From IMG/VR virus record IMGVR_UViG_3300050343_000135, positions 1 through 64,000 of that record: a DNA stretch of 64,000 nt; one strand, written 5' to 3'. The DNA comes from a virus. This document shows positions 1 through 64,000 of this stretch, piece after piece (within the stretch, counting starts at the first letter, position 1; every line of letters begins with the position of its first letter). The notes under the pieces were generated by a model. It ran no database searches, was not told the DNA's origin, and was given only the letters and a program-made list of their open reading frames with translations. The position numbers were made by a program, and so were the translations under genes.

Positions 1-1
1 A

Positions 2-154
2 CAGAATATTACAAATTTAGACCACGATATTGGCTCTATGGTTTTATGGCCTGCTTCAGTATCTCACCCACATGAGTGTACAGGACTTAATAATCAGGGA
101 ACTAAGTATAGCTTAACTCTATGGAGTTCTAGAGAAGAAGGAGATGTATATTGA
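2..154 (+). CDS. 2OG-Fe(II) oxygenase, C-terminal fragment (cut by window edge)
   Basis: Open from the left edge to TGA at 152-154. The end of the protein carries the late half of the prolyl-4-hydroxylase-like double-stranded beta helix: WPASVSHPHECTG supplies a likely distal iron-binding His, and GTKYSLTLW is the basic residue plus terminal strand that binds 2-oxoglutarate. Such enzymes hydroxylate proteins or other substrates and are common in marine phages. It overlaps the next gene by 4 bases, so the two are probably co-translated. The start lies outside the window. Confidence 0.6.
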   Translation, partial: QNITNLDHDIGSMVLWPASVSHPHECTGLNNQGTKYSLTLWSSREEGDVY

Positions 155-725
155 TTATTGTAGATGATTTTATAACAGATATGGATTTACTTGCTAAAAT
201 TAATAATAGCGAGGAATTTTGGGAGTTAGGATATAACTGGTACGATAAGGACGCTCCAATCAGTGCACTTCGGCACGAATTGATACATGCTATATGGGAT
301 CGCTTTGACAAGCCCGAATTTGTCGGGTATGAGCATTGGACGTTGGAAACTACTCTGCAGGAGATCGCAAAGAAGTCTAAAGACTATGATGGAAACTTTC
401 TACCATTTAAAAAGACACTTTGATAAAGACGAAGACTTATGGCACGACACAGGAGAAGTAGTCTCTCCTGCTGTTGGCACAATTTTTTACCCCTGTAAAG
501 AGAATGATGAGATTGAAGGTGGTAAACTTGATTGTTTGGAATACAAAAACAGAAGAAATTATTGATGATTATGAACTAATTGCTCCTAAATATAATCGGC
601 TTGTTATATTTGATGCAGGTCAGTTGCATGGTGTTCAAATGATAAAGAAAGGCACAAGAAAGGCAATCGCTATTAATCTGTGGGCTAAAGTACCGAAAAC
701 GTTTCAGCATGAAGATAAATCATAA
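151..725 (+). CDS. 2OG-Fe(II) oxygenase-like protein, interrupted by two frameshifts
   Basis: Start is TTG at 151, chosen because AAGGAG at 138-143 sits 7 bases upstream and the ATG at 144 is out of frame and soon stops. The protein begins MIIVDDFITDMDLL and is read in three frames with switches near 415 and 540. Joined, it shows an HFD-type metal pair (HFDKDED), YPCKE...GGKL, and NRLVIFDAGQLHGV followed by GTRKAIAINLW, the order expected for the 2OG-Fe(II) fold. Probable length is about 190 residues. The breaks are most likely sequencing indels. Confidence 0.6.
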
Positions 726-1255
726 AGATATACCCCACTATACATCCAAGAATTCCACATATATCTCTATCTAGCTTCATTTAAAGTATCTCTCTTATTA
801 TACTCCCAGTTTTCTCTGGGAGTACCTCTACTGACTCAAGCCCACATACATACGGAATCGTTCTTATTTCGTATTATCTTTGCAGTCGGGTGAAAACCCT
901 ATTCCTCCCATAGTAACTTTTGTAATCACTACGTCATCAATAAGGCTCTACTATGTGTAATCCTGAGTGACTATGAGTCATATTTGCTTCAAGCAATCGA
1001 AATTCATGTTTTACATGTGGTATTAACATATTTCATACATTACATTTCAGGTTTTGTACATTATCTTTACATGCTATCTTTTCCATACAGTACTCTGTAT
1101 ACTCATTTGTAATTGTATAGTCATATAGTTGTATTTTTATATCGAACCATAAACACTCTCGCAGTGTAAATCATCGTTGATGTGTGTGAATGTATATAGT
1201 TAGATATTGGTTGTGTAAGTTTTTTCGAGTAGAAGCTATATAATTCTCGAGGACT
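726..1255. other. Gene-free convergent intergenic stretch
   Basis: About 530 bases between the rightward oxygenase gene and the leftward sulfotransferase remnant. Apart from the hairpin at 802-823 I see no open frame with a start and ribosome site. Short runs on the minus strand look protein-like but change frame often, so a further decayed gene cannot be excluded. Confidence 0.35.
802..823. terminator. Hairpin, probable terminator between convergent genes
   Basis: ACTCCCAG and CTGGGAGT form a perfect 8-bp stem around a 6-base loop. It stands where rightward and leftward transcription meet. No long T-run follows on either strand, so strength is uncertain. Confidence 0.45.
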
Positions 1256-1867
1256 CTACTCGTGAGTCGTATACATCCTATTCCATGATAATAAGGATCT
1301 CGTATTTGCTAAATTTTTTAATTCATCTATGGTTATCATAGGCGTACTCAGGTGTTAAAGAAGTTGTCATAGAATCTATCACAGTGCTCTTATATCAAGT
1401 TTGTGGTATCGAATCATTTTAGCTCATAGCATATTTTATCATAGAACAAGTCTTCGTAGTACCATATTCTATCTGTGAGCAATACTTCCTCTAAAGCTTC
1501 TCGTGATATCTCATATACTTTTGCTCTAAGTCCTGGCTAATTTCAGGTAACTCGTCATCTAGTCGGGAGTATACTTATCTACAAAGTTTTTAGTGTGACA
1601 ACCTTGATTATAGCTTTTAAATCCTGCATCTACATCTTGTCTACTAATGTAAATAACTTTGTCATATTGCGCACTTATAATCTGTCCCCATTCTCTTTCT
1701 ATGGTGTACTAAGCTCTTTACTATATGTTCTCCTTGAAGGAAGCACATGATTCCACCTGCTCCAAGGCTCAAAATAAGAATGATATTCAAAGTAATTTGC
1801 TTGCAATTGCATTGTATAAAGCTGACGACCCTGAACGAGGAGTAGCAAGTATAAGTAGTTTTTTCAT
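1256..1867 (-). pseudogene. Sulfotransferase family gene, several frameshifts
   Basis: ATG at 1867 overlaps the upstream gene's TGA (ATGA). The first residues read MKKLLILATPRSGSSALYNA, the PAPS-binding loop (TPRSGSS) of sulfotransferases, followed by further blocks in changing frames: EYHSYFEPWSR, VIYISRQDVDAGFKSYNQG (resembling the 3'-phosphate-binding Arg/Ser region) and MITIDELKNLA near the end. The last stop is TAG at 1256-1258. Marine phages often carry such genes near tail fibres, where surface modification is a plausible role. At least four frame changes are needed, so this is either a decayed gene or an error-rich stretch. Confidence 0.55.
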
Positions 1868-2328
1868 AATAAGTCTTTTAGTAATATAGGCTGTGGCCAA
1901 TTTTGTGTTTTGTATTTACCATCTTTTCTAACAGATAGTTGTTTGATTTTATATAGAAAAGGAGCAATGTATTCAACTTCTCTTTGATCTTTATAAGAGT
2001 AATTTCTAAGTTTATATCTTATTATTTCTTCATCAAAAACATAAGAGTCGTCTGTGCACTCATTGAATCTATCTATGTGTTCAAAAAGTTTTGTATTTGG
2101 ATATATACAAATATCTAAAGGTATAGGAAATTGTTTATAGCATTCTATTTTTAATTCCCAAAGATCTAAAGCTAATTCAGGAGTCACTTCTCCTACAAAT
2201 TGTATATCTACATCAGGACTTTCATTCAAAATAAAGTTGCTCCACATATAAATTGTATGATTAGGGTAACGTTCTATTAAATTTTTTGACTTTAATAATT
2301 GTAAATAGTCAACTAAGACCTTTCTCAT
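1864..2328 (-). CDS. Conserved hypothetical protein, possible nucleotidyltransferase fold
   Basis: 154 residues, intact. PDVDIQFVGEV and LDICIYPN resemble the acidic strands of nucleotidyltransferase-fold proteins, but no GS signature precedes them, so function is not assigned. It lies immediately downstream of the fibre gene at 2331 and its stop overlaps the start of the sulfotransferase remnant, implying one leftward operon. It could instead be a small fibre-associated or sugar-modifying protein. Confidence 0.55.
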   Translation of the reverse strand: MRKVLVDYLQLLKSKNLIERYPNHTIYMWSNFILNESPDVDIQFVGEVTPELALDLWELKIECYKQFPIPLDICIYPNTKLFEHIDRFNECTDDSYVFDEEIIRYKLRNYSYKDQREVEYIAPFLYKIKQLSVRKDGKYKTQNWPQPILLKDLL

Positions 2329-2330
2329 TA

Positions 2331-3212
2331 TTAACTTCCGTCATCATCAAAACTTGAAGCTGATAATCTTGGATTACTACTACTTATATAGTTTTTTCTA
2401 ATATAATGATGGTCTGCGGTAGTTGCGTCGTCTGTATGTCTAAGTTCTATTCTTATATATCCACCTGAATTTAATCTCATTACAGTCTGACTTACTCCAC
2501 TAGTACTAGTTTCATTTGCTTTACAATAGACTTTTAAATTCAATAAGATATTTGGTATAGGATTCCAGTCTCTCCATGCAGTGGTAAAACTAGCATTGGT
2601 TTGGTCTCCACCTGTTCCAACATAACTTTGTTGAGACACAAAATTACTCACATTATAATACCCAAAATAAATAGCTTCATTTGAGTGCTCTGCAGTAAAA
2701 GTTACATTTAATCCACTAACAGCCCATCTCCATTGTAATCCATGGTCTGCATTTCTTACGGAGCTTGTTGAAGTGTCATAATAAGGATTGATAGTCATAG
2801 TCAAAGTATCATCAATAGCTCCATTAGTACCTAGAGATGGCCCGTCTGTATTATCCTTATAGAAAACATTAATTGTATTATTTGTCAAGGGTTGTAAAGC
2901 AATTTTAGTACCTGCATAGGCTTGACCACCACTTTCGTCATCCTGACTGTTTGTAAAATCATCTGTACCTGCCGTGTCATATCCAGGTGCCGAGGAATCA
3001 TCTGCCCCTCCAAATTCAAACTTAGTTGCACCATAGAAGTCTGAAAATGATATTGCAGTATTTGATGCTTTAGGGATATCTCTACCTGTTGCTTCTACTA
3101 AGTATCTAATTGAGTGGTCATTCATTTGACTTGTTTGACCTCCTGCAAAACTACTATTTCCTTCTACATATATGTCGTTAAGTGATATTGCTCCTGATGT
3201 TTGTAATGCCAT
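2331..3212 (-). CDS. Virion structural protein, fibre or adhesin type
   Basis: 293 residues starting [18 protein letters not shown], a leader repeatedly seen in marine phage structural proteins, then SIRYL and AISFSDFYGATKFEFGG. The remainder is rich in Ser, Thr, Asn and Gly with alternating hydrophobics, as in beta-sandwich adhesins. No catalytic motif is visible. It overlaps the S74 fibre gene by one base and belongs to the fibre operon. A host-recognition role is inferred from composition and position. Confidence 0.6.
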   Translation of the reverse strand: MALQTSGAISLNDIYVEGNSSFAGGQTSQMNDHSIRYLVEATGRDIPKASNTAISFSDFYGATKFEFGGADDSSAPGYDTAGTDDFTNSQDDESGGQAYAGTKIALQPLTNNTINVFYKDNTDGPSLGTNGAIDDTLTMTINPYYDTSTSSVRNADHGLQWRWAVSGLNVTFTAEHSNEAIYFGYYNVSNFVSQQSYVGTGGDQTNASFTTAWRDWNPIPNILLNLKVYCKANETSTSGVSQTVMRLNSGGYIRIELRHTDDATTADHHYIRKNYISSSNPRLSASSFDDDGS

Positions 3213-5869
3213 TATTTATTCTCCACTAGCTTTTTAAGCTCTTCTATCTGTTCTTGTTGCTCTTTTATTGCTTCTACTAGTAGTCCTACCATACTTCCAT
3301 AAGAAACAGTTTTGATATCTTCATCTTTATTATACCCAATAACTTCAGGCAAGACTTTTTCGACTTCTTGAGCTATTACACCGGTATGTCTTTCATTATC
3401 TTCTATATCATTACGAGTAAAAGTTACTCCTCTTATTTGTTTTACTTTTTCAATAGCATTCTCAATAACTTTTACATCATCTTTTAGCTTTTTATCAGAG
3501 TAAGCTGTTATATTTGCTGTTGCAAGTATATTACCTGTTACATGCAGTGCTTCAGTTGGCTGAGAGCTTGATCCAATTCTAACTTTGCCGCCATTAGGTT
3601 GTAATAATAAATTATAATAAGTTGCAGTATTTGTTCTTTGTTGCTGTATATAACCATTACCATTAGTAATTGACCCAACAAACATTCCATAAGTAGTAAG
3701 GTCAGCACTAAAGATTGCTGCTCCACCTGCTCCTGCTCCTGCTGCTGGTACTGATGCAGATGCAGGGCCTAAGGCTTGTAATTTAGCTAATGGGTCAACA
3801 CTACTAAAGTTTCCGATTCCTACGTTATTATGATCAACAACAAAGCCATCTTGAGGTTTTGAAATACTTGTAGGTTCTCCATCATACCCAGTAGCAATAT
3901 GTATTCTACCATTTGAATTTTTAGCCCAAATGCGAAGTTCAGCATCTGCATCATCGTGTTGTCGTATACCAGTGTGCCAAGAGTCGTTTGACCCAAATAC
4001 TATTGAACCTTCATAGTTACCATTCTGCACGTTAATTTTAGGTGTTGTTATGTTTTTGTTGCCATCTATTACTGTTGTTGAGCCTATTTTATAGGCACCT
4101 GCTCTAAAATTACCATCAGCAGCAGGAATTCCAGTACTAGAATAACTACCATAGGCTAACTCACTACTTGCATTCATCCATAAAGAATTTGAAACCCTAC
4201 TACCCCAGTGAAAATTTAAATTAGGTCCATCTCTATCTTCGCCATCTCCTGCTCCTGCTAACCCTCTTTCACGAATAGATATAGGTGAGTTTACCCAGTC
4301 ATCTTGTGATGACATGCTACTATAGAAACTTGCCATACTAGTGCTTGTACCTGAGAAAGTTCCTGTTGCACCTGTTGCACCTTTTGAACCTGCTGCTCCT
4401 TTCTGACCTTTTGGACCTGCAACTGTACTTGCAGCACCTGTAGCACCTTTTGGACCTGCAACTGTACTTGCAGCACCTGTAGCACCTTTAGCACCTGTAG
4501 CTCCTTTAGCTCCTCCGCCACCTGTAGCTCCTTTAGCTCCTCCGGCTCCTGTATCTCCTTTAGCTCCTCCGGCTCCTACTTCACCTTTCTGACCTTTTGT
4601 AGAAGAACCGGTAGCTCCTTTAGCTCCTCCCGCTCCTACTTCACCTTTTTGTCCTTTAGGACCTGAAGAAGTATCAGCTGTTGTTAAAACTCTTAGCTGT
4701 GTTGTTTGACCTACATACATATCTCCAGTAGTTGCTATTCCCCCACTAATAATATTGTTTAAATCTATTTTTGCTGCTTCATTTGTTAAATTAGCAAAAT
4801 TTCCTACTGTACCCGGATTAGTAGCGCCTGCTATAAAATCTTTTAACACCCAACCTGCGGTATGAATATTATCGCCTAATAAAAATACTTTAAGAGTGTT
4901 ACTAGCATCATCAATATAAACCTGAAGAAGTGCTCCGTCATACGTGCCTCCTTCCATTATACGAATATATCTATAAGGTGTACCTGAGTATCTACCAGTA
5001 TGTAAAACGGTAAGTTCTGAGCTGTTGCCATAGTGATGCGAAGCATAAAAAATAGCACCTTGATGATCGCCGCTATTTTCGTCCATAATACCAAATCGAG
5101 CCATTGCTCTGTTTCCAGCATTCGCAGCAATAGTATACCATCCAACTCCCGCATTAGTTATTGCATGCTGTGTATGTGTATTATTTATAAAAGCTGAGCT
5201 ATCTATGCCATCTAATAATCCTGCATTACCGGCTTCATTACCTTTAGCACCTGTAGCTCCTTTAGCTCCTCCGGCTCCTGTAGCTCCTTTAGCACCAGCA
5301 CCACCTGTGGCTCCTTTAGCACCTGCGGCTCCTCCTGCTCCTTTCTGACCTTTTGGACCTGCAACTGTACTTGCAGCACCTGTAGCACCTTTTGGACCTG
5401 CAACTGTACTTGCAGCACCTGTAGCACCTTTAGCACCTGTAGCACCTTTAGCTCCTGTAGCTCCTTTTGGACCTGCGACTGTACTTGCAGCACCTGTAGG
5501 ACCTTTAGCACCTGTAGCTCCTTTTGGACCTGCGACTGTACTATTCGCACCTGTAGGACCTTTAGCTCCTGTTGGACCTGCTACTGTACTATCTGCTCCT
5601 GTAGCACCTTTAGCACCTGGAGCACCTTTCTGACCTTTTGGGCCTATACCACCTGAACCACCTACTCCACCTGTTGGACCTAGCTCACCTTTCTGACCTT
5701 TAGTTGCGGCACCAGTAGCTCCTTTAGCACCTGTAGCACCTTTAGCTCCTCCGCCCCCTGTATTTCCTATCTCACCTTTTTGACCTTTTGAACCTGTTCC
5801 ACCTGTACTACCTACTTCACCTTTAAGACCAGTACTTGGACCAACCCAAGTACCTGATGCATTGATAAC
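3212..5869 (-). CDS. Collagen-like tail fibre with C-terminal S74 auto-chaperone (C-terminal part of gene at 3212-6535)
   Basis: From 5869 the frame is open to 3212 with no usable start until an internal Met at 5104, so it is the C-terminal portion of the gene starting at 6535, which is in the same frame. Order: about 200 residues of Gly-X-Y repeats (GPKGATGA types), a [12 protein letters not shown] fibre motif, more Gly-X-Y around 4330-4660, beta-rich fibre modules, then a peptidase S74 domain beginning near [13 protein letters not shown] with [14 protein letters not shown] and a coiled-coil end ([17 protein letters not shown]). S74 domains trimerise fibres and cut themselves off at the Ser of the SDxxLK motif. 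Confidence 0.75.
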
Positions 5870-5911
5870 TTACAGTTGTACCATATATATACTATTATTA
5901 TCTATTTGAAC

Positions 5912-6535
5912 CTACTGTACCAAGCCAGTGCTAACTCTATTTGACCAAGTTGTATCGTTATTTGGGAAGGCATACATAATTACACCACCCTCTGCTCCTA
6001 GAAATACGGTTTCAGTTGCATTACTGATATTTGTATTCAGAACGCCACTTGTATCGCCAGCTGCAATAATGATGGCGTCATCATGACCAAGCGTAAGCGC
6101 TCCATTTGCAGTCATTCTTTGTAAAATTGCTTGGTTATCTACTTTCAGAATAGTTCCTGTGTCGGGAGTATAGTCTATCGATCCAGTTAATGTAAGTGTT
6201 CCTGAAAGTGACATATCAGCTAAGTTAGTAATATTATTACTATTCATATTCAAGTCTGTACCCATTCGAATATTACTATCTGATTGTCCAAGAGTTACAG
6301 TTACCCCTGTTAGCCCCCTTATTTCCCCTGCTTGTTCAAATACTATATCAACATTTGCTGTTCCGTCTCCTACAAAAATATCAGATGTAGTATCTCCTAT
6401 AGAAATATCTCCGCCCGCATTTGTTATTATTAGATTACCATTTGCATCGGTTTCAATTGTAGCGTCTATATTTGCTGATGAATCTTTAAAGTCAAGCTTC
6501 CTTGATCCAGGTGTTATTAATAAATCATTGCTCAT
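5912..6535 (-). CDS. N-terminal part of the S74 tail fibre (two in-frame stops separate it from the rest)
   Basis: Starts MSNDLLITPGSRKLDFKDS and continues as beta-rich modules (GDGTANVDIVFEQ, LGAEGGVIMYAF) to TAG at 5912-5914. A second in-frame stop, TAA, lies at 5870-5872; after it the same frame runs into collagen repeats. The span 3212-6535 is exactly 1,108 codons, so the simplest explanation is one fibre of about 1,100 residues with compensating errors in the 42 bases between the stops. The 4-base overlap with the gene at 6532 shows co-translation. Confidence 0.65.
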   Translation of the reverse strand: MSNDLLITPGSRKLDFKDSSANIDATIETDANGNLIITNAGGDISIGDTTSDIFVGDGTANVDIVFEQAGEIRGLTGVTVTLGQSDSNIRMGTDLNMNSNNITNLADMSLSGTLTLTGSIDYTPDTGTILKVDNQAILQRMTANGALTLGHDDAIIIAAGDTSGVLNTNISNATETVFLGAEGGVIMYAFPNNDTTWSNRVSTGLVQ

Positions 6536-9027
6536 TTGAGTCTTCCTCCTAGTCTTGTTTTTCTTGCTGTAAAGCTATCTGCTTTTTTGACTGTTTCATT
6601 TGTTTGCATTATGTTTTTGGTTTGCATCGCAGTACTATGATATCTTTCATCTAATCTTGCTATTTGTTCTTTAATCCAAAATCCTTCCGCTGCATTTCTA
6701 TTAGTACTATAAACTCCCGCCATTACAGTAGAAGGCCATTCATAAGGGCCATATGTTAATTGTTGTTCTTCATAGTCAGTCTCTGCTGCTGAAGTATAAT
6801 TAGCTTGTAATCTTACACCTGTAAATCTGTGGTCTCCACTACTTTCTCCACTTGCCAATGCATTAGTTCTATTTGATACCGTAATATCTGCAATCCCTAA
6901 ACGTGGATATGTGCCACTAAAATCTGGATCAAGTTTTACTTTTGCCGAGTATCTTAGTGTAGTATTTGCAGGAACATAAATTGTATCTAAATATCCAGGG
7001 CTTTCATCACTATCATATCTTCTAAAAAATCTCCACGCTCCTTCATCATTATCATAAAAAGCTTCCCAACGATAACCATATTTTCTTACATGATCTACTT
7101 CAAAATTGTGCTCATTTACCGTTAAAACTCGACCCACTCCTTGGAACATATTGCCTCCTCTATACTGTCCATCTTGTGCAGTGCCTTTTGTTGTTGCATC
7201 ATTATATGGCTGTGGAAATCCACTTGGACTTCTAACTTCGCAATAAGATAATCCAGCATCACTAAATTCGGAGTTCAGTCCATATCTATGCCCAGTAAAT
7301 TTACACTTGTATATAGCCATAGGATTCCATGACATATGTACTAAGTTTAATCCATAATTATTGGCATCAGTTGTATTTGAATGAAAGCCTCTACCTCCAC
7401 CAGAATATGGTGCGTATAGTCTATACCCATAATTATTTCTTGATGTATGATTGTAAGCTACTTCCCAAAGATTATCCATACCCTCTAATCTCATTGCAAA
7501 ACTATCTTGACCATGGACTATATTATGATAAACTTTATACCCCGGCTCATAGTAAGTTGAAATCCCGTCGTCTCCATGTAAAACTGTACAGCATCTTGCT
7601 GCCGCGGATCTGCAATCATATAACCATAAAGGACCCCAGTCTCTTTCATGTGCATTATCTGGATAAATATGAATCGCAAGTCCTTCTACCCAAGTACCTG
7701 TTTTTCTATCTGGTATTGTTTCTGTAAGTGTAACGTCAATATTACCGCTATCATGAGAATTTAGTCCTCTCAAAACTACTCCAGTTCGAGTATTTGTGTT
7801 TCCATTTCCCCAATTCTTAAAGTATGCATCTTTAACAATACATGCTCTATTCCAGCTACTTGTATGCTCTACGTATAAGAATCCAAAATCTGTACCGGGT
7901 GTAAGACACTCAAACTTAACATCTCGTGTTAAACGAACTACTCTTACATTAGTTTTTACTGTGTAATCAACCGCTGCGTTTACTGTTATATTATTTCCAC
8001 TTATAGCACTAATAGTATGTAAAGTATGTTTATGGCTTGCGCTCCAATATCCTTGATAGTCTGTAGTTCCATCAGCTTCTGAAACTCTTTCAATATAGAT
8101 GTCGTCTCCTACTACAAACATACTAGAATCGAGAACAGAAATAGTAGTGCCAGTGCTTGATGTTTCTGCTGTAGTTAAAGTACAAACTTTTCTTACTTTA
8201 GAAGCAGTTACATGAGCTTTTTCTAGTCCGCCGAGATAAATAGTTTCTCCTACTTGATTTGCTTTATTCGTTATGTCTGCACTAAAAGTTATTTTGTTTT
8301 TATTATAATTAATGTTACTAATTGTTCTAAAGTTTCTATCTGACCCTGTGTTAAAAATTACTCGCTGATTGACGCGAAAGACTTTAGCATTATCGACAAA
8401 CACGGCATCATTTCCACTTGTCTTCGTAATTGTTGCTTCTGGACTTACATAGTGTCTAACATAAAGATTGCTACCTGAAATATCATGAATCCAGAATCCT
8501 TCATCATGGAATCCTTCAATTGGTGAAGCCCAGTCTGTACCACTATAAGTAGTTGTAATATCATATACTGCTATCTGTTCGCCTATAGCAAAGTCACTTG
8601 CACTTGATACAGGTAAATATTCGCCATTTACTACAGTAGCACTTGTTGTTGTTGTAGTAGGCATACCATCACTTCCTTCAATAATTAAATCTGCTCCTGC
8701 TTCATTATCTACTACTATGCCATGGTTATCTCCCTCTGCTCCTTTTACTTGTACTGTTAATCCCGCTCTTGCATGAAAAGTTCCACCACTTCCACGTACT
8801 CTTAACTCTCCATTTAGTCGAAAAGTCATTGTTGCATTAAGTTGACTTTGTAATATTCCACGAACAGTAATATTTCCCCAACCATTTGTCGGAGTTGCTA
8901 TTCCACTATCAATTGTTACAGTATGTCCTGCTGTAATTGTAAAAGTATCGCCGTCTGCAGGAGTTGAGCCTCCCCAAGTTGCTGAACTTGACCAGTTACC
9001 TGATTGTGATGAAGTTAGTGCTGCCAT
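6532..9027 (-). CDS. Large tail spike-like protein, G8-like start and beta-helix body
   Basis: 831 residues without a break. The N-terminus (GNWSSSATWGGSTPADGD, then HTVTID) resembles the G8-type domain found in marine phage spikes. The middle has repeating short strands with aromatic and Asn positions (KVYHNIVHGQDSFAM, EVAYNHTSRNNYGYRL) that fit a right-handed parallel beta helix of the pectate-lyase type. No lyase active site can be fixed by eye. Polysaccharide binding or depolymerisation at the cell surface is likely but inferred. Confidence 0.6.
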   Translation of the reverse strand: MAALTSSQSGNWSSSATWGGSTPADGDTFTITAGHTVTIDSGIATPTNGWGNITVRGILQSQLNATMTFRLNGELRVRGSGGTFHARAGLTVQVKGAEGDNHGIVVDNEAGADLIIEGSDGMPTTTTTSATVVNGEYLPVSSASDFAIGEQIAVYDITTTYSGTDWASPIEGFHDEGFWIHDISGSNLYVRHYVSPEATITKTSGNDAVFVDNAKVFRVNQRVIFNTGSDRNFRTISNINYNKNKITFSADITNKANQVGETIYLGGLEKAHVTASKVRKVCTLTTAETSSTGTTISVLDSSMFVVGDDIYIERVSEADGTTDYQGYWSASHKHTLHTISAISGNNITVNAAVDYTVKTNVRVVRLTRDVKFECLTPGTDFGFLYVEHTSSWNRACIVKDAYFKNWGNGNTNTRTGVVLRGLNSHDSGNIDVTLTETIPDRKTGTWVEGLAIHIYPDNAHERDWGPLWLYDCRSAAARCCTVLHGDDGISTYYEPGYKVYHNIVHGQDSFAMRLEGMDNLWEVAYNHTSRNNYGYRLYAPYSGGGRGFHSNTTDANNYGLNLVHMSWNPMAIYKCKFTGHRYGLNSEFSDAGLSYCEVRSPSGFPQPYNDATTKGTAQDGQYRGGNMFQGVGRVLTVNEHNFEVDHVRKYGYRWEAFYDNDEGAWRFFRRYDSDESPGYLDTIYVPANTTLRYSAKVKLDPDFSGTYPRLGIADITVSNRTNALASGESSGDHRFTGVRLQANYTSAAETDYEEQQLTYGPYEWPSTVMAGVYSTNRNAAEGFWIKEQIARLDERYHSTAMQTKNIMQTNETVKKADSFTARKTRLGGRLK

Positions 9028-9197
9028 TAGTCTTCTGCTCCCGCCGGTGTTTGTATATCTATTATAGATTCTAATTCTTCCATGTCTATTGTAATTATTT
9101 TATTAACTCCGTCATTTTCAATAGAGATATTTGTATCTTGGTCTTCTTGCATAACAGTAATTGTATTATCTGGCTCTAGTTTAAATTTAACTCTCAT
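9027..9197 (-). CDS. Small hypothetical protein between fibre genes
   Basis: 56 residues from ATG at 9197 ([19 protein letters not shown]...), acidic, ending PAGAED. The start follows GGTGG upstream and overlaps the end of the large collagen fibre by 11 bases; the stop overlaps the next ATG (TAATG). Tight packing on both sides supports translation. A fibre assembly or attachment role would be a guess. Confidence 0.6.
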
Positions 9198-12100
9198 ATT
9201 CCACCTCGAATCTTTCTACGTCTTTTCTTTCTGCTTGTATATAATAGAAATAATTATCTCCATTTACAAACACTTTATTGTCCTTTATCTCTTCGACATA
9301 TAAATCTTGTCCACTGCCGATAGCCGTTAGTTGTACTGTAATTGTATCTTCATGTATTAAATTGACCCAATAGTCTGGTAAAGATATAATATTTTCTTTC
9401 GATTTGCCTCGGACATATACGGAATGCTCTGGGCCCTCAACCACACCGTGATGTAGTCTCATTCCTTTTTTGGAAGGATGTTCTATATCGAAAGATTTTG
9501 TTGTTGCTGATAGTAATCCTGTTACTGTTACCCCTGTTGAGGTTGTTTCTAATTTTTTACTTCCATAATGAAAGAGCTTTAATGAACCTTCAGAGCCATC
9601 TGCAAATAAATATGTTGTTAAACCACCTGAACCATCATCTGACTGTATAAAAATATCTTTATCATTTGATAAATTGTTGATATATAAAGTGCCTGTACTG
9701 TTTTGAATATAAGAATCTGTAGCGTTATGATATATCTGTAAGTCATTATCGTCACCTAGTGCTATATGACTGTTATCACCCCATCTTGTAATCAACTGAC
9801 TTGCAGTTGCTTGGCTTCCATCTAGTCTAAAATATACAGCAGAGCTTCCTGAACCATCATCAGACCAAAATCTTATATCTGAGTCATCTGCAAAGTTTTT
9901 AAAATCAAGATTTCCTGTGTAGTTTGAAATCACAGAGTTAGTTCCGTTGTGTAATAGTCTTAGATCATTAGCTCCTCCAAACTGAGCTTGTCCGTTATCA
10001 GCCAGTGATATATTACCTGAGAAACTATGTCCTGTACTGGTAGCTGATAGTCTTGCATCAAAATCTTCACTAGTGCTATTTTTAAAATCTATATAAGCAC
10101 CACCACTTGTTCTAGTAATCTCAATATTACCATCTGTTCCTAATTGAATTACATTACCGCCTGAAGCTGCTGTTATAGCGCCTGTAGTAGATAATGTAGA
10201 GCCATCAAATGTTAAACCCGATTCACCATTAATTGCAGTACTTGAAGACGCGGTTAAAACTCGATTATTCGCAAAGTTTGCAATTGCAGTAATACCTGCT
10301 TGTGCACCTGTAGCTCCTTTTACACCTGTAGCTCCTTTAGCACCTGTACCACCCCCGGCTCCTGTAGCTCCTTTAGCTCCTGCAGTACCTGTAGCTCCTT
10401 TTGCTCCTGTAGTACCTGTAACTCCTACTTCTCCTTTTTGACCTTTTGCACCAGTAGGACCTGTATTTCCTGTTGTACCCGTTGTTCCGGTACTTCCTAT
10501 CTCACCTTTTTGACCTTTTGAACCTGTACTGCCTCCAGCACCTGTAGCTCCTTTAGCTCCTGTTGGGCCTGTTAGACCTGTTGGACCTGTGAGGCCTGTT
10601 CCACCAGTAGCTCCTTTTGAACCTGTTGCTCCTCCGCTACCTGTAGCTCCTTTTGGACCTGTTCCACCTGTAACTCCTATTTGACCTTTTTGTCCTTTTG
10701 CTCCTGTAACTCCAACTTCACCTTTTGCACCTGTTGGACCTGTTGGACCTGTTGGACCTGCTACTGTACTGTCTGCTCCTGTAGCTCCTTTAGCACCTCC
10801 GCCACCTGTTTGACCTTTCTGTCCTTTTGGACCTGTACCACCTGTACCACCTGTACCACCTGTTGGGCCTGTACTACCAACTTCACCTTTTGCACCTGTA
10901 GGACCCGTTGGACCCGTTGGACCTGTACCTCCGGTAACTCCTTTAACGCCTACTTCTCCCTTAGCTCCTGTTGAACCTGTAGCTCCTTTTGCTCCTGTTG
11001 TACCTGTATTACCTCCAGCACCTGTAGCACCTTTAGCACCAGTTGGACCTGCTACTGTACTATCTGCTCCTGTATTTCCTATCTCACCTTTTTGACCTTT
11101 TGGGCCTGTTCCTGGGTTTACAAAACTTAAAGCTCCTGATCCGTCTGTTCCAAGTAGCTGATTTGCGCTTCCGTCTGTAGTTGGGAATGTGTATGCATCA
11201 TTAAATGAAATTGCACCACTAGTAGCAATTTTTAGTCTTACTGTACTATTTGATTTTAGACCGAATACGTGATTTGAGTCTGTACCTACATAACCAGCAG
11301 CAGATTGAGCTTGAAGATTAATTTTTGCACCACTAGCTCTTTCAACATCTATTTCGGTATTTCCTGTAGATTTTACGTGTAAATTATGAGTTGGAGAAGT
11401 TGTTCCAATACCAACACCTCCTCCATCAGTTGCATGTTCAACAAATAATTTAATTCCACCCTGACTTAAAGAACCAGTAGCAATGCCAATTCCTTGATTA
11501 CCCGTTCCAGGGTTATGTCTAAATATTCCTTCTCCAGAACCTGCACTTCCTAATCTTAACCCGTCAAAAATAGCTGCAACTCCATCGACTTCTAATTTAT
11601 TAGAAGGATCAGTTGCTCCGATTCCAACGTTACCATCATTTGTAAATCTTACTTTTTCTGAACCTTCAAAGAAAAATCCTAAATCTGAATCGTTTGTAGC
11701 TTGTCTTATGCCTGCTATATGAATATCTGCATCATTATTTCTAAAATGTATATGAGCTCGTGTATTTGCAGAAGCAGTACTATTCTCAAGTTTTAGTCCT
11801 GCACTTCCCCAAGCACCGCTGTTTCCCCCTGAATATGCAGTATCTGTATCAGCAAATGCTATATGTAGCTTTTCAGTTGGTGAACTTGCTCCGATACCAA
11901 CGTTACCATTATTTAAAATAGTCATATGGTTTACAAATGATCCTGACCCATTCCTAGTTTCAAAATTAAAAGCATTAGTAGTATCAGGAGTATCATCTTC
12001 AAATCTTATTCTTTGCCAATAACTTCCATCAAGACTTCCAATATAACCGTTGTTTATAAACTCTATATTACCTTCAACATGAAGTTTTTCAGTTGGCGAA

Positions 12101-12873
12101 GTTGTTCCGATACCTAAATTAGATCCATTGAATGTTAAGCCTGATTCGGCATTGATAGCTGTTCCGGAAGATGCAGTTAAAACTCTGTTATCTGCAAAAT
12201 TAGCTATAGCTGTAATTCCAGCTTGTTGACCTTTCTGTCCCTTAGAACCTGAAGCACCCGTAACTCCTACTTCGCCTTTGGCTCCTGTAGCTCCTTTAGC
12301 TCCTGCAGTACCTGTAGCTCCTTTTGCTCCCGCACCGCCTGTAGCACCTATTTCCCCTTTTTGACCTTTTGGACCTGTACCTCCAGTACCTCCAGTACCA
12401 CCTGTTGGACCTGTAAGACCTACTTCACCTTTAGCTCCTGTTGGACCTGTTGGACCTGTTGGACCTGTTGGACCTGCTACTGTACTGTCTGCTCCTGTGG
12501 CTCCTGTAACTCCTTTAGCACCTGTAGCACCTTTTGAACCTGTACTACCTCCAGCACCTGTAGCTCCTTTAGCTCCTGCAGTACCTGTAGCTCCTTTTGC
12601 TCCTGCAGTACCTGTTGGACCTGTTGGACCTGTTGGACCTGCTACTGTACTTGCAGCACCTGTAGCTCCTTTTTGACCTGTAGCTCCGCCTGCTCCTGTG
12701 GAGCCTTTTGGACCTGTTTGACCTAATTCTACTATTGCTTCAGTTCCATCATCTTTCTTGATAAAAACTTTACCGTCGTAGGTATTGATAGCAACTTCAC
12801 CGAGTGCTAAATCTGTTGTCTCAGGCGCGTTTCCTTGTTGCGCTGAGCGTTTTAATTTGATTGTTTGTGCCAT
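9187..12873 (-). CDS. Giant collagen-like tail fibre
   Basis: 1,228 residues in one frame. The N-terminus [19 protein letters not shown]... [18 protein letters not shown] is a virion-attachment domain shared with the gene at 12919-14853. Two long Gly-X-Y blocks (about residues 50-215 and 585-870) alternate with beta-rich modules ([16 protein letters not shown]). The C-terminus [20 protein letters not shown] is a conserved terminal domain of marine phage fibres. Collagen repeats fold as triple helices, so a trimeric side or central fibre is expected. Each collagen block is followed by the same [10 protein letters not shown] segment, an internal duplication. Confidence 0.75.
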
Positions 12874-12892
12874 ATCTATGTAACCTTATTGT

Positions 12893-12906
12893 TGAGTATA
12901 TACTCA
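12893..12906. promoter_or_regulatory. Perfect 14-bp palindrome between two fibre genes
   Basis: TGAGTATATACTCA is fully self-complementary and lies in the 45-base gap upstream of the giant fibre start. It could be an operator or an mRNA hairpin; nothing distinguishes these. Confidence 0.3.
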
Positions 12907-12918
12907 GGTATTTATTTA

Positions 12919-14853
12919 TTAACTAAATGTTCCGCCGTCTATTACACTTGTGTATGCTAATGTTCCACCTTGAACAGTTAATATTTGATCCGCTGTTCCA
13001 ACTGGTAATCTATTATAACCAGCATCATTTGTTGTGGCTCCTAGTATTAAATCTCCTTTTCTTGTTTGTGTAATTCCTTTAATATTTAAATCACCAGAAG
13101 CAAGAGCTAAAGTAACATTGTCAATATCTGCTGATAGTGTGTTACCGGACTTAACTATACCGTTTCCTGCTGTTATTTGACCAGCTCCTGAGAATTGTGT
13201 GAATACTAGATCAGTATTTCCTAAATCAATAGCGCTATTAGTTGTTAAAACGTAACCTTGGTCGCCATTTGTTGAACCTTCTTCAATAAATATAAATAAA
13301 CCAGAAGTAACTTTATCATTTGCATTAGCATCTGTTGATCTTGCAGGTGTTCCACCTGAAGCTACTGCTACATAAATACCATTTTCACTTGCATCAGTCT
13401 GATTTTTGAGAAGAACTCTGTCTCCTGCAGTTAGAGATACACCATCAATGGTATCACCGGCTTCTAGTCCTGAAGAACCTGCTGTAAGCACTACGTTAGC
13501 TGTAGAAGCTAAATGTACTGAATCTTTTATATCTAGATTTTGTTTGATTGCATCAACATATTCTTTAGTTACTAAACTATTTGCGTTAAACTGTGATCTG
13601 TCTTTATAACCTGATGGAACTCTTATAACCCCTGTACCATGTGGAGATAATACAATATTGTTATTACCTGAAGATGTGGATACTGTAGAGCCGTTAAGTG
13701 TTAAGTCGTCTACTCCTAAAGAGTTTAATCCTGTTAAATCTGTTGTTGTAGATCCATTAGTTAAAGTACTACCACCTAAAGTAATATTCTTAGTAGAGAC
13801 TGCTCCAGCAGATACTGAGAAGTTTGCTGTTGCAAATGATGCGACACCTTTTGCTGATGTACTTGCGTCTGTTACTGATATAGTAATTGCATTATCACTT
13901 ACAGTTGTATTTATAGGGTTTGTTCCATTGAAAGTTAAAGTTTCGCCAGTACTAATAGTATCATTTGTGCCACTATCTGCTGAAAGTGTTAATGTTGATA
14001 CTACCGTAGCAAATTCTAAATTACCACTACCATCTTGTCTTAAGAATTGACCATTTGAACCTGAGCCGTTTGTTGGGAACGCAAAACCGTCAAGAACAAT
14101 TTGACCATTTCCATTTGGAGTAATATTAATATTACCATTAGTATCTTCGGATGTTAGTGTATTGCCGTCTAATTTTAGATTATCTACAAATAGATCTGCA
14201 TACTTATGTGAAGAAGTACCAAGACCAATACCAGCGTTTGTTGCTGGTCTTAATGAAGTAGTACTTAAATAAAGTTCATCTCCTCCACCTACTTTAAAGT
14301 CTATTCTATCATCTGTATCTGCAGTAATACTTGTATCACCGTCTGCGTCAAGTATTAGTTCTAAACCATTTATGTCTAGTTTTCTGCCTACTAGTATTTT
14401 TTCTACTGTATTGGTTGAATCAAAAGTTAAATAGGTATGCTCTGCTGTTGAGATTGTCATACCCGTAGCAGAATTATCTATAATTTTAAAATCTGTTGCT
14501 TGTGTATCAAGGTTTATTGTACCTGCATTAATATCTAAATGTGCTGCTGCAACAAGATCAATATTCCCACTACCTGCAGTAATAGAATTTCCACCTATTG
14601 TAAGATTTGCTGTTTTGAATTGATCAACTTTATTGCTTGAGTCTGTTGTTATTGCTGAACTTGCTGTTAGTGTTCCTAAAGCATGGTCAAGCATGTTAAC
14701 ATATAAGTCTCCACCAATTGTTGTAACTGTACCATTTGAAGGTGCTCCAATAAATAATTTATTAGAACTTTCTGAATAAGCTAACTCACCAGCGGTTAAC
14801 GAACCTGGTGCCGCGGTGCCTATACTTCTTTTAATTTTAATAGTTTGTGCCAT
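12919..14853 (-). CDS. Tail fibre protein, collagen-free paralogue of the giant fibre N-terminus
   Basis: 644 residues, intact. Starts MAQTIKIKRSIGTAAPGSL... GELAYSESSNKLFIG, the common attachment module of marine phage fibres, related to the start of the neighbouring 1,228-residue fibre. The body is a string of short beta repeats (GGNSITAGSGNIDLVAAAHL) and a later module (SLVTKEYVDAIKQNLDIKD) often seen near fibre tips. It is read leftwards with the other fibre genes. Role in adsorption is inferred. Confidence 0.65.
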   Translation of the reverse strand: MAQTIKIKRSIGTAAPGSLTAGELAYSESSNKLFIGAPSNGTVTTIGGDLYVNMLDHALGTLTASSAITTDSSNKVDQFKTANLTIGGNSITAGSGNIDLVAAAHLDINAGTINLDTQATDFKIIDNSATGMTISTAEHTYLTFDSTNTVEKILVGRKLDINGLELILDADGDTSITADTDDRIDFKVGGGDELYLSTTSLRPATNAGIGLGTSSHKYADLFVDNLKLDGNTLTSEDTNGNINITPNGNGQIVLDGFAFPTNGSGSNGQFLRQDGSGNLEFATVVSTLTLSADSGTNDTISTGETLTFNGTNPINTTVSDNAITISVTDASTSAKGVASFATANFSVSAGAVSTKNITLGGSTLTNGSTTTDLTGLNSLGVDDLTLNGSTVSTSSGNNNIVLSPHGTGVIRVPSGYKDRSQFNANSLVTKEYVDAIKQNLDIKDSVHLASTANVVLTAGSSGLEAGDTIDGVSLTAGDRVLLKNQTDASENGIYVAVASGGTPARSTDANANDKVTSGLFIFIEEGSTNGDQGYVLTTNSAIDLGNTDLVFTQFSGAGQITAGNGIVKSGNTLSADIDNVTLALASGDLNIKGITQTRKGDLILGATTNDAGYNRLPVGTADQILTVQGGTLAYTSVIDGGTFS

Positions 14854-14874
14854 TTTGTTTTCCTATATTGAGAC

Positions 14875-15276
14875 TTAAAAGCCTCCTGCGTCTACCGTGT
14901 CTGAGTCTGATGAATCGTTCCCAATCATTATTGGAACGAAACTATAAGTTCCCGAAGAAGTTTCTCGGTAGATCTTTAACTGATTATCATCAGTATCATA
15001 AAATAAATCACCTTCTTCTAAATTTGCATCTCCTGCTTCCGGAGGAGTTGTTGATACATAAAATTGATCTGCTAGTATTTGTAGTGCGTCTGCAATGTTA
15101 CCTGAACCTGCTAAAGTACCTGTTCCTGAAAATGGAATAGTACTTGCTCCTGAAGCTACTGCAGAACTAATTTCTATTTGAGTTGTTTGTGGCTCTACAT
15201 TAACTGTAATAGTATCTTCATTTACTGTTAGAGCTACAACGTCTTGTGTAGCTTGAATTGTTGTGGCTTTACCCAT
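14875..15276 (-). CDS. Small structural protein of the fibre block
   Basis: 133 residues (MGKATTIQATQDVVALTVNED...), with GDLFYDTDDNQLKIYRETSSG, a short motif also seen near fibre N-termini. Its ATG overlaps the stop of the gene at 15276, so it is translated with it. Composition is acidic and beta-rich. Function unknown; a baseplate or fibre-connector role fits its place. Confidence 0.55.
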   Translation of the reverse strand: MGKATTIQATQDVVALTVNEDTITVNVEPQTTQIEISSAVASGASTIPFSGTGTLAGSGNIADALQILADQFYVSTTPPEAGDANLEEGDLFYDTDDNQLKIYRETSSGTYSFVPIMIGNDSSDSDTVDAGGF

Positions 15277-15614
15277 TATCTTGTTACTTCTGGACTAACT
15301 ATTGCAGTCCCTTGAAGTAATCTAGTTACTACTGAATCTCCAGATGTATGAATTTCTACATCATAGAAGTACTTGCTTGGAGTTATTCCCCCCGTTACCG
15401 CTGGAGTCAAGGATATATTTATTTTTCCTTGGGCTGCGTTTGTTACCTGACCTATAAAAGAAGCAGTTAACGTACTTGAAGTAACTGATGGTCGTAGTTG
15501 TCCTCTAACAGAATAGTCTGAAAGGTCTTTTGCGCTCCCACTCTCTTGCACAGTTAAATCCAAGGCAAAACTAGAGCCTTTATCTATAACTATATCGTAT
15601 TTACCTGCTGCCAT
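15276..15614 (-). CDS. BppU-like or connector structural protein
   Basis: 112 residues: MAAGKYDIVIDKGSSFALDL...YSVRGQLRPS...FYDVEIHTSGDSVVTRLLQG. This strand pattern resembles the N-terminal immunoglobulin-like domain of baseplate upper proteins, which anchors fibres to the virion. First gene after the promoter at 15636-15664; GGAG lies just upstream of the ATG. Confidence 0.55.
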   Translation of the reverse strand: MAAGKYDIVIDKGSSFALDLTVQESGSAKDLSDYSVRGQLRPSVTSSTLTASFIGQVTNAAQGKINISLTPAVTGGITPSKYFYDVEIHTSGDSVVTRLLQGTAIVSPEVTR

Positions 15615-15635
15615 TATTTCACTCCTATAGCATTA

Positions 15636-15664
15636 ATTATATCAAAATCTTGAGGTGAAGTCAA
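15636..15664 (-). promoter_or_regulatory. Sigma70 promoter for the fibre block
   Basis: TTGACT, 17-base spacer, TATAAT on the minus strand. It sits just upstream of the gene starting at 15614, leaving a short leader with GGAG before the ATG. Confidence 0.65.
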
Positions 15665-15701
15665 GCATTAAATTTCCGATGTGAATCATATACTGTATCG
15701 G

Positions 15702-16037
15702 TTATGCTTGAAGCTCGTCATCACCAAAAATTGTTAAGGTCATCAGAGCATCTAGACCGTCTTTTGCTGTTGTTCCGGATGCATAAATATTCTGTACCCA
15801 GTTTTGTATGTTTTCGTTTGTTACTTGTTTGGTAGGAATAAAATCACTAATATCCCCATTCATTCTTTGATTTACTTTAAAAGCTACCCATTGTTCAATA
15901 GTTGCTGTTTTTGTATTATCTACAGTATCTATACCTGTGATTTCTACTCGAACATTGTCAATGACGTTAGTATTATTTACAATTCTAGCTCGTAGCTCTT
16001 TATGTGTATATGTATATGTAAAGTTATGTATTGCCAT
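15702..16037 (-). CDS. Conserved phage protein of unknown function
   Basis: 111 residues (MAIHNFTYTYTHKELRARIV...). Contains ITGIDTVDNTKTATIEQWVAF and a C-terminal half with NENIQNWVQNIYASG. No signal peptide or membrane segment. Lies between the J-like gene and the fibre block, and a terminal virion role is inferred from position only. Confidence 0.5.
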   Translation of the reverse strand: MAIHNFTYTYTHKELRARIVNNTNVIDNVRVEITGIDTVDNTKTATIEQWVAFKVNQRMNGDISDFIPTKQVTNENIQNWVQNIYASGTTAKDGLDALMTLTIFGDDELQA

Positions 16038-16048
16038 AATTATTCTCC

Positions 16049-19000
16049 TTAAGGAATATTGCCGTTTGGGGGCGTAGGCGGATTAAATGGTGGATTACTG
16101 CCTCCTGTTGTTGTTATTGTCCATGTATCTGATGTATCACTCACAGTAAATACATGATTTCTAGTTCCTCCACCTGTACTTGAAGCTACTCCTTGTAATT
16201 GTATTGTGTCCCCATTGTTTACTGTTCTAGATGTGCCACTATGCGCTCCACCATTTACACTGAATGTTCCTAGAGATATACTTGCTGTTCCTGATACAAA
16301 AGCACTTCCTGATAATGTTATAGTATTTGATGTCTGTGTACTACCTGCTGTTGCATTTGACACATCTGTAAACGTAAATGGAAGTGGAGTTGATACACCA
16401 AATTTAATAAATCTTCCTTCCACAAAATTCACTTGTCTAGCATTTCCATCTCCTTGCCCGAACATATATAAAGTTACTGTTCCTGTTCCATCATATCTAA
16501 ATGCTAATGGAATATTGCTTGTATCATCGGTTGATGTTAATCTTGATTCTGATACTAATCCAGGCAGTTTTTGTATAAGAGGAGTTTTATAAACTACACC
16601 TGCTGCACTTTCACCTAACTCCGTAGTATCTGCTCCTCCAGTTGTTACTGTAGTATTTACAGTTCCATCACTGAATAAGAAATGAATAGTTTTTACTTGT
16701 CCTGTGCCACCTTTTGCTCTTACAAATCCTTGATAAAATCCTGGTCCTGTGCCTACTTCACATACTTCTGCATATCTTTTAGAGTCATTATTAAAATTAC
16801 CAATAGTAGTTCCGCTAACTGTAGCTCCTGTTGTTGGTAATATTAAATCTTGCACTGCAATAGTATCTGCAGAAATAAGAGCATTTGTTCCTGTAAGTGG
16901 TGTAAGTGTTGGATTAGAAGCTTCACTAGCTTGGTTCTGATGTGGTACACCAGTTGTAGCATCCCAATATACAGAGTTAACTTTTACTACACTTAATCCT
17001 GAGAAAGTTTTAATTGCTGTAGTTCTTTCTGCATTTGTATCAACTGTAGTATCAAAACCAATTACTACATAAGGAGCATCTGCTCCCGGACTACCTGTAA
17101 CACCTTTAATACCGGTTTGTCCAATATCACCTTTGTCTCCTGGAGCACCTGGGCCACCTGTAACACCTTTAGGTCCTTGAGGACCTTGTAGTCCTTTTGG
17201 CCCTGTAGCTCCTAGTCTCACCTTTGTCTCCTGTAGCACCTGGTCCGCCTGTAGCTCCTTTAGCTCCTCCGTCTCCTGGTCCACCTTTCTCTCCTGTAGC
17301 ACCTGGTCCGCCTGTAGCTACCTTTAGCTCCTCCGGCTCCTGGTCCACCTTTCTCTCCGGGGGAACCTGGTACGCCTGTTTCACCTTTAGGGCCTCCCTC
17401 TCCTGGTCCGCCTTTATCCCCTGTAGCACCTGGTCCGCCTGTAGCACCTTTTGATCCTCCGGCTCCTGGTTGACCTTTGGCACCTGCAGCACCTGGTCCG
17501 CCTGTAGTACCTTTAGCTCCTCCTTCTCCTGGTCCGCCTTTCTCACCTATAACACCTGGTCCGCCTGTAGCACCTTTTGGTCCTCCGGCTCCTGTTTCAC
17601 CTTTATCTCCTGTAGCTCCTGGTCCGCCTGTAGCACCTTTAGGTCCTGCCTGTCCTATAACACCTTTAGGGCCCGTAGCACCTGTTTCACCTTTAGCACC
17701 TGCAGCACCTGGGCCGCCTGTAGTACCTGGTTGACCTTTCGGTCCTGTTTCTCCCTTTTCCCCTTGTAAATACTCACTTACTGTCCATTCTGTTCTAGGA
17801 GATTGGTCAAATGCTGGAGTAACTGCGGAAGCGACAAAGTACCAATTTGATAAAGCTGCTGCTTCTGTATACCAATCTGTAACTGTTCCATCTTTTTGAG
17901 TTAATCTAAATAAATTACTTATAGCACTAGAACCTCCGTCCATGTCTGGAGCTAATGGTTTACTTGTTGTAGTTACAGCAGCATTACTATTTAATACATC
18001 ATTGTTTAGTCCATCATAGTATATTAAAAAGACTTCATCTCCAGGCTCTCCTTTAACTCCGGTACCCCCTTGAATACCTACAAGTCCTTTAATTCCTTTA
18101 AGTCCTTTATCACCGGTAGCACCTGGTCCTCCTGTTGGCCCCGGTCCACCTACTTCACCTTTTGGTCCTGCGGCACCTGGTCCGCCTATAACACCTTTAG
18201 GTCCTACCTCACCTACAGTACCTTTAGGACCGAAATCTCCTGTGAGTCCTTTAGGCCCTGCAGCACCTGCGTCACCTACGGATACCTTTAGGACCGAACT
18301 CTCCTGTAGCACCTTTAGCACCTGGAGCACCTGCGTCACCTACGGTACCTTTAGGACCGAAATCTCCCGTGAGTCCTTTTGGCCCTGTAGCACCTGCGTC
18401 ACCTACGGCACCTTTAGGACCGAAATCTCCTGTGAGTCCTTTTGGCCCTGTAGCACCTGCGTCACCTACGATACCTTTAGGACCGAAATTTCCTTTGAGT
18501 CCTTTATCTCCGGGTCCGCCTTTGGCTCCTGTGTCCCCTACTATTCCTTGTGGCCCTGTAGCACCTTTAAGTCCTTTATCACCGGCAGCACCTGGTCCTC
18601 CTGTAACACCTTTAGAACCTACAGCACCTTTAGGCCCTGTTTCACCCGCGCCACCTTTAGCCCCTTTATCTCCGGTAGATCCACCCTCACCTTTCTGGCC
18701 TGTAACACCTGTGTCACCTTTTATTCCTATTCCGCCCTTAGGTCCGGATGGGCCTTGATCACCTTTCTCCCCTCCAGCAGATACGTATAATTCTTCTATA
18801 CTATATGTACCACTAGCTAGTTTTATCTTAGCGAGTATTGCATCATTAGTAAAATCAGGTATAAAAGCTTGTACTTTTAAAGATGAACTAAAAGGTCTTT
18901 GTACTATTTGTTCCAAATATACTAAAGTATTAGATTCTATAGATCTTACTCTAGCAAACGATTCGTAAACTGAAAAAGTTAAAGTTGTACCACTTGCAAT

Positions 19001-22000
19001 AGTTTGTTTATTTCCTAGAGTTAATGCAGTTCCATTAATGGCTTCTACATATGTAACTCCGCTGATACCTGTTCCTGTAACTGTTTGTCCTACAGAAATA
19101 TTTGAATTTGTTCCAGAAAGTGTTACTGATTTACTTTCTGTGATTGCTCCACTAGTTGCTTGAGTGGTATTTGAGCCATTTGTTATCTGTATTAAATTAC
19201 CTACACTTAATTCTGTAGTGAATGAAGTACCTGTACCATCTACTTGGTTAGAAAATCTTTCTATAATAATAGTTCCTGAAGTAGAAGATAATCCATTAGT
19301 AGATGTAGAGATATCTGCAAAATAACTTACGGGAGGAACTGAATCTGTCTGATTAATAATTTTTAATGCTTTTAATTTATCAGCACTTTCACTAGAGTCA
19401 AAAAGCAAATAAGCTTCGGTTCCCATTCCACTGAAGTCTTGTTTATATGTAGCTTCAGTAGTAGACGTGTTTGTAAAAGTAACACCATTAGGGTTTGTAA
19501 AAGAATAATTGTTTGAACTAAATTCTAAAACTGATCCAGTTACTAGAAGATTTCTACTTGATGTTCCCCCTTGAGGTACTAATTCAGTTCTAGAAACACC
19601 TGGAGTGACAAGTTCTGATTCTGCTATTTCAATATCTCTCTTAATAAATTGAGACACAGATCCTATTGCTGTTCTTGTTCTTAGCCTTACATTGTAGACA
19701 CCCGCAGAAATATTATCAATTGTAAAACTTTGATTTACACTGTTGACAAGTTCTGTAGTTTCATCTCCATTAAAAGTATGTACGATTTCAAAGCCATTTG
19801 CAAACTTATATTTACTTCCATCTGCATTTAAAGGGTAATCCCAGCTAAGAGTAGCTTTATTACCTGTAATAACTCCAGAAGTATCTGTAGATGACGTACT
19901 ATCACTTGAGTCCATAGGTTCTACTGTAATAACTAGGTTTTTAGGTGCGGGAACTACATCATCTGGATCCGCAGACTCTTTTGTTGGTCTAGTCTCCAAT
20001 GCATACCCTCTTTCTATTTCTGTGAATTTTTCTCTGTGATATTCTGTTGCTACAATGCCAAACTTACCTTCATCCTCTTTTATTGCAACAATTTTATATT
20101 CTTTTATTGTTCCAACTTTTTGAGTTCCATCTGTGTTGTATAACTTTAATGCCCATATTGTTTCAGTATCTGGAGCACTTGTAAAAGCAGAACTAACTGT
20201 TAAAGAAGATACATTGCCTGCTGAAGTTGTAATTGTTTGAATTTCTGTTGTAAATTCTTCTGTCCACTCTAAGTTGGCCTCTTCATTTACTGCTGCAGTT
20301 GAGGAACTAATTGAAGTAACTAAATCTCCTTTTACGTAGTCTACTCCTCCAATAGTTGCAAAGTCATCTATAAGATACGCACCTCCTTTTGGGTACATTA
20401 AAACTAACTCAGGTGGAAAATCAGAAGTATACGCAGGTAAACTAATTGTTCTATCTAAAGGAATGACTGTTGTTGATCTTGTTCCTGTATTTGAAACTCT
20501 ACCTGCATATGAAACTCTGTCTCTATCTGCATCTTGAATAGCTATAACTTGTCCTGGGAGTAATCCTATTGCATTTTGACCTGTTTCAAAACTTACTGTT
20601 TCTTTTTCATTTTTCTCAGAGAGAAGTTTCCATTTACCCATTCTATGGGCTTGGCCTCTAGAGGTACACGCAAAAGCAAGAGACTCTGACCTTATAATTC
20701 TTCCTGTTTCTGCAATACTTTCATAATCTTCTACATATTCAGTAGATTGTCTATAATTATCTTCTGGGTCATTCCATGTTACTTTTACTTGATTTGTTCT
20801 TACTCTATCGCCTGTTCCTTCATAAGTAAATTGACCATCAATAATATTAGCTTTTGAAAATAGTGCTACTGGTTGTTTTGGCTGGTCTGCTGTTGCTGTA
20901 AACTCTCCATTTGCCCAGAGACCCATTCCATGAAATACAGAAGCAAGTTGCTTTAATACATTAGTAGCTTCTCCAGCTTCTGAAAAGTAAATATTACAAG
21001 TGAATCTAGGCTCTGTGCCTCCATTTCCATCTGGAATTTCTTCATCACAATACTTAGCAAGTCTAAAAAGTTCATACTTATCTATATTGGTTTTATCTAC
21101 AAATTGACCCATTCCATAACGATTATTTGTAAGCATATCATACATAATCCACACAGGATTATCACAGAATACTTTTCCGTGATTTATTGAAGCTTGGTTA
21201 AAAGTTTGTATATCTCCTCTAAAATTTCCATCCCAGTTTTGATATGAACTTTCTGTTGCTCCTGAAGTAATATTTCTTGTATATGCTGCTGCTCCACCTG
21301 TTTCTTCTCTAGTACGGTAATTAGTAGGGACTTGTATTTTTACTCCCTTTAAAGCAAAAGCACGGGTAGGTACTGCACCCTCATAATCTTTTGCATTGAA
21401 AGAAGTAAAAGTGTATGCAGTATGTGGATATGTAAGTTTATCTTTTATTATGCTTTCTACAGTTGTTAATGTACAAGAGTTGTTATGTTGAAAACTACCA
21501 TCTTTAAAATTTAAATCATTTATTCTTCTTATACGAATTCTAAAATCATCAAAAGGTTGAAACTCTTCAGTATTTATTACAAACTCTTCTACAAATGCTG
21601 CATACTGAGCTTTAGAAGGTTTAATATATCCATTATTTGGTAAATCTGACATACTTCTAGCAAAAATATGCAATCCTCTAGATCTTGTTAAAATATCATT
21701 ATTACTTGGACCAAAAGCAAGTTCTGATGTATAGCTAGACCCTCCATCAGTAGAATACTCAAAGAATATTTGTAGCTCTACAAAAGAAGGTCCTTTTGCG
21801 CCAGAAGAGCTTTTTATTGCATGACATGAAGGTAAGTTAAAAGTTAAATGTACTTCATCTATTTCTGAAGGGTTTGATACCTCTAAGAATGCTGAAGTCA
21901 TAAGAGTATCAGCAGAGGTTCCTTCAAGTTGAGAAGGTTCATCTAAGTCGTTATTATAGGCATTTACTAGGTTGCCTGTTGTATCTATATTTGCACGAAG

Positions 22001-22837
22001 ATTGTTTTGTTCGAGTTCTATATTTGGACTAGCGATAATTGAAGCCTGTCCAAAAGAAGTGTTCATACTAATTGGTGGTTGGTTTAATGTTCCTGTATTT
22101 AATGCAAATTGTAAGTTTTCAATGTTAAATAGGTTTTTTAATCTATCATCTGTTGTAATAGCACCTGTTAATACCCCTGCTGCATTTGTTAAAGTAACTC
22201 CTGGAGCAACACTTAAAGTTGCATTATTACCAGAAACACTTGATACTTTAGATACATGGTCAGTAAATATGTCTACATTACTTACAGTAGTTGCAACTAA
22301 ATCTTCTATAGTAATTTCTGTTGCACTAACAAAAGTACCTACAGTTACTAAATCAGTTCCATTTGCTCCTGCTCCTGCTAGTGTTATATACCCTTTTATT
22401 GGTTTTGATCTTAAATCGCCTAAAAGACTTGAAGTGAAAAAACTAGAAGATGTAGTTATTGTGTTGGAATCTTTAGTTGCACTTGCTATACCCGTTCCTT
22501 TTTTACCTGCTTTTTCAAGCAAAACATAACGAATACCTAAGCTTAATCCAGTTGCATTATTATTACTTAATGCACCTATAGTTCCAAACACAGAACTAGA
22601 TATAGTTGTATTATTTGCAGTAGTATTTAAAACAAGATTCCTGTTTTTTACAATTTCATTTGCAAGGGAGTCAATAATTGGAACATCATTTATGTATACA
22701 GAAGCAAATCCATCTGCTAATCCTTCAATCTCTCCTTCGGAAAGAATATCGTAAGCAGCTGCAATCTGTGTTTTATTTGGAGTTGATCTATCTCCTTGTG
22801 TTTTTGTCCCGAAGGGTTTACTAGTATATTTTGCCAT
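16049..22837 (-). CDS. Tail tip protein J analogue with very long collagen-like tail (three frameshifts)
   Basis: Starts [20 protein letters not shown] and runs about 1,500 residues in one frame: [21 protein letters not shown] is the J-family start, with the central-hub region through [20 protein letters not shown] (fibronectin-type strands). From about 18780 it becomes Gly-X-Y repeats. Frame changes near 18285, 17322 and 17217 each coincide with one extra base relative to adjacent repeats, after which a non-collagen head ([13 protein letters not shown]...) ends at 16049. The J protein forms the tail tip and selects the receptor. Next to I, K and L analogues. Total about 2,260 residues. Confidence 0.75.
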
Positions 22838-23679
22838 TATCTTTGATGCGTTGCTCCTGTTCGTCTTCTTGATCCGCCACCTGTTGTTGTTCCATTAGAC
22901 CCGCCGTAATATGTACTTGAAACTGAAGATGAGCTATAATTTAATGCGGCTCCTTTTAATTGTCCAGTTTGAAAACCCTGACTGACAGGAGTTCCACCTA
23001 TTTTTAGTGTACCATATAATACTGGCACAGGTTGTCCTTGTTCTAAGTTGTTGTCTGCTCCATTAAAAAGAAAGGAAGGATCTGATGTCATATCTCCAGC
23101 ATCTGGAGCTGACATCTCTGTTATACCTGCTATTGCTAAATTTGCCCCTAACATCATCACCATTGCACCCGGTACTGTTAAACTTACAGATAATCCGGCA
23201 GCCATAGCTTGTGATGCACTTAATCCTGTAACCGTTCCAGCACTTGCGCCTGCTATACTAAGAGTTCCACCTGCCCCCATTCCTGCAAATCCGGCTGCAG
23301 ATATACCTCCACTAGCTGTTAGTCCTCCACTAGCTGAAAACATTCCTCCCATTCCGGGCATAAAAAACATTGCCGCTAACATTAGTAGTCCTGTTAATAA
23401 TTTTCCAAGACCTTTTCCTGACCCTGCTGGTACAGGGGATATAATTACAGTATCTTTTAAGTTATTTAATCCGAGTTCATCTATGTCTGCATCTATAAAA
23501 TCTTCTCCATTCTGTATAGTAAATGCAATATTTTTATCATGGCACTCTGCTATATATTCTTTAAACCCGTCTACTTGACAGTCAATAAGTTTTAAAATCT
23601 CACGCACGGAGTTACCTGCACACTGCCATTCAGTACCAAAGTTGTCTCCTAACTCTCCTAATAATTTAACGTGGGTCAT
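22837..23679 (-). CDS. Tail assembly protein I analogue
   Basis: 280 residues. N-terminal ubiquitin-like half (VKLLGELGDNFGTEWQC... IDADIDELGLNNLKDTVIISPV) followed by a Gly/Ala/Met-rich hydrophobic stretch (LGKLLTGLLMLAAMFFMPGM) as in lambda gpI. The stop shares a base with the J start and the start overlaps the K analogue, reproducing the lambda order L-K-I-J. Acts in tail tip assembly. Confidence 0.75.
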   Translation of the reverse strand: MTHVKLLGELGDNFGTEWQCAGNSVREILKLIDCQVDGFKEYIAECHDKNIAFTIQNGEDFIDADIDELGLNNLKDTVIISPVPAGSGKGLGKLLTGLLMLAAMFFMPGMGGMFSASGGLTASGGISAAGFAGMGAGGTLSIAGASAGTVTGLSASQAMAAGLSVSLTVPGAMVMMLGANLAIAGITEMSAPDAGDMTSDPSFLFNGADNNLEQGQPVPVLYGTLKIGGTPVSQGFQTGQLKGAALNYSSSSVSSTYYGGSNGTTTGGGSRRRTGATHQR

Positions 23680-23998
23680 AAATAAATTCCTTTTTGTCTG
23701 GGTAAGATACTATTAAGTATGGAATACCTAATGCCTTACAGTTGTTTTTGTCATGCTCACTTGGATAACAATCTTGATCATAGTGACTATGGACTACATA
23801 TAATATTTTTGATTTAATTGAATACTTAACGTATTCTTTTGGGTCTATTGTAAAGTGGTCTTTCTCTCCACTTATATTTTCTAGTGGAATAAATTTTGGA
23901 TTTTCTTTATCAATAATTAATCCACATCCTTCTCTTGGAGCTTCGATAGCCATATGACTATATATTTCAGGTAATAGTCTACTTAAACTTTCTTGCAC
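23666..23998 (-). CDS. Tail assembly protein K analogue, JAMM metallopeptidase
   Basis: Start GTG at 23998 preferred: GGAGG lies about 9 bases upstream and it shortens the overlap with the L analogue to 20 bases; an ATG at 24052 would add 18 residues. About 110 residues with E in APREGCGLI and the zinc signature HSHYDQDCYPSEHD, an exact H-x-H-x7-S-x2-D JAMM pattern. Lambda gpK also has an NlpC/P60 domain, which is absent here, so this is the peptidase half only. Confidence 0.75.
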   Translation of the reverse strand: MQESLSRLLPEIYSHMAIEAPREGCGLIIDKENPKFIPLENISGEKDHFTIDPKEYVKYSIKSKILYVVHSHYDQDCYPSEHDKNNCKALGIPYLIVSYPDKKEFIYDPR

Positions 23999-25187
23999 CG
24001 GGGAAGCCTCCAAAGGGTAAGGGTCTAGTTGTAACTTTAGTTGCTTTTCCACGACTTGAAGCTGTTCCTAGATTTATAGGATTAAATCCATATCTACACT
24101 GACATGAAGAAAGTCTTTTTCCACATAGATCACCTCTTTTCCAATATTTTCCAAACTCTTGTGCATTATTGGTATGAGTTATCTTTGCTTGCCATAAAAA
24201 TTCTGTGCCTGATGTTGGTTTCGCATAGTCATTTAATTTGTCATTAGTATAAGCATAATATGTAGCACTAGTTGAATAATTATTGTGTATTCTTACTCTT
24301 GCCCAATCTGAGTGATCATCCTGTGGAGTCACACTAGTGTTTCTTGTTGCTTGCCAGTAATTGTTTATAGTAGAGTTATCTGCCCCAGTATCAATTGTAC
24401 CATCTGCTTTATATCTTCTAACTCCACTGGAAGTTCCTAATGTGGTTGTAGTTTTATAATAACTATCTTTAGTTCCGCTTCCTGCCCAAGCTGTAAATCC
24501 TGCATCACCATTAACAACATACTCATCATCTGAATTTACATATACTTGATATGCTGTACCACTTACTATAAACTTACTCTCACTATGCCAAGTACACCCA
24601 CCTCTTTTGTTTTCTTCTGTTTTTTCTGGGCTTGCTCCCTGATATTGCCAAGGACAAGCATTGTGTCCAACTACACGGTACGGAAGAACTAAGCCTTCAG
24701 TATTAAATGGACTTGTCAGTTCAAAAGCAATAGTTAAAGAGTCTTCTTGTTCAACTCTATCTACTACCCACATCTGTCTTGGGAACTCTACTGGAGCAAC
24801 TCCTGAAGCTGTTTCTGAGGCCTCTCCTACTAAGTATTTTTGTAAGGTTCTTCGTCTGTATATTTTCTTTCCTATTAAATCTTGAAATGTTAGAGGAGAG
24901 ATTGCATTTTCAAAGTCTGTTAAAATGTTTGCAATCGTTAATACGGGTCTGGCTGATACTCCTTTTGTTGTTATATCGATTCCTTCTATTTCTAATGGAA
25001 TAGGTATATAGGTATTTTTCTGAGTATGTGTATCATAGTCATAAAGCTCTATACTTTGAAGATTGCCATCAGGAGCCTTTGTAATATAAGCTTTAGCATT
25101 ATTATTTAATTCAATTTCATAAAGGTCTACAATCCCGGAAGGTTGTTCTAGTTTTTGAACTTCTTTTATTGGTATTCTTTCTCCCAT
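23979..25187 (-). CDS. Minor tail protein L analogue
   Basis: 402 residues (MGERIPIKEVQKLEQPSGIV...). The first half matches gpL-like folds (GIVDLYEIELNN, FQDLIGKKIYRRRTLQKYL). Cysteines are spaced as in the L family: GHNACPWQYQG, RGGCTWHS, GDLCGKRLSSCQCRYG, consistent with the iron-sulfur site described for lambda gpL. Located between M and K analogues, forming the tail tip. Confidence 0.75.
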   Translation of the reverse strand: MGERIPIKEVQKLEQPSGIVDLYEIELNNNAKAYITKAPDGNLQSIELYDYDTHTQKNTYIPIPLEIEGIDITTKGVSARPVLTIANILTDFENAISPLTFQDLIGKKIYRRRTLQKYLVGEASETASGVAPVEFPRQMWVVDRVEQEDSLTIAFELTSPFNTEGLVLPYRVVGHNACPWQYQGASPEKTEENKRGGCTWHSESKFIVSGTAYQVYVNSDDEYVVNGDAGFTAWAGSGTKDSYYKTTTTLGTSSGVRRYKADGTIDTGADNSTINNYWQATRNTSVTPQDDHSDWARVRIHNNYSTSATYYAYTNDKLNDYAKPTSGTEFLWQAKITHTNNAQEFGKYWKRGDLCGKRLSSCQCRYGFNPINLGTASSRGKATKVTTRPLPFGGFPGARKFK

Positions 25188-25573
25188 TATGCTTCATACA
25201 CCCTTTCAAATGAGCAAGATAAACTATAGAAGTTATCATAGGCCCATGTTTGATTCCAGGACTTACATACAACTTTTACTGTTTCGTTGCCATTAGTATC
25301 ATCTATAGTCATTCTAAATTTTGTAACTCCCCCTAAACTTTCAAAGAAAGCCACTAAGTCATCAATTTCTGCTTTAGGTCTTGTAGTAAAACTTACGTTC
25401 ATTCCTTGAACTAGATTATTAATACCATCTGCTAGTCTTTGTTCATACCCATCTCCAAAAGTTATAGTATGTACTTTAGGTGTGCTTGATCTTTGGAATC
25501 CTTTATCTACAACTACGCCACCAGAAAAACCTGTTATATTACTTCCATCGTTTTGAAATATTGCTGTTGCCAT
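25187..25573 (-). CDS. Minor tail protein M analogue
   Basis: 128 residues. HTITFGDGYEQRLADGINNL is the signature region of the gpM family, and KVVCKSWNQTWAYDNFYSL near the end completes it. Placed directly between the tape measure stop and the L analogue with one-base overlaps at each side. Joins the tail tube to the tip. Confidence 0.75.
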   Translation of the reverse strand: MATAIFQNDGSNITGFSGGVVVDKGFQRSSTPKVHTITFGDGYEQRLADGINNLVQGMNVSFTTRPKAEIDDLVAFFESLGGVTKFRMTIDDTNGNETVKVVCKSWNQTWAYDNFYSLSCSFERVYEA

Positions 25574-28500
25574 TATCTACCTAATACTCCTCCAGGTCTT
25601 TTTTCTCTTTGTATTACTTCCATTACTGCTGCTTCCATCATTTTACCAAGTGCTTTTCCTTTTTCTCCATCCGCAACATTTGAAGAGCTTCCATCAACAT
25701 TTACGTTAATTGATACATTGTTTGTTCCGCTTCCGCCTTTCATATCAACAGGTATGCTTCTTCCATTTGGTAAAGGTACAACAGCTTCATTGTGTCTTCC
25801 TTCTCCTACTAAATAAGTAGGTTCTGTTGCTATTCCACCTTGTGAGTATTTAGGAATGATTCCACCAGTTGCCATAGGTATTATTCCACCATTAGCCATA
25901 GGAGTTGGGAATCCCATAAATCCTAAAGCTTTCAATGCTAGTTGCTGTGCGGCTATTTGAGCCATTTGTTTTAGCATCATTAATGCCATATCTTTAAATG
26001 CTTCTTTCGCTGACATAGAGCCTTGTGCAATTGCTACAAACATATCTTCTATACCTTTTGCAAAGCTCATCTGTAATTGACCTAAATGACTTGCCGCGAA
26101 TTCTGCTGCTGTTGTTTGTGCTTTGAGTAACTCTAATTTCTTTTCATTGTTTGCAATTGAAGCTTCTTCTGCAAGTTGTTCGTCGCTACCCCGCAGCGTA
26201 TTCTTGCTTTTTTTAGTACTGCTCTTTGATTTACAAGAGCAAGTCTTTTTTCTTCTATTTGGAATTTTTTCTGTTCTACGTCTTGTTCTTTCTTTGCTTG
26301 AGCTCCAAATCCTGTTCCACTATACATGCTGTTAAATCCAACATTCCCTATCTGTGAAGCTAATGCTTGAGAATTTACATTAAGAGTATCTTTTTTCAGT
26401 TGTAAGTTTAAAGTTGCTATATCTAATTGTTTTTGTTGCTCTGCGTTAAGTACCTTTTGAACGCCTACTTCTTTTGTGACTGTTGTTACTTTATCTTTAG
26501 CAAGAGTTACTGAGTATTCAGCATCTAGTACTTGCTCTTGAAGTACTCCTCCAGCTGCAAGATAAGCATCTAACGCGTCTTGAGTTGCAAAGCTATCTCT
26601 TGTTCTACTACCCTTTTAATTGAAGTGCTTTAAGTGCTGCTTCTGCATTTGCTTGGTCTTGTTTTGCTCGTGCTAGTTTTTCATCTACTTTTAACATGCC
26701 TGTAGCTGCTATCTTTGCTTTTTTGTCTGCTATTGTTCTTGCATTTGCATGTTCTAAGAAAGTTCTTGCGTTCTCTTGTTGAGTTGATAGAATAGCTTTT
26801 TCAGCTGTTACAATTCCATTAAGTTGTTTTTGAAATTTTTGTAGTTCTGTTAAGTGTAATTCATCCTCAGTTAAAGTAATTTCTGCTTTGGCTCTATCTT
26901 CCATTCCCTGCTTTGTACGAGGGCCTACTAGAGTATTATTTAACCCCATCCTTGTTTTCTTAATTAGAGCTTCCTGAGTTAGTAGCATGTCATTTAAAGC
27001 TTTTCTTTGATTTTGCATAGGCAGTCCTTTACCTGCCATGCCCGCTAAAGCTTGTTGGAAACTTTTACTAACTTCTCCGTATCTTTTTACTCTTTCCGTT
27101 AAACTTACATACGCCCTTTCTTCTTCTCCTAGTCTTTTAATTTGATTGTCACTTAAAGAACCATTCTTTTCAAGTTCAATTCTCATCTCTTTATAAGTAT
27201 CTTTTAGAGGCCCTACTGCACCTTGTTCAAGTTGTTTTAGAGTTTCAATATTTGATTTGTAATTTAGCTGTAAATCTTTATTAGCAAATCCAAGTTCTGA
27301 TAACTGGTCTATTTCTTTCTCTCTTTGCTTCATTGCTTCATCATTAAAGCTCTGAAGTCTAAGTATTCTATCTTTTGCCCTTCCGGTAGAGTGGTCCAAC
27401 ATTTTATTATATCTTTCATCCTGTTTTTCTAAGTAGGCCATGTTTTTCTTTTTCATTGAAAGTGCTTCATTATCTAATATACCCAAATGAACCTCCGATA
27501 CCTGATCCTGTATCGTTAAATATTTTTTTGTTGTTTCTTGTCTAAATTTCTTAGCCTTAGCTAAAGAACCCGCCATGTCTGCAGAAGATATCATATTACC
27601 AAATTGAATAGAAGTATCAAGTCCTTCTTTTACTAACCCTTTGCCTCTGACCTCATTCATTCTTTCTAGTTCTATGTTTAATTCTTTCTGCATTTTTAAC
27701 TGGTCTGCCATTTTTTCGTTTAACTTATCTTGGGCTTCGTTGGCCTTTTTAAAGTACCCTATAATTCCCATAACTATGGAACCAATCATAACTATTATTC
27801 CAAGCAACCTACTATACTCAAGGCTTTTGTCATTAATCCTGCAGTTGCTTTAGTAGCTCTTACCATCAATGTACCTGCTTGTTTCTGTATTAAAACCATT
27901 CTTGCTTGCTGTAATTTAAAGAAGCTTGTTGTTTTTGCATACTCCCCTCTCTTTTTACCTTCACTTACTGCTAAAGATCTTTCCTGTCGTTTTAAATGCT
28001 TAAACATTATTTGTCTTTCTTGTCGAGTATAATTTAAGTAGTCACCCTTTTTAGCTGCTAACATCTTTTTATGGGAGGTAATTTGTTTTTGATTCATCTG
28101 ATTATACATTGAGGACATATTCTTTTGCCCCTTTTTATTTCGCATCATATTAATGCTATCCCATAGATGAATCTCTTGTTTTTCTTATTATCTTTAAAAT
28201 TTAATCTGTCAAATTCGCCTTGCGCTTTCTTTACAGACTCGAGTAGCTGTCTCCATGCTTTCTTTAGCTGTTTCTCCCATTGCTTCAAAAATTAGGTAAA
28301 ATTGTTTTAACAATTGGAAGTGCAAAAAGTCCTAATGCTGCTGTAAGAGCATATACATTATTAGAAAGAAATCCTAATAATGGTAGTAAAACTGTACCGA
28401 TTCCTACTTTAAATTTATTGAGTAAATCATCAAACGCTACTGCAAATTGCTGTAAAGCAAAAGCAGAAGGATCCATAATTTCTGAGATCTTACCAAACTT

Positions 28501-29207
28501 TGATTCAGCTTGATCTAACACTTCATTAGCGATAGCTTGTGATTTTTCAAATTGATTTAATTGTTCTTTTGTCTTACCCACTGAGTCTGCATATGCTCTA
28601 AGAGCAGGGTCTAACCTAAGTATGATACCTAGTTCGTCTAGTAATTCTGGTTCCGCTTTTGTTATACCTCTTGTAAGACGATTAAATGAGTCTGTTAAGT
28701 CTCTACCCAGAGCAAGCGAGGTGTTTTTTGCGGCTTTACCAATCTCTTCTATCTGAGATCTAGAAAGTCCTGCTGCTGTACCAATAGCAACTGATTGAGC
28801 TGCTTCAGAAAATCTTAACTGTCCTTCAGTAGCTGCCTGTACACCTAAGGTGTATGTTTTTAAAGCTACTCCAGTAACAGCACCAAAAGATTGTTGCCCC
28901 TGCAATTAAGTTTTTATAGTCTACAGAGTTAGATAAGAATTGGAACGCAGCTGTAACAGCAAATACTTGAGCAGCCAAGGTAGCATAGATAGGTACAAGA
29001 CCTCCACTAATACCTTGTTGTATTTTTGAGAAGTTTTTAGTTTGGTTTGAGGATTGTCGGGTAAGTCCCCTTACCTGCACGATCGGCGCCTCTTTGAGAC
29101 GTAGCTAATGCATTAAAACCACCTGCGGCTTTTTTGACTTTCTTCTGAAGATCTTTTAGAGTATCTCCATCACTGAATTCAATAGTTATTTGATTCTTCT
29201 TTGTCAT
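25573..29207 (-). CDS. Tape measure protein (multiple frameshifts)
   Basis: ATG at 29207 (MTKKNQITIEFSDGDTLKDL) overlaps the upstream TAA. Blocks in changing frames together make about 1,200 residues: FSKIQQGISGGLVPIYATLA, hydrophobic segments near 28960 and 28330 (LLPLLGFLSNNVYALTAALG), long Lys/Gln/Glu-rich coiled coils (26608-27807), and a Gly-rich end (MANGGIIPMATGGIIP, YLVGEGRHNEAVVPL) typical of lambda-type tape measures. It sets tail length and probably enters the host membrane. At least six indels fragment the reading. Confidence 0.7.
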
Positions 29208-30001
29208 TATCCTTTTTTCTCTGCGCTTTTACGTTTGCGTTCAAGCTCTTTGTTAATTTTAGTAGTATTTCTAGCTTCTATATGTTTAAGAAATACTAAT
29301 ACTACTTGTCTTTCTTCAATTTCAAATATATTTAGTATTGATTCTAGAGCGGAATAATTCTTTCCTATATATCCGCCTTCTATCCAATTGTCTGGTAAAA
29401 AATCGTGAACTAAAAATGCTTCCTGAACTTCTTTTGGAAACTCACTCCTATCTGGAGGCATCTTCATTGGATCAGGTTCTTCACCTGTTTGTTCACATAT
29501 TCTTAAGTATGTTTCGAGAGGGTAACATATCCTCTCTATAAAACGCATCTAATTTTGCAAGTATTAGTTTTACTTGCTCTGCGTAAAATTTTCTAAGTCA
29601 CCTACTGTTTCCGTGACCCAAGTGTCAAAATCAGATGCATTTTTCATTAGTATCTCTGCATCTTCGTGTGAGTATGATAACTCATCTTCTTTGTTAACAC
29701 CCCTTGTAAGTTTACAAGTAACATCTTTTCTAGGTACTTATATTTGAGTCCTTTCCATCCTTTAATTACTGCTTTTACAATATTCGACTAAAAATTTGTC
29801 GTCATCTAAAACTTCTTCAAATGCTCTTGTTTTCTTGTTAAATTTCTGAGATAGACATCTTGATCTTAGTTTGACCAATTCTTCTCTTGCTAAGTAACAT
29901 AAATCTACTGTCATTCCTGGAAACTCCGGGTAGTCTATAGTTACTGTTTTGCTTGGAGTTAATAAACTCGCTAGTGATACTGTTTTCTTTTCTTCTGTCA
30001 T
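29207..30001 (-). CDS. Tail assembly chaperone GT analogue, made by -1 frameshifting
   Basis: The G frame slips back one base at A-AAT-TTT (29591-29585) and continues FYAEQVKLILAKLDAFYRED, then, after a likely one-A loss near 29520, TYLRICEQTGEEPDPMKMP to 29207. In siphoviruses GT bridges the tape measure and the tail tube protein. The product sits between the tube and tape measure genes as expected. A few extra indels interrupt the reading. Confidence 0.6.
29570..30001 (-). CDS. Tail assembly chaperone G analogue
   Basis: MTEEKKTVSLASLLTPSKTV..., acidic N-terminus then LCYLAREELVKLRSRCLSQK and EEVLDDDKFLVEYCK. Between about 29760 and 29700 two compensating indels move the reading out and back. 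It resumes as SYSHEDAEILMKNASDFD and stops at TAA 29570-29572, fifteen bases past the slippery site. Size (about 143 residues) and place match lambda G. Confidence 0.65.
29585..29591 (-). promoter_or_regulatory. -1 programmed ribosomal frameshift heptamer
   Basis: Minus-strand AAATTTT is a canonical X-XXY-YYZ site in the G frame (codons AAT TTT slip to AAA TTT). It lies four codons before the G stop, and the -1 frame carries the T extension. Confidence 0.6.
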
Positions 30002-30021
30002 AATAATTCCTGGTTAAAAGT

Positions 30022-30040
30022 GGGGGAGAGTTACTCCCCC
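30022..30040 (-). terminator. Terminator after the tail tube gene
   Basis: GGGGGAG and CTCCCCC form a 7-bp GC stem around a short loop. On the minus strand it is followed by AC and TTTT, just downstream of the tail tube stop. Confidence 0.65.
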
Positions 30041-30051
30041 GTTTGTTAATA

Positions 30052-31248
30052 TTAGCTACCAGTATAAGTTACTTTTGCTTCAAAATTGTTTGCAGTAGAT
30101 GGATCTACTGAACTTGGTAAAGCATGGAAGCTTGTTTCTAGTGATATAATGTCATCAATAGAATGGCTTGGTACTTCAAAGTGACAATTTGGTAAATCAA
30201 TTTGTATCTTTGGAGCTGTAGTTCCGCCTATTTTAAATACTGTATTAAAGCCATTGTTAATTTTGTCTGTGGCTTCGATTAAGTCTTCAAATAAGTCAGC
30301 ACTTCCGCCTGCTTCTCTATTTAAGTAACATGTAAAATTACCTGATACGTTTCTTGTTCCTGTAACATGCCCTAGTGGTTGGTTAACGATTCCTAACGTT
30401 TCTGGTGTTAAATATGTTATGTTGTTTTCCATAGTCACATTTCCACCTGTTAGTACTACATTATAGTTTCCACCACTGGATCCTGGGAACGTACTTGTAT
30501 CAGAGGTATTTGTTACTGATAATTGGGTTAATCTATTTCTAATAAAGTTACTCGTGCCTGTAGTTGCTTCTGTAATCTCAGTTGTGATTGTGCTCGGTAA
30601 AGATGCTAAATCCTGTATTATAGATGCAAAACCTGACCATGTGATAGTAGCAATACCATCTATATCAAAATCAATAGATGCAGAATTTACAACTGCATTT
30701 TTTAATCTATAATATGTAGGTCCGGTTACGCCTGATCCGCCTGCTGCTCCGCCCATCTCAAAGAACAAATCAAATGTTCCTAGAGCTGCAACTTCTGAAT
30801 CAACAAAATCAACAATCATACTTGAAGTAGTGTTGTCAACTCCCTTGTTCCATACGGCTACAGATGAATCGTCTGCTGAAGCAGTAAATGTAGGTGCTGA
30901 TGCAAAGTTAGCCCAAAGAGCTTCCTCTACTGCGTGATGAATCAAAGTTGTATGTTTTTCCCATCCACCAGTAGCATCTGCTACTGATCTAAAGGGTCTT
31001 ATATAAGTTTGAAAAGACCATTCCGCAGGTGCGTAAGAATCAGTAAACATTTGTCTACTTCTTCTAGTTTTACCAGCACTGTCCGACATCTCTGCTAGAG
31101 TAATTTCACTTGTGTTTGTGCCTTGTGAGAAACTGAATCCATCTAATACAGGTATTTTCCATGAAGTTCCTGCTGTTGAACCAGCATCATTCACGCCCAT
31201 CATTAAATAGACCTCGGTATCCCGGCTAAAATAAAATTTGTCTGCCAT
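30052..31248 (-). CDS. Major tail tube protein
   Basis: 398 residues, intact. MADKFYFSRDTEVYLMMGVN begins the tube fold; SWKIPVLDGFSFSQGTNTSE and SFQTYIRPFRSV match siphoviral tube proteins that build the hexameric tail rings. The C-terminal half (ATGTSNFIRNRLTQLSVTNT onward) repeats a similar pattern, so it may contain two tube-like domains. Flanked by a terminator downstream and the tail terminator gene upstream. Undamaged reading and strong terminator fit a highly expressed gene. Confidence 0.7.
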   Translation of the reverse strand: MADKFYFSRDTEVYLMMGVNDAGSTAGTSWKIPVLDGFSFSQGTNTSEITLAEMSDSAGKTRRSRQMFTDSYAPAEWSFQTYIRPFRSVADATGGWEKHTTLIHHAVEEALWANFASAPTFTASADDSSVAVWNKGVDNTTSSMIVDFVDSEVAALGTFDLFFEMGGAAGGSGVTGPTYYRLKNAVVNSASIDFDIDGIATITWSGFASIIQDLASLPSTITTEITEATTGTSNFIRNRLTQLSVTNTSDTSTFPGSSGGNYNVVLTGGNVTMENNITYLTPETLGIVNQPLGHVTGTRNVSGNFTCYLNREAGGSADLFEDLIEATDKINNGFNTVFKIGGTTAPKIQIDLPNCHFEVPSHSIDDIISLETSFHALPSSVDPSTANNFEAKVTYTGS

Positions 31249-31313
31249 TTTTTTCTCCGTTTTTTCTTGTAAAGAGCCTTGACAAATTATTATTCATCGT
31301 AGCTGTTTACTCT

Positions 31314-31778
31314 CTAGTATTGAATCTCCATCAGTATCTCGCCGATACCTAAAGGATCCATAACACCTTCATCGGTGTCTATACTAATTATTGTGGTTTG
31401 CACAGTTTTTTGTGCTACACCATTTTTATCATAATAAGTAAGAGGATCTTCTGCTTCAAGAACTGTTTCCAGGTCTTCAAGTAAAGCATCTAATGCTCCT
31501 ACTGCGTCATCGTTATCCTCTACGTAACATCTTAATGTTATAGTAAGATAACGAAACTTAAATCCACCACCATCATATGAACGAATCTCACGACCCGCAT
31601 TTAGATGAACTGCTGGAAACTCTCTAACTTCGTCCCAAAATGTAAGTCTTGGACTACATTCTGCAACTGCAGTTTGGTACTCACCAGTACCATCAATTCT
31701 TTCAATAACATCTACCAAAGCGTTAACAATATTTTGTCTTCTTGTCGTATATAATCTTGTTGACGTTTGCTCTGGCAT
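31314..31778 (-). CDS. Tail terminator / completion protein (lambda U-like)
   Basis: 154 residues. RRQNIVNALVDVIERIDGTG, then FPAVHLNAGREI and YLTITLRCYVEDNDDA, followed by LEDLETVLEAEDPL: the alpha-beta pattern of U-type tail terminators that cap the tube. Directly upstream of the tube gene and overlapping the preceding gene's stop by one base. Confidence 0.65.
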   Translation of the reverse strand: MPEQTSTRLYTTRRQNIVNALVDVIERIDGTGEYQTAVAECSPRLTFWDEVREFPAVHLNAGREIRSYDGGGFKFRYLTITLRCYVEDNDDAVGALDALLEDLETVLEAEDPLTYYDKNGVAQKTVQTTIISIDTDEGVMDPLGIGEILMEIQY

Positions 31779-33292
31779 TATTCAAATTCCCTTGTTAATC
31801 CTGAAACCGTTTGGCCTCTCATGTTTACTGCTACAATCTCTCGTATGCTCTTTCCTATTATATGTCTTGGGTCTCTATACTGATTTGCCCAAGGCGCTCT
31901 ACCATGTCCGGGTTCAAATACTCCATACGGACGTTGTGGGTACGTATATCCAATATATAAACCTCCTCTTGGTCCTACTACTACATTGTCTACTTTAGCA
32001 CTAGTTGCAAATTTTCCTGTTTGATTATTCAACCTAGGAGAACCCATGTTTGCTTCTATAGCTCTTGGAAGTATATTATTTATCATATTTTTAATTAATA
32101 AACCTTCCTTATCCATTCTAAATCCTGGACCCATTTGAGCACTTGCTCTCTGACCTTTAGACATTTTACTCATAGGAGGATTTGCTGCTTGTGAGGCTAC
32201 TGTTTTTACTTTTACGCTATCCGCCCCTTTACGCATTACTTCTATAGCTTTTCCTATTTTCTTTGTTGCCCTTATATTCTCTAAATTCTTATTGAAACTT
32301 ATCTTTGTCTTTGTTCCTTTGCCTACTCCTGCCATTTGAGCATTTGCTTTACGCATCTGCTTTCTTGCTTCTTGTTCCATGATTTCAACTGCTTTATCAT
32401 CACCAAAATCAGAAAACTCATCAAATATATCTGGGGAGTCTGATGCAAAAGCTGCTATCTCTTTCTTAGGAACTTTACCATCCTTCATAGCTTTTATCTT
32501 TTTCTTCAGTGCTGCATTAAAATGCTTTCTAAATACACTCTCAAACTCTTTTCCGTCATCTTTATCTGGTTTACCTGCTTGCTTTGTATTAGGAGCTATA
32601 ATAAACTCAATAAAATGATTTCTATGTATACTGTTCTTCGTCTTTCTTTTATCTATCCTAGAATTAATCTTTGCATGTAAGTAACCTTGTACTGCTGATA
32701 CTAAAAAAGATATCCACCATTCATCATTACTTACTGTATCATTCATGGCTTTAATTATTGAAGTCTGCATATTATTTCCTGCTGACCCCGGTCTATTTAC
32801 TACATTGTCTTGTCCTGGAAAAGTCATCTGACCACCTGATTGTTGGTCTCTTTCTAATTCTTTTCCATGCTCTGCAATAATTCTTTTTACATAAGTTTTC
32901 TTCTTTGCCCATCTGTTTAAAGGTCTCTTTAAACTAACAACGGCATTTTGATACCATTTCTTAGAAGCTTTACTAGTGTTCTTAATCTTAATGATTATAA
33001 CTCCAGCTTTAGATGTTCTACTTTGCTTTGCCCAAGTACGAGGTTTACCGCTACTATACCACTTTCTTATAACTGCTTGAATTTCTTTCCAGTCTTTGTC
33101 AAAGGTTTTATCTATAGCTTTTCCAAGTGCTTCTTTATCTGGGCCTTTATAGTTATTCAATGCTTCTGTTTTAAATGCGTGTAACCAGTCTTCTCTTCTT
33201 ATAGTTATTCGCATTTGTTGAATACCTGTGGCATCTCTGCCTTGAAAACTCTTTAAAAAATCTTGTAAGTACTTTTTACGTTGACTTCTCAC
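31778..33292 (-). CDS. Head-tail region protein of unknown family
   Basis: 504 residues from GTG at 33292, which overlaps the connector's TAG. Very basic and Lys-rich (KKYLQDFLKSFQ, NRWAKKKTYVKRIIAEHGKE), with a C-terminal RGGLYIGYTYPQRPYGVFEP. By position it occupies the place of gp10-like head-closure or tail-completion proteins, which are normally about 150 residues, so it is unusually long. No enzymatic motif recognised. Confidence 0.5.
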   Translation of the reverse strand: MRSQRKKYLQDFLKSFQGRDATGIQQMRITIRREDWLHAFKTEALNNYKGPDKEALGKAIDKTFDKDWKEIQAVIRKWYSSGKPRTWAKQSRTSKAGVIIIKIKNTSKASKKWYQNAVVSLKRPLNRWAKKKTYVKRIIAEHGKELERDQQSGGQMTFPGQDNVVNRPGSAGNNMQTSIIKAMNDTVSNDEWWISFLVSAVQGYLHAKINSRIDKRKTKNSIHRNHFIEFIIAPNTKQAGKPDKDDGKEFESVFRKHFNAALKKKIKAMKDGKVPKKEIAAFASDSPDIFDEFSDFGDDKAVEIMEQEARKQMRKANAQMAGVGKGTKTKISFNKNLENIRATKKIGKAIEVMRKGADSVKVKTVASQAANPPMSKMSKGQRASAQMGPGFRMDKEGLLIKNMINNILPRAIEANMGSPRLNNQTGKFATSAKVDNVVVGPRGGLYIGYTYPQRPYGVFEPGHGRAPWANQYRDPRHIIGKSIREIVAVNMRGQTVSGLTREFE

Positions 33293-33655
33293 TACACTAC
33301 TACTCTATACAAATCAAGCACTCTTTTAATGTGGTCTGGAAAATCAGTATTGTTCCTTACACTTGATGAGCCTTGTTGCTCGAGTGTAGCTCCCTGTATT
33401 GTTCTTCTAGACTTGTGCTCGTCTCGTAAGTAGTATGTAATTAGGTCATGTACGGCCAATTTAAGATCAGAAGGTACAGCTGAGTAGCCAGATCGATATC
33501 TTATCTGTACTGTAATAATCTATAAAACTTGTACCGCAATACTTTTTTGCAAGGTCACTAACTTGTGGAACTATAATATCAAGACGCTGGTCTTCTTTCT
33601 GACCCGTCATGCCTTCTGCATTTTTATATTCCTGTACTGTTATTAAGTCTGCCAT
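33292..33655 (-). CDS. gp6-like head-tail connector (one frameshift)
   Basis: Starts MADLITVQEYKNAEGMTGQK, continues RLDIIVPQVSDLAKKYCGTS, typical of the helical gp6 adaptor family; about one extra base near 33480 shifts the frame, after which AVPSDLKLAVHDLITYYL and FPDHIKRVLDLYRVVV complete the protein at TAG 33292-33294. About 120 residues. It forms the ring between portal and tail terminator. Confidence 0.7.
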
Positions 33656-33666
33656 AATTAAAAAGT

Positions 33667-33687
33667 GGGAATGTTAGGTACATTCCC
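33667..33687 (-). terminator. Terminator after the capsid gene
   Basis: GGGAATGT and ACATTCCC make an 8-bp stem with a 5-base loop; the minus strand then reads ACTTTTT. It lies between the capsid stop and the connector start. Confidence 0.65.
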
Positions 33688-33708
33688 GAAAACCTTATTG
33701 AGCTAATA

Positions 33709-35750
33709 TTAGCTAGCTTTGTACATCCAAGCCCATTTAGAAGTTGCACCATCAATTAAGTCAGTGAATCCTAATCTCTGTGAAGCCACTAAGACTCTTC
33801 TTTGATTAATTACTTCATAGTCAGATTCTACTGTTACGCCTCTTAATCTTGGCATTACGTAGTTTCTTGGATTAACAGCAACAGCTGCGAACTTAGATAC
33901 TGCTGGTGTAGCGAATTCGTCACAAAGAAGTACTCTTGAACCGAACACTTGTCCAATTTCACCAGATAACTTAGTTGCCATGTCGCCAACTAGGTTAGCG
34001 TCTTGGAACTCTGTATCTTCTAGTAGTTCGTAGTATGATCTTTGTGAAACAATATACACTACTTCTTGATGGATTAACACCATATTTACCCATGTTCTTT
34101 CTCATTTCAAGTAAGTCAGTTGCTACAATTTTATCAGTTGCAAAAGCAGTTGCTGATTGTGTGTAGTCACTGTCATTTCTTGCTAAGTGTAGTAAACCTT
34201 CGAAAGAAGCTCCGCCAGTACCAAATACACCGTCAGCGTCATCACCAGCTAGGATTGAGTTTTCAATTGCTCTAGCGTGTGATCTTACCATTGATTCTCT
34301 AATTAAAGGAAGAATCGGTAAGATTGCATCTTCTTCAGTTTCATTACCTAGGAATGATTGAGAGATAAGTTTTTTAGTTGAAAGAGTTCTTTCAGCCATA
34401 GATACCCCAGCATCGTCACCATAAGTAGCAGACCTCATATCTAAGTTGTCATTTGCTACAGCAGACCCTGAAGTAAATTCAGCGTAACCACTATCTGGTA
34501 AGATTGGGATAATCATGTTTGCAGAAGTCATTGGTACTTCTCTAAATAGAGGAGCTAAGACTAATTCATTTTGAATATCTCTTTCAATATTTAGTTGAAA
34601 CGATTTGCTCGAAATCAGCTGATGAAACATTTACACCTGAATGAGTGTTAACTTTTTCCATCACATTTTTAGCAACTTCACTGTCCCATCCTTTACCAGT
34701 AGCTAAACCAGCAAATTTTGCGTCAACGATATCTTGCTCAAAAGTTTTCTTCCAATCGCCTTGACCGTTTCTGTCTGAGAAATGTCTTTTTGACTCTCTC
34801 ATTTTTACGATTTCTTCTGATTTCTCAGCTAGTTGAGATTCGAGTCCTTTAACAACTTGCTCTAAGTTAGAGTAGTCTTCTTTAACTCTAGACTCAACAT
34901 CATTCATGAGCTTCTCAGCTCCTGTTAGTCCAGCTTCAACTATAGTTTTAGTTTTTTCCTGATCTGCTTCTTCAGCAGCTTTTTGAACTTCCGCTTCGTC
35001 AGTTGCTTTTTGAGCAGCTTCTTCTGCAGCCTTCTGTTCAGCAGCTTTTTGTTCAGCTTGTTTCATTGCAATTTCAGCAGCTGTATCAGCAGCTACTTGC
35101 TTTGCGAATGCCTCAAGATTGAACTCTGAGTTGCTTTCAGGAGATTTATTTTCTTTTGACATATTTGTCTCCATGTTGTGGGATTCCTCCCTTCCTGGCT
35201 GCTCAACATTAACAGCGTCTGCTGATTCTGCTGGGTTAGCCTTATAAAAAGTTTGCTTATACTTGTTGTATTCTTCCATGCTATCAAATGACTTGCTTAA
35301 GCCAAAGGTTGCCCCTTGGTTGCAAGGCACTGATACTACGGAAACTTCAAAAAGCTCTGCGTCCTTTATCTTGTATCCATCGGTTTCAGTCATATAATCA
35401 GCGTCCTTGACTTTGAAACCAACAGAAAAAGCTCCAAGGACACCGTCTTTAATTAATTGTGTTACATCACCTGCAGCTTTTGATATCTTTGCAGATATCT
35501 CTAAACCGTTTTCTGTAACTTGTAAATCTTTTGCACGACCAATAGGTTTGTCGTAGTTGTGATTGAACAAAATAATTGGATTATTTTTGAAATTTTCTAA
35601 TCCACCTTTTGTCCATGCTCCACTTTCAATAATATCTCCAGCTCTATCAAGTCCGTTTGTACTTGCGGAACCTTTAATATCTATGCCACCATCATCAGTT
35701 TCACCTAATGCTTTAAAAGTGCTAGTCCAATGATAAATCTTATTTGACAT
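33709..35750 (-). CDS. Fused HK97 prohead protease - scaffold - major capsid protein
   Basis: Residues 1-180 are a U35/HK97 prohead protease (GLDRAGDIIESGAWT, ILFNHNYDKPIGRA with the catalytic His, GAFSVGF with the likely Ser). About 190-330 is a Glu/Ala/Lys/Gln-rich coiled scaffold (AEQKAAEQKAAEEAAQKATD). From about 350 the HK97 capsid fold follows: ERDIQNELVLAPLFREVP, SYYELLEDTEFQDANLVGD, ending near TSKWAWMYKAS. The first frame break sits at an extra A in ACTAAATATT near 34590, the second near 34040. No separate start separates protease from capsid, so one polyprotein of about 680 residues is made. Confidence 0.75.
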
Positions 35751-36004
35751 CTTTCTTCTCCACTTTCTTCTTAGCAGGTGCTTTTTTCTTAACAGGTGCT
35801 TCTTTTACTTCTGGTGCAGTTACTTCTACTGGGTATCTTTTTGAGACTACACTAAGTACTCTTCTCCAAGAACCAAATGCTCTTCTTAATAAGTAATCTT
35901 TAACAGGAACATCATTCCCTTTTGCTTTATAAGCAGGCAAATCCATAGGACCGCCTTCTTTTAAAGTAATCGGAAAGAGCTTTTACCATCATATCTTTTG
36001 TCAT
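35740..36004 (-). CDS. Small basic protein next to protease-capsid gene (one frameshift)
   Basis: ATG at 36004 (MTKDMMVKAL); one extra base near 35965 shifts into ITLKEGGPMDLPAYKAKGND and VKDYLLRRAFGSWRRVLS, ending in a Pro/Lys/Ala tail (VKKKAPAKKKVEKKDVK). About 88 residues. It overlaps the protease start by 11 bases. Function unknown. Confidence 0.5.
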
Positions 36005-36006
36005 AA

Positions 36007-37226
36007 TTATTCTTCCTCGCTTGGGGCAGCCTCTGTAGGTCTACCTCCTTGTTCTGGATTAGTAGCAGAGCCTGCTATATTTGCAGGTACTCTTGGCTCA
36101 TCAAATCCATCCACAGGTTCTTTTCCTAATGCTTCTCTAGCTTCGTTAGCACTTAATATGCCTGTATTGACTAAAGTAGCATAGTATGCTGCCTGGTCTC
36201 TCAATTCTGGTTGTAAAGCAGGAATCCCTGTTACATCTTCAGACATTGAAAATCCAAAAAATCTTTCTAAAGCATAACTAACTTTTTTAACTATTGGTAG
36301 TATAGTTTCTAAGTAGTATAATCTATGGTTAGGTCTTATGTTTGCGTTATTACCTCCATCCATTAAAATTGATGGTATTCCCATAGCTTCTAGTATAATT
36401 CTTTCATTTGACTTGATTCCTTCTTGAAAGTCTAACTCTTTAAAGTTAATTTCTGTCAAGTTTTCTACTTCAAGTCCGCCATCTAAAAATAGAGGTCTTC
36501 TACCTCCAGATTTAGGGTTATATCTTGCAACCCAGGCTTGTAACATTCTTTCTTTTATCTTTTCAGAAAGAGTGTTTGGTGATTTTTAGTACTAATCCTG
36601 GAACTGCTCCATTCTTAAAAAAGTTATCTTGGAAATCTCTCATGCTTCCTAGTAACTGCATAGTTCTGAAAGCTGGTTTTAATCTTGGTACTCCTCTGTA
36701 TATTGAGTTGAAACTATTTTCTTTTATATGTATAATTTCATCAGGACTGTAATCTATTGAGTTGTCATATGAGTATCTTTCTACGTAGGTTTTATCATCT
36801 GTGTAAATTCTTACTTTATCTGCAGGAAGATGATATAAATGTGCTCCATCAAAATAAATAAAGATGTTTCCATCTATAAGTAAATCAATTATAAGATTTC
36901 TTTTAAAAGCACTTACATCTTGAAAAGGGTTTGGCTCTTTGTTAATAAGTAAATCTACTTTTGACCTACGAATATTTTTTAAAACATTTGTAGTACCTAC
37001 TATCTTTTCTCCGACTAGCAAAAGGTATTTCTGAAACATCATCAACAATCATATTTACTGCTCTATTAACAATTTCTAGTTGTTCATAAGCATTTCTATA
37101 ATTGGTAACTACTTCACGAGAATCAATAGTCATACCCTCATTTCGGGATATTACATACTGAGCAGGATTAAGTTTTTCCTCATCTACTATGGGAGCTCTA
37201 CCTAATAATCTATCATACCATGCCAT
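36007..37226 (-). CDS. Portal protein (HK97 type; frameshifts)
   Basis: Starts MAWYDRLLGRAPIVDEEK; blocks VVTNYRNAYEQLEIVNRAVN, NPFQDVSAFKRNLIIDLLID, GNIFIYFDGAHLYHLPADKV, DEIIHIKENSFNSIYRGVPR and GIPSILMDGGNNANIRPNHR are in the standard HK97 portal order, with an acidic tail PTEAAPSEEE. Reading changes frame near 37000 and 36560. About 400 residues. The dodecameric portal is the DNA entry vertex. Confidence 0.75.
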
Positions 37227-37584
37227 ATTTGTCTCTCTGCTTCTCGACCCATCTTTTTTGTTTCTCTGCGTGTATCAATTTGGGTCGTTTTCCATAAACT
37301 GAATGTAACTTCATATGGTGACTATGGCAGAGTGTGACTGTATCCTTGTAAAGTTCTGTATAGTGTTCATCAATAAAGGCTTCTCGAATCTCTAGTATTT
37401 CTTGTTCGTTTTTAATAATTAATTTTTTCTTTTTTATCCAAGTTTCTAGTAGTTCTGTAAGCCCGTGATAGTGATGAAAATCTAACTGTTCGGTACTTCC
37501 ACAGATATAACAATCGCTTGATTTTTTATATTGTGATTTCGCTTTATCTCGTACGTATTTAACTAAATCTCTTTTGAAATTCAT
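37213..37584 (-). CDS. HNH endonuclease
   Basis: Start placed at ATG 37584 (MNFKRDLVKYVRDKAKSQYK) because it lies 19 bases below the -10 box at 37604; an upstream in-frame Met at 37626 overlaps the promoter. CYICGSTEQLDFHHYHG and TLCHSHHMKLHSVYG give the zinc pair and HNH core. HNH nucleases beside terminase and portal are required for packaging in several HK97-like phages. About 123 residues. Confidence 0.75.
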   Translation of the reverse strand: MNFKRDLVKYVRDKAKSQYKKSSDCYICGSTEQLDFHHYHGLTELLETWIKKKKLIIKNEQEILEIREAFIDEHYTELYKDTVTLCHSHHMKLHSVYGKRPKLIHAEKQKRWVEKQRDKYGMV

Positions 37585-37603
37585 ATTTCTACTCTTAATT
37601 AGA

Positions 37604-37633
37604 ATTATACCAAAAACATACAGCAAATGTCAA
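37604..37633 (-). promoter_or_regulatory. Sigma70 promoter for the head operon
   Basis: TTGACA, 18-base spacer, TATAAT on the minus strand. Located between the terminase stop and the HNH start. Confidence 0.7.
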
Positions 37634-37655
37634 GAACTGTTTTTTGCAGGTGTTA

Positions 37656-38958
37656 CTAGAACGTTGTGGCTGTAGTTTCAAATGTATATAACGCATATCG
37701 CATAGCATCAGCCATATGGGATGCCATGTTATGTTTTGGGTTTCTCTTTCAATAAATTAGGGTTGGGATCCCATTGATATTGGTCTAGGGATGATATGGC
37801 TTCTTTGCAGTTTGGTTTACAATAAGGTCATCATTATCTACTATGCCTGCTACATGACCTATTCCATCTAATACTGATTTTTTGGCGTTTATAGTACTAA
37901 TATCATAGTTTTGTGCAAAGTCGTATCTTGTTTGTTGAGCCGCAGAGTCAATATAAATATAATCAATATCCCATTTTTGAATTAATTTTTGGATGTGTAT
38001 TGCGTGCTGTTCTGTAGTTCTTTCTGAGTCCATATACTCGTCTAGAAGATAGTATTTTCTTTCATCCCAGTCATATGCAATTACACAAAAAGCTGTAGGG
38101 TCTTTGTACCCTACATCAAGTCCTGCAAAAACATCCATATTTTTAACATCAATTTGAGATAAGTCTGCTATACATTTTCGTGATTAAATGCCCATACCTG
38201 ACCTTCATAAACATTAAAGTCTGCCATATACTCTTGGCAAACTCATTTGCTGACATTGTCTTTTTTGCTTCTATAATATCTGATTCTGATACACGAGGAT
38301 TCTCATGATAAGTTGCTTTTACGGAGCACCACTCTGGAAACTCTTCGCTGTACCCTCTGTAGTAAAACTCTGCAAAATAATTATTTCTACCCCTTGGAGT
38401 AGATATAAAGATTGCTTTTGAGTTTTCTTTGTCTAGTGTGGGACTGTAGTGCAACATTGAAAGCATCCCTCCCATCTGTAGAGCTGCCTCATCGAATATA
38501 ATGAGATCGTATGACTTCTACCCACAACTGAATCAACTTGGTTAATGGAACCCATACGAATCGTAGAATTATTTGAAAGTTCAATAACTTTATCTTTTGC
38601 ATTGTCTCTAAGTACCTCTAAATCAAAATGTTTAATAAGATTTCTTTGTAAATCAAATGAGATTTGCGATAATGAATAGTTAGGTGACATTAATAGTACA
38701 TGACTGTTCAGGTACTAAACAAACTAGTTGTCCTATTATATTTGAAATGTAAGTTTTGCCTTGACGACGAGAAACAGCCGCACAAACAAAACGATATTTA
38801 GGATTGTTAACAGCATTTATAATTGCTGTTTGGGAAGTGTTGGGCTTAATACCTAGTAGATCTAGATAACCCTCAATAGGTAGCTTTACAAATCTATCCT
38901 CAGAAGGAATGTCCATTAAGTACTTACTTTCTATGTCTGTTCTGCTTATCTCTATCAA
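37656..38958 (-). CDS. terL: Terminase large subunit (several frameshifts)
   Basis: ATG at 38958 overlaps the upstream TGA. CAAVSRRQGKTYIS is the Walker A motif; IFISTPRGRNNYFAEFY is the coupling motif; FAGLDVGYKDPTAFCVIAYD starts the RNase H-like nuclease with its metal-binding Asp, and YIDSAAQQTRYDFA the second. The C-terminal MASHMADAMRYALYTFET supplies the last acidic residue. Reading shifts near 38680, 38500, 38150, 37785 and 37720. About 430 residues; packages DNA through the portal. Confidence 0.8.
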
Positions 38959-39191
38959 TGTATTGTCTCAGGTGGGAATATGTCGTTATAGTCATCAGAG
39001 TCTTCTAATAGACCTGAATCTAAGAGGATATTATATAAGTAACAGTAAGAAGCTGAAACATGCTTTAGCTTCTCTTCGGAAGGGGATAGTTTTCTTTTCT
39101 CTGAAGCATCCATTAACTGGTTCAGAAACTTGTTAGCGTAAGTTATGTTCTCTTCTAACCATAACTTTCTGCCGTCTTGTTTTGCGCTCAT
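38955..39191 (-). CDS. Hypothetical protein upstream of terminase
   Basis: 78 residues, helical and charged (GRKLWLEENITYANKFLNQL, KRKLSPSEEKLKHVSASYCY). ATGA overlap with terL indicates coupling. It could be a small terminase partner, but the better DNA-binding candidate is at 48511. Confidence 0.5.
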   Translation of the reverse strand: MSAKQDGRKLWLEENITYANKFLNQLMDASEKRKLSPSEEKLKHVSASYCYLYNILLDSGLLEDSDDYNDIFPPETIH

Positions 39192-39209
39192 TTTCTACGT
39201 TTTAGTCCT

Positions 39210-39527
39210 CTAGTATTTTTGTGATTTCGGAGGTAACTTCTTAGATCCTCCTTTACCTGCCCAGAATACTTTATTTGCCCAGTAAGCCGCGGACGACTTA
39301 CCTTTGGCAATATTTTTTCCGTGTCGGGCTTTGAAGCTTTTTCTAGCTTCAGGACTGTAATTGTGTCCCATGCCTTGTGCACCAAAGCGGATGATTTTCA
39401 CCTTTCCGCCAACTCTAACTCCTACTACAGCTTTCTTTGTTCTGTGTTTAGGTGTTCTTTTAGGTTTATTAAGTCTAGAAAGCCCAGCTCTTTTGAGCCT
39501 TGCTTTTTCTGCTTTTGTTAGTGCCAT
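39210..39527 (-). CDS. Conserved basic marine phage protein
   Basis: 105 residues, strongly basic: ALTKAEKARLKRAGLSRLNK, IIRFGAQGMGHNYSPEARKS, FKARHGKNIAKGKSSAAYWA. The sequence is typical of a family found beside terminase in marine phages; function unknown, nucleic-acid binding plausible. Its ATG shares bases with the stop of the next upstream gene. Confidence 0.6.
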   Translation of the reverse strand: MALTKAEKARLKRAGLSRLNKPKRTPKHRTKKAVVGVRVGGKVKIIRFGAQGMGHNYSPEARKSFKARHGKNIAKGKSSAAYWANKVFWAGKGGSKKLPPKSQKY

Positions 39528-39761
39528 TAGACTCTCTTACCAAATCTCGCTCTTGGGGGGTTTGTAGTCTTACCATACCTTGGTCCAATAGGTTTAGCTG
39601 CAGCTTTGTATCTCATTGCTTCTACACCGTATGGATTTTTAGTATTAACCAAAGCTCCTGCTGCTGCATTCATATCTCTGGTAATTCCTCTTTTTAGTTT
39701 ATGTTTTCTGATCTTCTGGGTATTGTGTTTCCCAGTAGGTCCTTGTAAAAAAACCTGCCAT
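39527..39761 (-). CDS. Small basic protein (one frameshift in a T-run)
   Basis: ATG at 39761 (MAGFF...), then one extra T in an eight-base T-run moves to FLQGPTGKHNTQKIRKHKLK and PYGVEAMRYKAAAKPIGPRY, ending TTNPPRARFGKRV. About 77 residues. One of several tiny basic genes in a row. Homopolymer position strongly suggests a sequencing error. Confidence 0.5.
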
Positions 39762-39777
39762 ATTTCTCTCCTTTTGC

Positions 39778-40063
39778 TTAGCGTTTACGTCTAGTAGTAC
39801 GCTTCTTTCTTTTTGCGAAGGTTCTTACCATTGTAGGCTTACCTCCGACTCCTTGTTTAACAGATCTTTTCCTGCGAATTGCTGAACGAATCTGTGTTTT
39901 AGTCATTCTAGCGGCTTTGGCTCTTGGTACACATTTGGGATATTTTCCTTTCTTGGAAGTTTTACGTCCACAAGGCATGTATCCACCGCCTTTCTTAGGT
40001 CTTCCATATATCCACCCATTTTTCTTTAAACCATTTACTTAGGCCACCTTTAGGTTTTGCCAT
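39778..40063 (-). CDS. Small Cys-containing basic protein (one frameshift)
   Basis: ATG at 40063 (MAKPKGGLSKWFKEKWVDI), frame change near 40010 into GRPKKGGGYMPCGRKTSKKG and KYPKCVPRAKAARMTKTQIR. Two cysteines 12 residues apart. Lys/Arg-rich C-terminus. Typical of marine phage accessory proteins beside terminase; role unknown. Confidence 0.5.
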
Positions 40064-40254
40064 TATTTTCTCTTACGTCCAGTACCCATACGATACCTTC
40101 CGCCTTTGGCTTTGTATGTTTTTACAAGCCAGCCATTAGCATACGCTGATGGATATACTTTAAACTTGCGTTTGGCTTGTGCCTTGATCCTAGCATATAG
40201 CGTAGGATTTGTAGGCACAGGCTTTTTCTTAACTGCTTTTCTTTTTCTTGGCAT
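40063..40254 (-). CDS. Small basic protein, PTNPxLYxxIK family
   Basis: Start MPRKRKAVKKKPVPTNPTLY at ATG 40254, chosen over an in-frame Met at 40302 that lies inside the neighbouring gene. Conserved body YARIKAQAKRKFKVYPSAYA, then NGWLVKTYKAKGGRYRMG. 63 residues, likely nucleic-acid binding by charge; no enzyme motif. Confidence 0.55.
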   Translation of the reverse strand: MPRKRKAVKKKPVPTNPTLYARIKAQAKRKFKVYPSAYANGWLVKTYKAKGGRYRMGTGRKRK

Positions 40255-40255
40255 T

Positions 40256-40504
40256 TTACTCTGGATCGCCTGGAACCCAGTATGGATGTTCCCCATCCAC
40301 ATTCTCTAGCATTTCCATGGCCTCTGCGGTATAGTCCGCAATGATTTTATTTGGACCTTCAAATTCGACACCAGCTGTGTCCCATTCAACAGTTACAGTT
40401 AGTTCATTACCATTTATGGCAGTAACTCTAGAGTCTCTCCATGTTCTACGATTACCGTTCTCATTTTCAGGACCGTATATTCTCCATAGCTCATTAATCT
40501 CCAT
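40256..40504 (-). CDS. Hypothetical small beta-rich protein
   Basis: 82 residues (MEINELWRIYGPENENGNRR...), with RVTAINGNELTVTVEWDTAG suggesting a small barrel. Overlaps the next upstream gene by 11 bases. No assigned family. Confidence 0.5.
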   Translation of the reverse strand: MEINELWRIYGPENENGNRRTWRDSRVTAINGNELTVTVEWDTAGVEFEGPNKIIADYTAEAMEMLENVDGEHPYWVPGDPE

Positions 40505-40688
40505 CTAAAGTGTCCCAATTTAGTACTCTAACATCTATTGCAATGTTTTCACCAATCTGATTCTCATCAAAAGAGTCCTCTTCTATTGTCATATGGAATG
40601 CAAAATCATCAATATAATATACAGTACCGTCTTGGTACCCATTATCATTGTATGCTCTTACGTTGTGTCCAACCTTCGGCAACGCCAT
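40494..40688 (-). CDS. Hypothetical small barrel-like protein
   Basis: 64 residues: VGHNVRAYNDNGYQDGTVYY resembles SH3/Tudor-like openings, followed by an acidic tail. Similar layout to its neighbour at 40256 (short strands, acidic end), so the two may be distant duplicates. Function unknown. Confidence 0.5.
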   Translation of the reverse strand: MALPKVGHNVRAYNDNGYQDGTVYYIDDFAFHMTIEEDSFDENQIGENIAIDVRVLNWDTLDGD

Positions 40689-40689
40689 T

Positions 40690-40826
40690 CTATTCTCCTA
40701 TATTCTGAGTAGTAATTTTAGCGTCTTTTTGAGCTTTAATCATAGCATCTTTGATGTCGACTTTGCCATCTCTGTTCTGGTCTTTGCCTAGTTATGATGT
40801 TCCATATAATTCATTAAATATTCCAT
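40690..40826 (-). CDS. EF-hand / dockerin-like mini-protein (one frameshift)
   Basis: ATG at 40826 (MEYLMNYMEHHN) directly follows the upstream TAA. After one missing base near 40790 the frame gives DQNRDGKVDIKDAMIKAQKD, matching the D-x-N-x-D-G-x-[VI]-x-x-x-D calcium-binding loop. About 45 residues. Calcium binding is inferred from the loop; role unknown. Confidence 0.45.
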
Positions 40827-40970
40827 TTACTTTTTCCTTTTTAGTATTGCTCTCTGTAAGGCTTTAGGAAGTTTTTTCTGCGCTGCAGTTAAACCCTTCT
40901 TCTTTTTACCTTTTCCTTTTTTCTTTGGTCTTCCGACCTTTGAACCGTATGTTCCTTTACCTCTTGGCAT
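40827..40970 (-). CDS. Tiny basic protein
   Basis: 47 residues: MPRGKGTYGSKVGRPKKKGK then Lys-rich to KALQRAILKRKK. GGAGGTGATC precedes ATG 40970, a very strong ribosome site. Overlaps the zinc-ribbon gene by 14 bases. Confidence 0.5.
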   Translation of the reverse strand: MPRGKGTYGSKVGRPKKKGKGKKKKGLTAAQKKLPKALQRAILKRKK

Positions 40971-41100
40971 GATCACCTCCCCATAGTCCTTTCGGACACT
41001 TTGCCTTTTTTATTTGTACTTTTAAAGGCATGTAACATTTACATATGTTACAATAGTTAAACTTTGGCACTAGTTCTGGACACTTTCTTACAAATGTCAA
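40957..41100 (-). CDS. Small zinc-ribbon-like protein
   Basis: 47 residues from TTG 41100 (MTFVRKCPELVPKFNYCNIC...). CNICKC plus two further CP pairs (RKCPEL, KKAKCPKGLW) give the C...CxxCxC...CP pattern of a short marine phage zinc-ribbon family. The start is uncertain because no clear ribosome site precedes the TTG. Function unknown. Confidence 0.45.
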   Translation of the reverse strand: MTFVRKCPELVPKFNYCNICKCYMPLKVQIKKAKCPKGLWGGDHAKR

Positions 41101-41229
41101 GTCTAGCCTGTTGGTTGACGTGAGTAAAATCTAGCGTGCATCTTTCTGTATTGTAGCTTACGCCTACTCTTGTTACCGTCTATAGTCTCTAAACATATGT
41201 ATCTACCTCTCTTTTCTTGTAGTCAAGTA

Positions 41230-42963
41230 TTATTTTTCGATGGTATATATTTTAACTGGTTCCGATTTTCCTTTTACAGTTACATTCATCTAAAAACTTA
41301 TAGTCAAATCCATCTACTAAACTGTGTTCAGATATTATTAAATCTGCATCATAGTTCTTACAACTTGATTCTAACCTAGCAGCAAGATTAACAGCATCAC
41401 CCAGAACGGAATAGTCAAACCGAGTACTACTACCAAAGTTTCCAACAACGCAGGCCCCGTATTGATTCCAGCTCCTGTGTTAATTTGGTCAAGGCCCTCT
41501 TCCTCTAAGTGTTTCATTTAATTCTCCTAGTGCTACTCTCATTTCAAGATAGCTGCTTCTGTGGCTTTTCTTTCTTGTTCTTCTACATCTAGAGGAGCGT
41601 TCCAAAAGCCATAATGCAATCGCCCATATATTTATCAATTGTTCCTTCGTGTTTAAGAATTATCTCAGTCTGGTTGTCTAGAAAACGATTTATAAGTCTG
41701 TGTAAGACCTTGTGGGTCTGATTGGTATTTTTCAGAAATTGGTGTGAATCCTCGAATATCAGAAAAAAGAAAAGTGAGTCGTTTTGTCTCCCCACCCAAT
41801 CTCAGTAATGTGAAGGGTCTTTTTGTAATTTTTTTACCAAAGCAGGGCTAACATACGTCCCGAATTGTTGTTTAATTCCATTCTCAAGAAAACTGCGTAA
41901 TGAAATTCCTGAAAGTTATGATAGCTCCAGAATAAAAACCCGATAAAATTGTGCCAGAAACGTCAAACTAAGTAAGAAGATTTGTACATTTCCAGGGTTA
42001 AAGTATATAAGGCCTCCAATAGTAAGTGCTAATACTGGAAGTGACAGCCATATACGAGATGCTGTAATCCAAAGTAATAGTAGAGCCAGAAGGGCGGCTC
42101 CTAGCTCTACTGCTACACTCCATGTCGGTTGATGGATGGGCTGTTTCCTTCTATAAGTGAATGAAGTACGTTTGCTTGTATTTCATGAGGGTATACTGCT
42201 CCTTGTGCTGTAGGCACGGGATTGGTTACACCTTCAGCAGTTACTCCAAAGATAACAAAGGGAGCAGGTATAGGATTCTCCATGTACTCTGCTGCAGTTT
42301 GTCTATAGAAAACATTTTGTTGAATCCATACTCTTGCGTTTGCGTCTGTATGTATAAGTGGATAGTTTGGTATACGTACCCATTCTATGCCACCTTCGCT
42401 TGTCTTAATTTGATAACTTGGATCACCGACACCAACTCTCAACATCTCTAACGCAAAAGAGGGATATAATCCGTCTTGGCTACTTACGACTACGGGAAGT
42501 CTTCGTACGACTCCGTCTACTTCTGGGCTTGAGTTTATTAGTCCCTACGCCTTCTGCTGTTACTTGTAACTTTGGTAGTTGTCTTAAAATTCCGGGATAG
42601 TTGAATAGCCATTCTTTTGGGTCACCTCCTAGTTGAGCAGTACCTACATGAGGCCCTGCTTTTGATGCCTGTGTTGAAGCTGCATAAGCTAAAACACTTG
42701 GTTTATTTGATAGTGAGTAGGCAAGTGTGTTGTCGTACTCAATACCGCGTAAGTCGGGATCGGGCATGAGAATCGTAAAACCGGGAACACCCGATGTCAT
42801 GTCTATCATGCTTGCGAATAGGCTTCTTGGTAGTGGATAACCTCCGTAGGCTTCTACTATCTCTTCATCTAAATCTACAAGAAGTATGTTTCTCGTTTTG
42901 TAGCATGTTTCTGTTAAATTTGCACCTAGACATGCTTCAAAGATAATTCGTAAATGTTTCCAT
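41230..42963 (-). CDS. CHASE2-transmembrane-class III adenylate cyclase (several frameshifts)
   Basis: Likely start ATG 42963 (METFTNYL). Periplasmic CHASE2 sensor: [60 protein letters not shown]. Then hydrophobic helices ([19 protein letters not shown]). Catalytic domain: [16 protein letters not shown] with the first metal Asp, [16 protein letters not shown] with the adenine-selecting Lys and second metal Asp, [19 protein letters not shown] with the purine-specifying Asp and transition-state Asn/Arg, ending [10 protein letters not shown] at TAA 41230. All key residues of an ATP cyclase are present although the frame changes at least five times. A first membrane helix was not found. Confidence 0.7.
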
Positions 42964-43096
42964 TATAGTTCAAGGAGAAAGTATTAGGAACTTGTTTATC
43001 CTCAAAATGTTTAGTCTCTTTTAAATAAGGGTTCCAGATTAAGTATTTATGTAGTCCTTCATGAGAAAATATCGTACTATTATCAAGTTTGTTCAT
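42926..43096 (-). CDS. Hypothetical small protein upstream of the cyclase
   Basis: 56 residues (MNKLDNSTIFSHEGLHKYLI...KHV). ATG overlaps the upstream TGA. It overlaps the proposed cyclase start by 38 bases, so it may really be the cyclase N-terminus separated by an indel. No motif recognised. Confidence 0.35.
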   Translation of the reverse strand: MNKLDNSTIFSHEGLHKYLIWNPYLKETKHFEDKQVPNTFSLNYNGNIYELSLKHV

Positions 43097-43268
43097 ATTA
43101 GATCCCATCCATGATTTGCTATAGCGTTAAGTATAATAAAGATACAAGTTGCCATATGTGTAAACCACCAAATAGTTCGTATGATAGCTATCTTATCTGC
43201 TTGAGAATCAGTTTCTCCTACTTTCTCTCCAAGGGACTTTAGCCCACAAGTCTCCAGTATTTATTCAT
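43093..43268 (-). CDS. Small membrane protein (one frameshift)
   Basis: ATG 43268 (MNKYWRL), frame change near 43240 into GLKSLGEKVGETDSQADKIA, then a membrane helix TIWWFTHMATCIFIILNAIA and NHGWDLI. About 58 residues. Lies between the DUF5658 gene and the cyclase, with short overlaps on both sides. Confidence 0.4.
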
Positions 43269-43610
43269 TGTCTATAATTATTTTTGTATTGTTTATTACG
43301 GCTAAAGTTACTAGGAAGTATTGGCAAAGAGTACAAAACTTTCATCTTCTTCCCAAAATATTCCTCCGTATCTTGCAAGTTCAGTCCACACTAATTTATG
43401 TGCTATAAGTCTTGTCAAAGAAGGGTCTGCAGGTAAAAAAGGATTTGCTTCTGATGCGTAGCCTTGTTGTACTGCATGATAAGTAGTAAGTACATCTAAT
43501 GTATTGATTACAAAGTAGTACTTATGACTGGGTCTTTCAAAGTCAATTCTCATTTGGAACTTGCTACGTTCTATGAGTTTGCCGTCTATCTCTATTTGGT
43601 ATAGTCCCAA
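43261..43610 (-). CDS. DUF5658-like membrane protein
   Basis: Core YFVINTLDVLTTYHAVQQGY, ASEANPFLPADPS and LIAHKLVWTELARYG match the short DUF5658 pattern (TLDVxTT... EANP). One indel near 43318 is needed to reach the hydrophobic end FLVTLAVINNTKIIID and TAA 43261. About 115 residues. An inner-membrane protein of unknown function in the FecR/cyclase cluster. Confidence 0.5.
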
Positions 43611-43616
43611 GGAAGA

Positions 43617-44747
43617 TCAACCTCCAGATTGACGGATGCGAATAGTGGATTGACCACCAGAATTAAGAATAATGTTATATGCTTTACCATCTTGCTCAAT
43701 TATTATATTATAGCTTGTCTCACCATTGAGATCTAAGTTGTACTGATTGTGATGACGCTACGAATAAGTAGTTATCTTTTCAGCGTCCCCAAAAGTTAGT
43801 AATTTGTGTAGTTGGATCTTGTCCAAACAATGTACCTTGTATATCAAATTCTGAAAAAAGCTTGATGCTCCTCGTTGTTCTGCTATTGCAAGAGCATCTA
43901 GTTCTTCGATAACTTCTAATAAGTCTTCGAGAAAGTTTACATCTAAGTAATCTATATCAAGTTCATTAAAAGCTAAGTTATCTTCTGTCAAGGTAAGTCT
44001 ATATCTAACCCGTCGTAAGCGAGGTAATCGACATCAAGAATATTGTCATGAGAGTCATCATTTCCAACTCTGTCCTGCAATTCATCTTCTTCTTCATTTT
44101 TAGGAGGGCTTACTATAAGCATATTGTCTATGATGTCTAAAGTGATAAGTCTAGTATCATTGGTTTGTAGTTGGTGTACTTTCCCACATACTAGTAACAG
44201 TAGATTCATAAGGTTTATTTAATATGACTTCTCCCATAGCCTGTTGCTAACTACAATCTCACCTGAGGGAAGTCCCGTATTTGTGTCTGGTAAGTAAGTA
44301 TTACTAAACTTCTACCCAACTCATCTACAGTAACTGTGAAGTCAGTTCCACGAATTGCAATACTGTGATGTTGGTGTTTCGAGATCTTAATATTTTTCTT
44401 TATTAATCTTCACCAATCCACCTGTTATAAATCGTGCTGTTCCACTTGCAAACTTTCATCGACATCTGTGACTTACTAGGGATTGGGTCAAAGATTACTT
44501 TGTCTATTATAAGTTTACTGTGTTCTGTTAGTCTGACTACTGAATTGTCTAGGAATGTTATACCTACTCGCCCATTAGCTGTACGTACATCATCCATTTG
44601 CTCAATGTCAAATCCTAAGTCCGTTTCGTAGGGCTTGTCTCTAAGTACTTGCCCTACTCCACGTAGTTCTGTAATGCTTCCTATATCAGCATGAAGTGGT
44701 AGTCCCACCATCATTCTGAATAACACAAATATTGCTATTGCTCGCAT
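43617..44747 (-). CDS. FecR-domain periplasmic protein with curlin-like C-terminus (frameshifts)
   Basis: ATG 44747 gives a signal peptide (MRAIAIFVLFRMMVGLPLHA, cleavage before DIGS). FecR domain: GSITELRGVGQVLRDK, FDIEQMDDVRTANGRVGITF, LDNSVVRLTEHSKLIID, IAIRGTDFTVTVDELGRS. A long acidic middle follows (LDVDYLAYDGLDIDL, LEDLLEVIEELDAL), and the end at 43617 has NIIIEQDGKAYNIIL and IRIRQSGG, like curlin repeats. FecR proteins are periplasmic sensors or scaffolds; neighbour of the CHASE2 cyclase downstream and curli genes upstream. At least five frame changes. Confidence 0.6.
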
Positions 44748-45403
44748 TACTTTCAATTTTCAACCAGTCGGCTGCTAAAGTTGACTGCTGTTTAATAACC
44801 GCAGTATTACTACTCTCCCTCTAAGTCGAGGTAGAAGTATTTAGCATCGCTTGAACTAGCTCCATATCCGGATTGGATAAAAGTTAAGTTATTGCTGTCT
44901 CCAAGAATATCCATATACATAGTAGCATAATCTAGCATCTATGTCTACAGTTGCATCATTACTATCACCATCGATAATCCAATCAATGTCTAAGTAACTT
45001 GCTCCTGAAACTTCTGCAATGTCTATATCTGCAATGTTGAAGGAACCAGTGACATCAATGTTAATATCATTGCTGTCTGCTGTGTTTAGCCCGGTTGTGT
45101 CCATGCTAAAGTCCCATTCATTGGAGTCTCCATCAAATTCAAAAAAGCCAGTAAAGTTATCACCAAATATTCCATCGGTGAAAAACTTATTAGAGCTTCC
45201 TATTTGATTGATGTCGAGTGTCATTGTTGATCCATTTAGAATTGCTGCTGTCATTGAACCTGTAATTGCATCATCACCACCAATTATATTGCTAGATCCG
45301 AGCTGTTCAATATCAATAGACTTGCATTATCTCCTGTCTGGTCAATATAGATTTCGTTGTCTGCGAACAGACCAATTGATAAAAATAAGATTAAAAACCT
45401 CAT
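44686..45403 (-). CDS. Curlin-like secreted amyloid subunit (CsgA/CsgB type; frameshifts)
   Basis: ATG 45403 overlaps the csgG stop. Signal peptide MRFLILFLSIGLFADN, then EIYIDQTGDNAS, IDIEQLGSSNIIGGDDAI and LDINQIGSSNKFFTDG: the Q-x-G-x-x-N periodicity of curlin repeats, followed by Asp-rich strands (FDGDSNEWDFSMDTT, DSNDINIDVTGSFNIAD). The C-terminus (NSNICVIQNDGGTTTSC) holds two cysteines. About 235 residues, two or three indels. It overlaps the FecR start by about 60 bases. Substrate of the adjacent CsgG channel is the natural inference. Confidence 0.6.
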
Positions 45404-46271
45404 CTTAGTCTCCCATATAGTACTTCCAGTACCCTTGTTCCTGTCCTTGCGATACCTACTAATTCAGCTACTGCTGTTTCAATGGCTGCTTGTATTGCTA
45501 TATACTTAGGCTTCGTTCATGGCGTTGCCAGTTTCGAACTCAATCAAGTCATTATCTGAATGAAACCTAAAGTAATCGGTTACTGACTAAGCCCTACGGA
45601 GAGGATTGCTTTTGAAGTAAGGATGTCCAATAAGAATTTCTCCTGTACTCACAGAAACCATTCTTATTGATATCACCACTTTATCCTCACGATATTGCTT
45701 AGAGTTTCCTATACCTAAATAGCGGGCTCCAACTCCCCCGGTTAGCAAGTTAGTATTATAATCTACTAATACCTCCTTCTAAAATAAGACTCCAGCATAC
45801 AGTAAGTGGTAACTGTTTGTCTTTCGTCATCAAATTTTTCACGAGTAGAACGAATTAACTGACGCTCCTTAGTTAGGTGGTCTAATCCTTTTCTTTCTAC
45901 TACTTTGAAGAAATTTTGATATGTTTGAGTGCTCTTATTAAGTAAGCTTCTGGAGCTTGTGTTATGGCACTAGAGAAATCTGCGATTCCATCTCTTGATT
46001 TTCTTTGACCTGTTAGGTCTTCAAATTTATATATAGCAACAACGGGCGTTCTTGCCGGTAGGGGTAGATTTTGTATTGCTTTTGTTACTGGTTTTTCAAG
46101 TATAGCGTCTCCTGAGAAGCATTTTGCTTTACTTACGACAATGTTTACTAAGATATTTGTAGTCGTTGTTCTGGATTCCATCATACAAGGAGATACATAA
46201 CCGATAATATGCCAGTTTGCACAACTAGAAACCAAAGTCGCCAATAGGGATAGTAATAGTAGTTGTCTCAC
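45400..46271 (-). CDS. csgG: CsgG-like curli secretion channel lipoprotein (frameshifts)
   Basis: GTG 46271 with lipoprotein signal LLLLSLLATLVSSC (lipobox LVSSC). Then LPARTPVVAIYKFEDLTGQR, IADFSSAITQAPEAYLIRAL, FFKVVERKGLDHLTKERQLI, LFEGGISRLDYNTNLLTGG, VGARYLGIGNSKQYREDKVV and DYFRFHSDNDLIEFETGNAM follow in the exact order of CsgG. Reading changes frame three or four times. CsgG forms the nonameric outer-membrane pore for curli subunits. Upstream is CsgF, downstream a curlin-like gene, matching the curli gene grouping. Confidence 0.8.
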
Positions 46272-46283
46272 CTGTTGCTCTCA

Positions 46284-46747
46284 TTAAATATGGTCATTGT
46301 TATTGTAATTCCATCTGTTGTCCATGTAATTCAGATTATCATACAATTGAAATGATCCTTCCTCTGCAGGGTTTTCTCCGAATAGGCTATCAACTAGCTG
46401 TCGGGATAACTGTGCATATACTCTACTTTCAAAGTTCTTAATAAATCTTGCGAGAGTTGTATTATCTGCTTCTCTCTTTGCTGCGTCTGCTAAAGCTTTG
46501 ATCTCAGCTTTTACTGCGTCCTTTTTTGTTTGTTCTTGTGAGTCAATCGTTAAGTAATGACTTGATGTTCCCGAGCCTGAGAATGAAGGACTCTTAAATC
46601 CGAACTTGATTTCATCTGCTTGCTAGTTCCCATATAAGTAGAGGAAGTATAGTGAGCCACCACCAGTGTGTAACTGGTTGGTACTCTTTCTTATTAGACA
46701 AATTGTCTGCTGTTCGTTGAAATGACTTCTCTTTTATCTGTCTTCAT
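46284..46747 (-). CDS. csgF: CsgF-like curli assembly factor (frameshift in signal peptide)
   Basis: ATG 46747 (MKTDKREVISTNSRQF), then after an indel a hydrophobic signal WWWLTILPLLIWELAS. Mature start DEIKFGFKSPSFSGSG and HYLTIDSQEQTKKDAVKAEI match CsgF, whose N-terminus plugs into the CsgG pore; LARFIKNFESRVYAQLSRQL completes the helix. Ends at TAA 46284. About 150 residues. Directly before csgG. Confidence 0.7.
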
Positions 46748-46976
46748 TTTCTTTCAATTGTAAAACTGTGTCTAGTTTCTTTTGGAGACGAATCATATCG
46801 TTATCCAACATTCTTATCTGGTCTATTAGACTAAGAATAGTCATTTTCATATCTTCAATTGCAGGATCAATCTTTTCTGTTATAGTAGTCCATACAAAGT
46901 ATACGAAATACCCTAAACCGACCATTGCAACAATTGGAAAACCAAACTGCTGAATTGCATCAATCACGTCTTGCAT
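46734..46976 (-). CDS. Small membrane/coiled-coil protein, paralogue A
   Basis: 80 residues: MQDVIDAIQQFGFPIVAMVG with a helix through LGYFVYFVWTTI, then MTILSLIDQIRMLDNDMIRL coiled coil. The layout (amphipathic start, one helix, DxxxLxxxI(K/R)xxxNDMIR) repeats in the next upstream gene, indicating tandem duplication. Function unknown. Confidence 0.5.
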   Translation of the reverse strand: MQDVIDAIQQFGFPIVAMVGLGYFVYFVWTTITEKIDPAIEDMKMTILSLIDQIRMLDNDMIRLQKKLDTVLQLKENEDR

Positions 46977-47283
46977 CTATACTCCCACTCTCTACAAAGT
47001 TTTCTGCTCTAGAGATTCTATCTAAATCGGGTGTAAGTCCAAGTGCAGTACTGACGCTCATGTCTATTCGAATCATATCATTGTTCATAGTCTTAATACG
47101 AGTAATTAGCATACTTGAAATACCTTTGACTTCTTGAGTATCTCCAACTACATCATCCATTATTTTTCGTATGATTAAAAAGATAAAACCGCCCATGAAC
47201 AATGCGGCGGCTATTGGTGCTCCTACTTGAGCAATAACATCAAATATACCTAGCTCTTCCATGGACACCACGGTAAGACCCAA
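46960..47283 (-). CDS. Small membrane/coiled-coil protein, paralogue B
   Basis: Either from 47283 or, more likely, from the internal Met at 47262 (MEELGIFDVIAQVGAPIAAA). Membrane helix AAALFMGGFIFLIIRKIMDD, then SSMLITRIKTMNNDMIRIDM, echoing paralogue A. About 100 residues. Could be holin-like or a membrane anchor. Confidence 0.5.
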   Translation of the reverse strand: MGLTVVSMEELGIFDVIAQVGAPIAAALFMGGFIFLIIRKIMDDVVGDTQEVKGISSMLITRIKTMNNDMIRIDMSVSTALGLTPDLDRISRAENFVESGSIDARRD

Positions 47284-47286
47284 TAT

Positions 47287-47466
47287 TTATAAAACATTTA
47301 TTATCTCCTGATTAATTGCCATACAACCAAACATACCGCCAAAGACCACTAATTGTACCACACTTGCGTATGCTACCTGTCTCATTGGATGAATCTGTAC
47401 TATCTTCTCTATCCAGCTCTCCGAAGGCGATAAGTTTACTGCTTGTAATATCTTTTTAGAATCCAA
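47287..47466 (-). CDS. Small membrane protein downstream of IscA-like gene
   Basis: 59 residues from TTG 47466 (MDSKKILQAVNLSPSESWIE), helix QVAYASVVQLVVFGGMFGCM near the end. Its start overlaps the IscA-like stop, indicating coupling. Unknown role. Confidence 0.4.
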   Translation of the reverse strand: MDSKKILQAVNLSPSESWIEKIVQIHPMRQVAYASVVQLVVFGGMFGCMAINQEIINVL

Positions 47467-47773
47467 CGCTTACTCCACACCCACATCTGTAGGTTTCCTT
47501 TGGATTAATAAAAACAAAACTTTCATTTAATCCCTCTATTTTATAATCTAGTGTTAATCCTTCTATGTACGGGGCGGAAGTCGGGTCGACTCTAAATCGA
47601 ATCATCCCCCAATCCAGTACCAAATCACTTGGATAAGTTTCACGACTAAAATCAAAACTATACTCCATACCGCCGCAGCCGCCCCCAGTAATACCAAGTC
47701 TAAAAGACGGGTTCTCCTGTTGGCCTGCTTTCTGTACAAGTCTAGTATACGCTTCATTTGTTATTTCAATCAT
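47456..47773 (-). CDS. IscA/HesB-type iron-sulfur carrier
   Basis: 105 residues. FRLGITGGGCGGMEYSFDF and the C-terminal YRCGCGVSVGF place the three conserved cysteines of A-type carriers exactly (C...CGCG, last seven residues before the stop). A-type proteins hand iron-sulfur clusters to client enzymes. The upstream gene overlaps by 8 bases and an IscU-like gene is 340 bases further upstream, so a two-part cluster-building set is present. Confidence 0.8.
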   Translation of the reverse strand: MIEITNEAYTRLVQKAGQQENPSFRLGITGGGCGGMEYSFDFSRETYPSDLVLDWGMIRFRVDPTSAPYIEGLTLDYKIEGLNESFVFINPKETYRCGCGVSVGF

Positions 47774-48065
47774 CTCTTTTCCAACTTATATCGGACTTGG
47801 TCTCAATAGCGTCCTGAGCCGCCTGTATGTAATCTCTATCTTCGTCAGAGAGTACAGACCAGAATTTACTTATAGTTAATGTATGTTCATAAACTTCGTC
47901 GGGTTCTTGAAAATGATAGTCATTTTCCATCATTTCCTGGAGCTTGTCCATTCTTTGATTTATCTTGGCTCTTAGTCCGAAGATTCTTTCCCAACCATCA
48001 TCATACTTTTTGTTTGACGATTTCGTTGTGAGTGTATCTCCTGTTATTTCGTTTTTTGTTGCCAT
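47766..48065 (-). CDS. Conserved hypothetical protein between IscA and IscU genes
   Basis: 99 residues, helical, acidic: GWERIFGLRAKINQRMDKLQ, FWSVLSDEDRDYIQAAQDAI. Overlaps iscA-like gene. Not a known Isc partner; no motif recognised. Confidence 0.5.
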   Translation of the reverse strand: MATKNEITGDTLTTKSSNKKYDDGWERIFGLRAKINQRMDKLQEMMENDYHFQEPDEVYEHTLTISKFWSVLSDEDRDYIQAAQDAIETKSDISWKRDD

Positions 48066-48110
48066 TTTCTATTACCACTCTTACGACTCTTTGTATTCGG
48101 CCGCTTTTCA

Positions 48111-48524
48111 TCATATTGTTAAATTTTTTCCACATTTGTTTTCCCAGTTCTCAATTGCTTGTTTAATTGAGTCTTCGGCTAAAACAGAACAGTGTAGTTT
48201 TATGGGAGGTAATTCTAATGCCTCCGCTATGTCTTTATCTTTTATTAGTTTTGCTTCTTCTATTGTTCTGCCTTTCAGCATTTCTACGAACATTGTGGAA
48301 GAGGCGATTGCACTACCGCAACCATAGGTTTTAAACTTGACATCTATTATCCTATCAGTTGAGTCTAGTTTAAGTTGTAGTTTCATTACGTCACCACAAG
48401 CGGGAGCGCCTGTAATGCCTGTTGCTACTTGGGGGTCTTTAGGGTCGAATCTTCCGACGCTAAACTGTTTCGGACTATTTAAAACTTCATAAAACCTTTC
48501 GGTGACTTTTTTACTGTACGCCAT
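48111..48524 (-). CDS. iscU: IscU/NifU-like iron-sulfur scaffold
   Basis: 137 residues. The three cluster-ligand cysteines sit in GAPACGD (with the conserved Asp), KTYGCGSAIASS and KLHCSVLAE (with the preceding His), as in IscU. The protein builds 2Fe-2S clusters before transfer. Start overlaps the small-terminase-like gene stop, placing it second in the transcript from the promoter at 48991. No cysteine desulfurase is visible, so it would use host sulfur supply. Confidence 0.8.
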   Translation of the reverse strand: MAYSKKVTERFYEVLNSPKQFSVGRFDPKDPQVATGITGAPACGDVMKLQLKLDSTDRIIDVKFKTYGCGSAIASSTMFVEMLKGRTIEEAKLIKDKDIAEALELPPIKLHCSVLAEDSIKQAIENWENKCGKNLTI

Positions 48525-48984
48525 CAGTGTTCTTTAAGAGTTTTTCCATTAACTTTCCATAGTTACCGGATCCGAAACTGCCATCATTTACTTGAATATT
48601 TGTTTGTTGTTTGATACTCGTAGCCTGTGCTTTTTCTAGTTCTGCTTGAGCCTTGATTTCGTCCATTCTCATTTTGTGTGCCATTTGAAGTAGGTCTGCC
48701 AGGTCTTTACTAGTATAAATTTCTGACTCTTCTGCTTCTTCCATTTTTTTATCGATTAGTGTATCTAGTGTATCTGCTAGTTTAAATCTATTTCTATATC
48801 CCATATCTAAATAGACAGTGTCAATATATTGTTTGACTTCCCTACGGTTTAGCATTTCGCTTATAACGTTTTGCTTTACTCCTAATCTATGGCTAACAAC
48901 GGATATAGAGCCGTGCTGCAAATATGAATTTGCGATCTCTAACCCTTCTGGACTTATTTTTGTTGTTAATGCTACGCTTGACAT
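48511..48984 (-). CDS. Small terminase-like DNA-binding protein
   Basis: 157 residues. An N-terminal helix-turn-helix (YLQHGSISVVSHRLGVKQNV, ISEMLNRREVKQYI) is followed by a long helical middle and a Gln-rich end, the arrangement of small terminase subunits. Its ATG (48984) lies exactly where transcription should begin below the -10 box, so the message should be leaderless. First gene of the leftward transcript that ends with terL about 10 kb further on. Other HTH functions cannot be excluded. Confidence 0.55.
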   Translation of the reverse strand: MSSVALTTKISPEGLEIANSYLQHGSISVVSHRLGVKQNVISEMLNRREVKQYIDTVYLDMGYRNRFKLADTLDTLIDKKMEEAEESEIYTSKDLADLLQMAHKMRMDEIKAQAELEKAQATSIKQQTNIQVNDGSFGSGNYGKLMEKLLKNTDGVQ

Positions 48985-48990
48985 AGTATA

Positions 48991-49019
48991 ATTATACTAA
49001 AAATGGAACCATATGTCAA
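48991..49019 (-). promoter_or_regulatory. Sigma70 promoter, leaderless geometry
   Basis: TTGACA, 17-base spacer, TATAAT, then 6 bases, then ATG (48984), so position +1 falls on or next to the start codon. Confidence 0.75.
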
Positions 49020-49569
49020 GAATTATTTATCCATATGTATCATTATGATACTACACGGCGCTTTTTATATACTTGCAAATTTTTTAAAGTTGTACGTGCG
49101 GGGGAGCCTGAGCGTGGGTGTAAATGTCGGTCTATGAACCCCCCACCTATGCCGACCAAAAATTGAACAATACCCCTAGAAGGAACAGAGACGCTCTCTA
49201 AGGCTCTCTAATGAAAAAGAGGTGCATAGGCATTAAAAAATAAATAACGCCTTAGAGAGCGTTTTTGCTATGATTCGCGATATATATCATAATAGGTCTA
49301 TCGTTAATGCGACTAAATAACGGCTAGATTCTCGGCGGGTTTATAAATATTACTGCCCAATGAGATATAAATTACTACCTTGCATATTTAGAAAACAAGA
49401 TTAAACGCTGTTTTAATTGGTGAAATACTTCGGTAAAACTTACAACGATTAGCTTAGGATTTAGGCTTTATATATTCCCAATATATAGAGTCCCATGAAG
49501 CGGAACTCTCGGAACAACGAGACAAAATAAAAATTAAAAAACTAACTAACTACATAGAGGTAAATAACT
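49020..49569. other. Divergent gene-free region
   Basis: 550 bases between the leftward operon and the rightward block. Holds the 14-bp inverted repeat at 49191-49262, a TCGGCGGGTT copy near 49332 and AT-rich hairpins near 49460-49485 (TATATATT/AATATATA). No consensus promoter is evident for the rightward genes. Confidence 0.4.
49191..49266 (+). terminator. 14-bp inverted repeat with T-run
   Basis: ACGCTCTCTAAGGC (49191-49204) and GCCTTAGAGAGCGT (49249-49262) pair perfectly across a 44-base loop and are followed by TTTT. Strong hairpin; terminator or attenuator. Confidence 0.55.
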
Positions 49570-49731
49570 ATGAAAAAGAAAAAGAACTATAAATTTAAAC
49601 TCTATCAGATGGTCAACGGAAAAAAGGTTAATTACGGCTCAACGCCTAGCATTAACTTTGCACGTGCTTCTGTAAAGAGACAACGAGAAAAAGGTATTGA
49701 GGCTTTTTGGATACCTTGCATTTATAAATAA
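49570..49731 (+). CDS. Small hypothetical protein
   Basis: 53 residues, basic start MKKKKNYKFKLYQMVNGKKV, then NFARASVKRQREKGIEAFWI. GAGGTAAATA precedes ATG. First gene of the rightward block; a hairpin follows it. Confidence 0.55.
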   Translation: MKKKKNYKFKLYQMVNGKKVNYGSTPSINFARASVKRQREKGIEAFWIPCIYK

Positions 49732-49741
49732 ACTAACCATA

Positions 49742-49770
49742 AAGGCTCTTAGGCACTCGCTAAGAGCCTT
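49742..49770 (+). terminator. Hairpin after the first rightward gene
   Basis: AAGGCTCTTAG and CTAAGAGCCTT pair over 11 bp with a 7-base loop. No T-run follows, so partial termination or mRNA stabilisation are both possible. Confidence 0.5.
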
Positions 49771-49788
49771 AAATTAAAGGGGGGTCTT

Positions 49789-49998
49789 ATGACTCATTCA
49801 GAACTAAACGAACTCATTAGAACGGCACACACGCTGTCTGATGATGATTTACTAATGGCATTTGAGCAGGTCGGCATAATTGCTGATTTTAATACTTGCT
49901 CGTTATCAATGGAGGAATACAATCTAATTAAGGCTGTATATTTCTTACTTGATTCAATGTGCAAGAATAGAGAATTAATAACTAATATAGAGGTTTAA
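49789..49998 (+). CDS. Hypothetical protein
   Basis: 69 residues, acidic helical (MTHSELNELIRTAHTLSDDD...). GGGGGG precedes the ATG by about 8 bases, an unusually strong ribosome site. No family recognised. Confidence 0.55.
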   Translation: MTHSELNELIRTAHTLSDDDLLMAFEQVGIIADFNTCSLSMEEYNLIKAVYFLLDSMCKNRELITNIEV

Positions 49999-50059
49999 AA
50001 TCTATAGGGTTAGAGTCGTTACCTAATACAAAAACGACTCATTTAATGGAGGTCATAAA

Positions 50060-50224
50060 ATGACTATTATGAAAGAAAAAAAGCCAACTCTTAAACGTCA
50101 AGAGGTGGTCGAATTGGTACTCGATAAATTGAAAGAGCAAGGTATTGAGGATATGACAATATTTGCAACATATAAGAGATTAAATCTTAAAGGCTTGTTG
50201 CATTTTTTAGAGGTAACAAAATGA
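50060..50224 (+). CDS. Hypothetical protein
   Basis: 54 residues (MTIMKEKKPTLKRQEVVELV...). GGAGG upstream of ATG; its TGA overlaps the exonuclease ATG. No motif. Confidence 0.5.
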   Translation: MTIMKEKKPTLKRQEVVELVLDKLKEQGIEDMTIFATYKRLNLKGLLHFLEVTK

Positions 50225-50988
50225 AGATTGAAAGAAAATTAAATGCTTTGGTATTAGATACCGAAACGTGCTTTAAATCAGAAAATGCCAATATCATTCT
50301 TGAGATTGGTTGGACTGTTGGAAATGTACTTGATAAAACTGATATACCTACTTCGCGTAGGTATATTGTTGCTGATACTTTATTTAATCCTGAATTGCAT
50401 TGGCACTCTCAAAAATTGAGTGCCATTCATTCTGAACTATCAGATGCACCCGAGGGTTTAAGAGTAAATTATGGTAATGATATGAGGTATATAAAATACA
50501 TGAAAGAAGCTTATAGGCTGTCATGTTTAGGTGGTGAAGCATTGGGCGAAGTTGTTCTCCCCTGGGCTAGAATTCTTGACCAATTAAACAAAGATTTAGC
50601 CATGAGCGATTGCATAGGTGCTTATAATTTCCCTTTTGATTTAAGGGCGATTCAAACAACTACCAAACGCTTTCATCATCATGCTTATAATAATATATAT
50701 AAGATTCCGCATTTTTGTCTTATGCAAATGTCGGCAAATGAAATTGTTGATAGATGGTATTTCAAAAAGATAGATTCTTTAACCGAGGAGGAGAAAATAT
50801 TATTTAAATCTAAATCGGGCAAGAATCTAGGCTACTCGGCTGAAATAATGGCTAGGTATATATCTGAAGATTTAGGATATATCGAGATGCACACAGCCGA
50901 GGAGGACTCTAAGATTGAATATGAAATCATGCAATACTATTTTAATGATAAAGAGCTAGGGATGATAAATTCTTTAGCGACTATCTAG
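50221..50988 (+). CDS. DEDDh 3'-5' exonuclease
   Basis: 255 residues. LVLDTETC with the paired acidic residues, ILEIGWTVG, the second acid in YNFPFDLRAIQTT, and HTAEEDSKIEYEIM with the catalytic His and last Asp give the DEDDh order of DnaQ/RNase T-like nucleases. Likely degrades or trims DNA or RNA during replication or host take-over. Starts within the previous stop (ATGA). Confidence 0.65.
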   Translation: MKIERKLNALVLDTETCFKSENANIILEIGWTVGNVLDKTDIPTSRRYIVADTLFNPELHWHSQKLSAIHSELSDAPEGLRVNYGNDMRYIKYMKEAYRLSCLGGEALGEVVLPWARILDQLNKDLAMSDCIGAYNFPFDLRAIQTTTKRFHHHAYNNIYKIPHFCLMQMSANEIVDRWYFKKIDSLTEEEKILFKSKSGKNLGYSAEIMARYISEDLGYIEMHTAEEDSKIEYEIMQYYFNDKELGMINSLATI

Positions 50989-51075
50989 GAAATATGTAAA
51001 AGCGGTGTCTTGGACAAAAATCCGAGATGGCTATAAAAACTATAAACAAAATGAACTATTTAAGGAGGTTCAAAA

Positions 51076-51655
51076 ATGAGCGATTATAAACAATTAGAAC
51101 TCCCTTTCATTGTCGAACATGAAAGGGGGGTTGATTATCAATTTGATAGATACTTTCGACACATGGAAGCATTTAACAAAGATGCCGATACTGTCTTTAT
51201 CTATGATTTAGATTATACGACTTTTGAAAGACCGAAAATATTCACCCACAAACCCACCTATTCATTTATAGGTGGTTTTAAATGGGAATATAGCCTTGCA
51301 TGGTATATCTTTTGGGACTGCTTCATTGTGTCTCTATTCGATAAGCCCTTACCCTTACTAAAGGATATGCAAAAACATATGCAACTCGGTAGAAAGGTTG
51401 GCATTTTCTCGGCTCGTTCGGTTAAATGGTATACGGCTTTGTGGGTAAGGTTGAAAATCGGAAAGGTTGAATTTCTAAAATTCAGACCAAAGAACGACAA
51501 CACCAAAGATGATATTTTAAAAGAGACGGTACTTGCAAGAATGTTGCGAGGAACATTCATTCTTTGCTTATGCTTCTAGAATCGTGGCATGGGATGATAG
51601 ACCCGACATTATCAAGATGTATAAGCAGAATGATGTTGAGGGGTTTCTCGTATGA
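51076..51655 (+). CDS. HAD-superfamily phosphatase (one frameshift)
   Basis: FIYDLDYTTF is HAD motif I (DxDxT), GIFSARS the motif II Ser, LKFRPKNDNTKDDILKE the motif III Lys, and AWDDRPDIIKMYK the acidic motif IV, reached after a frame change near 51555. About 192 residues, resembling phage polynucleotide-kinase-type 3'-phosphatase domains. AGGAGG lies upstream of the ATG. DNA/RNA end repair is a plausible role beside the exonuclease. Confidence 0.55.
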
Positions 51656-51909
51656 TAGATATAACAATGACTGTTCTTTTTTGGGTTGGGGTGACTTCGG
51701 TTGCCTCGGCTCTTGCTTACATTCCAAAAGATATGCGACTTTTTGAGGTTGTTATAACTTTGGGTAATATATTAATCTTATTAACTAGCCCATTGATGCT
51801 ACAATGGGAATTCACTATCTTTTTAATGACTTTCCTTATTTGGTCGGCTCAAATTAAAATGGGTAGAGATGCTAAAACTTATGGAGGTGCTAGAAATGGC
51901 TACAAATAG
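51652..51909 (+). CDS. Two- to three-helix membrane protein
   Basis: 85 residues; helices around VLFWVGVTSVASALAYI, VVITLGNILILLTSPLML and FTIFLMTFLIWSAQI. Starts 3 bases before the HAD stop. Function unknown. Confidence 0.5.
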   Translation: MIDITMTVLFWVGVTSVASALAYIPKDMRLFEVVITLGNILILLTSPLMLQWEFTIFLMTFLIWSAQIKMGRDAKTYGGARNGYK

Positions 51910-52045
51910 ACAAAAACAAAATAAGATAAAATTAGATAAATGGCTTTCGCAATGCTTCGGCTACAAGGTGGCAAAATGGTTCGATTTAATCCTGTTGGCT
52001 TTGGTTTCGTGGGCATTGTTTATATTTGCAATGTGGGTGGCGTAA
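51896..52045 (+). CDS. Single-helix membrane protein
   Basis: 49 residues: basic N-terminus (MATNRQKQNKIKLDKWL) and C-terminal helix LILLALVSWALFIFAMWVA. Overlaps both neighbours. Confidence 0.5.
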   Translation: MATNRQKQNKIKLDKWLSQCFGYKVAKWFDLILLALVSWALFIFAMWVA

Positions 52046-52128
52046 TGAAACGATCACTTATTAAATATAGCTTATATGATCTATGCGATTTATTAGCGGA
52101 AGCAATTGCAAAACCTAATGAGAACTGA
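52045..52128 (+). CDS. Very short ORF at end of block
   Basis: 27 residues (MKRSLIKYSLYDLCDLLAEA...). TAATG overlap with the previous stop suggests coupled translation; short length keeps confidence low. Confidence 0.3.
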   Translation: MKRSLIKYSLYDLCDLLAEAIAKPNEN

Positions 52129-52258
52129 AAAAATTGATTCATGAGATAGCTGGGGAACTTTCCCACCGAAAAACTTTTGGAGCAAAAATTCTTGTTCAAT
52201 TTTGTAATGGGTATTTTACTAATCTAAAATAATCTTTTGGGTTGGTTAGTTTTTTGTT

Positions 52259-52320
52259 TTCGGCGGGTTAATTTATACTAACTATTAGTGAAATTTTGCT
52301 ACCCCGCCGAAGACAAATTT
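52259..52320 (+). terminator. Terminator closing the 49.5-52.1 kb block
   Basis: TTCGGCGGG (52259-52267) and CCCGCCGAA (52303-52311) pair over 9 bp; an inner ACTAA/TTAGT hairpin fills the loop; a run of eight T follows from about 52318. Confidence 0.55.
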
Positions 52321-52367
52321 TTTTGCCCGAAAGAAAAAAGCTGAATGAGAATCATTCGCATTTAGAG

Positions 52368-52397
52368 TTATCCCCACTATCCACAGACTTATCCACA
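52368..52397 (+). other. Cluster of three DnaA-box-like 9-mers, candidate origin
   Basis: TTATCCCCA (52368), CTATCCACA (52377) and TTATCCACA (52389) lie in direct orientation within 30 bases; the last is the exact DnaA consensus. AT-rich DNA and direct repeats follow. Suggests a host DnaA-responsive replication origin. Confidence 0.5.
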
Positions 52398-52430
52398 GGT
52401 GAATTTTTATACAGCGTGAGCGCTTTAGCG

Positions 52431-52490
52431 CCGACAAGTAGTAGTATTATTATTATTTTTGTAGCCGCAGGCGCCAAAGTAGTAGTATTA
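52431..52490 (+). repeat. Direct repeats near candidate origin
   Basis: AAGTAGTAGTATTA occurs at 52436-52449 and 52477-52490, 41 bases apart, each preceded within a few bases by GCGCC. Iteron-like arrangement between the DnaA boxes and the divergent promoters. Confidence 0.45.
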
Positions 52491-52548
52491 CTATGATGAG
52501 TAGTCTTTCTGCGACCGCCGCCGCGAATTTGGATTAGTTCCTAAGTCT

Positions 52549-52577
52549 ATTATACCACAGCGCCCGGTAAATGTCAA
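52549..52577 (-). promoter_or_regulatory. Leftward sigma70 promoter into the origin region
   Basis: TTGACA, 17-base spacer, TATAAT on the minus strand. No gene lies downstream before the DnaA boxes, so it may make an origin RNA. Confidence 0.6.
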
Positions 52578-52613
52578 GAGAAACGCAGAAATTAATTTTC
52601 TTTCACAAATCCC

Positions 52614-52641
52614 TTGACATTTCCAATTGGCGCTGTATAAT
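52614..52641 (+). promoter_or_regulatory. Sigma70 promoter for gene at 52673
   Basis: TTGACA, 16-base spacer, TATAAT. Back to back with the minus promoter at 52549 and sharing GGCGCTG in its spacer. Confidence 0.7.
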
Positions 52642-52672
52642 AGTATACATAATAAAGACAAAGGAGAACATT

Positions 52673-52834
52673 ATGAAAAACGAAAAAACAGAAAAAGCAA
52701 AAAGACCAAACAAAAAATACTTGCTAAAAGAAATTAGCGAACTATCTGGCAAAAGAATCGCTGAGTTAGACTCACTAGGCAGAAGCAACATTGAAACAAT
52801 CGTCTGGATTCGCGACATGGTCAAAGGAGCGTAA
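52673..52834 (+). CDS. Small basic/helical protein
   Basis: 53 residues (MKNEKTEKAKRPNKKYLLKE... ISELSGKRIAELDSLGRSN). AAGGAG precedes the ATG by 8 bases. The first part is basic, the rest a short helix pair; possibly DNA binding. Own promoter in the control region suggests an early regulator. Confidence 0.5.
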   Translation: MKNEKTEKAKRPNKKYLLKEISELSGKRIAELDSLGRSNIETIVWIRDMVKGA

Positions 52835-52859
52835 GCAACTCTATAACTCACTGCTAGAC

Positions 52860-52886
52860 GCAACCTGCTATTGGCACGCAGGTCGC
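52860..52886. terminator. Hairpin downstream of the 53-residue gene
   Basis: ACCTGC and GCAGGT pair around TATTGGCAC, extended by GC pairs after a mismatch. No T-run; may also act on the antisense transcript from 52924. Confidence 0.35.
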
Positions 52887-52895
52887 ATCGCGCCG

Positions 52896-52924
52896 ATTTT
52901 ACCACACCTAAACTCGCATGTCAA
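52896..52924 (-). promoter_or_regulatory. Antisense promoter
   Basis: TTGACA, 17-base spacer, TAAAAT on the minus strand, aimed at the gene at 52673-52834. Suggests an antisense transcript. Confidence 0.5.
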
Positions 52925-52996
52925 TACTTATGCGAAATTATTTTTGCCTAAAATTTCCCGGGCTAGTCTTCCCTATACCTAAAGCATTTCCCCAAG

Positions 52997-53010
52997 AGTG
53001 AGTACTCACT
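52997..53010. promoter_or_regulatory. Perfect 14-bp palindrome, operator candidate
   Basis: AGTGAGTACTCACT is fully self-complementary and lies in a gene-free control stretch (52835-53334). Confidence 0.4.
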
Positions 53011-53075
53011 ATCATCGCACGTCAGCAAAAAGGGATTCGCACCAATCGGGCGTTGCTTTATCCAGGGCGGCGCCG

Positions 53076-53143
53076 TAAGTGCGAAAACTAAGTACAAAAG
53101 TGATACTCCTGCGCCAAATTAAGTGCAAAATCTAAGTACTAGG
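53076..53143 (+). repeat. Two spaced pairs of TAAGTRC repeats
   Basis: TAAGTGC at 53076, TAAGTAC at 53089, TAAGTGC at 53120 and TAAGTAC at 53133: two pairs, each with 13-base spacing, 44 bases apart. The regular spacing suggests iterons or repeated operator sites. Confidence 0.45.
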
Positions 53144-53195
53144 TCTACTTGTGCGAGTTAGCGGCCGTCGCGAGACTAGTATAAGTCTTATTTAT

Positions 53196-53223
53196 ATTTT
53201 ATCAGACTTTGGAAGCTTGTCAA
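53196..53223 (-). promoter_or_regulatory. Leftward promoter upstream of the repeats
   Basis: TTGACA, 16-base spacer, TAAAAT on the minus strand; transcription would cross the TAAGTRC repeats and the palindrome. No gene downstream on that strand. Confidence 0.5.
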
Positions 53224-53334
53224 GACTTATGCGAAGGTTTGCACCGATTTTGCGAGAAAGATTGTGCCAGTTTCGCGTCCGGCCCCCGAGAGTTCGCTAG
53301 CGTTAATTTATGAGGAATTTCTTTCGCAAATCTA

Positions 53335-53363
53335 TTGACAATCTTATCAGGCTTCTATATAAT
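53335..53363 (+). promoter_or_regulatory. Sigma70 promoter for structured RNA A
   Basis: TTGACA, 17-base spacer, TATAAT. No ORF with a ribosome site follows within 280 bases; the next gene has its own promoter. Confidence 0.65.
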
Positions 53364-53369
53364 ATATGT

Positions 53370-53545
53370 ATCTTTTGAGGGAAATGAGAAAAACCGAACA
53401 CAGAGGCTAACTATTAACAGTTAGAGAGAGTATAGGTGAGTCGCTTCAGGGGGGTGTCCAAGCATGCTAGGGGATATTAGAAATGCAAAAACGAACAAGA
53501 GCTTGGCCCGATTCATTTCCACCAAAAGACCTATACTAAGGTATG
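53370..53545 (+). ncRNA. Candidate structured RNA A
   Basis: Downstream of a consensus promoter. Stems visible: CTAACT/AGTTAG hairpin (53407-53424), a 9-bp closing stem AGTATAGGT (53429-53437) with ACCTATACT (53529-53537), and inside it CCAAGC (53458-53463) with GCTTGG (53501-53506). No coding frame. No T-run is seen at the 3' end, so the end is approximate. Class unknown. Confidence 0.45.
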
Positions 53546-53582
53546 GTTGCGAAAGGAGAACACGCAAAACATAAAAAACTCC

Positions 53583-53611
53583 TTGACAAAACCTTATCCG
53601 CAGTATATAAT
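53583..53611 (+). promoter_or_regulatory. Sigma70 promoter for HTH gene at 53651
   Basis: TTGACA, 17-base spacer, TATAAT, followed by a 35-base leader with AAGGAG before ATG 53651. Confidence 0.7.
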
Positions 53612-53650
53612 AGTATTATAAAAACAAACAAAAAGAATAAGGAGAACATT

Positions 53651-53977
53651 ATGGCATCAGCTAAAAATTACACAGAAGAAATGGTAGCTTCAATGACAGA
53701 AGCATACAAAGCCAATCCTACAAGAGAAACAGTAGATGGCTTAGCAAGAGAATTTGGCAAGACTACAAGAAGTATCATTGCTAAACTTTCAAGAGAAGGC
53801 GTATATGTTGCTCAACCAAGAACAACTAAATCTGGTGAAGCAATAGTAGCTAAATCTGAGTTGGTTTCTGAAGTTGCTACTATTCTAGGTGTGCAGGTTG
53901 AGGACATAGCATCTCTAGAAAAAGCAACAAAAGTCCACCTCAAAGAACTGGTGACAAGACTATCCCAAGTAGTCTAG
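53651..53977 (+). CDS. HTH-type DNA-binding regulator, paralogue 1
   Basis: 108 residues. TVDGLAREFGKTTRSIIAKL then SREGVYVAQPRTTK is a helix-turn-helix core, followed by a small helical C-terminus (VATILGVQVEDIASLEKATK). The start at 53651 is chosen because AAGGAG precedes it and upstream in-frame sequence covers the promoter. Closely similar in plan to the gene at 57956-58258. Confidence 0.6.
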   Translation: MASAKNYTEEMVASMTEAYKANPTRETVDGLAREFGKTTRSIIAKLSREGVYVAQPRTTKSGEAIVAKSELVSEVATILGVQVEDIASLEKATKVHLKELVTRLSQVV

Positions 53978-53983
53978 TTGCGA

Positions 53984-54035
53984 ACTCTGAGAACCTCGTG
54001 AAAAATAACACTTGACACGAGGTTACCGCCAGAGT
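53984..54035. promoter_or_regulatory. 15-bp inverted repeat overlapping a -35 box
   Basis: ACTCTG and AACCTCGTG (53984-54000) pair with CACGAGGTT and CAGAGT (54016-54035). The right arm contains part of the TTGACA of the next promoter, so it can be both the terminator of the HTH gene and an operator. Confidence 0.45.
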
Positions 54036-54040
54036 ATAAT
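54012..54040 (+). promoter_or_regulatory. Sigma70 promoter for structured RNA B
   Basis: TTGACA, 17-base spacer, TATAAT. No gene follows before the next promoter. Confidence 0.65.
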
Positions 54041-54046
54041 ATATTT

Positions 54047-54340
54047 ATAAAATTAAGAAACAGTAGAGAAGTGATAAAAGTAGGCTGACCCCCTCATTGT
54101 CACTTGGTTAAAGTGAACCTACTCTAGCTACTAAACATACCCTATCAAGTAGCAGATAGTATTTAACGGGAAAGTGGTGGGATTAAATACTGTTTTTTAG
54201 CTAGATAACTCTAGCGTGGTAAGTGTCTACGGAAGCACGCACAAAAGTGAAGTAGCAAGTTCGACTCTTGCACCACCTAGTAAAAGTTAGTACCAATCTA
54301 ACATCTAGCTAAAAACCAGTTAAGTAGTAAATAAGTTAAA
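54047..54340 (+). ncRNA. Candidate structured RNA B with tRNA-like domain
   Basis: About 290 bases with no ORF. AGTATTTAA pairs perfectly with TTAAATACT (9 bp, about 54157-54191), and TTTTTAGCTAGAT (54194-54206) pairs with ATCTAGCTAAAAA (54303-54315), a 13-bp stem enclosing the tRNA-like element at 54213-54279. Own promoter upstream. Class unknown. Confidence 0.5.
54213..54279 (+). ncRNA. tRNA-like element inside RNA B
   Basis: T-arm GCAAG-TTCGACT-CTTGC (54255-54271) is canonical, followed by ACCACCT-A. The 5' side reads AG-C-GTGGT: without one extra C it would pair as a full 7-bp acceptor stem. A GTG/CAC D-like hairpin follows, but only 16 bases remain where an anticodon arm and variable loop need about 22, so it is not an ordinary tRNA. 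Confidence 0.4.
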
Positions 54341-54347
54341 AATTTAC

Positions 54348-54376
54348 TTGACACAAGGTTAAAAACGTAGTATAAT
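54348..54376 (+). promoter_or_regulatory. Sigma70 promoter for the 1-kb RNA
   Basis: TTGACA, 17-base spacer, TATAAT, followed by ATATATTAC. Confidence 0.7.
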
Positions 54377-54382
54377 ATATAT

Positions 54383-55377
54383 TACAAAAAGGGGAAAAGT
54401 AGTTGGAAACAGGAAAAAATAAATGATTGAGCTTCGGCCAATAAATAATCCTCCAACAACTTGACCGAGTGAGGCGTCACATAAAACACTGCCGGATGCT
54501 CTTTAGACATAGATGAGATTCACGTTAAATGTAAAAATGTCCGCTTTTGATAGTCGTTATGAGACATACCTTCCGCAGCAAGGAGAGAGTCATAACCGCA
54601 TGAACTGATGCGTAAATATTTGAGTGGATACTTCCAATAAGTCCCCTGAGTACATAGTACGATTGCGAAGGACTCCAAAGTAGGGTGAGTAGCGACTAAC
54701 ACAACGGCAATAAGCAAAGCAGCAACGAAGCAAGAACAGTTCGGCACTTTATCGAAAGTATAAAATCGATTTGTTTTACTGCATTAATGGGCGTTACGAC
54801 CTTCGGGTTTACTAAATGCAGAGGTAATTGTAAGCACAGGATATAGCCAAAATATCGGTGTAGAGTGAGGAAACCACGCTGTTCCTATCCCACGCCTCAA
54901 CCGTTTCGGTAGCAGGAGTGTAGGGCAAGGACGAGAAGAAAACCAGTCTACTGCGACACGGGCGGACTAGATATTTATATCATAGCAACCAGTCAATAGT
55001 AGCAAACTCGGGCAAGGGAAAGGATGATGTTTCCTAGCCGCAGACTGCGAGAGCGAGGTGTCTTCGGGACGGGGGCAGTAGGCAACTAATTAAGAAGTGC
55101 AGACTTGGAACACTATAAAAGCTAAGCAGCAAGAAGAACGGCAGTCGCTCTGTCAACTACTGAATAGTAGATATCTTAGTCAATAGCATTTGGACTTAAA
55201 ACAGTGCATAGTAGATAAGTGATGTGAAATAAGCAGTGCACCTTCGATTGAAGTTTGTAATATCCATCACCTCTAGCTACGCAGTGGACAGGTTCGTGAG
55301 TAATTCCAACACGACCACTTTAAAATAAACTTACGTTCGGAGTTTAAATAGGCAGTTGAGATACTGCCTATTTTTTT
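54383..55377 (+). ncRNA. Large ornate structured noncoding RNA, about 1 kb
   Basis: Bounded by its own consensus promoter and a strong terminator; no credible ORF on either strand for 1 kb. Many short helices with stable loops: GTTGGA/TCCAAC (54402, 54452) enclosing an ATTG-GC-TTCG-GC-CAAT hairpin (54426-54442); CTGCATT/AATGCAG (54779, 54815) enclosing GACC-TTCG-GGTT; CTTC-GATT-GAAG (55242); GTGATG/CATCAC (55219, 55265). Size, phage setting and tetraloop content recall the GOLLD and ROOL classes of giant phage RNAs, but assignment needs a covariance search. Confidence 0.65.
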
Positions 55378-55378
55378 G
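55347..55378 (+). terminator. Rho-independent terminator of the 1-kb RNA
   Basis: AATAGGCAGT and ACTGCCTATT pair around a 6-base loop; seven T follow the base of the stem. Confidence 0.8.
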
Positions 55379-55425
55379 TTTCGTAGAACTATATCTCAAA
55401 ATTTTAAGGTCTTAAAAAATAGTTC

Positions 55426-55454
55426 TTGACAGACAACTTATTTCTCTGTATAAT
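55426..55454 (+). promoter_or_regulatory. Sigma70 promoter for the early gene block
   Basis: TTGACA, 17-base spacer, TATAAT, then a short leader with AAGGAG before ATG 55480. Confidence 0.75.
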
Positions 55455-55479
55455 ATATGTATATAAAAAGGAGACAAAG

Positions 55480-55824
55480 ATGGATTTATGGACAACAATC
55501 AAACACTTAGAAAAGGAACACAATTGCATAATATATGGCATACTTGAACCACAAGGTGTAGCAGAAGATTTATCTAGCTGGAGTAGTTTTGATGCTGAGG
55601 AGCGAACAGAAGATTTCATAATGGACTCTTACGACATTCCAACGCAGTTAATGCTTGAAGCATTTGAGAACGCATATAACAATGTAAGTTCCGAGTACGA
55701 CAACTACAACACTATGCTAGAAGTAGTAGGCGATTACATAGTCGCAAAGTTAAAAGCAAAGCAGTGTGTATGTGGCGCAGTAGAATGCCCAGACGAGTAC
55801 GCACACACAACGAGTGGGGTGTAA
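55480..55824 (+). CDS. Hypothetical early protein
   Basis: 114 residues from ATG 55480 (MDLWTTIKHLEKEHNCIIYG...). Acidic, helical, with a C-terminal CVCGAVECPDEYAH Cys cluster that might bind metal. First gene after the strong promoter. Confidence 0.55.
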   Translation: MDLWTTIKHLEKEHNCIIYGILEPQGVAEDLSSWSSFDAEERTEDFIMDSYDIPTQLMLEAFENAYNNVSSEYDNYNTMLEVVGDYIVAKLKAKQCVCGAVECPDEYAHTTSGV

Positions 55825-55825
55825 G

Positions 55826-55936
55826 ATGGCAGACAAATTTACTAAGGGAGTCATGGGCGACCACAGTGCAAAAGTGATGCCTTTCCCCACCATTGACAGA
55901 GTCTCTTTTTATAGGAGCATATGGATAGAAGTATGA
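55826..55936 (+). CDS. Short hypothetical ORF
   Basis: 36 residues (MADKFTKGVMGDHSAKVMPF...). Immediately follows the previous stop; overlaps the next gene by 16 bases. Modest support. Confidence 0.35.
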   Translation: MADKFTKGVMGDHSAKVMPFPTIDRVSFYRSIWIEV

Positions 55937-56103
55937 CAGCAATAGCAGAGTTAAATGTGCAGTTGCAACAAGTACAAGACATGCTATTCAATGAAGTAGT
56001 AGAGTTCGAGACATGCGTTGTTGAGTTACAAAACGAAATACAACGCTTGGAACGACTACTAAAAAATGAACAAACAATAAACAAGATAGGTAAAGACACA
56101 TAG
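55921..56103 (+). CDS. Small coiled-coil protein
   Basis: 60 residues: AIAELNVQLQQVQDMLFNEV and VVELQNEIQRLERLLKNEQ give continuous heptads. AGGAG lies upstream of ATG 55921. Confidence 0.55.
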   Translation: MDRSMTAIAELNVQLQQVQDMLFNEVVEFETCVVELQNEIQRLERLLKNEQTINKIGKDT

Positions 56104-56113
56104 GAGGTGCAAC

Positions 56114-56335
56114 ATGCCAGTAAAATTTAAACCAAGTGCAAAGAAATACGTTAGAGGCGTACCGGCAAGTAAATTGCCAATGGAACACTTCTACATGCAC
56201 ACAATGAAAAAAGAAGAGCTATTTGAGTACATAAACGACAAAGGCCAAAACATGAAACCTAAAGTAAGACAGAAGTGCGTAAACGAACTTCAGCGTAGAG
56301 GTATCAAAATAGAATGGGTGGAGGTGCAGTCATGA
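56114..56335 (+). CDS. Conserved phage protein
   Basis: 73 residues: MPVKFKPSAKKYVRGVPASK, YMHTMKKEELFEYINDKGQN, KVRQKCVNELQRRGIKIEWV. A common small protein in marine phage early regions, possibly DNA-binding; unknown function. AGGAGG before the ATG. Confidence 0.55.
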   Translation: MPVKFKPSAKKYVRGVPASKLPMEHFYMHTMKKEELFEYINDKGQNMKPKVRQKCVNELQRRGIKIEWVEVQS

Positions 56336-56475
56336 GATGGAGTGGTAAAGCGAAACATAAATCGCACAAAAAGAAAACTGCACAAGGTGATTCACATGGC
56401 AGAGTTAGCTTAAATATGAACAAAAACAAGAAGCGTAGCTTCAAGAAATACAGGGGCAAGGCAGATGATAAATGA
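56332..56475 (+). CDS. Small basic protein
   Basis: 47 residues rich in Lys, Arg, His and Ser (MRWSGKAKHKSHKKKTAQGD...). ATGA overlap with the previous stop. Confidence 0.45.
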   Translation: MRWSGKAKHKSHKKKTAQGDSHGRVSLNMNKNKKRSFKKYRGKADDK

Positions 56476-56864
56476 TTATGCGAAATTTGTAGACAAATGT
56501 ACCTCCGCTGAGAGTAGAGAAACGAGTGCTTTTCAGCAGAGAATAACAGCACTAAGCGTGATGCATCCTGATGTAGATTGGAGTAGATTAATGACTTCAG
56601 CTATAGGAATGTTAGCAGAAAGTGGAGAATTTACCGAGATTATGAAAAAAATATTTTTTCAAGGTAAAGAAATGAGTGAAGGCAACAGATATCATATGAA
56701 GCGTGAGCTAGGTGATGTACTGTGGTACTGGATTCAAGGTTGTATTGCATCTAGGTTATACGCCTGAAGAAGTAATGAAAGAAAACATAGCAAAGCTAGA
56801 GAAGAGATATCCGAATGGCTTTGAACAGATTCGTAGTGAAGTGCGAGAAGAAGGAGATATCTAG
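56465..56864 (+). CDS. MazG-like nucleotide pyrophosphohydrolase (one frameshift)
   Basis: MLAESGEFTEIMKKIFFQGK and HMKRELGDVLWYWIQG are the paired acidic helices of the all-alpha NTP pyrophosphatase fold (ExxE and ExxD). A frameshift near 56750 leads to GYTPEEVMKENIAKLEKRYP, the normal C-terminus, and TAG 56862-56864. About 132 residues. MazG-type enzymes remove unwanted NTPs or alarmones and are frequent in marine phages. Confidence 0.65.
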
Positions 56865-56956
56865 TGGAAATGATAGAAAATTTATTAGCGGGTATTGGAT
56901 TAATAACAGTAGTAGTAGGCATATTATTTGTCTGCGTATTTTGGGAGAACAGATAA
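56864..56956 (+). CDS. Very small membrane peptide
   Basis: 30 residues from GTG 56864 (MEMIENLLAGIGLITVVVGI...). AGGAG at suitable distance; helix IGLITVVVGILFVCVF. Stop overlaps the next ATG. Confidence 0.4.
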   Translation: MEMIENLLAGIGLITVVVGILFVCVFWENR

Positions 56957-57084
56957 TGGCGAAAAAGAAAAATAATTTTGAAACAGAGCTAAGCAAGTAC
57001 AAACACAGCTTAGAGCTTGTGAGAACAGTAGTGCCTATATTAGTACTAATTCTACAAGTGTTTATTCTAGGGAGGATTATATAA
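56956..57084 (+). CDS. Small membrane protein
   Basis: 42 residues: MAKKKNNFETELSKYKHSLE then helix VVPILVLILQVFILG. TAATG overlaps at both ends show coupling. Confidence 0.45.
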   Translation: MAKKKNNFETELSKYKHSLELVRTVVPILVLILQVFILGRII

Positions 57085-57717
57085 TGGCAAATCATGTATA
57101 TTTTACAATAAGTGTAGAAGGTCTATCAGACGAACAATGGGATGAAGGAGTCAAGGTAGGGTAAAGGGAACTAGGAACGATTACGATGGAAACCCATACG
57201 AGTACGAAGATTGGGACTATATAGAGAACCAACCATTCATGGCAAGTGTAAAGAAAACATTTGATAAAGATGGAGAACTAGAAAACTCATACGACTGGTA
57301 CTGTAATAATGTAGGTGCTAAGTGGTGTAACATAGAAGAAATGGATAGCTGCTTTATAACTGGTTATTCAGCTTGGAGACAACCTATAGAACTAGTAGCA
57401 AATCTAATTGAATGGTATTCAAACGAGTTTGATACCGAAGTAAGTGCAATTATGACTTATGAAGATGAGTTCAGAAACTTCCTAGGAAAGCAGTACTTTG
57501 CAGTAGAACACAATAACCTACAGTGGACTGCATATGAAGGAGAAACCTATGAAACTGATGGAGATGAGCTAGTAGAAGAATTCAATGAGAGATTCCCTGA
57601 CATAGACACAACGCAGAAGACTTTGACTGGTTTGAAGAAGTAAAGACTGGTGGCGATATAATATATCCTCATGAAGTGCTAGATGAAATTGTAGACGATT
57701 TCTGGAGTAAGGCATGA
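57084..57717 (+). CDS. YubB/Api92-like ferredoxin-fold protein (frameshifts)
   Basis: ATG 57084 (MANHVYFTISVEGLSDEQWD), indel near 57160, then YDWYCNNVGAKWCNIEEMDS and GYSAWRQPIELVANLIEWYS, which match the W..xxGxKW and aromatic core of the Api92/YubB family. A second indel near 57605 gives DFDWFEEVKTGGDIIYPHEV to TGA 57717. About 210 residues, biochemical role unknown. Confidence 0.5.
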
Positions 57718-57959
57718 CACAGTATATAAACGAAGTAGAAAAACAAAGACTGTATCTAGCTGCTGAAGACTGGGGAAACAAAGTATCGCAGATATACTCA
57801 ACAAAAGGTGGAGCAGGAGATTTAGGCTTTGGTATGGGAATGTTTGTTTACTATAACAATGGAGCAGTACATAAGCTAGAAGGAAAGAAGATAAGTATAT
57901 GTCAAGTTCCGAACAGTATAGAACAAGTCATAGACGACTATGAAAGGAAGGATGTATGA
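57714..57959 (+). CDS. Hypothetical protein
   Basis: 81 residues (MTQYINEVEKQRLYLAAEDW...GFGMGMFVYYNNGAVHKLEG). Overlaps both neighbours by 4 bases. No family recognised. Confidence 0.5.
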   Translation: MTQYINEVEKQRLYLAAEDWGNKVSQIYSTKGGAGDLGFGMGMFVYYNNGAVHKLEGKKISICQVPNSIEQVIDDYERKDV

Positions 57960-58258
57960 ACTACAGTAAGGAAATAACAGCGGATATAGTAAAAAGATAT
58001 AGGGACGCTCCAAACCGCCAAACAGTTGCGATTCTCGCAAAAGAACTTGGCAAGAGTGAGAAGTCCGTTATAGGAAAACTAAGCAAGGAAGGAGTATATA
58101 AACGAAGTGTTTATGTAACGAAAGCTGGAGAAAAGCCAGTAACAAAAGCACAACTAGTGCAAGAATTAGAGGAGAAGTTAGATGCGAACTTGGAAGGGCT
58201 AGAGAAAGCTCCGAAAGAGACTCTACGCTCCTTAGTGGAGGCAATATGCGAAGAATAG
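57956..58258 (+). CDS. HTH-type DNA-binding regulator, paralogue 2
   Basis: 100 residues. QTVAILAKELGKSEKSVIGK LSKEGVYKRS aligns by eye with paralogue 1 at 53651 (AREFGKTTRSIIAK LSREGVY), and both end in a small acidic helical domain. Likely duplicated transcription regulators, one controlled singly, one inside the early operon. Confidence 0.55.
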   Translation: MNYSKEITADIVKRYRDAPNRQTVAILAKELGKSEKSVIGKLSKEGVYKRSVYVTKAGEKPVTKAQLVQELEEKLDANLEGLEKAPKETLRSLVEAICEE

Positions 58259-58469
58259 TAATGACACCAAAAGGTCTAGGAATGTGTGATAGACAGGAGT
58301 TTCGAATGCATGGGGATTTAATGTACCTAAAGGTTACGCTAAAGACTGGGAAAGTGTAGAATATTTGAACACTGAAGTAAGATTTCTAGATATGGAAGTA
58401 GAAGTTGAGGAAATAAAAAGACGTAAAAGATTAGATGCAATTACGGGAAAGATTAATGAAAAATTTTGA
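58246..58469 (+). CDS. Hypothetical protein at end of early block (one frameshift)
   Basis: ATG 58246 (MRRIVMTPKGLGMCDRQEF), indel near 58310, then NVPKGYAKDWESVEYLNTEV and EVEEIKRRKRLDAITGKINE, ending TGA 58469. About 74 residues, charged helical C-terminus. Overlaps the HTH gene. Confidence 0.4.
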
Positions 58470-58517
58470 ATTGGGCGAAGTCTTTAGATAATTAAGACGC
58501 AGTTTTAGACAGACATC

Positions 58518-58548
58518 AAAGACCGATTAGCTTTTAGTCGGTCTTTTT
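58518..58548. terminator. Bidirectional terminator between convergent units
   Basis: AAAGACCGA (58518-58526) and TCGGTCTTT (58538-58546) pair over 9 bp; TTTTT follows on the plus strand. Separates rightward early genes from the leftward structured RNA. Confidence 0.65.
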
Positions 58549-58549
58549 C

Positions 58550-58706
58550 GTTGTTTGAATTAGATTGTATTTTCTCTCTCGACCTTTCACTCAGTTCATC
58601 TCAGGTCTCTTCTTCGCTTACGCTCGAAGAGCCTTGTTTTAAGATAATCGGAGTAGGTCTCGATTAGGAGAGAGAAGAATGAATTGAGTAATTATTCTAA
58701 TTTATA
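58550..58706 (-). ncRNA. Candidate structured RNA D, possible pseudoknot
   Basis: Gene-free, minus-strand promoter upstream and terminator downstream. On the plus coordinates AATTAGA (58558) pairs with TCTAATT (58696); ACTCAGTTCAT (58589) with ATGAATTGAGT (58679; one mismatch); TCTCTCTC (58573) with GAGAGAGA (58668) crosses the second stem, giving a pseudoknot or alternative fold; TAATCG/CGATTA (58645, 58661) is a local hairpin. Class unknown. Confidence 0.45.
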
Positions 58707-58712
58707 GTATAT

Positions 58713-58741
58713 ATTTTATCACACTTTTATCAAGATTGCAA
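58713..58741 (-). promoter_or_regulatory. Leftward promoter for RNA D
   Basis: TTGCAA, 17-base spacer, TAAAAT on the minus strand, just below the bS21 gene. Weaker match than others. Confidence 0.4.
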
Positions 58742-58786
58742 GTTTTATTTTTGGTAGGGTCATTATAGCTACTTTCTGGGAACGTC

Positions 58787-59014
58787 TTATCTCCGAGAAA
58801 ATTTATTTCTCTTACGATAGTCAGATGAGATTTGATTGAGAGATTTAAGATGTCTCTTCCTCTGCTCGTTTTTCTTACGTTTGCGTTTCACTGTTGGTTT
58901 CTCATAGAATTCGAGTTCGCGACAGCGTTCTTTGATTTGAGCGGCCTCACATTTCTTACGAAAAATACGAATTGCCTTTTCTGTTGGCATGTTTTTACAG
59001 TATATACTAGGCAT
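58787..59014 (-). CDS. rpsU: Ribosomal protein bS21 (phage-encoded)
   Basis: 75 residues. MPTEKAIRIFRKKCEAAQIK, ERCRELEFYEKPTVKRKRKK and RKRHLKSLNQISS match bS21 along its whole length, including the REFYEKP-type centre and basic tail. bS21 sits near the anti-Shine-Dalgarno end of 16S rRNA and affects start-site choice. Its ATG overlaps the upstream HTH gene's stop by 8 bases, so both come from the leaderless promoter at 59186. Phage bS21 proteins are known in marine phages and can replace the host copy. Confidence 0.85.
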   Translation of the reverse strand: MPSIYCKNMPTEKAIRIFRKKCEAAQIKERCRELEFYEKPTVKRKRKKNEQRKRHLKSLNQISSDYRKRNKFSRR

Positions 59015-59179
59015 GCGCTCTCCTGTTATTGAAAGTCCAGCCTCTCTTTCGTAAGTAATGTATCTGCGAATAGAGTTGACTCTCAGTAACCTGAAGTTTC
59101 TTGCAAATGTCTGTGCGTCGAATTACCTTGTAGTTTCCTTTAAATACTGCTTATCTTCTTGAGTCCATCTTTTGTTCAT
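59007..59179 (-). CDS. Small HTH-like protein from leaderless message (one frameshift)
   Basis: ATG 59179 starts exactly below the -10 box. MNKRWTQEDKQYLKE, one base lost near 59130, then YKVIRRTDICKKLQVTESQL and YSQIHYLRKRGWTFNNRRAH. The pattern (W..ED..L... DI...L....L..) resembles short Myb/HTH-like DNA-binding proteins. About 57 residues. Operon partner of bS21. Confidence 0.5.
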
Positions 59180-59185
59180 ATCCAT

Positions 59186-59214
59186 ATTATACTAAAAATA
59201 GAACCTGTTGTCAA
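59186..59214 (-). promoter_or_regulatory. Sigma70 promoter, leaderless geometry
   Basis: TTGACA, 17-base spacer, TATAAT, 6 bases, ATG (59179). The spacer end ATTTTTAG equals that of the 48991 promoter. Confidence 0.75.
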
Positions 59215-59245
59215 GTATTATTTTTGACCATGTTAAATATAGTAC

Positions 59246-59274
59246 TTGACCTCGCGTTAGAAAAGTTGTATAAT
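59246..59274 (+). promoter_or_regulatory. Sigma70 promoter, divergent from the bS21 promoter
   Basis: TTGACC, 17-base spacer, TATAAT; AGGAAA and ATG 59298 follow. Confidence 0.65.
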
Positions 59275-59297
59275 ATATACATAAAAAAGGAAACACT

Positions 59298-59444
59298 ATG
59301 AACAATAATGATTTAGCAGTACTGATATGGTTATTACTATCAAATGTGGGAACTTACTTTTTCTGTAAGTACCATTTTATACGACATACCATAGATGTTC
59401 TCGAAGATAAAGGGCTACTAATCCTCGAAGATGATGAAAAATAA
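59298..59444 (+). CDS. Small single-helix membrane protein
   Basis: 48 residues: MNNNDLAVLIWLLLSNVGTY with helix to FFCKYHF, then an acidic tail (VLEDKGLLILEDDEK). AAGGAAA precedes the ATG. Own promoter; unknown role. Confidence 0.55.
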   Translation: MNNNDLAVLIWLLLSNVGTYFFCKYHFIRHTIDVLEDKGLLILEDDEK

Positions 59445-59447
59445 TTC

Positions 59448-59476
59448 TTGACATCAACTTCCAAATTTAGTATAAT
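59448..59476 (+). promoter_or_regulatory. Sigma70 promoter for Hsp20 operon
   Basis: TTGACA, 17-base spacer, TATAAT, directly after the previous stop. Confidence 0.7.
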
Positions 59477-59482
59477 ATATCA

Positions 59483-59645
59483 GTAGTTAGATTTATTCTA
59501 GCTATGGGATATGGGATGGTATAGTTCAATCAATAAAACAGGTTCTTTCTGCATCTTTGAACATTCAGTTTTAGAACTAGGGAATTAATGCTACCGAAAG
59601 GGGCAAACTTAACCAAGATGCAAGCTTACTGAAAAGGAGACAACA
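59483..59645 (+). promoter_or_regulatory. Long Hsp20 mRNA leader
   Basis: About 160 bases without an ORF between promoter and start, much longer than other leaders here. A GTTC/GAAC pairing (about 59540-59565) is the only simple stem I can point to. AAAGGAG at 59634-59640 is the ribosome site. Regulatory RNA, perhaps temperature-responsive, is possible but not shown. Confidence 0.3.
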
Positions 59646-60040
59646 ATGACAATAGACAATATCTATTAAAGCACTTTCTCGGCTTTGACGAGAGATTTTT
59701 TAACCCCGTTGACGATACAGCGTATCCTCGACACAATATAGTAACACGCGGTGATGACTACTTTCGTATTGAAATGGCGTTGCCAGGCTGGATTAAGGAG
59801 AACATTGAAGTAACTTTGGAGAACAGGCAACTGACTATCCAAGGAAATACTAAACTAGAGTGTGGAGAAGAGGAATCTTACTTACACAAAGGCATAAGTG
59901 GAAAAGTGTTTAAAAGAACTTTCTCTCTTGGCGAATTTATAAACGTCAATGAGGTAGAGTTTGAAAACGGCTTGCTAAGCATAGAATTAGAGAAGGTCAT
60001 ACCAGATGAGAAGAAACCAAAGGTATTTGACATAAAATGA
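59646..60040 (+). CDS. Hsp20/alpha-crystallin small heat-shock protein (one frameshift)
   Basis: ATG 59646 (MTIDNIY), frame break near 59668, then KHFLGFDERFFNPVDDTAYP, YFRIEMALPGWIKENIEVTL and KVFKRTFSLGEFINVNEVEF, with GLLSIELEK near the end: the alpha-crystallin core. Usual phage length of about 130 residues. Small heat-shock proteins prevent aggregation; in marine phages they are thought to aid capsid or replication proteins. Upstream long leader; downstream 42-residue gene overlaps. Confidence 0.75.
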
Positions 60041-60165
60041 GACAATTTAACAAATTAAAACTTTTAATTTGTGAAGATGGCAAGTTCTGTGATGCTACTA
60101 TGAACAGTTTATTAGTGATAACATTCGGTGGAATCATGATAAATAGTATTAGCACACTAACTTAA
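60037..60165 (+). CDS. Small hypothetical protein after Hsp20
   Basis: 42 residues (MRQFNKLKLLICEDGKFCDA...) with a short hydrophobic end SLLVITFGGIMINSIST. ATGA overlap with hsp20; terminator follows. Confidence 0.5.
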   Translation: MRQFNKLKLLICEDGKFCDATMNSLLVITFGGIMINSISTLT

Positions 60166-60191
60166 CAACCGAACAAAGGGTAAAGTTATAG

Positions 60192-60213
60192 AGGGAGCTT
60201 CGGCTCCCTTTTT
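60192..60213 (+). terminator. Rho-independent terminator
   Basis: AGGGAGC and GCTCCCT pair around a TTCG tetraloop, followed by TTTTT. Separates Hsp20 unit from lysis cassette, though some read-through is likely. Confidence 0.8.
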
Positions 60214-60228
60214 ACACAGAGGAAAAAT

Positions 60229-60672
60229 ATGAATATATCACAGGAGGGCTTAGCCCTTATCAAGAAGTTTGAAGGACTAGAACTGAAAGCATATAATTGT
60301 GCAGCTGGAGTATGGACCATTGGTTATGGACATACAGCAGGCGTGCAAGAAGATGATGTTTGGTCTGAAGAATACGCAAACGAACAACTAGAAAAAGACA
60401 TGGAAGAATACGCTGGGTATATCAATGACCTAGTAACATGTAAATTATCACAGAACCAGTTTGATGCCCTAGTATCATGGGTATACAATCTCGGCCCAGC
60501 CAATCTAAAGGCATCTACACTACTTAAAAAACTTAATGCAGAAGACTATGCAGATATTCCTACTCAAATCAAAAGATGGAATAAAGCAGGTGGCAAGGTA
60601 TTAGAAGGACTTATAAGAAGAAGAGAAGCAGAAGCTCTACTTTTTGAAGCTAAAGACTGGGAACATGTCTAA
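60229..60672 (+). CDS. Endolysin, GH24 lysozyme
   Basis: 147 residues. KKFEGLELKAYNCAAGVWTI GYGHT gives the catalytic Glu, a Cys at the usual Asp position eight residues on, and the Thr five further (E-8-C-5-T type). ALVSWVYNLGPANLKASTLL and IKRWNKAGGKVLEGLIRRRE complete the T4/P22 lysozyme fold. No signal-anchor helix is visible, so export probably relies on a holin. First gene of the lysis cassette. Confidence 0.8.
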   Translation: MNISQEGLALIKKFEGLELKAYNCAAGVWTIGYGHTAGVQEDDVWSEEYANEQLEKDMEEYAGYINDLVTCKLSQNQFDALVSWVYNLGPANLKASTLLKKLNAEDYADIPTQIKRWNKAGGKVLEGLIRRREAEALLFEAKDWEHV

Positions 60673-60899
60673 GATAACCTTCTCAAAAGGGATAGATTGG
60701 ATAAAGAGTCTTTTTGAAACAAGATATAAACTAATCGTCAGTTACAACTCGACATACGGAGATGGGGATGACCAAGCAGTTTATAGTAACAAAATTCTTT
60801 ATAAAGAGAGATAAATACTTAAAATTCAAAACAATCAGTGGAGAAACAGTAGAAATCAGAGGAGCTGAAGGGCTCAATTATAGGATACAAGAACTATGA
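60665..60899 (+). CDS. Small lysis-cassette protein (possible frameshift)
   Basis: ATG 60665 overlaps the endolysin end: MSKITFSKGIDWIKSLFETR, then after a frame change near 60770 FIVTKFFIKRDKYLKFKTIS and VEIRGAEGLNYRIQEL to TGA 60899. The second half could start on its own ATG (MTKQFIV), so two overlapping genes are possible. Unknown function. Confidence 0.4.
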
Positions 60900-61306
60900 A
60901 TCAATTTTTTATAGCAATTATAGTAGTATTATCACTAGGAAGTTGGTATCTTTGGAGTGATAATCAAACACTTCGAGAGAACAATGCCCAGTTAATGGTA
61001 GCTGCAGCGACACAGGAAGAAACAATATCGCAGTTACAAAATGATATGGCACTACAAGGACAGTCTCTTTTAGAGCTACAGTCTAAAGGTCAGGAAATCC
61101 AACAAGAGATGGACAGATACTTAGATATTTTTAAGAGACATAATTTAACAAAGTTAGCGGCAGCAAAGCCAGGTCTGATAGAGACAAGAGCTAACAAAGC
61201 AACAAAGGAGGCGTTTGATGGAATTGAAGAAGACAGTCGTGACATCGATGCTGCTGATGATAGTCTCATCGTGCAGCCTACTACCAACGAAGACATTAGA
61301 GGTTAG
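60896..61306 (+). CDS. Inner-membrane spanin (Rz-like)
   Basis: 136 residues: N-terminal helix FFIAIIVVLSLGSWYLW, then coiled coil (ENNAQLMVAAATQEETISQL, SKGQEIQQEMDRYLDIFKR). Overlaps, in another frame, the lipoprotein gene at 61218, the classical Rz/Rz1 nested arrangement. Links inner membrane to outer membrane and fuses them after cell-wall degradation. Confidence 0.65.
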   Translation: MNQFFIAIIVVLSLGSWYLWSDNQTLRENNAQLMVAAATQEETISQLQNDMALQGQSLLELQSKGQEIQQEMDRYLDIFKRHNLTKLAAAKPGLIETRANKATKEAFDGIEEDSRDIDAADDSLIVQPTTNEDIRG

Positions 61307-61568
61307 TGCGAAACCAATCGAAAGAAAGATTATTCAACCTATCCTGCCCCGTGAAATAGACTTAAAAGAACCATATTGGTATGTGGTTTCAGATAAGAAC
61401 CTTGACGAATTTCTATCGAGAGTAGAAAAAGACCAAGGTCAAGTAGTATTCTTTGCAATGTCAGTTCCAGATTATGAACTGATGGCATATAATACTCAAG
61501 AGCTCAAACGTTATATAAACGAGCTCAAAGAGGTGGTTATCTACTATAGGAAAGTAACTACCGAATAA
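61218..61568 (+). CDS. Outer-membrane spanin lipoprotein (Rz1-like)
   Basis: ATG 61218 (MELKKTVVTSMLLMIVSSCS). Lipoprotein signal with lipobox IVSSC; mature part about 95 residues, acidic, with YNTQELKRYINELKEVVIYY helix. Start lies 89 bases inside the Rz-like gene, in a different frame. Longer than lambda Rz1 but position and lipobox support the call. Confidence 0.65.
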   Translation: MELKKTVVTSMLLMIVSSCSLLPTKTLEVSAKPIERKIIQPILPREIDLKEPYWYVVSDKNLDEFLSRVEKDQGQVVFFAMSVPDYELMAYNTQELKRYINELKEVVIYYRKVTTE

Positions 61569-61578
61569 GGAGACTAGT

Positions 61579-61755
61579 ATGTTAGAATTCTTTCAATGGG
61601 TGCAAGCCCTAATCGCAATTGTGCCAACCATAGTGTTGGTTGCATCTGCAGTAGCGGCATTAACACCTACACCACTCGACGATGGGTGGATGAAAAAAAT
61701 CTATGTTGTATTAGATTGGTGCGCACTTAATGTGGGCAGAGCAAAGGATAAGTAA
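61579..61755 (+). CDS. Holin candidate, single-helix
   Basis: 58 residues: amphipathic start MLEFFQWVQALIAIVPTIVL VASAVAALTP, then KIYVVLDWCALNVGRAKDK. AAGGAG upstream. One strong membrane helix and a charged tail beside endolysin and spanins fit a small holin, though no experiment-type motif exists. Confidence 0.5.
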   Translation: MLEFFQWVQALIAIVPTIVLVASAVAALTPTPLDDGWMKKIYVVLDWCALNVGRAKDK

Positions 61756-62207
61756 TGTCAGAAGCAGTAGACAATAGAAACGAGGTAAACATTGACCTCG
61801 AGAAATATATGTCACTTGTCGAGAAACTCGACGGCGCAGAAGACACTATATCCGCTCTCAAAACAGAAGCTGAAGCAGCAAGAAAGCAACTTGCTCCACC
61901 AAAAAGAAAGCTTATGGACTTGTTCTTAGATGACAATGACATAAACGAAAAGTCTATTATTGGCTTTATGTCTTTCTTTTTAATGTTCGTATTCGGAACC
62001 TGTGATTTAATTACAGCGTTTTGGGGCATGGACTTACAGATTAGTGATACTATCTACACTTCGTTTGTAGTTGTAACACTAGGAGCATTTGGTATCTCGG
62101 AAGCAGGAAAAGCCTTCGGAAATAATTATCTCACCAGTTGGAAGTCGAGCTTACTCTTAGTTCGACTTTCACCTTTTACAATCCCTACTAAATATAAACC
62201 TCACTAA
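61755..62207 (+). CDS. Two-helix membrane protein with coiled-coil start, holin-like
   Basis: 150 residues: coiled N-terminus (VNIDLEKYMSLVEKLDGAED TISALKTEAEAARKQL), membrane helices near IIGFMSFFLMFVFGTCDLIT and YTSFVVVTLGAFGISEAGKA. Starts on the previous stop (TAATG). A conserved marine phage protein; could be holin, antiholin or pore partner. Confidence 0.5.
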   Translation: MSEAVDNRNEVNIDLEKYMSLVEKLDGAEDTISALKTEAEAARKQLAPPKRKLMDLFLDDNDINEKSIIGFMSFFLMFVFGTCDLITAFWGMDLQISDTIYTSFVVVTLGAFGISEAGKAFGNNYLTSWKSSLLLVRLSPFTIPTKYKPH

Positions 62208-62216
62208 AAATAAGTC

Positions 62217-62245
62217 TTGACAACGGGTCGAAATTTCTGTATAAT
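62217..62245 (+). promoter_or_regulatory. Sigma70 promoter, leaderless geometry
   Basis: TTGACA, 17-base spacer, TATAAT, 6 bases, ATG (62252). Start +1 falls on the A of ATG. Confidence 0.75.
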
Positions 62246-62251
62246 AGATTT

Positions 62252-62851
62252 ATGAATTTATTTTACTTAGACGAAAATTTAGATATGTGTGCGGAAGCTC
62301 ATGTAGACAAACATATAGTTAAGATGCCACTCGAAGCAGCCCAGCTACTTTGTACGGCAGTATGGATAGATTCAGTTCTAGGTTTCATTCCGCGAGCACT
62401 TAATAAAGAGGAAACTCGAGAACTTAATTCTCGAAAGTCAGAAATTAAACACTTGCCAATGGAAGAGAGACCCTTGACACCTTACCTTCCAATGATGTAC
62501 AATCACCCTTGTACTATTTGGACTCGATCATCGCTTGATAACTTCGAATGGGTTCACTGTTATGCAAATGCCCTCAACGACGAATATTATTATAGATACG
62601 GTAAACAGCACAAATCAGTGGTGGAAGTAATCAACCGATTACCAGAACCCAAAAACATGGAGAGACTAGGAATGACGGAGTTCCTACTAGCCATGCCTGA
62701 CGAGCTCAAAATGGAAGGTAATCCGATTCAGTCTTATAGAGACTACTATCACTTAGACAAAGCAACTTTTGCTAAGTGGTCACACAGAGACAAACCACAT
62801 TGGTGGAATGAAGATTACGCCGACTATGAAAAAAGGATAACAGCAAAATGA
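62252..62851 (+). CDS. Conserved marine phage protein
   Basis: 199 residues. MNLFYLDENLDMCAEAHVDK HIVKMPLEAAQLLCTAVWID is a conserved N-terminus frequent in marine phages, followed by HPCTIWTRSSLDNFEW and KPHWWNEDYADY. I do not assign an enzyme. The message should be leaderless, with start codon at the predicted +1 site. Runs into glutaredoxin gene with ATGA overlap. Confidence 0.6.
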   Translation: MNLFYLDENLDMCAEAHVDKHIVKMPLEAAQLLCTAVWIDSVLGFIPRALNKEETRELNSRKSEIKHLPMEERPLTPYLPMMYNHPCTIWTRSSLDNFEWVHCYANALNDEYYYRYGKQHKSVVEVINRLPEPKNMERLGMTEFLLAMPDELKMEGNPIQSYRDYYHLDKATFAKWSHRDKPHWWNEDYADYEKRITAK

Positions 62852-63078
62852 AAGTAACAATCTATGGCAAACCAAACTGCACTTACTGTACTATGGCAAA
62901 GAGCTTAGCAGAGAATAAGAAAGCAGAGGTAAGATATTTAACTATGGGAGAAGACTATACTGCTAAGAATTTTATGGCAGAGTTTCCCACAGCTAGAACC
63001 TTTCCACAGATTATATTTAATGGAGAAAAGATTGGTGGCTATGCAGCATTGCTAACGTTACTAACAAACGAGGAGTAA
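62848..63078 (+). CDS. Glutaredoxin
   Basis: 76 residues: IYGKPNCTYCTMAKSL has the CxxC active site, TFPQIIF the cis-proline, KIGGYAALL the glutathione-side GG. Phage glutaredoxins reduce ribonucleotide reductase or supply thiols to cluster assembly. Overlaps the previous stop. Confidence 0.85.
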   Translation: MKVTIYGKPNCTYCTMAKSLAENKKAEVRYLTMGEDYTAKNFMAEFPTARTFPQIIFNGEKIGGYAALLTLLTNEE

Positions 63079-63079
63079 T

Positions 63080-63232
63080 ATGAAACCTATAAAAACAAAT
63101 GATGGACAAGCTAGAGTTATAAACGATAGTGAAAATGTCGAAGAAAAAGTAAAAACATCTGTAAGATTGCGAAAGCAAATTAAACTACTAAAAAATAACA
63201 AAATAACCAAGATATTCAGAGCATGGAAATAA
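63080..63232 (+). CDS. Small basic hypothetical protein
   Basis: 50 residues (MKPIKTNDGQARVINDSENV... RLRKQIKLLKNNKITKIFR). Starts just after the glutaredoxin stop and overlaps the next gene. Charge suggests nucleic-acid binding. Confidence 0.5.
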   Translation: MKPIKTNDGQARVINDSENVEEKVKTSVRLRKQIKLLKNNKITKIFRAWK

Positions 63233-63495
63233 CAAATAATAAATTTAAAGAACGAGAAGCACTCCTTATACTAAAAAATCACATTTTAGCAACCTATGAC
63301 CAACACTATAGTATGAATAAAATTCAGGCAACTGAGTTTATATTCGACGCTGGCCATGGAGAAAGTTTCTGTTTAGGGAATATTATAAAGTATGCTCAAA
63401 GATATGGAAAAAAAGACGGCAAAAACAAACAAGACATTTTAAAAATATTACATTACGCAATTATGTTGCTAGGAGAAGAGATTGATAAAAAATAA
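63223..63495 (+). CDS. DUF3310 family protein
   Basis: 90 residues. IQATEFIFDAGHGESFCLGN IIKYAQRYGKKDGKNKQDIL is the conserved DUF3310 core; function unsettled, commonly encoded in phage nucleotide or replication blocks. Overlaps both neighbours. Confidence 0.75.
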   Translation: MEITNNKFKEREALLILKNHILATYDQHYSMNKIQATEFIFDAGHGESFCLGNIIKYAQRYGKKDGKNKQDILKILHYAIMLLGEEIDKK

Positions 63496-64000
63496 ATCAC
63501 ACGAAAATCTTACTGATGTAAATATTAGAAAAGTTATAGAGCTACTTGAACAACCTAGTCCTATAACTAAAAAAGAGGCATGCGGAATTCTGAATATTAG
63601 GTATAACACGACCAGACTTCAGAAAATTATTGAAGAATGGAAGGACACACAGGAGTTCAAGGCACGAAGAAAAGCCATGAACAAAGGCAAGCCTGCAAGT
63701 AGAGACGAAATTTCTAGCGTCGCAAAAATGTATGTAGAAGGATATAATGTATCTTCTATTGCACAGTCCATTTACCGCTCCCCCGCCTTTATAAAGAATA
63801 TCATTGAGAGAATTGGAATACCAATGAAACTCGCTGATTCAGATTATGAAGCCAGAAAGAGAGCGTTACTACCCGAACAATGTGTAGCTGACACATTCCA
63901 CGAGGGAGAGGTAATATGGGCAATTAAAGTAAACTATCCAGCAAAGGTTATTAAGGAGTTACAACCTGAAGAAGCTGAGGATAGAGGGTATAAATTATAC
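63482..64000 (+). CDS. HTH DNA-binding protein, cut by right edge
   Basis: Start TTG 63482 within the previous gene's end (MIKNKSHENLTDVNIRKVIE). PITKKEACGILNIRYNTTRL is a helix-turn-helix, a second is EISSVAKMYVEGYNVSSIAQ. At least 173 residues remain in the window. Resembles conserved phage transcription regulators; target unknown. Confidence 0.6.
   Translation, partial: MIKNKSHENLTDVNIRKVIELLEQPSPITKKEACGILNIRYNTTRLQKIIEEWKDTQEFKARRKAMNKGKPASRDEISSVAKMYVEGYNVSSIAQSIYRSPAFIKNIIERIGIPMKLADSDYEARKRALLPEQCVADTFHEGEVIWAIKVNYPAKVIKELQPEEAEDRGYKLY

Follow-up and report, generated by a model that had tools for sequence, protein, structure and literature searches.

A large structured noncoding RNA conserved at one syntenic site in uncultured, distantly T5-like phages

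The window (the whole stretch of DNA that was analysed) is 64 kb out of a 74,214-base IMG/VR virus record. A sigma-70 promoter with a 12/12 match (TTGACA-17-TATAAT) lies at positions 54348-54376 (+), and a terminator hairpin at 55346-55373 is followed by a T-run, the whole intrinsic terminator covering 55346-55378 (+). The stretch 54383-55377 (+) corresponds to a noncoding RNA of ~995 nt, the 5' start of which was inferred from the promoter position. No sense-strand ORF of at least 40 aa was found between promoter and terminator (54383-55377), and ~1.5 kb without genes separates the D5-like gene upstream from a small gene starting at 55480. The perfect promoter, the strong terminator at the RNA 3' end and the gene-free 1 kb described in the initial annotation were thus all present. 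GC content is 42% in the RNA and 37% in the window. The RNA sits among individually promoted small genes, as might be expected of a long leader or riboswitch belonging to the next gene, or of a gene in decay; a leader is contradicted by the terminator at its end and by the next gene's own perfect promoter at 55426-55454, and a decayed gene by compensatory changes, indels and the lack of an ORF excess among the homologues, so that this reading is largely refuted on present data and hardly credible. The features of the locus are given in Table 1, to which only the top helices were admitted because the lax helix finder returned 40 helices in the RNA and 14-20 in controls.

Table 1. Features of the RNA locus, in positions of the window. 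Pairing and double changes refer to the aligned homologues.
Feature	Position	Strand	Remarks
D5-like DNA-binding protein gene	53543-53977	+	PHROG 323 and 1725; syntenic upstream neighbour of the RNA
tRNA-like fold on long stem	54216-54276 on 54189-54319	+	Between D5-like gene and RNA promoter
5' domain helix	54402-54407 / 54452-54457	+	Variable UUCG hairpin inside; 92% paired; 5 pairs double-changed; 31 sequences
Hairpin GUGA-GGCG-UCAC	54469-54472 / 54477-54480	+	Double changes in 3/4 pairs; variants GUGA/UCAC, GAGU/ACUC, GACU/AGUC
Helix	54506-54510 / 54537-54541	+	Double changes in 5/5 pairs
Helix with inner hairpin	54556-54562 / 54590-54596; inner 54569-54571 / 54581-54583	+	Together: double changes in 10/10 pairs; 100% paired, 33 sequences
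Hairpin	54597-54601 / 54608-54612	+	Loop forms pseudoknot 1
Pseudoknot 1	Loop 54605-54607 with 54742-54744	+	100% paired, 33 sequences; double changes in 3/3 pairs
Hairpin	54746-54750 / 54755-54759	+	100% paired; 54749-54756 significant in tree-based null
Pseudoknot 2	Loop 54751-54752 with 54765-54766	+	100% paired; 54751-54766 significant in tree-based null
UUCG-capped hairpin	54779-54821; outer helix 54779-54785 / 54815-54821	+	Different module instead in some members
GTGAGGAAACCACGC hairpin, GAAA loop	54865-54879	+	Identical in 33/33 aligned members; also served as search seed, so this invariance is biased
Hairpin	55016-55021 / 55030-55035	+	Two pairs with E <0.05; 5 pairs with double changes
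Hairpin	55140-55144 / 55150-55154	+	99% paired; 19 double-change cells
3' domain	55283-55286 / 55316-55319 and 55294-55298 / 55310-55314	+	Inner helix (55294-55298 / 55310-55314): 98% paired, double changes in 4 pairs
bS21 (phage ribosomal protein) gene	58787-59014	-	Pfam PF01165, 49.9 bits; syntenic downstream neighbour

Homologues of the RNA were present in 58 other IMG/VR contigs besides the window. The first relative (L099) was found using a peptide-pattern scan in which the RNA was read as protein with stops read through, and its alignment with the window RNA contained long identical noncoding blocks. Two seeds from these blocks were scanned over 2.9 million viral contigs, and together with a local nhmmer profile they gave 56 contigs besides the window; L349 and L350 were found by a further pattern and left out of every model as held-out members. 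Discovery through exact seeds biases the conservation seen at those seeds and may have missed remoter members. Complete copies are ~860-1,220 nt long. Where a copy starts inside its contig, a matching promoter lies directly upstream; where it extends to the 3' end, a terminator is present, often built on a different hairpin that still has stem and T-run. The covariance model of the 5' domain matched the held-out L349 and L350 at 130 and 122 bits (E ~1e-32 or better) with zero non-standard pairs flagged, and each of the 13 RNA-bearing records searched with the model had exactly one strong match. Searches of INPHARED phages by blastn (three RNA members) and tblastn (two neighbour proteins) gave no match, which leaves the RNA without a known cultured carrier. 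A related-locus search with one neighbour protein returned none, the contigs of head-gene relatives end before the RNA site and are uninformative on RNA presence, and a 15-base seed gave only chance matches among the matches listed for GTDB genomes.

Judged by sequence, the homologues are without coding signal. Restored coding potential, which the initial annotation had named as a refutation, was not what was found, the longest sense ORF averaging 56 aa in the homologues and 54 aa in shuffles. The minimum free energy of the window RNA (-247.7 kcal/mol) equals that of shuffled sequence (-247.2 kcal/mol, z = -0.05), and single-sequence helices are therefore no evidence; the proof rests on the comparison of homologues. 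A density of short helices capped by UUCG and other tetraloops had also been claimed. For UUCG this is weaker than claimed in the window copy, where only one such loop sits on a stem with 3 or more contiguous pairs (P = 0.12), although the family as a whole is enriched (1.9 UUCG loops per RNA vs 0.18 expected).

The core alignment comprised 33 sequences, in which 41 named pairs, the two pseudoknots included, were scored. Standard pairing was seen in 98.0% of cells of the proposed pairs vs 30-41% with partners slid by 1-3 columns, and the covariation score was 0.590 vs 0.05-0.09 for slid partners and 0.214 for shuffles. Compensatory double changes occurred in 29 of the 41 pairs, so the second named refutation (homologues without covarying stems) also fails. 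A tree-based null test, self-written on the R-scape principle with 30 simulated alignments, gave 13 column pairs with E <0.05, 12 of which have at least 90% standard pairs and one of which does not. RNAalifold on the same core predicted 44 pairs, 28 of them changed on both sides. The proposed pairs contain 74 G-U cells vs 4 A-C/C-A cells, which identifies the + strand and not the - strand as the RNA. A conserved multi-helix fold with two covarying pseudoknots on the + strand is shown by this comparison. Covariation is blind to whether pairing is intra- or inter-molecular. The two pseudoknots and the GAAA loop recall the kinds of contact made in GOLLD and ROOL, in which some loop-linker covariations turned out to be inter-chain (PMC12286853). 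One of the three pairs of pseudoknot 1 fails in the held-out L349 (by eye), and both held-out members carry GTGAAGAAACCACGC where the 33 aligned members have GTGAGGAAACCACGC.

Conserved 5' and 3' parts flank a variable middle, for which the alignment (~54885-55130) is approximate and not reliable. Exact 18-base modules were found at alignment positions >250 columns apart in different members, and the same module was not found twice in one RNA. Displaced modules include the GATTCAG-TTTA-CTGTCAA type and the AGTAGTAGGGCAAGTCCCACGC type, the latter being internal in some members and at the terminator tip in others; displaced 23-base identities between members were also seen. The displacement looks like an exchange of docking hairpins.

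In the tRNA-like fold upstream of the promoter, the acceptor is followed after two unpaired bases by a D arm whose loop contains GG, then by a truncated anticodon arm and, after five bases, by a T arm whose loop reads UUCGACU. There are 17 sequence variants of the element among RNA-bearing loci (including L118, L133, L137, L157, L159, L173, L185 and L194), and most of 9 variants folded the cloverleaf. Across ten variants, 92.4% of cells pair and 10/17 pairs show double changes, the compensatory changes falling in the acceptor, anticodon-like and T stems. ARAGORN and Rfam did not call the element a tRNA, with the L133 variant scoring 26.7 bits against a cut-off of 29. The stem is directly followed by T6 in several relatives (e.g., L118 and L173) and looks like a terminator of the D5-like gene. 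In L350 (~8990-9060, minus strand) and L349 (~245-305), a different stem cap, AACAGACCAATTTGATGGTAGCAAC, replaces the tRNA-like cap before the RNA promoter.

The D5-like gene lies just upstream of the RNA in 14/14 records tested, with a second, weaker D5-like match ~4-5 kb beyond the RNA in 11/14. A convergent bS21 gene was found 4-6 kb from the RNA 5' domain in 12/18 records, the other six ending too close to the RNA to be informative; in the window, it lies 3.4 kb downstream of the RNA. The RNA and a head gene are on opposite strands and 18-21 kb apart in all 5 records holding both. Among named proteins, the head protein comes closest to prohead proteases from T5-like phages of Vibrio and Klebsiella (identity ~50% over less than half of the query). 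By sequence comparison, the carriers form a group of uncultured, distantly T5-like phages in which each record has the RNA once, at one syntenic site. In a published survey, bS21 ranked among the two ribosomal proteins most often encoded by viruses and was enriched in aquatic ones, bS21-bearing viruses being almost all aquatic (PMC6375957), which by analogy is suggestive only of an aquatic habitat for the RNA-bearing phages.

Several side observations were made in the same region of the window. Nine 12/12 sigma-70 promoters fall within 10 kb (52549-55454 and 59186-59476); several precede single small genes, and some are alike in sequence downstream of the -10 box. The bS21 gene has a perfect minus-strand promoter at 59214-59186, and apart from this gene ~1 kb (58259-59298) is gene-poor, with terminator-like hairpins at 58518-58546 and 58610-58631. 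A gene for an HSP20 small heat-shock protein (59774-60040; PF00011, 48.4 bits) is followed by a phage lysozyme gene (60229-60672).

As the main rival to a stand-alone scaffold, the RNA may act on the translation machinery as a ribonucleoprotein scaffold or decoy, for example by binding phage or host bS21 in the way OLE RNA does. The bS21 gene is found in every record long enough, and in OLE, likewise a large ornate RNA, bS21 is a functional component (PMC12054373), so that a bS21 gene or protein is associated with both RNAs. Against this, bS21 is common in viruses and aquatic-enriched (PMC6375957), its co-occurrence with the RNA can be plain synteny, and the bS21-binding anti-Shine-Dalgarno mimic of OLE type (CCUCCU) is not conserved, being present in only 1/33 complete members. 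OLE is bacterial and the new RNA phage-borne, and the OLE Rfam model gave no match. A role at the translation machinery would be unlikely, though not negligible.

GOLLD forms a 14-mer RNA nanocage and ROOL a homo-octameric one, and both are hollow RNA cages. The initial annotation had suggested a GOLLD/ROOL-like giant RNA, either a member or a new class. None of 4,227 Rfam models, GOLLD and ROOL included, matched the RNA family; for the window RNA, lax thresholds gave three weak matches (E >=0.5) and none at gathering scores. In the Rfam-wide search, GOLLD had no match at E up to 1 and ROOL had no match. Run alone on 9 records, RF02032 (GOLLD) reached at best 3.9 bits, outside the RNA, against a gathering score of 150, and no control genome passed either; RF03087 (ROOL; gathering score 99.1 bits) gave no match at E up to 10 with the control genomes silent too, so these single-model runs had no working positive control. 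The covarying homologues thus bear out the new class, whereas the searches lend no support to its being part of GOLLD or ROOL. The open-access literature searched gave no account of this RNA.

The likeness to GOLLD extends to a large noncoding RNA of phages or prophages (many GOLLD members being >800 nt), conserved and variable regions, pseudoknots, and a conserved GAAA loop, and that to ROOL to large size, phage setting, several pseudoknots and a variable linker. The new RNA differs from GOLLD in having no sequence or covariance-model match and in being confined so far to one T5-like phage group, and from ROOL in having no model match, a greater length (~860-1,220 nt vs 659 nt for ROOL env-120) and a different genomic site. 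No palindromic loop of the GOLLD B8 or OLE B3 type was noticed. In phages, and for GOLLD in prophages too, tRNA islands are frequent neighbours of GOLLD and ROOL (PMC12286853); the new RNA has the tRNA-like fold adjacent instead, and neither the window nor the remainder of its record (G000) nor the 105-kb record G026 yielded a tRNA gene. That the RNA is a highly diverged GOLLD or ROOL member would agree with its size, phage setting, pseudoknots and adjoining tRNA-like element. It is nevertheless very improbable, given the missing tRNA genes and the lack of a useful match to either model, when the core model built from the family itself recovers its distant held-out members at E ~1e-32.

A catalytic RNA (a self-splicing intron, an RNase P-like RNA or a new ribozyme) might likewise be expected from the long near-invariant stretches and pseudoknots, which are typical of ribozymes. 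Rfam and ARAGORN gave no match to tRNA, tmRNA, RNase P or group I/II introns, and no ribozyme model matched; the RNA is a separate transcription unit at a constant locus, not inside a gene, and has no conserved internal ORF. Catalysis is accordingly given slightly less credence still than distant kinship with GOLLD or ROOL. The RNA has its own transcript signals, a covarying complex fold and pseudoknots, as do large "ornate" structured RNAs, which are a kind and not a family.

That these sequences represent a real class of trans-acting structured RNA is nearly certain. The explanation preferred as a whole, and held to be probable, is that the RNA belongs to a new phage RNA class, large, structured and stand-alone, and acts as a GOLLD/ROOL-like scaffold; such a role is proposed because the size, phage setting, pseudoknots, GAAA loop and tolerant middle resemble those of GOLLD and ROOL (PMC12286853). 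Host RNA polymerase would transcribe the RNA from the consensus sigma-70 promoter to give an abundant RNA, and the RNA itself would be the product, folding into a compact body and acting in trans as a structural scaffold. The variable middle may be a tolerant linker or decoration. By analogy, an ornate-RNA-type scaffold is favoured by a little over another mode of action. The RNA would then perhaps self-assemble as a homo-oligomeric particle in the manner of GOLLD and ROOL; taken by itself, the homo-oligomer has, by analogy, somewhat less than an even chance, and the data would agree as well with a protein bound to the RNA, or with an RNA or protein of the host as its target. More tentatively, and rather doubtfully, this may be a third phage RNA family, one without kinship to GOLLD and ROOL, whose closed particle would be free of protein and built from exchangeable hairpin modules; these take different sites in the chain, with none found twice per RNA, as though each docked at one place in a shared three-dimensional shell.

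Few natural RNAs of comparable size and complexity are known, and the two phage classes among them, GOLLD and ROOL, still have no assigned function. Structural work gains a new target in this independent class from T5-like phages, for which 58 further members, two pseudoknots that covary and a search model are already at hand. With it, the question can be put whether phages resort repeatedly to large RNA particles, and to what end.
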